Origin: Acidobacteriaceae bacterium
Lineage (GTDB): Bacteria > Acidobacteriota > Terriglobia > Bryobacterales > Bryobacteraceae
DNA: 42,481 nucleotides
Direction of reading: 5' to 3'
Assembly (NCBI GenBank): GCA_019244055.1
Contig: JAFATG010000246.1
Location: forward strand, 1 to 42,481
Made by a program: the position numbers and the translations under genes
Shown: piece by piece, positions 1 to 42,481 of the stretch
Numbering within the stretch: position 1 is the first letter of the stretch
Layout of the letters: each line of letters opens with the position of its first letter
The notes under the pieces: generated by a model
The model's database searches: none
Told to the model about the DNA's origin: nothing
Seen by the model: the letters and a program-made list of their open reading frames with translations, nothing else

Positions 1-279
1 GGAGCTACTGTACGGACGCAGGAATCATTTTCACGATCGCCCGCTCCATCCCCCAATTTGCTTCTACGCCAGTGATTTGCAGTTACTAAGACCGAAACGG
101 GTCGGATGGACCTGTGCTTGCGGAACTGGACGTGATAAAAGGAGATCAGCGCAAACGGGGCGCATCCAGTCCGCGGAAAGGGCCAAGCCCACCTTCAGTA
201 ACGCTCGGCACTAATCTTTACGAGTCTTCTTTCAAGCCTGAAGATGCGGACGCAGGCGACGCGATGAAAGGAGTTCGTA
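1..279. other. Non-coding leader, nothing recognised
   Basis: I see no convincing gene here. An open frame that starts near 114 runs into the ankyrin gene in another frame and looks like chance. An AAAGGAG ribosome binding site near 266-272 belongs to the ankyrin gene at 280. The promoter of that gene probably lies in this stretch, but I cannot pick out clear -35 and -10 boxes. Confidence 0.5.
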
Positions 280-1929
280 ATGAAAAAGCGGTTACCGTCT
301 CGCCCCAATCTGGAGCAACTCAAGAAACAAGCCAAAGCTCTCTTCAAAGGACACCACGTCTCCAGCCCCCAAGCACTCCGGCAAATCCAGGAGCACCATC
401 CTCGCTGGCGTTATGCCTCGGAAAATGACATCAAGAGTACCAAGTTCACCCTGGGCGATGCGCAACGTGTGATCGCCTGCGAGTATGGTTTTGCGAACTG
501 GTCCAAGCTGAAAAGCCACGTCCTCTTGCATCAGTCCGATGCCCCGAGCGACGCAGCAGTGAGGGCGCTGCGTGATGCCGCCGCGAAAGGGGATCTGGCG
601 CAAGTAACTGAACTGCTCAATGCGCATCCCGATCTCATCAACGAACGGGGTGGCCCCGGCACAAGAACAGCTCTTCATGATGCCGCGGCCAACGGCCGTG
701 ATCCCGTCGTACAGCTCCTGCTGGAACGCGGCGCCGATCCGAACATCCGTTGCGAGGGCGATAACGCGATGCCGCTCCATTTCGCCGCCGAAAAGCAGCA
801 TTTCACGACAATTCGTCTCTTAATCGAACACGGCGCTGATCCGATTGGCGATGACGATTATCATGAGCTCGACATCATCGGCTGGGCGACCAGTTGGGAC
901 TACATCACCGCCAACAAGGAGATCGTTGACTACCTCGTAACGCATGGCGCCGAGCACAACATCTTTTCCGCTGTCTCGATGGGCGAGGTCCAGATCATTC
1001 GGAAGCTAATGGCTGAATCGCGCGCCAACCTGGAAAAGCGAATGGACTTAGCTAATCGTCGCCGCCGGCCGCTGCACCTGGCCGTAATGAAGAAGCAACG
1101 TGAATCGCTTGCAACGTTGCTGGACCTCGGCGCCAATACGGAAGCGCTCGATGAGGCCGGCTTCACTGCGCTCGATCAAGCGGCGCTCATTGGTGAAACC
1201 GGTATATCGCAACTTCTGCTCGACGCTGGCGCCGAAGTTCGTTTACCCGCAGCAATCGCTTTACAGCGGACGCGCGATATCGAAGAGCTGCTCCGTAGGG
1301 ATCCCGATTGTTTAAAGCCGGGCAAGCGCTGGGGCAATCTCATTGTTCGCGCGAGTGAGCGCGCGCCAGGCCACGTCATCGAGAGCCTCATTCGCGCTGG
1401 CGCTTCCGTTAACGTTCGCGACGATCCCAAGACTGCCGTCGATTCGACCAGCGGGTATACTCCGTTACACGCGGCTGGATTTTTTGGAAATGCGAGCGCC
1501 GCCGCTGTGCTTGTGAAGCATGGCGCCAACGTTCGCGTGCGCGACGAAAAGTATCGCGGCACGCCCGCCGGCTGGGCAAATTATGCAGGCCACGGCGAGG
1601 TTCGGGACCTGATTCTGGAAGGCCCAATCGATCTTTTCGAAGCCATTGACCGAGACCTGCCTCATCGCATTCCCGGCATCCTCGCTCGCGAACCTCAGGA
1701 ACTCGAACGGCCGCTGAGCGACTACGATCCGGCCGGAGCCCAGGCTCGATACACTCCCCTGGCCTGGGCTGTCCTTACCGGAAAGCCTGAAAGCGTTCGC
1801 GTGCTACTCGATCACGGAGCGGACGTCACGGTCCGTGCGCCCGACAACCGGACGCTCTTCGATCTTGCGCAAGAGAGTGAGAACCAACAAGTCGCAGACC
1901 TGCTGAACCAAGCTACTCGGCGGCAATAA
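280..1929 (+). CDS. Ankyrin-repeat protein with conserved N-terminal helical module
   Basis: This is a 549-residue soluble protein built mostly of ankyrin repeats, which are protein-binding scaffolds. The first ~85 residues (LEQLKKQAKALFKGH, then DAQRVIACEYGFANWSKLK) match a leader often seen ahead of bacterial ankyrin arrays. Repeats follow through most of the protein, for example ALHDAAANGRDPVVQLLLER, PLHFAAEKQHFTTIRLLIEH, PLHLAVMKKQRESLATLLD and PLAWAVLTGKPESVRVLLDH. Some central repeats are degenerate. There is no signal peptide or membrane segment, so it is probably cytoplasmic. The ATG at 280 is well placed behind AAAGGAG. The gene stands alone and converges on the kinase gene. The binding partner is unknown and the neighbours do not suggest one. 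Confidence 0.9.
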   Translation: MKKRLPSRPNLEQLKKQAKALFKGHHVSSPQALRQIQEHHPRWRYASENDIKSTKFTLGDAQRVIACEYGFANWSKLKSHVLLHQSDAPSDAAVRALRDAAAKGDLAQVTELLNAHPDLINERGGPGTRTALHDAAANGRDPVVQLLLERGADPNIRCEGDNAMPLHFAAEKQHFTTIRLLIEHGADPIGDDDYHELDIIGWATSWDYITANKEIVDYLVTHGAEHNIFSAVSMGEVQIIRKLMAESRANLEKRMDLANRRRRPLHLAVMKKQRESLATLLDLGANTEALDEAGFTALDQAALIGETGISQLLLDAGAEVRLPAAIALQRTRDIEELLRRDPDCLKPGKRWGNLIVRASERAPGHVIESLIRAGASVNVRDDPKTAVDSTSGYTPLHAAGFFGNASAAAVLVKHGANVRVRDEKYRGTPAGWANYAGHGEVRDLILEGPIDLFEAIDRDLPHRIPGILAREPQELERPLSDYDPAGAQARYTPLAWAVLTGKPESVRVLLDHGADVTVRAPDNRTLFDLAQESENQQVADLLNQATRRQ

Positions 1930-1993
1930 ACTGGCATCGACCTGAGTCGCCGTAATGCGTAATTAGGAGCGCTCGGGCTAAGTAGCTGCGCTT

Positions 1994-4634
1994 CTAACGG
2001 AAGTTATCAACGAGCACGAGATCCGAGCCGGGTTGATCCAAGTGAAGCGTTAGGAGTTGCCGGCCATCGCGGCTGACAGCGAGAGAGGGAGCACTCAGAG
2101 CGAGCTCATGTTCGATCATGCCGACCTGAATGACGGTTTGCGTTCCGAACGAGTAAAAATTCAACTGGCTGGGAGCATCAGGCCGCGGACTACCACGAGA
2201 TGTCACGAAGTAAATGCCGGTGTCTGCAATCGTCCACCAGAAATGACGAACGGAATTCAGGACGAGCGCCTCCGGTCCACCGTCGACTGGCACGCTCCAC
2301 AATCCCGGCGTGAATTCCTTGGCGTAATACAGGAGCTTGCCATCTGGCGACTCGAAGGCGTCAAATCCTCCGCCACGAGTCACCTGCACTGCCCGCCCTC
2401 CTTCGGCCGGCGTTTTCCAGATCTGGCGTGCGCCCCCGCGATCCGAGCTGAAGTAGATCCAATGCCCGTCATGAGACCAACTGGGCAGGTTCTCTTGCGA
2501 CGCTTCGGCTGTCAGCCGCCTAGCAAGTCCAGTCGTGGTCGACACCACGTAAATATCGAAATTCCCATGGCTGGCACAGTCGAACGCAATCTGACTGGAA
2601 TCCGGCGACCAGCGAGGAGAGCCGGCAGCGCACTCCCGGAGATTTGTCAATTGCGTAAGATTTGATCCGTCCCGATCACACAGCCAGATCGCCAACTCGC
2701 CGGACCGATCGGACGCGAACGCCACTCTTCGCCCATCTGGCGAAAATTGCGGGTCCATTTCGAACCGCCTCGACGGGGCGAAGGGCAATTGGCAACGCGG
2801 CGTGAGAATCACGCGCGGCATCCAGATTAGCACTATATAGGTTGTAATCCGACACGGCGCGTTCGTAGACGAGGCGCATGGGCGCGGTCGGAGAAGGTTT
2901 GCCAATGGAAGGGTATGACCCGTCCTCTGCCCAGAGATATCGCAACGCGCCCGCGGACCGGGAGTGGACAAAAAAGCGCGCCAAGGCGAAGCGCCACGTT
3001 CCGGCCGCAGTTGTTCCGACTATGAGATCTGCACTGCCCGGTATCCATGCGAGGCCTTCAATCCAACTCTCCTCCGGCGTGATTCGGCGGGGGTTCGCGC
3101 CTGTAGCGGAGGAGATGTAGACGTTACCCACATAGTTCGCGGACCGCCGTACAAATGCTAAATATTTCCCGTCGTTGGAGAACGCGCAATCATCGTCAAT
3201 TAGCTCGTGTGGTGCAGAGGTTAGGTTGCTCTTCTCACCGCTCGCAATTGATATTAGCGATATGCCGGAGATCCCGTCCCAGGTGCCAACAGACGCACTG
3301 TCTAGAGTCCAGCAAACTGAGCGACCGGTTGTGTTTGCGACCTTTCGATCCGGGCCACCCAGAGGCGATATGAGGTAAACGGCACCGCTCGGTCCAGGAT
3401 CACGAATGAACGCGATATACCGTCCGTCGGGCGACCAGGCAGGTGCAGTGTCCGGAGCGGAGTTCGTGGTCAGCCGCAAGGGTGGTCCCCCGGAGGTCAG
3501 CACAACGTAGATATCGTAGTTGTCCTGTTTTTCGCCGTTCCAACTAAAAGCCACTTGTCTTCCATCGGGAGAAAAGCTCGGGTGCCTTTCAGAACCGGGA
3601 TAGCTGGTCAGCGGCGTAGTCACTATGGGCGGCAGAGTTCGAGGTTGGAGTGCGTACCATGCAATCGCGATAGCGACCGCGAGGGCTACCGCGACAACCG
3701 CCAACAGAAGGCGTCGCGAGAATCGACGAGTTGTCGGCAGAGCGTGCAGGGTTCCTGATTCCGACTCCTCCCGCAGTTCCTGTAAGGCCACTTTCACATC
3801 GTCCATGTGCTGGAAGCGGCGCGCTGGATCTTTGCGCAAGCATCGCGAAATGATGCGCTCCAGCTCGCGCGGGACCTCAGCGGCGACCTCTGTTGCAGGC
3901 CGTGGGTCCTGGTTTAAGACTGCCGCGAGCGTCGACACTGTCGTGGTTCCCGAAAACGCACGTCGACCCGTGGTCATCTCATATAAAACTGCACCGAACG
4001 AAAAGATATCGGACCGGCTGTCGACCATTCCGCCTTGCGCTTGTTCAGGGGACATGTAGGAGGCGGTTCCGAAGATTACGCCTTCCTTCGTTGGGGGATT
4101 GACGGCCTCGGTGCTGTCGTCAGTCGCGATAGTTCCCTTAGCGATGAGCTTGGCGAGCCCGAAATCCAGGATTTTAACACGTCCGTCAGGGCCCACCATG
4201 ATGTTTGCCGGTTTCAAATCGCGATGAATGATGCCCGCCCTGTGAGCGGCATCAAGCGCATCCGATATCTGAATCGCGAAGTTCAGCGCTTCGACAGTGC
4301 TGAGGCGTCGCTTAGCCATGAGCTGATTCAGTGGTTGCCCTTCGACGTACTCCATCACGATGAATGGTTCTTCGTGATCGGTATCAATTTCGTGAACCGT
4401 GATAATTCCCGGATGGTTCAGCGCTGAGGCTGATTTCGCCTCCCGAACGAAGCGGGTGCGCCGGTCTGGGTTCGAAATGAACTCGGAGGGAAGAAGCTTA
4501 ATCGCGACAAACCGGTCCAAGGAGAGATCGAGAGCTTTGTAGACGACTCCCATCCCGCCTCTTCCTAATTCCTGGAGCAGTTCGTAATGCGAAATCGACC
4601 GGTGCGTCACAACCGTTCTTGGATCGTAACGCAT
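1994..4634 (-). pseudogene. PknB-type Ser/Thr kinase with WD40-like propeller, split by a frameshift
   Basis: The first frame (4634 down to about 2780) encodes a protein kinase: glycine loop GRGGMGVVY at 24-32, Lys46, HRDLKPAN with Asp139, DFG at 157-159 and an SPEQ segment. One membrane segment follows at about 309-329, then TolB/PD40-like blades with repeated FSPDG motifs. After roughly residue 618 this frame loses similarity and stops at 2676. The missing blades continue in another minus-strand frame from about 2779 to 1994, beginning SRRFEMDPQFSPDGRRVAF. Rejoined, the protein would be about 880 residues, a usual size for acidobacterial kinase-propeller proteins. Catalytic residues are intact, so a truncated kinase could still be made. 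The shift equals one extra base, or two missing, near a C-rich run. It could be a real mutation or an assembly error. Confidence 0.85.
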
Positions 4635-4673
4635 TCGCTTCGTTGTGGACCCGGAGAGGAACCGGCAAGCGCT

Positions 4674-7349
4674 TTACTCCTGCCGCAGAGCAGTTAACGG
4701 GTCGACTTTAGCCGCCCGCCGCGCTGGCACGTAGCAGGCAAGCATGGCCAGCACAGCCAAGAGCAATGGCGCCCCAATGAGCAGCCGCGGATCGTCGGCA
4801 CCAACTTTCAGCGACTCGGCAAACATATTGGTAAGCGCCGAAAGTATTTTTGCTATCACGATCGCGCCCAGGAATCCGATAACTATTCCAATGGTCACCA
4901 GAGCCGCGCCTTCGCGCAGCACCAGTCGCAGGACCTGCAGTCTACGCGCACCCAACGCCATGCGGATTCCGATCTCCCTACGCCTTTGTGCAACCGCGTA
5001 GGCCGTGACACCGGCGAGTCCGATTGCGACCAAGACCAGGCCGAACACTCCCATTCCGCCATAAGTGTTGATGGCGAAACGCATCGCAGACCGGCTGCGC
5101 TCCAGGTAATTGTTGAGTGGTTGCACATTGAAGATGGTCAGATTCGGATCGATGGAAGCGATCTCGCGCCGAATGCTGCTCATAACGTTGGCCTTCGCAT
5201 CCGAGCGCACCATAACAGTGATGCCGCCAACCGGGGGCCGCGTAAAGTCGCGCGGCGTAAACGGCAGGTACGCAATGGATTGGGCGATTCCGCTCCCATC
5301 TCTAAGATCTCGAACCACACCGACCACTGCATAGGATTGCTTGTCATCCCGAATGCGTTTTCCGATTGCGTTGGCATTCCCGAACAATGCGCGCGCCGCG
5401 CTCTCATTCAGGATGACTGGCCAAGCAACGGCATTCGATCCGTTGGCCCCGCTTCGTTGATCGCGCTCCTCGAATTCGCGGCCAACCAGCATCGGTTGGC
5501 TCAATGCGGCAAAGTAACCGGCACCTACAGGCTCCTCGAAAGCTGATATCTGTACACGCGAGACTCTCCGCGAGTCTTCCGCGGTCAGTTGAATGGCTGC
5601 CTCCTCATCTTCGATCGAAAAGGGCGGCTGCGCGGCGAGGGCGACGCTGCCTACCGCACCAACTCTCTTGATCTGTTCGGGAAGCTCCTCGAACAGAGCT
5701 TGCGCTTTTTCGGGCGAGTAGCCGTCGCGCACCGGATCAAGGGATAAGAGATACATCGTGTTCGGATCGAATTCGGTTTGGATGCTGCTTGACTCGCTAA
5801 TTCCCATCACTAACAACCCTGTGATCAGCAGCAGCATGAGCGATCCCGCAACCTGGGCGACTATCAAAACATTGCGCAAGCCAAAGCGCCGGTATCCGGG
5901 CAACTGAAGCGCGGAGCCCTCTTTGAGTGCGGGGTTGAGATCGGCTCTCGTTGCTTGGAGCGCGGGCCCCAAGCTGAATCCGATGCCGCACACGATTGCG
6001 AGGACGAACACGAAAACGGCTGCATGCCAATCCAGGCTGAAATCGGATTCGGAGGGCACCGCCGTAGGTGACCGGAATTGCGAGGCCAATACAGAAAGCC
6101 AATAAGCTAGGACGAAACCGGCCGCGCCACCCAGCAATGAGGATAGAATGCCTTCGCTTACCATCTGCCGGATGAGCCGAAAACGACTGGCCCCGACAGC
6201 CAAGCGAATCGCGAACTCCTTTCGGCGATTGGCGCAGCGCGCCAGCAGCATGTTTGCCAGATTCATGCAAACGATGGCCATAATCAGGCTCATCAATATG
6301 AGGAAGAATCCAGCTATTACGGGCCTCAAATTCCGGGGGACGGGCACCATGGTCCCCGCCGCAACCAAAATCAGACGCCTGCTTTTGTCTGTGCTTATGG
6401 CGATCGAAGGATCTTGCTTGTCCAGACGCCGCGTGATCCCATCGAGAGCCGCTTCCGCGGATAGGATCGTGACGCCGGGCGCCAGGCACATTATCGCCAG
6501 GAACTCCTTGGCATTGTGTCGATGCAGGACATCATTCGCTAGCTCCGGCGCGAGCGTGGCCGGAACGGTGATCGGAACGAACAACTCAGCCGGATTCAGG
6601 AAAAGGGCGCCATTGAAATTCTTCGGCGTGATTCCGATGATGGTTGCCGTCTGACCATTCAAGCGAAGCGTTTGTCCCACCGCGTTGGGAGAGGAGTTGA
6701 GATGATTGCGCCAAAAACGATCGCTGATCACCACAACGGGTGCATTGCGGGGTTTGTCCAAGGCGGCCTCGAGCACTCGTCCACGTTGGGGCTTGACGCC
6801 GAGCACCGAAAAATAATCGGGCGATACGAGTTGTCCGAAGATGCGCTCCACTTTCCCCCCGGTGCCTTGAAGGCTGACGTTGAATGGAATGCCGGTCTCA
6901 AATGCCGCGACCCCGCTGAACAGGCTCTTTTGATCCCGGTATTGCTCGACGTAGTAATACGAGACCGGCTTCTCGGGCATCACCAAGCGACTAGCGTTCG
7001 CGGCGGCCGGTAGCTCTCGCGTCAGTACCTCCCACTTCGAGCTGTACACATTTGTCGTCAGCCCAATTCCAAGCCCCATCGAAATGATGCCAACCAGCGC
7101 GAATCCGGGTGACTTGATCAGCGCTCGCCACGCATATCGCATATCGCGGCGCATTTCGCTCAAGTATTCGAGGGATGCGTGAATTGCCATGTCCGCGATG
7201 AGCCGGACTAGGCCAGCGATTCCCTGCCTTCTAGCGGTCTCCTGCAGCACATCCTCTCCGGCTTGCATCAGCTCTTCGCCGTAGGCCAATTTGAATTCGT
7301 GCGGAAAGGCCTCCGCCAACCGCCGGTAGATCCGTAATGCGAGATTCAT
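4674..7349 (-). CDS. ADOP-family ABC transporter permease (two FtsX and two periplasmic core domains)
   Basis: This 891-residue membrane protein has the architecture of the acidobacterial duplicated orphan permease family (TIGR03434), whose members relate to MacB-type permeases but lack a linked ATPase gene. A cytoplasmic N-terminal helical part (about 1-62) precedes MRRDMRYAWRALIKSPGFAL, the usual start of the permease proper. The first FtsX block carries NLANMLLARCANRRKEFAIR, and the second carries AQRRREIGIRMALGARRLQV and ends in PLTALRQE. Periplasmic core domains precede each FtsX block. The substrate is unknown; the family is presumed to act in export or envelope stress. The gene overlaps the upstream PadR gene by 4 bases, so both are probably translated together under PadR control. 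No ATPase gene is adjacent. Confidence 0.93.
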   Translation of the reverse strand: MNLALRIYRRLAEAFPHEFKLAYGEELMQAGEDVLQETARRQGIAGLVRLIADMAIHASLEYLSEMRRDMRYAWRALIKSPGFALVGIISMGLGIGLTTNVYSSKWEVLTRELPAAANASRLVMPEKPVSYYYVEQYRDQKSLFSGVAAFETGIPFNVSLQGTGGKVERIFGQLVSPDYFSVLGVKPQRGRVLEAALDKPRNAPVVVISDRFWRNHLNSSPNAVGQTLRLNGQTATIIGITPKNFNGALFLNPAELFVPITVPATLAPELANDVLHRHNAKEFLAIMCLAPGVTILSAEAALDGITRRLDKQDPSIAISTDKSRRLILVAAGTMVPVPRNLRPVIAGFFLILMSLIMAIVCMNLANMLLARCANRRKEFAIRLAVGASRFRLIRQMVSEGILSSLLGGAAGFVLAYWLSVLASQFRSPTAVPSESDFSLDWHAAVFVFVLAIVCGIGFSLGPALQATRADLNPALKEGSALQLPGYRRFGLRNVLIVAQVAGSLMLLLITGLLVMGISESSSIQTEFDPNTMYLLSLDPVRDGYSPEKAQALFEELPEQIKRVGAVGSVALAAQPPFSIEDEEAAIQLTAEDSRRVSRVQISAFEEPVGAGYFAALSQPMLVGREFEERDQRSGANGSNAVAWPVILNESAARALFGNANAIGKRIRDDKQSYAVVGVVRDLRDGSGIAQSIAYLPFTPRDFTRPPVGGITVMVRSDAKANVMSSIRREIASIDPNLTIFNVQPLNNYLERSRSAMRFAINTYGGMGVFGLVLVAIGLAGVTAYAVAQRRREIGIRMALGARRLQVLRLVLREGAALVTIGIVIGFLGAIVIAKILSALTNMFAESLKVGADDPRLLIGAPLLLAVLAMLACYVPARRAAKVDPLTALRQE

Positions 7350-7699
7350 TCGGTCACCGTCGCTCGCTTGACTTGAATGCCGCGAACCAATTCCTGCAGG
7401 CGCTCACACTCCGCGTCGAGTACCCGCTTGCCTAGTCGCGTCAGCCGATAATAGCGCCGTCGCGCGTCGTCCAATTCCGGGGCGGGGCGTTCGTCGGATT
7501 CCTCGATCAATTCCGCTTCCATCAGCCGTTTGATCGATCCATACAATGTGGCGGGCCACAACCGCACCTTGCCGGTCGTGCGATTCAGCACTTCCTGCAT
7601 GATTCCGTACCCGTGCTGCTCTCCGCCGGCGAGTGACAGCATAATGTGAAACCAGTGAGGTCTTAGGGGAAGGAAGTTTTGGGGATCAGCCTTAGGCAC
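7346..7699 (-). CDS. PadR-family transcriptional regulator
   Basis: This is a 117-residue winged-helix regulator. The N-terminal segment HGYGIMQEVLNRTTGKVRLW, then LYGSIKRLMEAELIEES and RRYYRLTRLGKRVLDAE, are the usual PadR helix-turn-helix and wing motifs. The start is a GTG at 7699; I see no in-frame ATG upstream. It overlaps the ADOP permease by an ATGA junction, a common acidobacterial pairing in which PadR is expected to repress its own operon until a ligand releases it. AT-rich direct repeats lie just upstream and are the likely operator. Confidence 0.92.
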   Translation of the reverse strand: MPKADPQNFLPLRPHWFHIMLSLAGGEQHGYGIMQEVLNRTTGKVRLWPATLYGSIKRLMEAELIEESDERPAPELDDARRRYYRLTRLGKRVLDAECERLQELVRGIQVKRATVTE

Positions 7700-8003
7700 C
7701 TCAATATGTATATCATTTAATATGTATATGGGTCAAATAGTTGATTGGCATTGTCGAGGGAGTATATTGCGCGGAAGCAGCACTCACGCCCACCATGAGT
7801 ACGTGAAACGACTCCCGCAACCGATCCCAACTTGTCTAAAGGACCTGGCCCTCAGGATCGCCGTTCGCGGCCGCAAACTCCGGAGCGAGCCGCAGTAGAT
7901 CGGACGTTTGAGCGCGTTCAGTTCAGGATTGGCGAGAGAACTTGGGCGCGTGCCGATCTTCATACTCAGTCTTCGTCAGCAAATATTGCCGGCTTGGACG
8001 AAC
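7700..8003. other. Intergenic region between PadR and ADOP pseudogene
   Basis: Apart from the repeat at 7703-7729, I see no gene or structured element here. Open frames in this stretch have no recognisable motifs and overlap the pseudogene end. Confidence 0.5.
7703..7729 (-). promoter_or_regulatory. Candidate PadR operator/promoter: direct repeat
   Basis: The 11-base word AATATGTATAT occurs at 7703-7713 and again at 7719-7729, a 16-base period, directly upstream of the PadR start. The core ATATGTATAT is close to palindromic (its complement is ATATACATAT), as expected for a dimeric winged-helix repressor. The run is much more AT-rich than its surroundings and could also supply a -10 box. Binding is inferred. 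Confidence 0.55.
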
Positions 8004-9247
8004 CTATTCCCACCGCAGCGCCGTATTCGGATCCAGCCGCATGGCGCGGCGGGCGGGGATATACGAAGCAAGCAGCGCGACTGCAGAAAGAAGCACCGCC
8101 ACACCGGCGAATGTGATTGGGTCTGTGGCCTTGATTCCGAAAAGAAGACTCGCCATCAGGCGCGTGATGGCGAACGAGGCAGCAATGCCGATGGCCACAC
8201 CGAGAAAGGCGAGGCGAGCGCCTTCGCCCAAAATGATGCGCAGCACGTCTGTTCGCTCGGCACCGAGTGCCACGCGAATGCCGATCTCCTGAGTGCGGCG
8301 CGTCACCGAAAAGGCCACAACTCCGTAAATCCCGATGGCAGCAAGAGCTAGAGCAGCCGCGCCGAACACTCCCACAAGAAGAAGCAGAAACGGCGATCTG
8401 CGAGCCAGCCGCCCATTTCATCCTCGAACGTGGAGAATTTGACGGGAACATCGGGAGCGACATCGTGGAAAATGCTGCACGCGGGTGCCACTGTAACTGC
8501 GAGAACCAGCAGTGAGGGCTTCCTGGAGATCGCCTTGAGCGGCGCGCCACGCAAAGAGCCCGAGCGAAACGGCGACCGCGGCGACTGCGGCCAAAGCGAA
8601 CAGCAGAACCGGCATGTTGATGGCGATACCTTGCTGCCGTGGCAAATTCGTCGGAAGAATTGCTGGAAGTGTCCTGACTACCCAAGCGGCTATCAAGATG
8701 CCCAGTACGCCTCCAACGAAGGAAAGCCAGAAAGACTCGGCGAGAAACTGCTGAATCAGACGGCCGCGCCCGGCGCCGAGTGCTGCACGCACCGCCAGTT
8801 CCTTGCGGCGGGCGGATGTGCGCGCTACCAGTAGGCCGGCGACATTGGTGCACGCGACGAGGGGAGTAAGAGGCCGACCGGTCCCAGAAGGGTCAGGAGA
8901 GCGGTTCGCACATCCCCGACGAGCGCGTCCCCGAGAGGCACCACCGCTGCGTCAGCCGCCACAACGGCAAACGTGTTGTTCTGTGTACGAAAATCGTCGA
9001 AATTGAGTTCCGCCAAATCCATTCGGCGACCGTTGGGAGCCTGTTCCCACACTCGAACGATTTGCTGCGGATTCGGATAAGGGAGGGCGCGCAGAAGAAT
9101 GGCATCGACAACGGAGAAAATTGCCGTGGACGCGCCGATGCCGAGCGCCAGCGTTAGTACTGTGACCGCAGTAAATCCGGGCGAACTTCTGAGCGTCCGC
9201 AAGCCGTACCGCAATTCGCGAAGCAATGATTCCATCCAGGCGTGCAT
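8004..9247 (-). pseudogene. Decayed ADOP-family permease, two internal deletions and several frameshifts
   Basis: Pieces of a second ADOP permease appear in order across different minus-strand frames. The N-terminus (MESLLRELRYGLRTLRSSPG, TLALGIGASTAIFSVVDAIL) begins at 9247 or just inside. It jumps from the early periplasmic part (NNTFAVVAA) to VVPLGDALVGDVRTALLTLL, skipping most of the first periplasmic core. After a shift near 8870 the first FtsX block resumes (LVACTNVAGLLVARTSARRK, then RAALGAGRGRLIQQFLAESF). A second deletion near 8455-8470 joins it to [17 protein letters not shown] in a new frame. A further shift near 8375 leads to the last FtsX block ([20 protein letters not shown], ending DPNTALRWE). 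It spans about 1.24 kb against about 2.4 kb for an intact member. There is no PadR partner; hicB lies immediately upstream. Confidence 0.88.
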
Positions 9248-9249
9248 AT

Positions 9250-9468
9250 TTAAGCCGCGACCTCGATCGTAGCAACCTGGGTGGACGGTTCGGGAATCGG
9301 CAATCCGCCCTCTCGGAGGCCTTCGAGATGCAGCTCTATAGCTTCTTGCATGTTGTGCTTGACCTCCTCGATCGTGCAGCCTGTAGTGATGCAACCGGGT
9401 AGGTCCGGCACGTACGCGCTGTAGTTGCTGCTGCCGGGTGCCGTTTCGATCACGATGGCATATTGCAT
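9250..9468 (-). CDS. hicB: HicB-family antitoxin
   Basis: This 72-residue protein matches the short HicB antitoxin fold: MQYAIVIETAPGSSNYSAYV, then PDLPGCITTGCTIEEVKHNM and EAIELHLEGLREGG. It should neutralise HicA by direct binding. No separate DNA-binding domain is visible after the HicB fold, so autoregulation may need HicA or another factor. The ATG at 9468 follows AAGGAG that lies inside the last codons of hicA, so the two genes are tightly coupled with a 2-base gap. The ADOP remnant begins only a few bases after the stop. Confidence 0.9.
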   Translation of the reverse strand: MQYAIVIETAPGSSNYSAYVPDLPGCITTGCTIEEVKHNMQEAIELHLEGLREGGLPIPEPSTQVATIEVAA

Positions 9469-9470
9469 AA

Positions 9471-9662
9471 TTACTCCTTCGGTTTTTCGATCTGAGCTTG
9501 CTTCAAAATGCTGGCGAGCGTCTTCGGATGCACGTCGTCTCTGGGATGGCCAGCCACCGTTACGCGGCCCGGCTTCGAAGGGTGTTCATAATTTCGATGG
9601 CTTCCCTTCTGCGAGTGAAATTGCCAGCCCTCGTCTTCGATGAGCCGGAGTAGATCCCTCAC
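9471..9662 (-). CDS. hicA: HicA-family toxin (mRNA interferase)
   Basis: This small protein of about 63 residues has the HicA double-stranded-RNA-binding-like fold. The catalytic histidine is His22 in QKGSHRNYEHP, followed by RVTVAGHPRDDVHPKTLASI. HicA toxins cut mRNA when not bound by HicB. The called start is a GTG at 9662. The frame stays open upstream (IKSEGV) without an ATG, and family members often begin a few residues earlier, so the start is uncertain. The gene precedes hicB, the usual order. A CPBP protease gene ends 29 bases upstream on the same strand, so read-through from it is possible. Confidence 0.9.
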   Translation of the reverse strand: MRDLLRLIEDEGWQFHSQKGSHRNYEHPSKPGRVTVAGHPRDDVHPKTLASILKQAQIEKPKE

Positions 9663-9691
9663 CTTCAGATTTTATGAGCTGTACATCACTC

Positions 9692-10696
9692 TCAGCTCTT
9701 TGTGAAGAAAGTCCTCCAGACTGTGTCCACCATCGCGTGGAGCAGAGCGGAGGATAGCAGCGTGCCGCCCGATCGATACGCAGACCCGTAGAACCAGCCC
9801 GCAATCGAGGCCAGTACAACATAGCGCCAGTTGGGAAAGGGCGCGTGAAGGATATGAAACAGACCAAAGATGCAGCTGGCAAGGAGCTGGCCGCGCCACC
9901 AGGAGCGAAGTGACTTCTCCAGAAGATTTTGAAGGAACCCGCGGAAAAAGAGCTCTTCGAGTACCGCGACGAACAGCAAGATTTCCAGGTAGCGGAGAAG
10001 GAAATCGGCCAGACCGTGCCAGCGCGGATTCCAGGAAGTGAAGCCGAGCACCAGCCCGAGCGGAATGGAAATGGCAGCAAAAAAGATGAAATTTTGAGCT
10101 GCGGCAAACAGCGCTCGCCTGCTGAAGTCGAGTCGATAGCCCAAGTCTGGAAGGGGCCGGATGTAAGTCCAGCTCAGCGCGCCCAAACTGACGAGGAACA
10201 ATCGCGCCATGAAGTCGAGATTCGCCGGAACGTTCCAGATGCCTTTGAAGAGATGGAAGAGAACAATCGGTACTAGCCAGATCGCTACCCAGGCGTCCTG
10301 CCAGTTGAACTTGGCGGCGTCGCGGACGGGAAACACGGAATAGACGAGGAGCACCGGCGCAGCCATCGCGACCAGCCGGACGAGCGCCTGCCAGCGAAAA
10401 TCCGCCGTTCCCGCAACGTAGAGAACATACGGCAGGATTAGCAGCGCGAGAACGATCGCGGCTTTGTACTGCCCTACGATGACTTTTCCTAACAGGCCGC
10501 GGGCGGCAGCCATTGCGGGTGCAATCAGGTAGATCAACAAAAGGAGAAAACAGCCGTAGATAGCCGCAGCGGATGAAAGCGGGAGAGAGTAGCGTTTCAA
10601 ATAACCTGCCGCCACGGGTAAGAACGCTGCGGCCAACCCTGCGATGACACCGGTAAATGGCCAGACTGAGGGCCGGCGTACGGTCGCGATCGACAT
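9692..10696 (-). CDS. CPBP-family intramembrane metalloprotease
   Basis: This polytopic membrane protein has about 334 residues from the ATG at 10696; a GTG at 10732 would add 12. The CPBP/Abi motifs are complete in the C-terminal third: Glu247-Glu248 with Arg252 (EELFFRG), His281 (FGLFHILH), and His320 with Asp324 (LLHAMVDTVW). These form the membrane-embedded metal site of CAAX-type and bacteriocin-immunity proteases. About eight hydrophobic segments are visible. The N-terminal half lacks motifs I recognise. I prefer ATG 10696 because AGGA lies about 12 bases upstream and the sequence before it looks non-coding. It is divergent from the ABC ATPase gene, with hicAB downstream. The substrate is unknown. 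Confidence 0.88.
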   Translation of the reverse strand: MSIATVRRPSVWPFTGVIAGLAAAFLPVAAGYLKRYSLPLSSAAAIYGCFLLLLIYLIAPAMAAARGLLGKVIVGQYKAAIVLALLILPYVLYVAGTADFRWQALVRLVAMAAPVLLVYSVFPVRDAAKFNWQDAWVAIWLVPIVLFHLFKGIWNVPANLDFMARLFLVSLGALSWTYIRPLPDLGYRLDFSRRALFAAAQNFIFFAAISIPLGLVLGFTSWNPRWHGLADFLLRYLEILLFVAVLEELFFRGFLQNLLEKSLRSWWRGQLLASCIFGLFHILHAPFPNWRYVVLASIAGWFYGSAYRSGGTLLSSALLHAMVDTVWRTFFTKS

Positions 10697-10746
10697 CAAT
10701 ATTTCGATCCTAGGAAACTTGACCAGGAGCACCCGGGCGCGCTATG

Positions 10747-10759
10747 TAGTATCCTACTA
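10747..10759. promoter_or_regulatory. Inverted repeat TAGTA-TCC-TACTA upstream of ABC ATPase
   Basis: A perfect 5-base inverted repeat with a 3-base spacer ends 5 bases before the ATPase start. Its position between two divergent genes suggests an operator, possibly for the PadR protein encoded further along the unit. A similar AT-rich palindrome (CTATATAG) sits just before that PadR gene near 13271. The regulatory link is inferred. Confidence 0.35.
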
Positions 10760-10764
10760 TCAGG

Positions 10765-11532
10765 ATGCTGGAAGTTCGATCTCTCACGAAGTGCTACAGC
10801 TCGGTTCCGGCAGTAGACAACGTCAGCTTTAGCATCCGACCGGGCGAGGTGCTCGGCTACCTCGGGCCGAACGGTTCAGGCAAAAGCACCACCGTCAAAG
10901 TCATCACCGGTCTGCTCGAGCCCACGGCGGGCACGGTCTTGTTCAAAGGCACCAAGATCACCGACGATCTCGCTGCGTATAAACGCCTGGTCGGATATGT
11001 GCCGGAAGAAGCGAATCTGTACCCGTTTCTCTCCGGGCTCGAATATCTCGAGCTTGTGAGCCGTCTCCGCAGTCTACCCACACACCTAAGCGCTAAGCGG
11101 TCGGAGGCTCTGCTGGAGCTGTTCGCCATGCACCCCCACCGCCACACGTCGATTTCGGCTTACTCGAAGGGCATGCGGCAGCGCATTCTGCTGATCGCGG
11201 CCCTTCTGCACAACCCCGAGCTCATCATCTTCGATGAGCCTTTGTCTGGACTCGATGTGACGTCTGCGCTGATCTTTCGCAAGCTTGTTTCGGCACTTAG
11301 CCGCGAAGGCAAGATAATTTTCTACTGCTCTCACGTGCTCGAAGTCGTGGAGAAAGTGTGCTCGCACGTCATCATTCTTCAGAGAGGCAAACAAGTAGCC
11401 TATGGCACGATCGAAGACCTGAAGCGTTTCCAATCGATGCCGTCGCTGGAAGCAGCATTCTCGAATCTTGTCCAGGAAGTGGATACCGAACAATCAGCCC
11501 ACGCGATTGTCGACGCGGTGATCAGCCGATGA
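10765..11532 (+). CDS. ABC transporter ATP-binding protein
   Basis: This 255-residue ATPase subunit has a complete nucleotide-binding domain: Walker A GPNGSGKST from residue 34, signature YSKGMRQR at 133-140, Walker B LIIFDEP at 153-159 and the switch histidine in SHVLEVVEK. It resembles the ABC-2-type drug or antibiotic exporter ATPases (CcmA-like). A short tail after the ATPase domain has no clear motif. The downstream membrane protein starts on the overlapping ATGA, so the two very probably form one transporter. The substrate is unknown. The 5' leader is very short and contains an inverted repeat. Confidence 0.92.
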   Translation: MLEVRSLTKCYSSVPAVDNVSFSIRPGEVLGYLGPNGSGKSTTVKVITGLLEPTAGTVLFKGTKITDDLAAYKRLVGYVPEEANLYPFLSGLEYLELVSRLRSLPTHLSAKRSEALLELFAMHPHRHTSISAYSKGMRQRILLIAALLHNPELIIFDEPLSGLDVTSALIFRKLVSALSREGKIIFYCSHVLEVVEKVCSHVIILQRGKQVAYGTIEDLKRFQSMPSLEAAFSNLVQEVDTEQSAHAIVDAVISR

Positions 11533-13256
11533 AACCTGCATATTCTTCCTCCGCTGATCCGTTCCGAACACTCGTGCGGCATTTCGTTCGTCGCCTGTTT
11601 GCCAGCGAGGACGAGCAAGGAAGCAGCAGCATGGGCCTTGGGCTCGGCGCCGTTCTCGCCATCCTCGCCTCGCCTGGCGCATTCGCATCCATTTTCCTCT
11701 TGGACAAGTACTCGACCCTTTTGCAGTGGCTGCGCCACATTCGAATCGATCCGATCAGAGCATCTGTTTCCGACGAGTACTTCTTCGTCGTCCTCTCAAT
11801 GACCATCACCGGTTTGGTCATGGTCCTTCGTTGGAACCGGCTGTTGCCCGATCGGCGCGACTTCGCAAACCTCGCGATTTTGCCAATCCCGATCCGCAGC
11901 ATCTTTCTCGGAAATTTCGTGGCACTGTTCGGGCTCGCTGTCCTGTTCGCACTCGATGTAAATGGCGTATCGGTGTTTCTGTTCCCGCTTTTCGTGACTC
12001 TCAGCAACGGAACTACTGCCGCGTTTCTAGGCGTCGGCGTCAGCCATCTCGCGACCGTCCTCCTAGCCAGCCTCTTCAGCTTCTTCGCCGTGTTTGCGCT
12101 GGTCGGATTGATGATGCTGGTCGTGCCGAAGCGAATCTTCGCAGCGGTTTCGATTCTGGTTCGCGTTCTTCTTGTGATTTCGCTGTTGACAGAGTTCCTG
12201 TCGAACCTTTTCTTACAGTTGTTCGCCGGACGCCTGCCGGGTTATGCCGGAAACTATGTTCGTTTGCTGCCCTCGTTCTGGTTTCTCGGCATCTACGAAA
12301 GAATGCTCCGCATCGCCAAACCAGAAATGGCGGAACTGGGCAGAGAAGCGCTCCTGGCGCTGGCGGCGGCTATCGTTGTCGCGATCCTCGCCTACATGCT
12401 CTGTTATCGAAGATATTTTCTGCGCCTTTCGGAGACTCTCGAAACGATCGGTAGCGGCCGTCACGCTCTCAGGCTGCATGTCCCGGAGTGGGTTGCCGTC
12501 CACCTCTTTCGCTCACCGTTCGAATGGGGCTGCGACAGCTTCGCTCTGAAGGTGCTGATGCGCAGCGAACAGCATCTGATGTTTTTCGGCGCTTACCTGG
12601 GTATCGGGTTAGTCATGGTCGCGCAGACCAGCGTTGATGCAATGGCCGCTGGTGGCGCGGACCCGACGGTTCCGAAGGCGGGATATCTCGCCATCCCGTT
12701 GATGATCGCGTTCTTCATACTCAGTGGCTTGCGGTTTGTGTTTGACATCCCGGCGGCGCTGAATGCTAACTGGGTCTTTCGGACGACAGTCGAGGAGCCT
12801 AAGCCGGACCCTCGGCGAATTGCGCTTCGATTCATGCTGCTGGCCGTCTTGCCCTGGGAAATAGCTGTCCTGCTCCCCATCACGAATCACCTCTTTGGAT
12901 GGGAAACCGCGTTGGTGCACACGGCAGTAGTCGTGGCATTGAGCATTCTTTTCGCGAACATCATGCTGGTGCGCTTCCGAAAAATCCCTTTCACTTGCAG
13001 TACCCAGCCCGAGGTCAAACGCCTGCTCTTTCGGATCATCGGATCGGTGTTTGTGGTGTTGCTGATTGTGCCGATGCTGGCGGAAATCGAGCGCTGGATG
13101 CTCATCAATCCCATCCGTTTGACCGGATTCGCCCTGGCGCTTGCTGGCTGCTGGTACTGGCTCTACCGATACCGGCGGGAAATGCTGCCAAATGAGACGT
13201 CATTGACGTACGAAGATGGGCCGCCGCCCGCTTTCGAACTCCTGAAGCTGGCCTAA
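11529..13256 (+). CDS. Large polytopic membrane protein, ABC transporter partner
   Basis: I choose the ATG at 11529, which overlaps the ATPase stop by 4 bases; the frame is open further upstream but lies inside the ATPase gene. The resulting protein is 575 residues with roughly twelve hydrophobic segments in two groups, separated by a hydrophilic stretch around the middle (RYFLRLSETLETIGSGRHAL). There is no periplasmic core domain and no FtsX signature. Tight coupling to the ATPase makes it the likely permease. I do not recognise a named permease family with confidence; the layout is closest to ABC-2-like exporters. A PadR gene follows after 24 bases. Confidence 0.8.
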   Translation: MKPAYSSSADPFRTLVRHFVRRLFASEDEQGSSSMGLGLGAVLAILASPGAFASIFLLDKYSTLLQWLRHIRIDPIRASVSDEYFFVVLSMTITGLVMVLRWNRLLPDRRDFANLAILPIPIRSIFLGNFVALFGLAVLFALDVNGVSVFLFPLFVTLSNGTTAAFLGVGVSHLATVLLASLFSFFAVFALVGLMMLVVPKRIFAAVSILVRVLLVISLLTEFLSNLFLQLFAGRLPGYAGNYVRLLPSFWFLGIYERMLRIAKPEMAELGREALLALAAAIVVAILAYMLCYRRYFLRLSETLETIGSGRHALRLHVPEWVAVHLFRSPFEWGCDSFALKVLMRSEQHLMFFGAYLGIGLVMVAQTSVDAMAAGGADPTVPKAGYLAIPLMIAFFILSGLRFVFDIPAALNANWVFRTTVEEPKPDPRRIALRFMLLAVLPWEIAVLLPITNHLFGWETALVHTAVVVALSILFANIMLVRFRKIPFTCSTQPEVKRLLFRIIGSVFVVLLIVPMLAEIERWMLINPIRLTGFALALAGCWYWLYRYRREMLPNETSLTYEDGPPPAFELLKLA

Positions 13257-13280
13257 AAAGAGGTAGAATTCTATATAGGT

Positions 13281-13589
13281 ATGGTTGACTCCGCCAAACT
13301 CTCCCACACAGCCGCGCTGATCCTGCAAACCATCGATCAAGGCTTCAGTTACGGGTTCGACATCATGGATGAGACTGGCTTGCCGAGCGGCACCGTGTAT
13401 CCGGCGCTGCGGCGAATGGAACGCGAGGGACTCATCTCTTCGGAGTGGGAATCAGAGAAAAAAGCCACCGCTGAGCAGCGGCCTCCGCGAAAATATTATC
13501 GGATTACGCGCGCCGGTTCAGAAGTGCTCGAACTGTCACAAAAGCGCTATCCGTTATTGATCCGCCTGGTTGCTAAATCGCGTCGCTGA
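13281..13589 (+). CDS. PadR-family transcriptional regulator (short)
   Basis: This 102-residue winged-helix protein shows the core PadR pattern: HTAALILQTIDQGFSYGFDI, then GTVYPALRRMEREGLISSEW and RKYYRITRAGSEVLE. It lies 24 bases after the membrane protein gene and 9 bases before the next gene, in a same-strand unit. Family knowledge suggests it represses its own transporter genes. The start ATG is preceded by an AT-rich CTATATAG palindrome, which could be an internal operator or promoter. The usual Shine-Dalgarno sequence is weak. Confidence 0.9.
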   Translation: MVDSAKLSHTAALILQTIDQGFSYGFDIMDETGLPSGTVYPALRRMEREGLISSEWESEKKATAEQRPPRKYYRITRAGSEVLELSQKRYPLLIRLVAKSRR

Positions 13590-13598
13590 GGAGCGAGT

Positions 13599-15083
13599 AT
13601 GCAAGAGAATCTGAAGCGTCCTTTATCCGTCATCGCATGTAGCAGGCTCATCGGCGGTGTCGCGCTTTTGGTTCCTGCCGAACAACGCGAGGAGTGGAAA
13701 CAGGAATGGCTTGCGGAGATCTGGCATCGCTGGCAATTTCTCCACCATGCTGGGATTTGGGACTGGCTCGAAGCGTGCCGCCTGGTCTGGAACTGCTTGG
13801 GCGCGTTCCCCGATGCTGCCTGGCACTTCAGTTCGGACCACCCGGTTCAGAACCGGATCCGGGAATACGTCCGGTCACCGTGGACGTGTCTGGGATTTTT
13901 GGGAGCCGCCCTACTCGTCCTAACCTATGTAAGTTCCGGTTTGCCGGCTACTCGCGCCCTATTCGGATTCGGGGCGAACCATGGGCCGGGAAGGATGCTC
14001 TACATCTGGAGGCATCCAATCTCGGGCGGGGGCGATAAGGGGCTTCCCTCCGACGTGGCTCCGGCTTGGGCGCAGCACAGTGCCTTGCTTGATAGCGTCT
14101 CGGCTTTCACGGTCAGCTACCAACCGGGTTTTGCTGGAAGCTCTCATCCGCCCGCGCTTCTCATACATTCCGATCCCAGTCTCTTTCGAGTACTGCGAGT
14201 CGCACCCGCTCTCGGAGCATTTCCTTCTCAAGGCATCGTGCTCTCTGACGAAATTTGGCGCTCGTTCTTCCAACGCGATCACCGGATCATCGGATCGAAG
14301 GTGCAGATCGGAGCCGACTCGTATGTGATTGCGGCCGTGCTGCCACGCGGCTTTCGATTCCTTTCCCGCGAACCGGCTATCTATTTGGTCACCCCGTATC
14401 TCGGGCTGAAACCCACAATGGTTATGGCGAGGGCGAAGCCCGGCATCTCGCAAAGCAAGATGGATAAGGAACTGACACGCATCGCCGAGGTTTCCACCTA
14501 TTACTTTTTCCAATCGGAGCTGCGCTACTCCTACGTTGACGATGAGATCCACACGCCGCTCAGCATCTTCGCGGTCGCCGTGTTCGCCTGCGGCTTTCTT
14601 GCTTTCGCGGCATCGCGCATCCGCATCCGCCGTTTGCGCGGCGCGTTCCAGCCAGGGTCGCGCAGTGCCATGGTCCGCCGGGGCGCCTTCTTCTTCGCCA
14701 AAACCGCCCTGGCGCTCGCGTTTGTGTTCACGGCCGCGCTCGAATGGTTGCGTCCGGAATCTGCCATTCTCTACGGGTCCAGAGATCCCGCCAGCGGTCC
14801 GTTCCTGCTGTGGCTCTACATCCTTGGCGCCATGGGTGTGTTCTTCTGGTCTCTAGCGGATCAACGGGCGCGGTGCCGGGTATGCCTGCGTTTGCTCTGC
14901 TTCCCGGTGCGCATCGGCTGTCCGGGATGCCTGCTCCTTGACTGGTCCGGAACCGAGTTGCTCTGCACGGAGGGCCATGGGTTCCTGCATGTCCCTCACC
15001 TCGCTCCAAGCTGGGAAGAGGAGTCCGGGCAATGGATCTCGCTCGACGAGTCCTGGAAAGAGCTATTCGCGGAACACAGGTAG
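13599..15083 (+). CDS. Orphan periplasmic-core-like membrane protein with C-terminal zinc ribbon
   Basis: This 494-residue protein combines parts rarely seen together. A helical Trp-rich N-terminus (EQREEWKQEWLAEIWHRW) resembles the leader of acidobacterial permeases. A membrane segment follows at about 96-113. Residues about 160-300 look like a MacB-type periplasmic core (GIVLSDEIWRSFF, IGSKVQIGADSYVIAAVLP). Three more membrane segments lie near 321-338, 363-383 and 402-421. The tail carries a Cys4-like ribbon (Cys426/Cys429 and Cys441/Cys444) with Cys456, His460 and His464 beyond. There is no FtsX signature or ATPase. It is co-transcribed with PadR (9-base gap, GAGG before the ATG). I infer a sensor or accessory subunit for the upstream ABC unit. 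The function is not established. Confidence 0.7.
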   Translation: MQENLKRPLSVIACSRLIGGVALLVPAEQREEWKQEWLAEIWHRWQFLHHAGIWDWLEACRLVWNCLGAFPDAAWHFSSDHPVQNRIREYVRSPWTCLGFLGAALLVLTYVSSGLPATRALFGFGANHGPGRMLYIWRHPISGGGDKGLPSDVAPAWAQHSALLDSVSAFTVSYQPGFAGSSHPPALLIHSDPSLFRVLRVAPALGAFPSQGIVLSDEIWRSFFQRDHRIIGSKVQIGADSYVIAAVLPRGFRFLSREPAIYLVTPYLGLKPTMVMARAKPGISQSKMDKELTRIAEVSTYYFFQSELRYSYVDDEIHTPLSIFAVAVFACGFLAFAASRIRIRRLRGAFQPGSRSAMVRRGAFFFAKTALALAFVFTAALEWLRPESAILYGSRDPASGPFLLWLYILGAMGVFFWSLADQRARCRVCLRLLCFPVRIGCPGCLLLDWSGTELLCTEGHGFLHVPHLAPSWEEESGQWISLDESWKELFAEHR

Positions 15084-15094
15084 CTGATCGACTT

Positions 15095-16948
15095 CTATTC
15101 GACGGTAACGCTTTTGGCGAGATTCCGCGGCTGATCCACGTCACAGCCACGGCGGACGGCGATATGGTACGCGAGTAACTGCAAAGGAATCATCTCGAGC
15201 AGCGGCAGCAGCAGCTCGCGGGTCACGGGGATCGGGATCAGATAGTCTGCCATTTTCGCGACTTCTTCATCGCCTTCGCAGGCAACCGCAACTACAACGC
15301 CGCTCCGCGCCTTCACCTCTTGGATATTCGAAAGCGTCTTTTCGTAATGGATCCGGCTCTCTTCCGATTCAGGATCGCGCGTGGCAAGCACCACAACCGG
15401 AAGATTCTCGTCGATCAGCGCGTTGGGGCCGTGCTTCATCTCTCCCGCCGGATAGCCTTCGGCGTGAATGTAGGAAATCTCTTTCAGCTTCAACGCACCT
15501 TCAAGAGCAATGGGATAGTGAATCCCGCGGCCGAGATACAGAAAATCCTGCGCGCGGAACAGATTCTTCACCAAGTCGTCATAAATGTCGTCTCGAGCGA
15601 GAACCTGCTCCAATTTTCCGGGAATCTGGGAGAGTTCGTGGACAAGTTTGGCGGAGCAGTCCGCACTCAATGTCTCTCGCACTTGCCCCAGATACATGCC
15701 CAGCAGGACCAGAGCCGTGATCTGCGAAGTGAAAGCTTTGGTGGAAGCCACTCCGATCTCGGGCCCAGCGTGCGTCATCAGCGTTCCTGCCGCTTCACGC
15801 GTAATCATCGAGCCCACCACATTACAGATCGCCAGTGTTTTCGAACCCTTATGCTTCGCTTCGCGCTGCGCGGCCAGTGTGTCGGCTGTTTCGCCCGATT
15901 GCGAAATCACGATCGTCAGGGTATTCGGCTGAATGATTGGATCGCGATACCGGAACTCGCTTCCGTAATCAACTTCCACCGGCAAGCGTGCCAATCGCTC
16001 GATAATGAACTTTCCGGCAAGTCCGGCATGCCAACTGGTTCCGCACGCCACAATCTTGACCTGCTGGAATGACCGGAAGTCCGCTTCGGAGATATCGACT
16101 TCATCGAGAAACACGCGCCCGCTCTCGAGACCGATCCGGCCCAGCATAGTGTCGCGAATCGCGCGCGGCTGCTCAAAGATCTCTTTGAGCATGAAGTGCT
16201 TGTAGCCGCCCTTTTCGGCCATGATCGGGTCCCACAGAATGTGAGAAACCGCTCGACGCACAGTGCGGCCGTCGAAATCGGTGAGGTGAACTCCGTCGGG
16301 TGTGAGTACCGCCACATCGCCGTCGTTGAGAAAGATCATGTCGCGCGTGTGACTGAGCAGCGCGGGAACATCGGAAGCCACAAAGAACTCGTCCTGCCCG
16401 AGCCCGACAACAACCGGCGGCCCGGAACGGGCGGCTACGATCTTCTCCGGATCGCTGGCAGCTATGACGCTGATGGCAAAGACACCACTGATTTGCTTTA
16501 GCGCGGCGCGGACCGCGTGTTCCAGGTTGCCGTTCAGATGCTTTTCAATTAGGTGCGCAATGATTTCGGTATCTGTTTCCGTGACGAAGGTGTGTCCTTC
16601 CGCCGTGAGCTGCTTGCGCAGTGCGAGGTAATTCTCGACGATGCCATTGTGTACAACGACAATCTGGCCCTGGCAGTCACGGTGAGGGTGCGCGTTCTCC
16701 TCGGTCGGACGCCCGTGGGTGGCCCATCGGGTGTGGCCAATCCCATACGAACCCGACAGCGGCTTTGTGCGGATCGCCTCCTCAAGGTTGCGCAGCTTGC
16801 CTGACGCGCGACGCACATCGAGGCATTTGTCCTCCCTGAGAACGGCAACTCCCGCTGAATCATAGCCGCGGTATTCCAGTCGCCGCAAGCCATCCACAAT
16901 GACCGGTACCGCTTCGCGGTTACCGATATACCCTACAATTCCGCACAT
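15095..16948 (-). CDS. glmS: Glutamine--fructose-6-phosphate aminotransferase (isomerizing)
   Basis: This 617-residue enzyme makes glucosamine-6-phosphate from fructose-6-phosphate and glutamine, the entry step to peptidoglycan and LPS amino sugars. The N-terminal glutaminase domain starts at Cys2 ([20 protein letters not shown]) and includes [15 protein letters not shown] and [10 protein letters not shown]. Two SIS sugar-isomerase domains follow ([42 protein letters not shown]), ending in the conserved LAKSVTVE. The length is typical. It sits 20 bases downstream of purS on the same strand. That gap is far too short for a glmS ribozyme, so control must lie upstream of purS or act in trans. 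It converges on the zinc-ribbon gene with an 11-base gap. Confidence 0.98.
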
Positions 16949-16968
16949 AAAAACTCAGGTAGCCCGAT

Positions 16969-17214
16969 TCACTCCAAAATCTCGACACGATAATCCTCGA
17001 TGACCGGATTCGAGAGCACGTCCTTCGCTATTGTGTCCAGCACTTGAACGGCCGAATCGTGTGGGGTGCCCTCGGCCACGCCGATTTCGAAGTATTTTCC
17101 CTGCCGGACCGAGGCGATCTCACGGTGACCCAGTTTGTTGAGCGCAGAGCAGATAGTCTGCCCCTGCGGATCAAGGACTGTTGGCTTCATGGAGACGTAC
17201 ACGCGCGCTTTCAT
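16969..17214 (-). CDS. purS: Phosphoribosylformylglycinamidine synthase subunit PurS
   Basis: This 81-residue protein matches PurS, the small subunit that bridges PurQ and PurL in step four of purine synthesis: MKARVYVSMKPTVLDPQGQT, then LGHREIASVRQGKYFEIGVA. I place the start at ATG 17214, the conserved family start, not at an upstream in-frame codon near 17250. A GAAAGA site lies just ahead. purQ and purL are not in the window. It is followed by glmS after 20 bases, so both glutamine-dependent pathways may share a transcript; purB lies nearby on the opposite strand. Confidence 0.95.
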   Translation of the reverse strand: MKARVYVSMKPTVLDPQGQTICSALNKLGHREIASVRQGKYFEIGVAEGTPHDSAVQVLDTIAKDVLSNPVIEDYRVEILE

Positions 17215-17223
17215 TGATCTTTC

Positions 17224-17250
17224 ATTGTAGGGCTTGAATAAAGCAAACAA
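17224..17250 (-). promoter_or_regulatory. Candidate sigma-70-like promoter for purS-glmS
   Basis: On the minus strand TTGTTT (17250-17245) and TACAAT (17229-17224) are separated by 15 bases, slightly short of the ideal 17. The -10 box lies about ten bases before the purS ATG, which would give a very short leader. This is a visual match only. Confidence 0.3.
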
Positions 17251-17339
17251 TTGGAGCAGAATTTGTTTAAATGCGCTCTGTTATAACCGATGAGTTAGGC
17301 AGGTTTGCTTGGACCTTGCTGGCGGGGGACTGACCTATC

Positions 17340-18113
17340 GTAAAGCTGTGCATTTTGGCGAGCAGTAGCGCGGGAAATTCCGTTTTCATCGCGACGGAAC
17401 GAACCCGTGTGCTGGTTGACGCCGGACTGAGCCGCCGGGAAATCACGAGGCGCCTGGCCGCGATCGGCGAGGATGTGGCCAATCTCACCGCGATTCTGAT
17501 TACGCACGAGCACAGTGATCACACCTGCGGGCTGGCGACGCTCTCCAAAGCGAGACAAGGCAAAATGCCCGTTTATTCGACTCATGGGACAGCGAGATAC
17601 CTGGAATGGGGGGCGTGCCTGGGAACTTGCGAGACCTTCCAGGCCGGCTGCGGTTTCTCGATCGGCGATTTCGATGTGACGAGCTTCACTATTCCGCACG
17701 ACGCCGCGGATCCCGTCGGCTTCACTCTTTCGGCACAAGGAATCAAGATCGCGATCGCGACCGATCTCGGATATGTTCCTGATTCCCTTCGGTTCCATCT
17801 GCGCAATACCGATATCGTGCTACTCGAAGCAAACCACGATCTCGAGATGCTTCGTGTCGGACCTTACCCTTGGTCGGTCAAACAGCGCGTCATGAGCCGC
17901 CGGGGACATCTCTCCAATGAAGTTGCCTGCGCATTCATTCACGATGACCTTGATTCGCGTGTTTCCACTCTGATCCTGGGGCACATCAGTGAACACAACA
18001 ATCACCCCGAACTGGTGAGAAATCTGGCTGCACGGGCACTCAACGGACGCACCTTGCTCACCAGGCTTGTGGTCGCGCAACCGGGTGAGCAGTCGGAAGT
18101 CTTCTGCTACTGA
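17340..18113 (+). CDS. MBL-fold metallo-hydrolase, YycJ/WalJ-like, with unusual start
   Basis: This is a metallo-beta-lactamase-fold enzyme of about 257 residues. The motif LITHEHSDHTCGL supplies the HxHxDH metal ligands, and SFTIPHDAADPVGFTL, IATDLGYV and LILGHISEHNNHPE supply the later ones. It belongs to the YycJ-like group, thought to be exonucleases acting on DNA. The conserved N-terminus of the group (MKLCxLxSGSxGNS) corresponds here to codons at 17340-17381, reading KLCILASSSAGNS, but the codon in the Met position is GTA, and no ATG or GTG lies between it and the stop codon at 17331. A TTG at 17355 is the nearest accepted start and would remove five conserved residues. A G-rich site precedes 17340. 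It is divergent from purS, with purB 37 bases downstream. Confidence 0.85.
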   Translation, partial: VKLCILASSSAGNSVFIATERTRVLVDAGLSRREITRRLAAIGEDVANLTAILITHEHSDHTCGLATLSKARQGKMPVYSTHGTARYLEWGACLGTCETFQAGCGFSIGDFDVTSFTIPHDAADPVGFTLSAQGIKIAIATDLGYVPDSLRFHLRNTDIVLLEANHDLEMLRVGPYPWSVKQRVMSRRGHLSNEVACAFIHDDLDSRVSTLILGHISEHNNHPELVRNLAARALNGRTLLTRLVVAQPGEQSEVFCY

Positions 18114-18150
18114 TCTCGCAGCGCTTCCTTCTCTAGGACAATAGTGTTGA

Positions 18151-19461
18151 ATGATCGCGCGTTATACCCGCCCCGAAATGGGAGCGATCTGGAGTGAGCT
18201 TCACAAGTACGAGTGCTGGCTCGAAGTTGAGCTGGCCGCTTCGGAGGTATTGGCGCAACTAGGCCAGGTTCCTCCGGAAGCGGCAGAGGCTCTTCGCAAT
18301 CATGCGGACTTCGATCTCAAGCGAATTGAAGAGATTGAGCGAGAAGTACGCCACGACGTGATTGCCTTCACTACAGCGGTTGCCGAGGCTCTGAAAACGG
18401 AAGGCGCGGCCGAGGAGTCGCGCTGGTTGCATTACGGGCTTACATCGAATGACGTAGTCGATACGGCGCAGGCCTTGCAGATCCGTGATGCTTCCCGGCT
18501 GATTGAAGCCGGTCTGGAATCGCTGTCACATGCGTTGAAAAGACTGGCGCAGGAACATAAGCACACGCTGCAGATCGGGCGCACTCACGGTATCCACGCC
18601 GAGCCCATTACTTTCGGGCTAAAGGCTGCCATCTGGTGGGAAGAAATCGAGCGGCACCGGAAGCGCTTTGCATCAGCCGCAGAAGAAATTCGAGTGGGAA
18701 AGATTTCAGGAGCAGTCGGCACGTTTGCGCACATCGGCCCCGAAGCCGAGGAGATGATTTGCTCGCGTCTCGGGTTGAAGGCTGCCCCGGTGACTTCGCA
18801 AGTGCTCTCCCGCGATCTGCATGCCCACTATGTAGCGAGTCTGGCGGGCATTGCCTCGAGCCTCGATAAGATCGCGCTCGAAATTCGTCATCTGCAGAGA
18901 ACGGAGGTCCGCGAAGCGGAAGAGCCCTTCGCGACGGGCCAGAAAGGTTCGTCCGCAATGCCGCATAAAAGAAACCCGATTACCAGTGAACAGATTAGCG
19001 GGCTGGCCCGGGTGGTCCGCGCGAACGCTCAAGCCGCCTTTGAGAATGTTGCGCTGTGGCACGAGCGCGACATCTCACATTCATCCGTCGAGCGTGTGAT
19101 TCTACCGGATTCCACTATCCTGATCGACTACCTTTTGGCGAAAACTACCTGGCTCATCTGCGGATTGCGGGTGAATACGGCGAGAATGAGGCGGAATGCC
19201 GAATCCACTAAGGGGCTGATTTTTTCAGGACGGCTACTGCTCGACCTGACCGCTGCGGGCATGCTCCGGGAGGATGCTTATCGCTTGGTCCAACAGGAAG
19301 CGATGGAAGCCTGGGAGAACGAAGGAGATTTTCGGGCTCGCGTGGAAGCGGATTCCCGTATCCAGCGTTTCTTGACTAAAGAGCAGTTGGACAACGTGTT
19401 CTCATTAGAGCGGCAACTCGGGAATGTCGACCGCATTTTCCACAGGGTTTTTGGTACTTAG
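18151..19461 (+). CDS. purB: Adenylosuccinate lyase
   Basis: This 436-residue enzyme of the fumarase/aspartase superfamily acts twice in purine synthesis, releasing fumarate from SAICAR and from adenylosuccinate. The N-terminus MIARYTRPEMGAIWSELHKY is characteristic. Also visible are VRHDVIAFTTAV, HYGLTSNDVVDTAQAL, GRTHGIHAEPITFGLK with the catalytic His region, and the signature GSSAMPHKRNPITSEQISGL. The length and end are normal. It lies 37 bases downstream of the MBL-fold gene and probably shares its transcript. Together with purS this puts two purine genes in a non-contiguous, divergent arrangement. Confidence 0.98.
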   Translation: MIARYTRPEMGAIWSELHKYECWLEVELAASEVLAQLGQVPPEAAEALRNHADFDLKRIEEIEREVRHDVIAFTTAVAEALKTEGAAEESRWLHYGLTSNDVVDTAQALQIRDASRLIEAGLESLSHALKRLAQEHKHTLQIGRTHGIHAEPITFGLKAAIWWEEIERHRKRFASAAEEIRVGKISGAVGTFAHIGPEAEEMICSRLGLKAAPVTSQVLSRDLHAHYVASLAGIASSLDKIALEIRHLQRTEVREAEEPFATGQKGSSAMPHKRNPITSEQISGLARVVRANAQAAFENVALWHERDISHSSVERVILPDSTILIDYLLAKTTWLICGLRVNTARMRRNAESTKGLIFSGRLLLDLTAAGMLREDAYRLVQQEAMEAWENEGDFRARVEADSRIQRFLTKEQLDNVFSLERQLGNVDRIFHRVFGT

Positions 19462-19575
19462 CTTTCTTGAGTAGTGAAAATTTGGTCTGGGGATTTTTGC
19501 ACTTTTCGTTTAAACTAATCCTGCCAAAGCTCTCGGAGACTAAGCCGATGGCAGTTGTCAGCTGTGCGACAGAAT

Positions 19576-20004
19576 ATGCGAGCGCCACATTCGGGGAAAC
19601 CACCAAGCAGGGAACTGGAACTAGCCCGTGTGCTCCTGGTAGACGATGACCTGACTTCCCGGTTGACGCTCAAGGCAGTGCTGGAAGCCGGCGGCTATAA
19701 CGTTGATTCTGCCGCTTCTGCGGCTGAAGCCGTCGGGAAACTGGATGAGCGGCAATACGAACTCGTCCTGAGCGACTTGCAAATGGAGTCGCCGGAAGCC
19801 GGGTTGAAAGTAATTGCCCACGCCCGGCTGATGGACTATAAGCCTGCGACTGCAATCCTGACCACATATCACAATAGACAGCCAGGCGCGAAGCCGCCCG
19901 TACTGATAAAGCCAGAAGATTTACCAGGTCTGCTGAGCAAAGTTGCTGATCTGATCAGCCAGCGTGCTGCCCGAATTGTGCACCGCCAGCTACGGCAACC
20001 GTAG
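19576..20004 (+). CDS. Single-domain response regulator (receiver only)
   Basis: From the ATG at 19576 this is a 142-residue protein made of one receiver domain. The acidic pair and phospho-acceptor are present (VLLVDDD at 19-25, Asp67 in LSDLQM), along with Thr96/97 (AILTTYH) and Lys112 (VLIKPED). A Thr-Ser follows the acidic cluster, a common receiver feature. There is no output domain, so it probably works by protein contact or as a phosphate shuttle. An earlier TTG at 19555 is possible. No histidine kinase is adjacent. The end of the gene nearly meets the aminopeptidase gene. Confidence 0.85.
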   Translation: MRAPHSGKPPSRELELARVLLVDDDLTSRLTLKAVLEAGGYNVDSAASAAEAVGKLDERQYELVLSDLQMESPEAGLKVIAHARLMDYKPATAILTTYHNRQPGAKPPVLIKPEDLPGLLSKVADLISQRAARIVHRQLRQP

Positions 20005-20020
20005 AGACCTCTATCGCAGT

Positions 20021-22699
20021 GTGAAGCGTCTTCCGGTCCTGGTTGAGGTAGCTGTCGCGCTTTTTGTCTTCCGCTCCTACGGCGACCCTACCGCTCCCAC
20101 CCTGCGTCTGCCCGATACCGTCCGGCCGCTGCGCTATTCGGCTTCTTTGCAACTCACCCCAGGCCAGGACCGATTCTCGGGAACAATCCGCATCGATTTA
20201 GACGTCCGGCAGCCCACATCGACGGTCTGGCTAAATGCCAAGGCGCTGCAATTTGAAAGCGGAAGTATTTCGCACGGCGGTTCGCGGATCGGTGTTCAGT
20301 TCGAATCGGTCCCGAAGGATTTTCTGGCTGTCAAAACCCCTGAGCCTCTCGCCGCCGGAAAGGTGCAACTCGAAATCAAGTATACCGGTGAAGTCAGCCG
20401 CACGCTCACGGATGGCGCCTTCCAACAGCAGCAGGGAAAAGATTGGTATATCTTCACGAAATTCGAGCCGGTGACCGCGCGGCGGGTGTTTCCGTGCTTC
20501 GATGAGCCATCATTCAAAGTTCCGTGGACCCTGACGCTCACTTTTCCGAAAGATTTGAAGGCTTTCTCGAATACAGAGGAAGCCTCCGAACAATCGCGTG
20601 CTGGGGACATGAAAGCTGTCACCTTCGGGGAGACAAAACCGCTGCCCTCCTACCTGATCGCGTTCGGCATCGGCCAGTTTGACGTGGTTCCGACCGCGCC
20701 GATCGGCAAGAATCATCGATCCGGAAGAATCATCGTTCCGCGCGGGCGGGCATCGGAGGCGGCGTATGCGGCTTCTATCACGCCGAAGCTCGTGGAGTTG
20801 CTCGAAAACTACTTTGGAACGGTCTACCCTTACGAGAAGCTCGACCAGATCGTTGTTCCACTCACGACCGCCTGGGGAGCCATGGAGAACGCGGGGCTGA
20901 TCGCCTATGGCGATTTCCTACTCTCCCCGCCGCAGCAGGATACCGAACTTCGCAAACGGAACCGCGCCGCAACCATGGAGCACGAAATGTCCCATCAGTG
21001 GTTTGGTGATCTGGTCACGACTGCTTGGTGGGACGACATCTGGCTGAACGAAGCATTCGCCAGTTGGCTGGAGAGCAAGCTGTTAAACGAATGGAAGCCC
21101 GAGTGGAATATCAAGGCCGATTCGGCCCGGTTTGATGGCATTATGCGCGCCGACAGCCTGACCACCGCCCGCAAGATTCGCCAGCCCATCGAAGCGCCCG
21201 GCGACATTGCGAACGCCTTCGATGGAATCACCTACGGCAAGGGCGAAGCGGTAATCGGGATGTTCGAAAATTACATCGGCGCACAGGCTTTTCAAAGCGC
21301 CGTGCGTTTGTACCTGCGGCAGCATGCATGGGGGAATGCGACCGCCGCGGATCTGCTGAGCGCAATCGATCAGGTCTCGCCAGAGCACCATGCGGGCGCA
21401 GCGTTTGCGAGCTTTCTGAATCAAGTCGGATTTCCGCTTATCTCGGTCGAACAGGGATGTGCGCTCGATAATCCGGGTCCTCCTGTACTTCACCTTTCCC
21501 AAAAGCGTTTTTTGCCGGTCGGCTCTCCCGGGAGGACAGATCAGCTCTGGCAAGTTCCCGTATGCGCGGTTTGGAGCGATGGCAGCGGCCTAGGCCTACA
21601 CCGCGAATGCCATCTCCTGTCGAAGGCTTCTGATGCTTTTCATTTGCAAGCGCCGAAAGGTTGTCCGGTGTGGCTCTCTGCCGATGCGAATGCGACCGGC
21701 TACTATGCTTGGACCTTCGTTCTCGGTGAGGCGGACCTTGCGGACACCTTAGTTGCCAAGGGTGTGCCTGAAATGAAGGCCGAGGAGAGCGCCGCTCTGT
21801 TGCGGAACATCGAACTGATGTTTTCCTCCGGATTGGGAAATTTGGGGCAGGATCTGGCATTTGCGGATCGCTTCGCTCATGGTTCCGATCCCGGCTTGAT
21901 GCGCCAGTCGGCAATGATGGTGTCGAATGTGAGCCGCTTCGTGCCGCAGAACCTTCGCGAGAGGTATGCTGCATGGATTCGCGCGCTTTACCAGAGTCGC
22001 GCGTTGGAATTGGGCTGGTATCCAAAGCCCGGAGAATCGCAGGAAATTCGGCTACTCCGGATGCAGATTGTTCCGTTAGTGGCGACGCGGGGCGAACATG
22101 GCGGATTGCAGACGCAGGCTGAAAAGCTGGCACGCCGATGGTTGGCTGACCGGACGGCGCTTGATCCCGACATGGTCGAGCCGGTACTCGGCGCTGCTGC
22201 CTGGAATGGAAATCGCGCCTACTTCGACGAGCTGGTCGCCGCGGTGAAGCAGACCAAGATAAGGCGCGAGCGCCTTTGGATGCTGCAATCGCTTCCGGAT
22301 TTTCGCGCCCCAGCCTTGGCGCGAGCTTCGCTCGACCTGTTCTTTGAAAGCGGGATCGATCCGCGGGAGATGCAATACAACCTCTTAGATGCCAATGAGC
22401 AGACGCGGCAAATCGTGTGGGATTTTGTCCGGCAAAGCTTCGACCGGCTCAACCAGATCTTACCCGGCGCACGCGGCATCCCCTTCGGCGCGCTACTGCC
22501 GCTTTCCGCGTCGGGATTCTGCGACGCAAGTCATCAGGAGCAGCTCTCGACGTTCTTCCAGCCTCGCTTAGCGACCTTACCCGGCGGCGCGCGGAACTTG
22601 GCCAACGCCCTCGAAGACGTTCGGCTCTGCGCCGCGCGCGCGGAGGTCATCCAGCCTGCGGTATCAAGCTTCCTGCAAAGGGTCGAAGTTCCCAAGTGA
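20021..22699 (+). CDS. M1-family aminopeptidase, probably exported
   Basis: This zinc metallopeptidase removes N-terminal residues from peptides. From the GTG at 20021 the protein has 892 residues and opens with a basic, hydrophobic stretch (KRLPVLVEVAVALFVF) that could be a signal peptide. The frame is open back to 19964, but that start would overlap the receiver gene by 41 bases. The exopeptidase motif GAMEN is at 286-290. The zinc site is His321, Glu322 and His325 (HEMSHQWFGD), with Glu344 (WLNEAFASW). The C-terminal helical domain is long and includes an ERAP1-like region. An S9 peptidase follows 85 bases downstream on the same strand, so the two may work together on scavenged peptides. 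Confidence 0.95.
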   Translation: MKRLPVLVEVAVALFVFRSYGDPTAPTLRLPDTVRPLRYSASLQLTPGQDRFSGTIRIDLDVRQPTSTVWLNAKALQFESGSISHGGSRIGVQFESVPKDFLAVKTPEPLAAGKVQLEIKYTGEVSRTLTDGAFQQQQGKDWYIFTKFEPVTARRVFPCFDEPSFKVPWTLTLTFPKDLKAFSNTEEASEQSRAGDMKAVTFGETKPLPSYLIAFGIGQFDVVPTAPIGKNHRSGRIIVPRGRASEAAYAASITPKLVELLENYFGTVYPYEKLDQIVVPLTTAWGAMENAGLIAYGDFLLSPPQQDTELRKRNRAATMEHEMSHQWFGDLVTTAWWDDIWLNEAFASWLESKLLNEWKPEWNIKADSARFDGIMRADSLTTARKIRQPIEAPGDIANAFDGITYGKGEAVIGMFENYIGAQAFQSAVRLYLRQHAWGNATAADLLSAIDQVSPEHHAGAAFASFLNQVGFPLISVEQGCALDNPGPPVLHLSQKRFLPVGSPGRTDQLWQVPVCAVWSDGSGLGLHRECHLLSKASDAFHLQAPKGCPVWLSADANATGYYAWTFVLGEADLADTLVAKGVPEMKAEESAALLRNIELMFSSGLGNLGQDLAFADRFAHGSDPGLMRQSAMMVSNVSRFVPQNLRERYAAWIRALYQSRALELGWYPKPGESQEIRLLRMQIVPLVATRGEHGGLQTQAEKLARRWLADRTALDPDMVEPVLGAAAWNGNRAYFDELVAAVKQTKIRRERLWMLQSLPDFRAPALARASLDLFFESGIDPREMQYNLLDANEQTRQIVWDFVRQSFDRLNQILPGARGIPFGALLPLSASGFCDASHQEQLSTFFQPRLATLPGGARNLANALEDVRLCAARAEVIQPAVSSFLQRVEVPK

Positions 22700-22784
22700 G
22701 CGTGCTGCCATTCTCGAAATTTGAGTTTCAATCACTTCCTGCTGGGAATGCAGATTTGCGTTACTGTGTAGCGGAGGAGATTTC

Positions 22785-24794
22785 ATGAAGAAACGCCAGC
22801 ATATCCTGTTCCCCTTAGTCCTCTCGATTTGCGTTCTTCTCGCCGCGCAAGGCGTGCCGAAAGAGGCAGTAATAGGGCCGCCAGACTCGCTGGTAACGGA
22901 CGGGATTCCGAAGCTTCCAGCCTCCTTGGTAGAGAAGGCCGGGCGTTATAACGAAAACCGTACGGCCTTTCCCGCAGATTGGCATCCCGTGCGAAGGGAG
23001 ATGCTGATCGGTACGAGATTTGGCAATACGTACCAGGCGCACCTCGTCAAGATGCCCGGCGGCGCGCGCCAGCAGCTCACGTTCTTTCCGGAACCCGTAT
23101 ATGGCGGAGCATTCCATCCCAACGGAGGCGATTACATCGTCTTTTCCAAGGATGTCGGGGGCGGCGAATGGTACCAGCTCTTCCGTTATGATCTTGCGAC
23201 CGGCGAAAGCAGCCTGCTCACAGACGGGAAGTCACGGAACGTGCTGGGTCCATGGTCTACGGCCGGGGACCGGATTGCATACACGTCAACCCGGCGAACA
23301 GGTCAGGACACTGATTTGTGGGTGATAAATCCGGCTGACCCAAAAACGGATCATTTGCTGGTGCAGGTTTCGGGCGGCGGATGGGAGCCACAGGATTGGT
23401 CTCCCGATGACAAGAAGATCCTGGTGCTCGAGGGCATTTCCGTCAACGAGAGCTATCTCTGGGTGGTGGATGCCGCAACTGGCGAAAAAACCGCCTTAAC
23501 CCCACGCAACAAAGGCGAACAGATCGCCTACGGTAACGCACGGTTCAGCAAGGATGGCAAGGGAATCTATATCATAACCGATCGGGGATCTGAATTTCAG
23601 CGCCTCGTGTATCTGGATCTCGCGAGCAAGCAGATGAAACCCCTTACACACAAGATCCCATGGGATGTGGACGAATTCGCGCTCGCCTGGGATGGCAAGA
23701 AGATCGCGCTGGTCACGAATGAGGATGGACTTAGCGCGCTGCACTTATTGGATACGGAAACGGGGCAGGAGTTGCCGGCGCCAAAGCTGCCGGTTGGTGT
23801 AATTGGCGGCCTGTTCTGGCATCGCAATAATCAGGACCTGGCCTTTGGGTTTACATCAGCGCGATCTCCCTATGACTGCTATTCGGTGGACACAACCAAC
23901 GGCAAAGTTGAGCGATGGACCACCAGCGAGACAGCCGTGCATACCGATTCGTTTGCAGAGGCAGAGCTGGTCCACTGGAAGAGTTTCGACGGCAAAACGA
24001 TTTCAGGATTTCTCTATCGCCCGCCCGCGAAATTCACCGGCCGACGGCCGGTCTTAATCGACATTCACGGCGGACCGGAAGGACAGATTCGGCCGGATTT
24101 TCTTGGACGTAGCAACTACTATTTAAACGAGCTGGGAATTGCACTGATTTTTCCGAACGTGCGCGGATCCACCGGCTATGGCAAGACTTTTACTAAGCTC
24201 GATAACGGGTTCCTGCGCGAGAACTCTTACAAAGACGTGAACGCCCTGATCGACTGGATTGGCGCCCAACCGGATCTCGACGCGAATCGCATCACGGTGA
24301 CTGGCGGCAGCTATGGCGGCCACATGACTCTTGCCGTTTCGACTTTCTACAGCGATCGGATCTGCTGCTCGATTGATGTTGTCGGCATGTCTAATCTGGT
24401 GACCTTCCTAGAGCACACGGAGGGCTATCGCCGGGACTTGCGCCGGGTGGAATACGGCGACGAGCGCGATCCGAAGATGCGAGCGTTCTTAGAGAAGATC
24501 GCGCCGATGAACAACGTTGAGAAGATCCGCAAGCCGATGCTGGTGGTAGCCGGCAAGAATGACCCGCGCGTACCGGTGAGCGAATCGGATCAGATCGTCG
24601 CGGCTCTCAAGAAACAGGGAACTCCCGTGTGGTACATGGTCGCGAAAGACGAGGGCCATGGATACCAGAAGAAGTCGAACGGGGACTTCGAATTTTACGC
24701 GGCAATCGCTTTCTTGCAGAAGTACCTGCTCCAGCAGAACGGGAACGAGGACACATCCGCGGGAAGTAGCGCCTCCGGTCCAGGAACCCACTGA
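22785..24794 (+). CDS. S9-family prolyl oligopeptidase-like peptidase, exported
   Basis: This 669-residue serine peptidase starts with a signal peptide (KKRQHILFPLVLSICVLLAA, cleavage probably near AAQG). A seven-bladed propeller with TolB/PD40-like repeats covers about 60-400. An alpha/beta-hydrolase catalytic domain follows, with Ser509 (TGGSYGGHM), Asp593 (AGKNDPRVP) and His625 (DEGHGYQ) as the triad. The HGGPEGQ oxyanion segment is present. The length suits the dipeptidyl or acylaminoacyl peptidase branch of S9. AGGAG lies upstream of the ATG. It follows the M1 aminopeptidase and converges with the minus-strand hydrolase gene, 8 bases between stops. Confidence 0.95.
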   Translation: MKKRQHILFPLVLSICVLLAAQGVPKEAVIGPPDSLVTDGIPKLPASLVEKAGRYNENRTAFPADWHPVRREMLIGTRFGNTYQAHLVKMPGGARQQLTFFPEPVYGGAFHPNGGDYIVFSKDVGGGEWYQLFRYDLATGESSLLTDGKSRNVLGPWSTAGDRIAYTSTRRTGQDTDLWVINPADPKTDHLLVQVSGGGWEPQDWSPDDKKILVLEGISVNESYLWVVDAATGEKTALTPRNKGEQIAYGNARFSKDGKGIYIITDRGSEFQRLVYLDLASKQMKPLTHKIPWDVDEFALAWDGKKIALVTNEDGLSALHLLDTETGQELPAPKLPVGVIGGLFWHRNNQDLAFGFTSARSPYDCYSVDTTNGKVERWTTSETAVHTDSFAEAELVHWKSFDGKTISGFLYRPPAKFTGRRPVLIDIHGGPEGQIRPDFLGRSNYYLNELGIALIFPNVRGSTGYGKTFTKLDNGFLRENSYKDVNALIDWIGAQPDLDANRITVTGGSYGGHMTLAVSTFYSDRICCSIDVVGMSNLVTFLEHTEGYRRDLRRVEYGDERDPKMRAFLEKIAPMNNVEKIRKPMLVVAGKNDPRVPVSESDQIVAALKKQGTPVWYMVAKDEGHGYQKKSNGDFEFYAAIAFLQKYLLQQNGNEDTSAGSSASGPGTH

Positions 24795-24802
24795 TCGATT
24801 CG

Positions 24803-25450
24803 CTACGCGCTCTGTGCAACTTGTCGCTCGCGCCCGATTCGTTCGATTACTTCCTCATACGCTTCGAGCGCGTCGCGAAAGAAGTGATCCGATGCAGAAA
24901 CCCAATCGAGGTGCTTCGGCTCGGGCAACGTCTTAAAGAACGCTTCCAGATCGTGCCGCGGACCAAATACGTCTTGGGTGCTCTGGACGAAATATTTGGG
25001 AACGGTTACCCGATAGACGAACTCCCGCTCGGCAACGCGGGTCGGATAGCCGACTGCAATGACGCGCCGGACGGCTGGTTCCTGCGAAGTCAGGCGAAGC
25101 GCGACGCGGGAGCCAAAGGAAAATCCGCTTGCCAGCAGCGGCAGATCCGGATAACGGGACTGAAGCTCACGCAAGCAGGCACGGGCGTCTTCGGTTTCGC
25201 CGATTCCGAAATCATACTTGCCTTCGCTCAGATTTACGCCGCGGTAGTTAAATCGAAGCACAACGCAACCGCTCTTGCGAAGACCGCGCGCCAGGCGATA
25301 GACAACTTTGTTGTGCATCGTTCCGCCGTGCTGCGGATGCGGATGGCAAACCAGGGCGCTTTCTACCGGCGCTTCGTCCGGCTCCTCGAGCAAGCATTCC
25401 AGGTTACCTGCCGGGCCGCTAAGGAAAAGCGTCTCAATCCGACGCGGCAT
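24803..25450 (-). CDS. Alpha/beta hydrolase (COG2945-like)
   Basis: This 215-residue cytoplasmic hydrolase belongs to the small alpha/beta group seen in COG2945. HPHPQHGGTMHNKVV is its typical oxyanion-loop region, followed by VLRFNYRGVNLSEGKYD, the nucleophile elbow GFSFGS, and a late His in SASDHFF. The substrate is not known; the family is usually annotated as an esterase or acyl hydrolase. Its ATG shares one base with the yajQ stop (TGATG), so it is translationally coupled and is the last gene of the minus-strand run that begins at rpe. Confidence 0.85.
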   Translation of the reverse strand: MPRRIETLFLSGPAGNLECLLEEPDEAPVESALVCHPHPQHGGTMHNKVVYRLARGLRKSGCVVLRFNYRGVNLSEGKYDFGIGETEDARACLRELQSRYPDLPLLASGFSFGSRVALRLTSQEPAVRRVIAVGYPTRVAEREFVYRVTVPKYFVQSTQDVFGPRHDLEAFFKTLPEPKHLDWVSASDHFFRDALEAYEEVIERIGRERQVAQSA

Positions 25451-25950
25451 CAGTTCGTCCGGTAATTCGTGAACTGCATATCGATGCCGAAGTCTTTGCC
25501 TCGTAGCAGGGCGATGACCTGCTGCAGCGTATCGCGATCCTTCCCGCTCACCCGGATCACATCACCCTGAATGCTCGCCTGCACCTTTAACTTGCTGTCC
25601 TTAATCGTCTTCACGATGTCTCTTGCCTTATCGCCTGAAATGCCCTGCTGCAAAGTGATCTCCTGGCGCACGCTGCCATGGGTGGCGGGCGTGATCGTTC
25701 CGTACTGCAGGCCCTTTAAAGGAACATTTCGTTTGACAAGTTTCTGACCGAGGATTTCAGTCACTGCTTTGAGCTTGAATTCGTCCGAACTGGCCAAGAG
25801 GATCTTGTGCTCTTTTTCGTTCAACTCGACCGATGACTTGCTGTCCTTGAGATCGTAACGGGTCTGCACTTCTTTGGACGTCTGCTGGACGGCATTCAGC
25901 ACCTCGTTCAGGTCAATCTTGGAAACGATGTCAAAGGTATTCTCGGGCAT
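25450..25950 (-). CDS. yajQ: YajQ-family nucleotide-binding protein
   Basis: This 166-residue protein has the full YajQ (UPF0234) pattern: FDIVSKIDLNEVLNAVQQTS, TRYDLKDSKSSVELN, and KLKVQASIQGDVIRVSGKDR close to the C-terminus. YajQ proteins bind nucleotides, and some bind cyclic di-GMP and act as effectors. It lies 41 bases downstream of a receiver-protein gene and overlaps the hydrolase gene by one base. Co-transcription with a receiver fits a signalling role but is only suggestive. Confidence 0.95.
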   Translation of the reverse strand: MPENTFDIVSKIDLNEVLNAVQQTSKEVQTRYDLKDSKSSVELNEKEHKILLASSDEFKLKAVTEILGQKLVKRNVPLKGLQYGTITPATHGSVRQEITLQQGISGDKARDIVKTIKDSKLKVQASIQGDVIRVSGKDRDTLQQVIALLRGKDFGIDMQFTNYRTN

Positions 25951-25991
25951 GGATAATCTCCATCGTAGACGCTCGGGCCAGGTTGTTTGGT

Positions 25992-26510
25992 TTACCCGCG
26001 ATGGGATAGCGCCAGCAGAACACGCTCGGTGAGTTCATCGACCAGCGCCGGCATGGCTGTCTCGAGAGCCAGCGTGACGGCTGCGCGAACGGTGTTTCGG
26101 TCCAAGGCTCCGCTGCCATTTACTCCGAGTTCTTTTGGCGCTGCACCGCGCTCGAGCAGTTCCTGAACGGCGCCTAACAGAGCGGAAGCCTCAAACGGCT
26201 TGCGGAGAATTGCGTCGGCCCCTGCGTTTTTAGCGTCCTGCACATTGAACTCGTCAGCGGGCGCGGCCGCGAAGATCACCGGGATATGCCGGTATGCCTC
26301 CTGCGAACGCAGGAAACGAGCAATGTCAAAGGCATTCTTGGTCGGAAGATATACATCCAGGATCAACAAATCCGGGTTTACGTCTGCTAGCCGCCGCAGC
26401 GTGACCGCCCCGTCGGTAACGCTCACCACCTCAATTCCCTGCGTTCGCAGAATCTGTTCTGCGAGCCGAAGGGCCTGTGGACTGTCATCGGCCAGCAGGA
26501 TCCTGCTCAT
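25992..26510 (-). CDS. Response regulator with receiver domain and short helical tail
   Basis: Residues 1-118 form a receiver domain: Asp8 and Asp9 (LLADDS), phospho-acceptor Asp52 (LLILDVYLPTKN) and Lys104 (ILRKPFE). The usual Thr/Ser switch residue after strand four is replaced by Ala (PVIFAAAPA), so signal transmission may differ. The last ~50 residues form a helical tail (TVRAAVTLALETAMPALVDE) with no DNA-binding motif. It lies between bamD (24 bases) and yajQ (41 bases), all on one strand. No partner kinase is adjacent. The output is unknown; a protein-contact role is likely. Confidence 0.9.
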   Translation of the reverse strand: MSRILLADDSPQALRLAEQILRTQGIEVVSVTDGAVTLRRLADVNPDLLILDVYLPTKNAFDIARFLRSQEAYRHIPVIFAAAPADEFNVQDAKNAGADAILRKPFEASALLGAVQELLERGAAPKELGVNGSGALDRNTVRAAVTLALETAMPALVDELTERVLLALSHRG

Positions 26511-26534
26511 CGATTGAAAATCTGCAGCAACGGG

Positions 26535-27905
26535 TTATCGCTGCGGAGAAGGTGGATTTTGGTTGGCCGTGACCGAATTGCCATTCGTGGCGGGGCTTGG
26601 AACTCCGGGTTGCCCGGTGGAACTCTGTGCCGGCTGAACCTGGTTCTGCTGATCGTTTGAATTCTGATTCTTCTTTTTCTTCTTTTCGGCCTTTGCCTGT
26701 TTCTTGGCTTGCTGCTCGCGGTATTTCTGCAGGTCTTTATCGCGGTTCGTGGGTAGCGGCTGACCGTTTTGTGTAGTCGTCGTACCGCTGGGTTTTGCAG
26801 CGCCGCCGCTGCTCCGGGCGTCCGGTTTTCGATCGAGAGAGTTATCAGTTGCGCTAACCGTGGTCGCGCTAACTTCCGCTGTACCCGTTCCGGAGCCGGT
26901 ATTGCTTGCTACTTCCGTGTTCGGCACAGGAACACTGGCAGGAATCGTTCGCTTCGGATCGGTCATAGTCGGAGTACCGGATTTGGCCGCGTGACTTAGA
27001 TCCGGACCGCTGCGCAGCCAGTCCGTGCCGCGCGCCATCAAACCAGGCTTTTTGTAGTTTTCAATCTCGTACTTCTCGTGATCATAAGCCGCACGATCAA
27101 CCTGCGGGATAGGCATTTCCATTTCCTCGAGGCGACGCTTGGCATCTTGCGCTCGATCGCTTAGCGGATAGTCCGCAACGACCCGGGAAAACATTTCGCC
27201 CGCTTGTTTCCGGAATCGGGGGCCCATCTTTGAATATGCATCCCCTGCCTCATACAACGCGTCTCCGTCTTTGCTAAAGAGCGGATACTGATTGACAAGC
27301 GCATTTAGGCGGTTTGCCGCCGCAGGGTTCATCTCGCGCTTCCAATAGAAATTTCCGACCACGAATTCGTGATCGGCCAGGCTCTCCTGAATATTCCGAA
27401 GACGCTGGGCGGCCAGGGGCGCGAACTTGCTGTTCGGGAATTGCACCAGCAACTGTCTGCACTCGTCTTCCGCACGAAGTGTCTGGGTGATGTCGCGATC
27501 ACTCTTGTCCATCTGTTTATAGTGGATCTCGCAAACGCGGTTCTGAGCCTGGGCCGCCTCCTCCATACCCGGATAGAAAAGAATGAAATCCTTATACTCG
27601 GCCTCGGCTTGCGCCATGCCGTTCGCGCCGCCTTCTCGGAACCAACTGTCGGCGATGGCCAGTTTGGCTTTTGCCATGTATTCGCTCGATTCGTAGGTGT
27701 TCATCAAGGTCTGGAGCGAGATGCGGGCGGTTTCGTAGCGGCCGCGCTCGATGTCATTCATGGCCTGATCGAACAAAACTTTATCGGGTTGCTGCGTATT
27801 CTTTACGATCGGTGTTTCGTACTTGTGGCGTATGCATCCTGCCAGCAAGCCGAATGAAAGTGCCAGCAGGATCGCCCGTTTCGGCAAGAACTTAGAAAAA
27901 TCCAT
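26535..27905 (-). CDS. bamD: Outer-membrane assembly lipoprotein BamD with long C-terminal extension
   Basis: This 456-residue lipoprotein has a signal peptide ending in a LAGC lipobox (Cys24), then TPR-like repeats (DQAMNDIERGRYETARISLQ, AKAKLAIADSWFREG, RAEDECRQLLVQFPNSKFA) over about 40-265. That matches BamD, which with BamA inserts beta-barrel proteins into the outer membrane. Enterobacterial BamD is about 245 residues; here about 150 extra residues form a low-complexity tail rich in Ser, Thr, Gln, Asn and Lys, including a Lys-rich run near 390-410. It follows rpe by 6 bases and precedes a receiver gene by 24. BamD-like TPR lipoproteins such as CpoB are alternatives, but the repeat spacing favours BamD. 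Confidence 0.88.
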   Translation of the reverse strand: MDFSKFLPKRAILLALSFGLLAGCIRHKYETPIVKNTQQPDKVLFDQAMNDIERGRYETARISLQTLMNTYESSEYMAKAKLAIADSWFREGGANGMAQAEAEYKDFILFYPGMEEAAQAQNRVCEIHYKQMDKSDRDITQTLRAEDECRQLLVQFPNSKFAPLAAQRLRNIQESLADHEFVVGNFYWKREMNPAAANRLNALVNQYPLFSKDGDALYEAGDAYSKMGPRFRKQAGEMFSRVVADYPLSDRAQDAKRRLEEMEMPIPQVDRAAYDHEKYEIENYKKPGLMARGTDWLRSGPDLSHAAKSGTPTMTDPKRTIPASVPVPNTEVASNTGSGTGTAEVSATTVSATDNSLDRKPDARSSGGAAKPSGTTTTQNGQPLPTNRDKDLQKYREQQAKKQAKAEKKKKKNQNSNDQQNQVQPAQSSTGQPGVPSPATNGNSVTANQNPPSPQR

Positions 27906-27911
27906 ATTCGA

Positions 27912-28583
27912 CTAAACCTTCACTGAGCACGCCTCTTCCGCCAGGCGCTGCATTTGATGAACAGTCTCGGCCGGATTGGGGGTGTGAAAGACGGAAGAGC
28001 CTGCAACCACCCAATCTACTCCTGCGCGGGCAACGTCCGCAATGTTTTCCGGCCCAACGCCCCCATCGATTTCGATCGCGAACCCCCGTTTGCGCTCCGC
28101 CCGCCTGCGAACGAGTTCCCGTACTTTGGCCAGGGAATTGGGAATGAACTGTTGGCCGCCATAGCCGGGATTGACGCTCATGACCAGGACGTAATCCACA
28201 ATGTCGAGAACGTTTTCCAGCAACATGACCGGCGTCGCAGGGTTGATCACGACTCCGGCTTTGGCTCCGTGTTCCTGGATCATATGCAATGTTCGATCCA
28301 GGTTGCGGCAAACCTCGTAATGCACGCTTATGCAATCAGCGCCTGCCTTGATAAAAATCGGCGCGTACGTGTCAGGATCTTCAATCATCAAATGATGATC
28401 TAGTTTGACGCGGGTGAAGCGCCGAAGAGATTCAGTAATCGGCGTACCCATGGTGAAATTGGGCACAAAGTGACCGTCCATGATGTCCACATGGATCATG
28501 CCGATGCCGGCCTGCTCCACCTTCCGAACATCGTCACCGAGGTGAGCGAAATCCGCGGCAAAAATGGATGGAACAATCTGCAC
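27912..28583 (-). CDS. rpe: Ribulose-phosphate 3-epimerase
   Basis: This 223-residue TIM-barrel enzyme interconverts ribulose-5-phosphate and xylulose-5-phosphate in the pentose phosphate pathway. Visible motifs are PSIFAADFAHLGDDV, HVDIMDGHFVPNFTMG, LDHHLMIEDPDTY, VLVMSVNPGYGGQQFIPN and IEIDGGVGPENI, including the conserved metal-binding His and Asp residues. The length is normal. It is the first gene of the minus-strand run rpe-bamD-receiver-yajQ-hydrolase, with gaps of 6, 24 and 41 bases and then a 1-base overlap, so one transcript is likely. Confidence 0.97.
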   Translation of the reverse strand: MQIVPSIFAADFAHLGDDVRKVEQAGIGMIHVDIMDGHFVPNFTMGTPITESLRRFTRVKLDHHLMIEDPDTYAPIFIKAGADCISVHYEVCRNLDRTLHMIQEHGAKAGVVINPATPVMLLENVLDIVDYVLVMSVNPGYGGQQFIPNSLAKVRELVRRRAERKRGFAIEIDGGVGPENIADVARAGVDWVVAGSSVFHTPNPAETVHQMQRLAEEACSVKV

Positions 28584-28917
28584 GTAAGCTACTCAGGCAA
28601 AAGGTGTTCACTCGCCCTCCTGCTGGCTCCCCAGCTGCGGTACGAGCGCGATTCACGACCTTTCCCGCAGGTTACTGTGGACCGCCACCTCCGATGGGAA
28701 CCCTTTGATCGTAACACGCAAAACTGCCGCTTAGACCCCGAAGCGCCCTGAGATTCGCTATCCTAGCTGTGAAGTCTAGTCTTTTCCCGCTAAGCGAGAG
28801 GTCCAATACGAATCGCCTTCGGACACACCGATTTAATGAATGAAGACGAATGAGCGGCTTTGAAGTCACTCTGCGGAAGGGCAAGGGTCGGCTTGCTAGC
28901 GGCAGTCAGTCTTCGGC
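28584..28917. other. Divergent intergenic region between rpe and histidine kinase
   Basis: The 334 bases should hold the promoters for both genes. A minus-strand open frame (28672-28884) is Arg-rich and has no recognisable motif; I do not call it a gene. I found no tRNA-like or riboswitch-like fold by eye. Confidence 0.45.
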
Positions 28918-31161
28918 ATGGAGCCGAAAGTAATGCCGCCCGCAATGACAGGCAGTATACGGGTTGCAACCGCTGCGGTCGGGTCGCTGTTGATCTCGTT
29001 CGTCGCGCTAGGTTCGCCCCTGGCGACGAACCCGCAGCTTCCGCTTCTGACCTCTATTAAGGAGGTCCGGAGCCTTTCGCCTGCCGAAGCGAAGTTGGGG
29101 TATCCGGTGTGCTTACGCGCAACGATCACCTATTTTGATCCGACCGAGAACTTCCTGTTCATGCAGGACGCAACCACAGGGATCTGGGCTTCGTCTTCAT
29201 GGCCTATACTACCGGTTGCAGCCGGGGACGTTGTCGAAGTACAAGCCAAAACCACATTTACAGATTTCGCGCCGGATCTCACGGACTTGCATTTAAAGCG
29301 AGTGGGCCGCACCCCGCTCCCAGTACCGGACCGCGCGACATTTGAGCAACTGGCGAGCACGCTTGAGGACAGCCGGTGGGTCGAAATCGAAGGAAGCGTC
29401 AGAGAGGCCGAGTATCTGCATCGATACCCCTGGGAGCAGGTGCTCTGGATGGATGTGGCCGTTCCCGGGGGCCACATTGATGTCTCGATCCCCTGGAATG
29501 GCTCCTCAGTTCCGCCGCCCCATCTCGTAGATGCAAGAGTTCGCATTCGAGGAGCTTGCGGAGCGAACTTTAACGCAAAGAGACAGCTTGTCGGTGTTCA
29601 GATCTACGTTCCCGATCTGCGGGAAGTGACTACAATTGAAGCGCCGCCTATTAATCTCGCCGCTCAATCTCCAACACCCATCGGGCAGGTACAGCGCTTC
29701 GGCTCTCGCAACACGTTAGGCCATCGAGTCAAGCTGGCTGGAATTGTCACAGCCGTCCTGCAAAATCGCGGGTTCTACCTTCAAGACAACTCCGGAAGCA
29801 TTTATGTACAGAGCCGGCAAGCGAACGATTTTACATACGGAGATGAGGTAGAGATTTTGGGCTTTGTCGCATTTGCCGACTCGCACCTGAGGCTCGAAGA
29901 TGGCAGCGTGCGCCGCTTGCGACGCAACGCTGCTCTCAAGCGGGCGGAGATCGGTGTTGAAGAAGCGTTTTCGGAAAAATACGATTCTGATCTGGTGACC
30001 CTGCAGGGGCGAATAGTTGGGCGGTCTGCTTTACGGGAGCAGCAGGTATTGATGATTCAGCAGAAGCAGAGCATTTTTCCGGTTATCTTTTCCCGGTCCG
30101 TGCCGGCGCGGCAATTACCGGATGAGGGCAGCCTGGTTAAGGTCACCGGAGTCTGCGTGAATGATATCGACTCATTTGGACGGGTGAGCGCATTCAAACT
30201 GATCGCCCGTGCCGGCGAGGATGTTACGGTCCTTCAGCGGCCGCCTTGGTGGACAGTTCGGCGGGCATTGATGTCAATTGCCGTATTGGGAACACTCACC
30301 GCGGTTGTTTTGGCGTGGGTTCTTGTTCTCCGCCGGCGCGTACGGCTGCAGACCCGCCTGATTTCTCGAAAGCTGCTCGAAGAAGAAGCGCTGAAAGAAG
30401 CCGCGGAGATGGCGAGCCGTAGTAAGGGCGAGTTCCTAGCAAATATGAGCCACGAACTTCGCACTCCCATGAATGCGATCGTCGGCTTCACCGATCTCTT
30501 ACTGGATACGCCGCTTACGGAAGAGCAGCGCGATTACGTCACCACTGTCCAGTTTTCTTCTAACGCGCTCACGAGAATCCTGAACGACGTTCTCGATTTT
30601 TCAAAGATTGAGGCTGGCGAGCTGCTACTCGAACAGACGACGTTTTCTCTTCGTTCATGTGTCGAGCGCATTCTCCAATTGATTGCGCCAGAGGCGAATC
30701 GCAAGCACCTCGCGCTCGATCTACGGATGGAGAACGACGTCTGCGACAGGATTGTAGGAGATCCCTACCGGCTCCACCAAGTCTTGCTGAATCTCCTGGG
30801 TAATGCAGTGAAGTTCACTGACAAGGGTTCCGTCACTCTTCGAATTTCCTGTATAGATCGGAGCGAGTCCTCTCTGCTACTGCAGTTCACGGTGGCTGAT
30901 ACCGGGATCGGGATACCACTCGAAGCCCAAACTAGAATCTTTCAATCGTTTCACCAGGGCGATGGCTCCACCACCCGGAAGTATGGAGGCACGGGTCTGG
31001 GCCTGGCGATTTGCAGCCGGTTGGTGAGCCTCTTCGGCGGCAGCATTTGGGTGGAAAGTGCGCCCGGTCAAGGTAGCAGCTTCCATTTCACTGCGAGGTT
31101 TTCCTTGCCGGCTGAAGCCGTTCCGGTCCGGGCCGGCGATCTGCTGAGAGACGCCGTGTAG
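28918..31161 (+). CDS. Membrane histidine kinase with OB-like extracytoplasmic sensor
   Basis: This 747-residue sensor kinase opens with a hydrophobic signal segment (about 14-33). Residues about 55-435 are extracytoplasmic and contain repeated OB-fold-like units: [40 protein letters not shown] and [11 protein letters not shown], each followed by a GDEVEILG-type strand. One membrane helix lies at about 451-470. The transmitter follows: His512 in [15 protein letters not shown], then an HATPase domain with [20 protein letters not shown] and [10 protein letters not shown]. There is no receiver domain and no regulator gene adjacent, so it is an orphan kinase. The start could also be ATG 28933. 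The ligand is unknown. Confidence 0.9.
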
Positions 31162-31237
31162 GCCCGGAAAGCATGCTGAAAGCAAGCTTGTCGCCAGACA
31201 GGTTTCAGCAACACGCCTACGCCCGTCATGACCGGCG

Positions 31238-31765
31238 CTATTTCGGCATAAACGAGAAAATTCCCACGATCCACCCGCCTACGACCAGGAGCGCTGGATT
31301 GATTTTGTATCTCAGTAGTACCAGCAGCACGCCTACTGCAATCGTCGCTGTTTCCAGTCCTGTAACTGCTCCTCTCGCCATTGTGAAGCAGCCCGCCAGC
31401 AGCAGCCCGATGGAGACGGGAGCCAGTCCTTGCTGAATGGAAGTTCGCCAGGGCCATTTTTCCAGCCGCTTCCATAAGCGCCCTATTACAAACGCGAGTA
31501 ATGCCGTGGGACCGAAGAACGCGAGCACAGTGACCAGCGCACCAAGAAGACCTCCCGCCCACTGCCCTATCGAAACAATCATCATCATGTTGGGACCGGG
31601 CGCCATCTGCCCAACGCTATAGAGGTGGATAAGTTGCGGGAAAGTAAGCCACTTATGCACGTCCACGGTGAGAATCTTCATTTCGGGGAACGCTGCCATT
31701 CCGCCGCCTACGGTAAGCAAAGACAAGAACGCGAACACGCGAGCAACTGCTGGTATCTGGTTCAT
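31238..31765 (-). CDS. chrA: Chromate transporter, second half-size subunit (CHR family)
   Basis: This 175-residue membrane protein carries the CHR-domain features FLSLLTVGGGMAAFPEM and YSVGQMAPGPNMMM, followed by several hydrophobic helices. Short-chain CHR proteins work as heterologous pairs to export chromate by proton antiport. It overlaps the upstream CHR gene by an ATGA junction. Both halves are full-length for the short-chain type. The true substrate could differ from chromate. Confidence 0.92.
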   Translation of the reverse strand: MNQIPAVARVFAFLSLLTVGGGMAAFPEMKILTVDVHKWLTFPQLIHLYSVGQMAPGPNMMMIVSIGQWAGGLLGALVTVLAFFGPTALLAFVIGRLWKRLEKWPWRTSIQQGLAPVSIGLLLAGCFTMARGAVTGLETATIAVGVLLVLLRYKINPALLVVGGWIVGIFSFMPK

Positions 31766-32370
31766 TCGGTGGCGCTCACTTTCTCCGTGCGACGGGGGCG
31801 GTGAAACAGAATGGCCAGAGCCCCGACCACGATTAATGTACGCGGTACCGACTGGTGCAAGCGGTTTACCGCAATGACTGTCAGTGCCATAAAGACGAAA
31901 TCGAACTTACCCGCCAGCGACTTCTTGCTGAGCTGCATCACAGTTGAGAGAATTAGACCGACCGCGGCGGCGGCCACGCCCTTCAGCCCGGCCGTGCTCC
32001 ACGCGTGATCGCCGTGCTGGTGATAAAAAATCCCCACGGCGTACATGAGGGCCCCACCGGGCAGGCAAATGCCTACAATTGCTGCGATCGATCCCATGAT
32101 TCCGCGCAGTTTCTGTCCTACCAGAATGGCCATATTAGTGGCATTCAGGCCGGGCAGGGACTGGCTGATCGAGAGCATTTCGACGAATTCCTTGTCATCG
32201 ACCCAGTTCCGTTTGGCAACAAGCGCGCCACGAAGGTAGGGAACAACGCCTCCGAAGCTGGTAGCACCGATGGTCAGGAACTCCAGAAAGATATCCCAGA
32301 TGGATACCGCTGCTCTTGCAGCAGTTACATCCGCTACTTGAGGCGCGAGTTTTGCGGCAGCGTTACTCAT
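31762..32370 (-). CDS. chrA: Chromate transporter, first half-size subunit (CHR family)
   Basis: This 202-residue membrane protein has the first-half CHR signature: IFLEFLTIGATSFGGVVPYL, then SISQSLPGLNATNMAILVGQ and LPGGALMYAVG. A ~20-residue hydrophilic leader precedes the first helix. The gene overlaps the CYTH-like gene upstream by 8 bases and the second CHR gene downstream by 4, forming a three-gene coupled unit. No ChrB regulator is nearby. Confidence 0.92.
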   Translation of the reverse strand: MSNAAAKLAPQVADVTAARAAVSIWDIFLEFLTIGATSFGGVVPYLRGALVAKRNWVDDKEFVEMLSISQSLPGLNATNMAILVGQKLRGIMGSIAAIVGICLPGGALMYAVGIFYHQHGDHAWSTAGLKGVAAAAVGLILSTVMQLSKKSLAGKFDFVFMALTVIAVNRLHQSVPRTLIVVGALAILFHRPRRTEKVSATE

Positions 32371-33340
32371 GACTTTGGGGCTCGTTCCCGTTCAAGCGGT
32401 ACACCATTGCGGTCTTGGTTACGCCTAGTGCAAGCCAATCCTTCACATCCTGCTGCAGTGTGACGTAGAATTGCGCGGCTAGCTTCTTTTGCTTTTCGGC
32501 AACAGATTCTCTACTGGGAAATTTCACCTGAAAAGCGAACTCTCCCACTAGCGGCTTGTGCTCGCCGCGCGTTCGCCACAAGGAAATGTCACATTTCGCT
32601 ACTTGTCCTTTGCCGAAGTCCAATTGCCCCAGCGGGAGCAGTACCTCTTCGACAATTCCCCCGTTCACGAGGCAGATCTTTTCGTCGTCGGATTTCTTGA
32701 GGGAAGCCAGTGCGGGGATGATCTTGACAAGCGTGGTGATCGCGGTTTTGTTGGCATCATGCACTTGGCTCAAGCCGAACTGGCAGTTGTGGGAGTAAAG
32801 GATTCGATATCCGCCAACTTCGTTCTTTAGCGGCAGCGCTTCCGCCTTGAACTTGATGCGGTACGCTCCGGCGATTTTGGGCCGCACGTCCGTCTCAGTG
32901 GCCTTTTGTTCGTCAGGATGGCGGAACTTAAAAACGATTTCCGGGTCGCCCACGGGAAAACCGTCCACGTACGAAATACGCCGGCGCAGTATGAACCCGT
33001 TGTTGTAGAGGCGGAAATCGGGAGTATCGCCGAAAGTGATCTCGCGGACTTCAGGCCGCTGGTCCGCATTTGGATCGGCGATGAATCCCACACCGACGTT
33101 TTTCGCGGTTTGCTTTACCATTCTGCCGAAGTCTTTGAAGCTCTGTACCGAGGTGAAGCGATCAGGCTTAAGAATCAGCTTCGCTTCCAAATAGGTAATT
33201 TTGTCGAGCGGCTGGCCATCGGCGTATGCGGCCATCGCGGCGGCAGAAACTGTATTCGGCCGGGCACTCGCCACCGGGACGGCAGACCTGCCTTTTTCCT
33301 TCTTGTCAGCTTTCTTCTCTTTTTTCTTATCCTTTGACAC
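32363..33340 (-). CDS. CYTH-like (triphosphate tunnel fold) protein of unknown role
   Basis: This 325-residue soluble protein begins with a Lys-rich tail (SKDKKKEKKADKKEKGRS) that suggests contact with nucleic acid, polyphosphate or membrane lipid. From about residue 48 the pattern resembles CYTH or triphosphate tunnel enzymes: YLEAKLIL with Glu52 and Lys54, then GDTPDFRLYNNGFILRRR at 104-121, EIVFKFR at 134-140, and YRIKFKAEALP. Such folds bind triphosphates or polyphosphate in a basic tunnel. The usual N-terminal ExExK is reduced to one ExK, so catalysis is doubtful. The start is GTG at 33340. It overlaps chrA by 8 bases. The fold assignment rests on motifs only. Confidence 0.6.
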   Translation of the reverse strand: MSKDKKKEKKADKKEKGRSAVPVASARPNTVSAAAMAAYADGQPLDKITYLEAKLILKPDRFTSVQSFKDFGRMVKQTAKNVGVGFIADPNADQRPEVREITFGDTPDFRLYNNGFILRRRISYVDGFPVGDPEIVFKFRHPDEQKATETDVRPKIAGAYRIKFKAEALPLKNEVGGYRILYSHNCQFGLSQVHDANKTAITTLVKIIPALASLKKSDDEKICLVNGGIVEEVLLPLGQLDFGKGQVAKCDISLWRTRGEHKPLVGEFAFQVKFPSRESVAEKQKKLAAQFYVTLQQDVKDWLALGVTKTAMVYRLNGNEPQSHE

Positions 33341-33880
33341 AGTACCTACTCAGAAGACAGATTTCCCTAAACGAAGCGTCGATTGCCATGGAGGATCGTG
33401 AACGATCCTTCAGTTAAACCATGGGTCTGTACCCAATTTCTTATCCGAAATACGCGTAGTGTCGCGTTTGGAGGGACTGATGCACCCGATGAGTGCCGGC
33501 GTCAAGAATTTTTAATAGCAAAACGCGGGTGTTGAGATGGTCTCGCCGATTAACTTTCTGCCGAAGAACTCGTCGAAGCCGTGCAGGCAGGCAAGTACTC
33601 ATTCAGGTCCCCGAGGTAGTTTGTGCCGAGTTGGCTGGTCTCGTACCCGAGAGCTTTGAGGACGAGAACGATGGTCGCGGCCTGCCTGCCATCCATGCAT
33701 TCCACTTCACCATCACAAGAGCCGGATGCAGGCCAATCGTACTCTGCGCTTCCCGGCTGTGATCAGATAGCGTAGCGAAAGCGCCATCATATAGTTGCGG
33801 AAAGCCGAGGGGTTCCGACCCGTTCGGTACCCGCAACCCGGGCTCTTCGGCGACTGATCTCCCAGGCGAAGACCTGGATT
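33341..33880. other. Intergenic region, no gene recognised
   Basis: Besides the palindrome at 33392-33409, I see no convincing gene in these 540 bases. Open frames on either strand (for example 33493-33762 and 33603-33884) lack motifs and overlap each other. The sequence may be old decayed coding DNA. Confidence 0.4.
33392..33409. promoter_or_regulatory. Perfect palindrome upstream of CYTH-chrA unit
   Basis: AGGATCGT-GA-ACGATCCT is an 8-base perfect inverted repeat with a 2-base centre, ending 52 bases before the start of the CYTH-like gene. The size and placement fit an operator for a dimeric regulator of this unit. No candidate regulator gene is adjacent. Confidence 0.4.
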
Positions 33881-34543
33881 TCAAGGGGAGGGAGAGGCCG
33901 TGACGGAAGAGAGTAGCGCTGCAGAGTTCTTTCGAAGTCTGTGCCGTTTGCTCAGGTATCCCAAGTCTCTGCTATCGAGCATAGGCGGTTCCTCGGGGTC
34001 CATGAAATACATGATGCTTTTCGGGTTTGGATTGTGTTCGAGTCCCAACATGTGACCGAGTTCGTGAATGGAGGCGAGATACATCTCGCCGACGCTTAAC
34101 CGGCACCTCGGATTGAAAGCGATCCACCCGTGAAAGTTCGCTCGGTCCGCGAACTGTGAGCGCGCCGCCATTGTTTCGTTCGTGAACAGAGCCGAGCCGC
34201 CATCGATAACCTGAATCGAACATGGCGTCGTGTTCGTTTCGTGCCATGTCATATCCAGAACGGCCGCCCAGAAGTCCATCGCATGACGGAACTCTGTCGC
34301 GAGGCTCGGATTCGATGTGTTGAGCCAAACCCCTAAATCCATGTGGTCGTGTTTCCGCAGTTCGGAGCTTTGAACACAGGGCTCAGTGTGCACTACCCGG
34401 TTATTTTCTTTCCTTACTCGCTGAGCCAGCAAACCAGAGCTGGAGAGTAGAAGAGAAAGAAAAGACATAAAGCGCGACGCATGCCGAACCTTCGGAAAAT
34501 GGCACGTATAGGCATAACCCAAACGCCAGTTACTCCGCAGCAT
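33881..34543 (-). CDS. Small secreted matrixin-like zinc metalloprotease
   Basis: The zinc site is complete: His160, Glu161, His164 and His170 in HELGHMLGLEH, followed by a Met-turn in PKSIMYFMDPE. This is the metzincin/matrixin pattern. The protein is short, 220 residues from 34543 or about 195 from the ATG at 34468, and has a hydrophobic export segment (MSFLSLLLSSSGLLAQ). The real start is uncertain. It lacks a propeptide cysteine switch and accessory domains that I can see. It is probably released to the periplasm or outside the cell. It stands next to a VWFA-related remnant and an ECF sigma factor gene. Confidence 0.85.
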   Translation of the reverse strand: MLRSNWRLGYAYTCHFPKVRHASRFMSFLSLLLSSSGLLAQRVRKENNRVVHTEPCVQSSELRKHDHMDLGVWLNTSNPSLATEFRHAMDFWAAVLDMTWHETNTTPCSIQVIDGGSALFTNETMAARSQFADRANFHGWIAFNPRCRLSVGEMYLASIHELGHMLGLEHNPNPKSIMYFMDPEEPPMLDSRDLGYLSKRHRLRKNSAALLSSVTASPSP

Positions 34544-34655
34544 GCGATGATCGCTGATAATTACTGATTGGCCGATGCTGACGCGTGTGGTCGTGAGGTT
34601 TGATACGAAATCTCACCATTCGATGCAAAAGATCTGAATAACTTCGGGCGCACGC

Positions 34656-34874
34656 CTACAACCTGATGGGATGGGGCTGATCGTCCACAAACAAGCGGAA
34701 AGCCGAAAGACCGAGGCCGGAAACGGCATTTCCATTGCCATCCGTAACGGTGGCATGCAGCAGGACGAGGCGCGCGTCAATGCGAATGATGTGAGACGGC
34801 GCGGTAGTTGCGGCCTGTTGAGCGATGAATGCCAGGGCGCAAGCCCAGAGCGAACCCACGACAACAAGAATCAT
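34656..34874 (-). pseudogene. N-terminal remnant of a VWFA-related acidobacterial protein
   Basis: The 72 codons encode a signal peptide (LVVVGSLWACALAFIAQQA) and then RLVLLHATVTDGNGNAVSGL with FRLFVDDQPHPI. That is the standard opening of the acidobacterial VWFA-related family (TIGR03436), which should continue into a VWA domain of about 200 residues. Here the frame stops right after PHPIRL, and I find no VWA sequence in any frame between it and the matrixin gene. It is a truncated relic, possibly still expressed as a short secreted peptide. Confidence 0.7.
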
Positions 34875-35195
34875 GAGAATTGGCTACAACCCGATCCGAG
34901 CGTGAGCTGAAGGGCGCGAGAGCCGGGCATTATTGGCCTCGATTCATGAGCTTGAGCGGGTCCCGATCTGAAATTTCTCTCAGGGATTCCAACTCGTCGG
35001 CTGCTCAACTTATGTGCGCTACACCGTTGCGCAGTGCCATTAAATGGTGCACGAAAACGTGCGCACCTGCGGACCGCGCTGCACCAAAACGTGCACTCGG
35101 GGGAACCTTGGTCAAGGAGTGTCGCTCTAAGTGACTGATCTTTCAGGCACGACACCTCGCAGAACTGCTGGCCTGAGAAGTGCCCTATTGCCGGC
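34875..35195. other. Divergent intergenic region with repeated inverted motif
   Basis: No gene recognised in these 321 bases between the VWFA remnant and the sigma factor gene. The notable content is the tandem inverted motif at 35048-35094, described separately. Confidence 0.45.
35048..35094. promoter_or_regulatory. Two copies of TGCAC-nAAAAC-GTGC, 32-base period
   Basis: TGCACGAAAACGTGC lies at 35048-35062 and TGCACCAAAACGTGC at 35080-35094, differing at one base. Each is an inverted repeat around an A-rich core. The 32-base period is about three helical turns, placing both on one face of the DNA. They sit about 100-150 bases before the ECF sigma factor start. A regulator site is inferred. 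Confidence 0.45.
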
Positions 35196-35954
35196 ATGTC
35201 ATCGCTGTCATGCGATTTGCCCAGCCGCCAGGGAGAGGCGGCAAGTGAACAGCCACTTGGGCTCCCTTTCCCTGATGAATCCTTGGATGGGTGCGAACCA
35301 GCTGAACTCGCCACGCTAGAACTCGCCAGTGCAAGTGACGAGGAGCTCGTGCTGCTAGCTCAGGGAGGGGACACTCATGCTTTCACTGAACTGGCACAGC
35401 GGCATTTTGCGACCTGTCTCAGGCGCGCTCGTCAAATGCTTCGTAATCCGAGCGACGCTGAAGACGAGGTGCAGAACGCCTTTACGAAAGCGTTTCAAAG
35501 CCTGAATCGCTTTCGCTTCGAAGGACCGTTCGTGGCATGGTTGTGCCGCATCGTGCAGAACCAATGCCTGATGTTAATGCGCGAACACCGCCGGGCGGGC
35601 TTCGTTTATGTCGATGTGACAACCGAGTCGAATGCCAGGCTCGAACTAGTGGACCAGGCGCCGGACCAGGAAGACGAGCTTGGCAGTTGGCAAGTGGACA
35701 AACTTCTTCGCCGGGAAATATCGCGCGTTCCGCCGCTCATGCGCAACGTCATGTTGCTGCGGGATATCGAGGGCTTACCAATGCCCGAGGTCGCGGCACG
35801 GTTAGGGCTATCCGTCCCGGCGGCAAAATCCCGGCTCATGCGAGCCAGGAAGGAAATGCGGACCCGCCTCGCAAAACACTGCGGCGCGTGCGGACCACGA
35901 AACCTGATGTTTAGATCAGTTCACAACAAGGTTGAGCATACATACATGAGTTAA
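35196..35954 (+). CDS. ECF-type RNA polymerase sigma factor
   Basis: This is a sigma-70-family factor of the extracytoplasmic-function type, 252 residues from ATG 35196. Region 2 is at about 46-125 (ELVLLAQGGDTHAFTELAQR, DAEDEVQNAFTKAFQSLNRF, FVAWLCRIVQNQCL). Region 4 is at about 165-225 (VPPLMRNVMLLRDIEGLPMP, EVAARLGLSVPAAKSRLMRA). The first ~45 residues are extra and poorly structured, so a later start is possible; the ribosome site before 35196 is weak. The tail has CGACGPR, two cysteines that might be redox-active. No anti-sigma gene follows. Confidence 0.93.
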   Translation: MSSLSCDLPSRQGEAASEQPLGLPFPDESLDGCEPAELATLELASASDEELVLLAQGGDTHAFTELAQRHFATCLRRARQMLRNPSDAEDEVQNAFTKAFQSLNRFRFEGPFVAWLCRIVQNQCLMLMREHRRAGFVYVDVTTESNARLELVDQAPDQEDELGSWQVDKLLRREISRVPPLMRNVMLLRDIEGLPMPEVAARLGLSVPAAKSRLMRARKEMRTRLAKHCGACGPRNLMFRSVHNKVEHTYMS

Positions 35955-36040
35955 GCTTCGAAGCGAGCAGTTTTGTGAACGCGGCCACTCCGAGACGTAT
36001 CGAAGCCCACAAAACAGATTGATTGCTTCAAGATAACTAC

Positions 36041-37312
36041 ATGTCCTGGCTGCGACGGAAACGATTAAAAGCCTTTCTGAAGACTTCGTTGTGGGTCGTC
36101 CCGGTTCTCTCCATGCTCGCGGCCATGATTTGTGCCCCTCTGACTCGTCGTTTGGACGCCATGCTGAAGCTGCCGTTCGCGGATTTCGGCTTGCAAGGCG
36201 CACGGGCAGGCGTAGGCCTGATTGCCGGCGCCATGCTTACTTTTGTCGTGTTTTTCTTTTCCGTCCTGCTGTTAACGGTTCAGATCGCTAGCGGAAATCT
36301 CTCGCCTCGGATCATAGCCCGCCCCTTCCAGTCGCGTGTTTTGAAGATCTCGCTCGGCCTATTTGTGTTCACGTTCGTCTATGCAGCTTCCGTCCTAGGA
36401 AGATTGGAACAGCAAGTGCTCGAGTTACCCGTTTTCCTCACGTTGCTACTTACGGTCGTGAGCATCGGCGTCTTTCTTTTCGTTGTGGAATACGTGGCAA
36501 AAGAACTCCGTCCTGTAACTGTCGTCACAAGCGTTGCACGGGAGGGCCTCGCGGTAATCCAAAGTATTTACCCTGTTCCATGGACAAGCGCTTCGGCTAG
36601 TCGGCCGAGCGATGCTACGTTCCGGCAAAATATTTGTCGGCGCCTCGACTATGAGGGCCGCCCTGGAGTCATCATCGCTTTCGATGTTGACGGACTGGTT
36701 CAGTTGGCTGAACGAAACGCATGCGTAATCGAGCTCATTCCGCAAGTGGGGGACTTTGTTCCGGCCGGCGGCCAGCTATTTCGAGTCTACGGGGCTGCTA
36801 CCGATCTTCGAGACTCGGCGTTGCGCGCCTCGATCGAATTGGGTGCGGAACGCACAATGGAACAAGATCCTGCATTTGCCTTTCGGATTATCGTCGACAT
36901 TGCTGAGAAAGCGCTATCGCCAGCGATAAACGACCCGACCACGGGCGTGCTGTCAATCGATCAAATCCAATTTCTGTTACAGGAACTCGGAAAACGCGAT
37001 TTGAGCGCCGGCACTGTGTGCGACAGTAGCGGGAACATCCGATTAGTTTACCGGACACCCGACTGGGCGGATTTTGTTTTGCTCGCCGTAGCGGAAATTC
37101 GCCAATACGGCGCCAACAGTATACAAGTTATGCGTCGCCTGCGCGCCATGTTGGAAGATCTGATCAGCGTTCTGCCTTCTGAACGCGTTCCGCTGCTTAA
37201 GCAGCAACTCAACTTGCTCCACCTAACCGTGGAACGAGAATTCGAACATCCGCCAGACCGAGAGCAAGCTGAGATCCCGGATTCTCAAGGGCTTGGTGGA
37301 AGACTTCCGTGA
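36041..37312 (+). CDS. DUF2254-family membrane protein
   Basis: From ATG 36041 this is a 423-residue protein. Four membrane segments fall in the first ~150 residues (SLWVVPVLSMLAAMICAP, LIAGAMLTFVVFFFSVLLLT, ISLGLFVFTFVYAASVLG, FLTLLLTVVSIGVFLFVVEY). A long cytoplasmic part follows, including TMEQDPAFAFRIIVDIAEKA and LSPAINDPTTGVLSIDQIQF, which are typical of DUF2254. The function of the family is not known; a channel-like or stress role is sometimes suggested. A TTG at 36023 would add six residues. Confidence 0.85.
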   Translation: MSWLRRKRLKAFLKTSLWVVPVLSMLAAMICAPLTRRLDAMLKLPFADFGLQGARAGVGLIAGAMLTFVVFFFSVLLLTVQIASGNLSPRIIARPFQSRVLKISLGLFVFTFVYAASVLGRLEQQVLELPVFLTLLLTVVSIGVFLFVVEYVAKELRPVTVVTSVAREGLAVIQSIYPVPWTSASASRPSDATFRQNICRRLDYEGRPGVIIAFDVDGLVQLAERNACVIELIPQVGDFVPAGGQLFRVYGAATDLRDSALRASIELGAERTMEQDPAFAFRIIVDIAEKALSPAINDPTTGVLSIDQIQFLLQELGKRDLSAGTVCDSSGNIRLVYRTPDWADFVLLAVAEIRQYGANSIQVMRRLRAMLEDLISVLPSERVPLLKQQLNLLHLTVEREFEHPPDREQAEIPDSQGLGGRLP

Positions 37313-37482
37313 GCTGCCAGCCCTGATAGAGGGTGGGCACATAGTGCGCGTGCCGGTGGAGTGGGTCGAGTGTTCGTGAAGGCGGGTGTTGGGGTGTGAT
37401 CCGAGCAGTCTCGCCGTTCCGGCACGGATAAAAAAATTTAACGCGATCTGCATTTATGCTGATCAGACTTAGCGTACAAGGT

Positions 37483-37502
37483 CATTCGAGATACTTCGAA
37501 TG
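37483..37502. promoter_or_regulatory. Inverted repeat CATTCGA-n6-TCGAATG upstream of DUF4136 gene
   Basis: A perfect 7-base inverted repeat with a 6-base spacer lies 57 bases before the start of the DUF4136 gene. It could be an operator. No regulator is adjacent. Confidence 0.3.
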
Positions 37503-37558
37503 TCGCAACAACGGCGTGCTTCCTATAGCATGTGACAGTTTCAAATTGAGGAGAAGAT

Positions 37559-38098
37559 ATGAAAAGGAATATCAGCCTTGTTCAACGGGCGTCAGTGTGG
37601 GGTACCCTCGTATTGCTCGCGTGCGGGTCCGCCCTGGCACAGGACGTTCATTACAACTTCATGCCGGGCACCGATTTCTCCAAGTACCACACGTACAAGT
37701 GGGTCAGCGTCAAGGAGAACGTCCACCCGAATCAGATTGTCGAGCAGGAGATCATGCAAGCTGCTGATAACCAACTCGCCACGAAGGGGTTGGCCAAGGC
37801 CAACGGCGACAAAGCTGATTTGTACGTCGCTTATCAATGCGCTATAGATCAGGAGAGGCAGTGGAATGCCTGGGGCACGGGTCGAGGATTCGGCGGCGGC
37901 ATGGGATCCGCCACAAGCTCTACGATCCAGAATGGGACGCTCGCTATCGATTTCTACGACCCCACATCTAAGGATCTCGTCTGGCGTGGCCAAGCGACCA
38001 AAACCCTGAATCCGAGTGGGAACCAGCAAAAGGACATGGAAAGACTCAACAAGGCGATGGCGAAGCTGCTTAAGAATTTCCCACCACCACAGAAATAG
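37559..38098 (+). CDS. DUF4136 periplasmic protein
   Basis: This 179-residue exported protein has a signal peptide (MKRNISLVQRASVWGTLVLL, then ACGSALAQ). The body matches DUF4136: TDFSKYHTYKWVSVKENVHP, ADLYVAYQCAI, and DFYDPTSKDLVWRGQATKTL. The family is of unknown function and is usually a small envelope lipoprotein; here the single Cys in LLACGSALAQ resembles a lipobox, but the Ala-Gln cleavage site after it is also plausible. An excellent AGGAG lies before the ATG. Confidence 0.88.
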   Translation: MKRNISLVQRASVWGTLVLLACGSALAQDVHYNFMPGTDFSKYHTYKWVSVKENVHPNQIVEQEIMQAADNQLATKGLAKANGDKADLYVAYQCAIDQERQWNAWGTGRGFGGGMGSATSSTIQNGTLAIDFYDPTSKDLVWRGQATKTLNPSGNQQKDMERLNKAMAKLLKNFPPPQK

Positions 38099-38554
38099 AA
38101 GCGGCAACCGCTCGAGGCCCAGGCATAACGGGCGCCCTAACGTGCTCCGGCGCCCAATTTTTCCTGCTGTATTGCGCGATCACATTACGACCACCGCGAC
38201 CGCGGTCCTCATTGTCATCGTTTTGGTCGCATCCCAATTCCCAAAGAAGATTTAGCGTTAAGGCCGAACTCTTCAAGCTGGCTCCTGAAGATGTGCTCAC
38301 AACGGAAGAATCCGCCAAATTGCTTGCGCCATTCATCACACCTTTGCCGTCGTTCTACGAGATGGCCCTGAGGAAGCAGCCGGTTGCGGCGGCTGTAGGA
38401 CGCCGTTGACGCTGCCGGTCTGATTTGATAGTGTTTCGAAAAATGACGCGAGTGAGGACATCGTGCATCGGGACTCTTAGGGGCGGTCGCTAGCGCGAGT
38501 CGCCAACAGTTATGGACCGGTGCGGCTCATCCCAATACCAGAAAGGACAACCTA
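38099..38554. other. Intergenic region with possible decayed coding sequence
   Basis: Two short stretches look coding-like. A frame near 38141-38255 could give a single-helix peptide (ATAVLIVIVLVASQFPKKI). Another near 38258-38409 reads FKLAPEDVLTTEESAKLLAP. They are in different frames, lack clear start sites and match no family I know. They may be relics of one gene; I do not call them genes. Confidence 0.3.
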
Positions 38555-39274
38555 ATGCATTTGCAGAAACTAAGACTAGCAGCTCTTGCTCTGACCACAG
38601 CAATCACATCAATTGTGCTGGGCGGCGTAGTAGGGCTCGCGCAGAGCCAGCAGATGGAAGAGAAACTGATGGCCCTGAAGCAAAACCAGGCGGCCAACAA
38701 ACAGAGATTGGCGCAGTATACCTGGCAGGAAACCGAAACCATCAGCCTCAAGGGCGAGGTGAAAGATACCAAGGTGTACCAGGTGCAGATGGGTCCGAAC
38801 GGCCCGGAGAAGACGGAAATCAGCGATCAGAAAGCGCAGCAGGGTGGCGGTCACGAGGGACGCCTCAAGAAGCATATCATTGAAAAGAAGAAGGAGGAAT
38901 TCCAGGAATACGGTCAGCAGATTGGCGCGTTGGCAAAGCAGTACACCACCCCCGATCCGGACCGCCTGATGCAAGCCAAGCAGCAGGGGAATATCTCGCT
39001 CCAACTCGGTAATGGCACCCCTAGTCTCGTGATCAAGAATTACGTGAAGCCGGGCGATCAGGTGACGCTGACCATTGACGGTCAGACGAAAGCGTTGTCG
39101 GACGTGCATGTCCAGTCATACCTGAACGATCCAAGCGACGCTGTCACGATTTCTGCTCAGTATGCAAAATTACCCGATGGTACCAACCACGTGGCCAGCA
39201 CGTTGGTCAACGGTGTCAGTAAGCAGTTGACGGTCAACGATCAGAATTCAAATTACCAGAAAAAAGGTATGTAG
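38555..39274 (+). CDS. Exported protein of unknown function
   Basis: This 239-residue protein has a clear signal peptide (LRLAALALTTAITSIVLGGV, cleavage near GLAQS). The mature part has a Gln/Lys-rich helical stretch (EKLMALKQNQAANKQRLAQY), a Tyr-Thr-Trp segment leading into ETETISLKGEVKDTKVYQVQ, a charged helix (LKKHIIEKKKEEFQEYGQQI), and a beta-rich C-terminal half (LVIKNYVKPGDQVTLTIDG, ISAQYAKLPDGTNHVASTL). It is probably periplasmic. I recognise no named family. AGAAAGGA precedes the ATG. It stands alone between intergenic regions. Confidence 0.8.
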   Translation: MHLQKLRLAALALTTAITSIVLGGVVGLAQSQQMEEKLMALKQNQAANKQRLAQYTWQETETISLKGEVKDTKVYQVQMGPNGPEKTEISDQKAQQGGGHEGRLKKHIIEKKKEEFQEYGQQIGALAKQYTTPDPDRLMQAKQQGNISLQLGNGTPSLVIKNYVKPGDQVTLTIDGQTKALSDVHVQSYLNDPSDAVTISAQYAKLPDGTNHVASTLVNGVSKQLTVNDQNSNYQKKGM

Positions 39275-39403
39275 GCGGCGCCAGCTAGACAGCTTTTTTG
39301 CGATTGCTGTGAGCAGTCGAATCGAACTGAGAGTTGTGAGCGATATCAAGGGTTGGTCTTTTCAGGGTTGCGGCTGCATGGATCAACCCGCGACGGTTAA
39401 GAC

Positions 39404-39955
39404 GTGGAGAATATGAACAAAGCCGACGCCAAAGAGCGCTTCGCTCACGAAATGAAGGAGTTTTTCGTCGTCTTTCTGTTTCTCGCCCCGTTCTTCATTT
39501 CGTTTGCTACTTTTCGAATGTACGTAACAGGGGAGTTTCAAAACGCGTTTTTCCGCTACGGAACGGCGCTGGTAAATGCACTTATCTTAGCCAAAATCGT
39601 TCTCATCGGCGAAATAGCGAAGTTGGGCAAACGCTCCGAGAACAAGCCTTTGATCGTCTCTACGGTTTATAAATCTTTGGTGTTTTCCCTGTTCTACCTG
39701 GCATTTCACGTTCTGGAAGGTACGGTCCGCGGCCTCGTACATAGGCAGGCTTTCTTTGGCGCGCTTCATGCCGCAACCGTTACGCAGGCTGGAGAACTCC
39801 TGAGCGTTGGGTTGGTCATGTTCTTCGCTTTTATTCCTTTCTTTGCGCTGCGAGAGACACGGCGCGTCATAGGTGCAGACAAATTCCGGCATCTATTTTT
39901 CGGCGCAGGACGGCCGCCCCACTCGGAGGAGTTGGGAAGGCACGCTGTCGCCTGA
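39404..39955 (+). CDS. Small polytopic membrane protein of unknown function
   Basis: This 183-residue protein has four predicted helices: FFVVFLFLAPFFISFATF, ALVNALILAKIVLIGEIA, VFSLFYLAFHVLEGTVRGL and LLSVGLVMFFAFIPFFALRE. The N-terminal KERFAHEMKEF is amphipathic. Starts at 39404 (GTG) or ATG 39413 are both possible. A fragment of a second copy lies at 41197-41330. I cannot name the family or function. Confidence 0.78.
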   Translation: MENMNKADAKERFAHEMKEFFVVFLFLAPFFISFATFRMYVTGEFQNAFFRYGTALVNALILAKIVLIGEIAKLGKRSENKPLIVSTVYKSLVFSLFYLAFHVLEGTVRGLVHRQAFFGALHAATVTQAGELLSVGLVMFFAFIPFFALRETRRVIGADKFRHLFFGAGRPPHSEELGRHAVA

Positions 39956-40018
39956 TGAACTACGATCGGAGTCGCGGCAGGGGCCGTTTTAGCTCTCGGC
40001 TTTCAAGGTACTGATACG

Positions 40019-41068
40019 TTACTTCAGTCCGAATGTCCAACTAAGTCCTGAGCTGGTGCCATAATCGCTGCCGGACAGGTGTGATGGAGCTTCATTATCC
40101 CAGTTCCCATAAAACGAGATATTCCACGACAGATTACTGAAGAGCTTGACGTAATAAGACGCGTTCGTATTGAAGAAGACGCGGCCGGGTTCGGAGAGCG
40201 CGGGAGAAAGCATGGCCGTAACGTTCAGGTTGGTTTTACTAAATTTGAAGAGCTTCACTTCCGCGGCGATCAGAGCGGCTGCAACGTTCTGCGTGCTCGG
40301 GATAACCGTGGACGGCGTATAATTCGTTCTCTGCCAACCCACCCCGCCAAGCACTGAGATTATCGCATTATTAGTGTTCTTGAAATAGCGTCCGACGCCA
40401 CCCCCGAGGCCGGATTGCAAGCTGATTCCCTGCTCTGAGCTTTGGCGAAAACTAGCAATCCCCGAGTAGAAGTAGTTGTTCCAGCGCAACAAACGCGTGC
40501 CGCTGAGATTCACTTGATTTCGGGTGGAGGGGCTAGTGCCGCTGCTGGAAGACAGGGTGGAATTATAGCTGGCGTCCGCCGACCAGCGCTCCCGAAGGTA
40601 TGCGGCCTCTGCTCCGAGGTTGTACTGAGTGGACTGATTACCTTTGGAATAGATAGTGCCGAAGGTTATCTCACCGCTGAATCGCTGCCAAAATTTCTCC
40701 GACGTCTCGCCCATTTTGGTAATACGTGAACTCTCGACCACCACTTTGTCGCCCGTCTGATCTGCGATCTCGATTTTCACGGGCCGACCTTTAGCACTTT
40801 CAGTGGTGTTGAGCGTCCCGGTGTATACCGAGCCGTCCTCCGTTTTCACGATGAACAACTGCTTGCTTTCCAAGCGGGCCACTTGTGACCATTGGAACGA
40901 AATGGTCCCGCTGACGTAAGAGAGGCTGACGTAGAGCACACCCGCGTCGAGACCTTTAACTTGGCCCGTCAAGTGATCACCGTTCTTCATGATGATGACG
41001 TCGGTGTTTTCTCGGGAAAGGAGAGGTGTAGTGAGAAGCAGGGGAACGCAAAGAGCGCGGAGGTTCAT
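40019..41068 (-). CDS. DUF481-family outer-membrane protein
   Basis: From ATG 41068 this is a 349-residue exported protein (signal LRALCVPLLLTTPLLSRE). The N-terminal part (IIMKNGDHLTGQVKGLDAGV, LYVSLSYVSGTISFQWSQVA) is a small beta domain common in front of DUF481. From about residue 130 the sequence is a run of amphipathic beta strands (FSGEITFGTIYSKGNQSTQY, YNLGAEAAYLRERWSADASY) ending in SSGLSWTFGLK, as expected for a salt-induced outer-membrane barrel of the YdiY/DUF481 type. It lies between a membrane-protein gene and its truncated duplicate. Confidence 0.88.
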   Translation of the reverse strand: MNLRALCVPLLLTTPLLSRENTDVIIMKNGDHLTGQVKGLDAGVLYVSLSYVSGTISFQWSQVARLESKQLFIVKTEDGSVYTGTLNTTESAKGRPVKIEIADQTGDKVVVESSRITKMGETSEKFWQRFSGEITFGTIYSKGNQSTQYNLGAEAAYLRERWSADASYNSTLSSSSGTSPSTRNQVNLSGTRLLRWNNYFYSGIASFRQSSEQGISLQSGLGGGVGRYFKNTNNAIISVLGGVGWQRTNYTPSTVIPSTQNVAAALIAAEVKLFKFSKTNLNVTAMLSPALSEPGRVFFNTNASYYVKLFSNLSWNISFYGNWDNEAPSHLSGSDYGTSSGLSWTFGLK

Positions 41069-41196
41069 AGAGGCAATCTTCTCGGGCAAATCAATCAGTT
41101 GCTATGTAGTTTCCGATTCGTTTGCGTGGCCCAGCGCAGTATTAAATGCAACCGTGATCCATGCAGGCCATCCATCGGAACAGAGTACGAACAGAC

Positions 41197-41330
41197 GTAT
41201 CGAATGTACGTGCTAGGTGATTTTGCAAACGCGTTTTTCCGCTACGGAACGGCGCTGGTGAATGCATTTATCGTAGCCAAAGTCGTTCTCATCGGCAAAC
41301 TGGCTGTCGCTCACTGAGCTACGATCGAAG
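41197..41330 (+). pseudogene. Internally deleted duplicate of the 39404 membrane-protein gene
   Basis: The sequence encodes YRMYVLGDFANAFFRYGTAL and VNAFIVAKVVLIGKLAVAH, closely matching residues about 38-70 of the protein at 39404. The two loci share 33 identical bases (39541-39573 and 41227-41259). After the matching part the remnant jumps to the end of the gene: GCTGTCGC and TACGATCG, found around the stop of the full copy (39944-39968), reappear at 41302-41327. About 110 internal codons and the N-terminus are therefore missing. There is no start signal. Confidence 0.85.
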
Positions 41331-41425
41331 CTCGATGCCGTCTTTGCATTTCGGCTGTCACCTGCAAAGCTACTGACTAGCTCATTCCATAGCCGCTCGA
41401 GAGTGGGAATGTAGTTTGCGAGTGC

Positions 41426-41490
41426 CGATATATAGTGCGTGCCCGGGAAAGGCGTATTAGTTCTACCCCTTTTCCCGAGCACTTATATCG
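41426..41490. repeat. Long imperfect inverted repeat (possible terminator)
   Basis: The arms CGATATA...GTGCCCGGGAAAGG (41426-41452) and CCCCTTTTCCCGAGCAC...TATATCG (41466-41490) pair with a few mismatches around a loop of about 13 bases. It lies just downstream of the YciF-like stop at 41503 and could end its transcript, but there is no clear T-run. The near-symmetry at the outer ends also fits a small palindromic repeat element. Confidence 0.5.
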
Positions 41491-41502
41491 CAAGTAGGGC
41501 AG

Positions 41503-42003
41503 CTACGCTCCGGCCGCCCTCTGCACGATGCGTTCGCGAATGAGCCGGCGCGTGCGTTCTACTAAGGCAACCTTGTCGGCAAGGCAAGTCTCCAGCAGCA
41601 CACCCACTCCGTAATGACCGGTCAGGTCGGATGCCGCGATCAAGGCCACGTACTCTCCCATTCGGAAATGCAGCAGGTGGATGATCTTGGCGAGTACGTA
41701 CAGGCGCTTCGCCTCGGGCGATTCGATTTCGGCGATTTCCCGACGGAAGTCCTCTGCAACCACGTCGTGAAGTTTTCCTTCCGTTTTCACCGGTTGTGCG
41801 CCAACGAGCCTGAAGCACTCATCAAGTCGCTTCAGGATACTGTCCTGCACAAGGGCTCGTGCGTTTAATGTTTCCTTTATTTCTTCGTTCTGCGCGACTT
41901 CGCCTAGCTCTTGAAAAATCTTCGCCGAGCGCTCCGCGCCTCGTCGGACATCGCTAAGCATCCTTACAAACACTTCTTTGGGGTCTCTTACGGGCATGAA
42001 CAA
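41503..42003 (-). CDS. DUF892/YciF-like ferritin-fold protein
   Basis: This 166-residue all-helical protein resembles the YciE/YciF (DUF892) stress proteins, which have a ferritin-like four-helix fold. The start (PVRDPKEVFVRMLSDVRRGA), ARALVQDSILKRLDECFRLV and IIHLLHFRMGEYVALIAASD align with the usual helices. Some metal-ligand Glu and His positions of ferritins seem altered, so metal binding is uncertain. A good AAGGAGAAATTG precedes the ATG at 42003, or the second Met. No catalase or other YciF neighbours are present. Confidence 0.7.
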   Translation of the reverse strand: MFMPVRDPKEVFVRMLSDVRRGAERSAKIFQELGEVAQNEEIKETLNARALVQDSILKRLDECFRLVGAQPVKTEGKLHDVVAEDFRREIAEIESPEAKRLYVLAKIIHLLHFRMGEYVALIAASDLTGHYGVGVLLETCLADKVALVERTRRLIRERIVQRAAGA

Positions 42004-42237
42004 TTTCTCCTTACATCGTAGGTTCTTTTTAACTGCCGGTCGAACCGGACGGTTTCTTGCAGGTGCATGCTATACCCGGAAGGCTTCCGGGCAAACTCGC
42101 GCTTGCATAAGGGATGATCCGTTGCTGCCAGGTAAGATTTTATTAATTACTGGTTTTCCGATTGCGGAGTTAAAAGTCGAGACAATTACACGCCATTTCG
42201 GCATTAAACGTTAAACTTCGTGGGCGAGTACTGTAGC
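42004..42237. other. Intergenic region between YciF-like gene and barrel fragment
   Basis: The 234 bases are more AT-rich than average and should hold the YciF-like promoter. I see no gene. Confidence 0.4.
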
Positions 42238-42481
42238 TTACAAGAAGATGCCGAAGCCAAAAGTGGGGCCGTTGAGCGTCTGTTTGACCGTGAAGTCGTG
42301 ATCCACGACCCTCGTAGTGATCTGAAAGTGTTCCACGCCATAGCCCAGCGTTATGCCAAAGTGGCGCGTGAATTTCCAGTCGGCGCGGAGGCTGCCGGAA
42401 ATATCCACATCGCTTCCCACGCCGAAACCGCCCCCGGCCACATCGAAAACAACAAACCACTTCCGCCCCAGCGCTGTGCGC
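42238..42481 (-). CDS. C-terminal part of an outer-membrane beta-barrel protein (cut by window end)
   Basis: The frame is open to the window edge, so the start lies beyond 42481. The visible 80 residues read GRKWFVVFDVAGGGFGVGSD, DISGSLRADWKFTRHFGITL, GYGVEHFQITTRVVDHDFTV and GPTFGFGIFL. The alternating pattern and final aromatic-hydrophobic residues are typical of an outer-membrane barrel. The GGFGVGSD and GYGVEHF pattern is frequent in acidobacterial barrels of unknown function. Confidence 0.75.
   Translation of the reverse strand, partial: RTALGRKWFVVFDVAGGGFGVGSDVDISGSLRADWKFTRHFGITLGYGVEHFQITTRVVDHDFTVKQTLNGPTFGFGIFL

Follow-up and report, generated by a model that had tools for sequence, protein, structure and literature searches.

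A conserved exporter-regulator locus of Acidobacteriota with a leader-linked PadR, a candidate operator and a MacB-core membrane protein

The combination of a HAAS domain and a PadR regulator has been proposed, in the passages that describe it, as a dyad alternative to two-component systems, and the HAAS fusions listed there include FtsX proteins with MacB/PCD (PMC11237479). PadR-type repressors are also described next to ABC transporters. According to the relevant excerpts, the one of the LftR-LieAB system controls an ABC drug pump and has a partially palindromic operator before lftR (PMC6624303, PMC6457526), while LmrR of the LmrR-LmrCD system represses a multidrug ABC transporter by blocking its promoter, an effect that effectors relieve (PMC6624303).

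The locus studied here lies on contig C16 of a 6.2 Mb acidobacterial genome; the whole stretch of DNA that was analysed (42,481 nucleotides) is called the window. The genome yields 60 PadR matches, fragments included, many of them beside orphan permeases. The locus is made up of four + strand genes coding for an ABC ATPase (255 aa, 10765-11532), a permease (575 aa, 11529-13256), a PadR regulator (102 aa, 13281-13589) and a protein of 494 residues (P494, 13599-15083). The first two genes overlap by 4 bases (ATGA), and gaps of 24 and 9 bases respectively precede padR and the P494 gene. An earlier note on this DNA had given the same genes, strand, overlap and gaps; no gene begins at its starting position, 10747, which coincides with the first base of a TAGN4CTA palindrome ahead of the ABC gene. 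A broken ADOP, recognized with NCBIfam, also lies near the locus inside the window.

The pump and the anatomy of P494

The ATPase matches Pfam ABC_tran (107.9 bits), and Walker A (GPNGSGKST) and Walker B (LIIFDEP) motifs can be read from its sequence; its closest NCBIfam model, drrA, stays below the cut-off. The window permease has no match in Pfam or NCBIfam, none of 29 permeases scored above chance level against Pfam, and neither a profile search of the PDB for sequence relatives nor a Foldseek search with the structure model (mean pLDDT 74; E<=0.001) found a match. In VIA-align comparisons, the N half reaches Z values of 13-14 to ABCG and NosY chains and the whole chain reaches 11.4 (rmsd 6.2, 417 aligned residues, 10% identity) to the mycobacterial efflux pump 8k1m, which we take to be Rv1217c-Rv1218c, all of these values being near the level where helical proteins match by their general arrangement. 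The modelled protein resembles a duplicated ABC-2 type permease with its two halves in one chain. The wider permease family was found in 59 of 396 acidobacterial genomes, so the pump also occurs without P494. The permeases linked to P494 score at least 393 bits and the others at most 337, a gap that is partly circular because the model was built from the linked permeases.

P494 starts with a Trp-rich leader (residues 1-92, 13599-13874) that is predicted to be helical between residues 9 and 91 and whose W33, W37, W42 and D72 are kept in all 37 aligned relatives. It is followed on the + strand by a predicted transmembrane helix (TM1, residues 94-113, 13878-13937), a MacB-like core predicted to be periplasmic (residues 129-315, 13983-14543), three more predicted helices (TM2-TM4, residues 320-425, 14556-14873) and a predicted cytoplasmic tail (residues 426-494, 14874-15080). 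The structure model, based on 37 sequences, has a mean pLDDT of 75 (below 50 in the tail); it places an alpha/beta core at residues 130-315 and TM2-TM4 at residues 320-343, 355-383 and 399-425. The identity of the core is supported both by the MacB_PCD family (PF12704, 43.3 bits for a cut-off of 27, residues 129-294) and by structural comparison with MacB (3ftj; VIA-align Z 14.5, rmsd 4.4, 195 residues), as expected from the earlier note, for which a middle part with some other fold would have spoken against its reading. The helices align loosely with MacB as a whole (5lil, Z 14.4 at rmsd 17). The absence of FtsX, the Trp-rich leader and the four helices mentioned in that note were all recovered: Pfam finds no FtsX in P494 and a single MacB_PCD, with no duplication. 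The distribution of Lys/Arg residues is consistent with a leader and tail in the cytoplasm and a core in the periplasm: 4, 3 and 3 of them stand ahead of TM1, between TM2 and TM3, and behind TM4, and 1, 1 and 2 at the opposite ends of the helices.

The core can be dispensed with, as 11 of 50 relatives are short forms without it; those examined retain the leader, about four hydrophobic segments and the tail. Mapped on the tree, the presence of the core requires 2 changes, so that it may have been lost once or twice, a single change being compatible with the data. The tail, defined by alignment in a region that has no confident model, carries a C-x2-C-x26-C-x3-H motif whose ligands are C426 (36 of 37 relatives), C429, C456 and H460 (37 of 37 each). 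A Cys4 zinc ribbon, as initially supposed, was ruled out as the conserved site: the second CxxC pair of the window protein (C441 and C444) is not kept in the relatives, where these positions are Cys in 1 and 4 of the 37 sequences. We infer that the CCCH tail may be a metal-binding site. Its profile has no relative in the PDB, where the best E values are 0.32, to neuraminidases, and 2.2-2.3, to two chains of the YfgJ type, and for this reason it is the motif itself that points to a zinc-ribbon fold.

Recurrence of the four genes and of the leader-PadR pair

The distribution of the locus was studied in 396 genomes of Acidobacteriota (the phylum sample), searched with leader and tail profiles, and in a GTDB-wide scan; a first scan of genome contigs with a single window protein as query had given no match. 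In the phylum sample, 19 genomes contain a match to the tail and 48 a match to the leader, and both parts are found in one protein in 18 genomes, all of them from the class of the window. The GTDB-wide scan provided 48 loci, 39 of which have leader and tail; the remainder are partial, cut or broken (L102, L132-L134, L139, L140, L143) or correspond to ADOPs (L141, L142). By title, the loci belong to Acidobacteriota with the exceptions of L103 ("bacterium") and L133, from a Hyphomicrobiales MAG that is perhaps misbinned. Enough upstream sequence for assessment was available in 38 loci, L131 being left out since it is cut at a contig edge. The ABC pair is divergent beside padR-P494 in 37 of these 38, and it adjoins padR-P494 in 15 of the 18 genomes of the phylum sample (14 divergent, plus the window). 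P494 is thus found without an adjoining ABC pair in a single GTDB locus (L111) and three genomes, which argues against the possibility, raised in the earlier note, that it regularly sits with PadR alone. Even among these three, G049 keeps the pair about 0.4 Mb away; G289 has P494 but neither an adjoining PadR nor a permease, and G329 has P494 with a cut padR and no permease. Conversely, G297 is the sole genome of the phylum sample with the ABC pair but no P494, and it also lacks the operator site described below. The four genes are a conserved module of Acidobacteriota whose neighbourhood recurs beyond chance. Related loci share ancestry, so that Fisher values computed on them overstate their independence. 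The idea that the four proteins belong together is supported by their recurrence, but the single-strand arrangement is peculiar to the window genome: no other locus examined has all four genes in same-strand order.

A 4-base overlap joins the padR and P494 genes in 37 of the 39 GTDB loci (the exceptions are L124 and the broken L131) and in all 15 phylum-sample loci that were measured, whereas the window has a gap of +9; these counts depend on a rule by which the first start codon was always taken. Such a conserved overlap suggests translational coupling of padR and P494.

The leader is not restricted to P494. A profile of P494 aligns with seven ADOPs, three of them carrying this leader, over leader, TM1 and core (E 1.3e-27), and the homology stops before FtsX. 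Of the 74 leader matches outside the class of the window, 53 belong to frames at least 750 residues long, and the long leader-bearing frames that were checked (L025, L141, L142) are ADOPs. In L179 the leader belongs to a protein of only 247 residues with four hydrophobic segments. Whatever follows the leader, a PadR gene stands just before it on the same strand in 28 of the 30 retained loci of the leader search (the exceptions are L077 and L085; the PadR frame is cut in L068). The window PadR (PF03551, 56.4 bits for a cut-off of 27) was analysed together with other PadRs in a tree of 102 sequences, from which short matches and 21 identical rows (out of 123) had been dropped. A branch with support 99/98, recovered in 200 of 200 bootstrap trees, separates the 64 leader-linked PadRs from the 38 others, among which is the PadR that accompanies the ADOP in the window; the sequences were collected with a model made mostly from leader-linked PadRs, and 32 of the 38 others come from the window genome. 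Besides 50 genes linked to P494, the leader-linked group comprises 14 genes, ten before long frames plus those of L090, L091, L092 and L131; L131 is a P494 locus whose tail is out of frame with its leader. Together, the linkage and the tree show that leader and PadR travel as a pair, irrespective of the membrane part. The leader profile has no relative in the PDB (best E 0.32). Compared with ten HAAS-like leaders of ADOPs, it shows no detectable similarity (hhalign E 0.53), and the GxP motif of HAAS is not conserved in it, any GxP being found in 5 of 37 rows; for these reasons it was not filed as a HAAS member. Neither the leader nor P494 matches HAAS in Pfam, in a copy that may not hold the HAAS model.

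The tail can also be found apart from the leader, in small two-helix proteins. Three of them are present in the phylum sample (in the window genome, on C113, and in G289 and G187), and all three genes stand directly before the gene of a bifunctional class A penicillin-binding protein, on the same strand. No such gene directly follows the leaderless tail piece of L140, a broken locus of the GTDB scan. These contexts, three cases in one family, are a hint that the cell envelope is the common theme.

A candidate operator of the leader-linked PadRs

The only two TAGN4CTA sites of the window start 18 and 17 bases before the start codons of the ABC gene and padR. The first (10742-10761) has the core TAGTATCCTA at 10747-10756 and contains the exact half-site CTATGTAG; the second (13259-13278) has the core TAGAATTCTA at 13264-13273. 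The core was first suggested by the window and L025 and then extended, from the listed sequences, to the full palindrome CTATGTAG-N4-CTACATAG, to which both window sites are weak matches, each differing at 4 of 16 positions. Within the window by itself, two core sites are at the level of shuffled sequences (mean 2.26), and one unrelated position, 36379, equals these two sites in score.

The core lies upstream of 50 of the 64 leader-linked padR genes (14 are without it) and of 1 of the 38 others, against a mean of 3.3 and a maximum of 9 in single-letter shuffles. The exact half-site precedes 49 of the 50 P494-linked padR genes, 10 of the 14 other leader-linked ones and 1 of the 38 others, and with one mismatch allowed these figures become 50 of 50, 14 of 14 and 7 of 38; all these counts were made on sequences from which the motif had been drawn. 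The one test that came after the motif had been fixed concerns the ABC genes: the half-site is present before 50 of 52 linked ABC genes (G103 and G233 being counted twice, as L027/L096 and L029/L097), with the exceptions of L105 and L139, and it is found before none of 18 paralogous ABC pairs nor before the pair of G297. Since divergent ABC and padR genes share their upstream DNA, only the window and G049, which keeps sites at both of its distant units, show separate sites. A simple -35/-10 pattern was recognized in 16 of the 50 P494-linked padR promoters, and in all 12 listed among those 16 the right half of the operator falls in the spacer. A version with fixed inner letters, TAG.AT.CTA, was rejected after fitting only 18 of 64. 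Searched in the genome with at most 3 mismatches, the full palindrome found two places, against eleven for a control pattern, and missed the two sites of the window itself, so that no additional target emerges from this search. We consider the TAGN4CTA palindromes a candidate operator of the leader-linked PadR group.

Possible roles of P494 and comparison with known systems

Several scenarios may explain this association. We lean towards a conserved, self-regulated exporter locus in which PadR represses both units and P494 is the membrane-bound input. PadR would bind CTATGTAG-N4-CTACATAG-like palindromes in the promoters of the ABC unit and of its own padR-P494 unit, as their conservation suggests. 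P494 is predicted to be an inner-membrane protein whose leader and CCCH tail face the cytoplasm, with the MacB-like core, where the relatives have it (most do), on the periplasmic side. The leader could be altered by a signal from the periplasm or envelope or by a change at the CCCH site, and through its contact with PadR it would change repression. The pump, with one ATPase and a duplicated ABC-2 permease, would then be made and might export the offending or an envelope-derived compound. In this scheme P494 probably tells PadR when the pump is needed; the signal, the metal binding and the contact between P494 and PadR are what we infer. The earlier note had seen in these genes a possible sensor-equipped exporter. 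The linkage to a pump and the MacB-like core agree with this view, but the pairing of leader and PadR makes P494 look like the partner of the regulator rather than a part of the exporter, and its sensing role is conjectural.

More tentatively, and we would not put it at even odds, leader and PadR group could constitute a second transmembrane dyad, independent of HAAS, that is used as a plug-in across Acidobacteriota. If so, the same pair would fit an ADOP, a bare four-helix protein or a MacB-core/CCCH sensor commanding an unrelated ABC-2 pump, and the periplasmic core of a transporter would have become the outside ear of a one-step switch doing the work of a two-component system.

Alternatively, P494 could be an accessory of the exporter that faces the periplasm and gates or loads the ABC-2 permease, PadR being an ordinary ligand-binding repressor like LmrR. 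The tight association of P494 with the pump is in line with this explanation, as are the derivation of its core and four-helix layout from transporters and the published accounts of drug-binding PadR repressors of ABC pumps, as far as the passages concerned go (PMC6624303, PMC6457526). Yet leader and PadR group also occur where no such pump is described nearby, in ADOPs and with the 247-residue protein, P494 is co-transcribed with padR and divergent from the pump, and G329, G289 and L111 hold P494 with no adjacent pump; we therefore regard an accessory role as unlikely. It is still less probable that sensing is mainly the task of the CCCH tail, which would respond to a metal or to thiol oxidation, with the core secondary and the pump serving as metal or oxidant defence. 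The tail ligands are indeed the best-kept part of the protein and persist where the core is absent, and the tail exists alone with two helices, but the penicillin-binding protein genes that directly follow the three stand-alone tail genes hint at the envelope, and the CCCH site, whose metal binding is itself presumed, may be structural. Finally, a view of P494 as the decaying remnant of an ADOP, retained beside a resistance pump by mere chance, would account for its homology to ADOPs over leader, TM1 and core, the missing FtsX and the broken ADOP nearby, but it is very improbable given full-length open frames, leader and tail residues invariant over 37 relatives and a conserved overlap with padR.

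Under the favoured reading, in which P494 is the input of PadR, a partner domain and a pump are now defined for one PadR group, together with a candidate operator, and it becomes possible to test how a signal from beyond the membrane reaches a PadR switch. By the sequence comparisons, the locus is a real, conserved exporter-regulator module in which PadR signalling would have its own leader, tail and candidate operator. Our literature searches on the module, ADOPs and the operator found no description of the set, in agreement with the earlier note, which had suggested that it might be undescribed as a system.

Among the closest known systems are the acidobacterial PadR-ADOP pairs (TIGR03433/TIGR03434), in which PadR also adjoins a MacB_PCD membrane protein; leader, TM1 and core of P494 are homologous to those of the ADOPs that carry the same leader. 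Nevertheless, P494 reaches only 47.3 bits with the ADOP model TIGR03434 (cut-off 622.3; residues 130-298) and has neither FtsX nor the duplication, and the window PadR reaches 48.3 bits with TIGR03433 (cut-off 101.8). The MacB transporter itself has a fused ATPase and an FtsX permease, both of which are missing from P494. LftR-LieAB resembles the proposed scheme in its PadR-type control of an ABC drug pump and in the partially palindromic operator before the regulator gene, and the passages on that system mention no MacB-core or CCCH partner (PMC6624303, PMC6457526). In LmrR the repressor binds the drug directly and the corresponding passage mentions no membrane partner, unlike the P494 locus (PMC6624303). 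The HAAS-PadR dyad comes nearest among published ideas. As far as the passages on it go, it shares with the locus a PadR that stands alone next to a protein in which a helical domain at the N-terminus is joined to membrane or sensor parts, and P494 differs from it by its CCCH tail and its link to an ABC-2 pump (PMC11237479). By analogy, P494 and PadR would work as this dyad does, with another leader in place of HAAS.

Stand-alone proteins with the CCCH tail

A CCCH tail like that of P494, the 494-residue membrane protein of the locus, was also observed on three stand-alone two-helix proteins in the phylum sample, one of them encoded in the window genome (L044:2709-3233, contig C113) and the others at L043:5248-5688 and L175:5763-6188. 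In all three cases, the gene directly 3' on the same strand encodes a bifunctional class A penicillin-binding protein.

Paralogous permeases in the window genome

Two paralogous permeases (L181:5624-8494, contig C50; L182:5171-8035, contig C347) have open frames of ~955 residues, exceeding the window permease in length, and each is adjoined by its own ABC ATPase. The operator half-site was searched for at these two ABC pairs and is absent from both.

The leader and neighboring ADOPs

In genome G025, a padR of the leader-linked group, with a TAGN4CTA site before it, precedes the gene for a leader-bearing protein of 247 residues with four hydrophobic segments (L179:5603-6573). The leader profile search of the phylum sample also revealed tandem arrays of five to six matches in two genomes (G259:C12:126554-140488 and G009:C11:129198-140127), where ADOP-length frames hold most of them.

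In the window, a minus-strand gene for a CPBP/Rce1-like membrane protease (9692-10732; Pfam) is divergent from the ABC gene. The minus strand also bears a broken ADOP, in pieces (7966-9394): the frame at 8825-9394 gives a MacB_PCD/ADOP match, and additional frames lie downstream of it. A complete ADOP (4674-7349, 686.9 bits) is on this strand as well, overlapped by a minus-strand padR (7346-7699). The PadR tree places the latter in the other PadR group, not the leader-linked one, and the leader of the complete ADOP is of another kind than that of P494.
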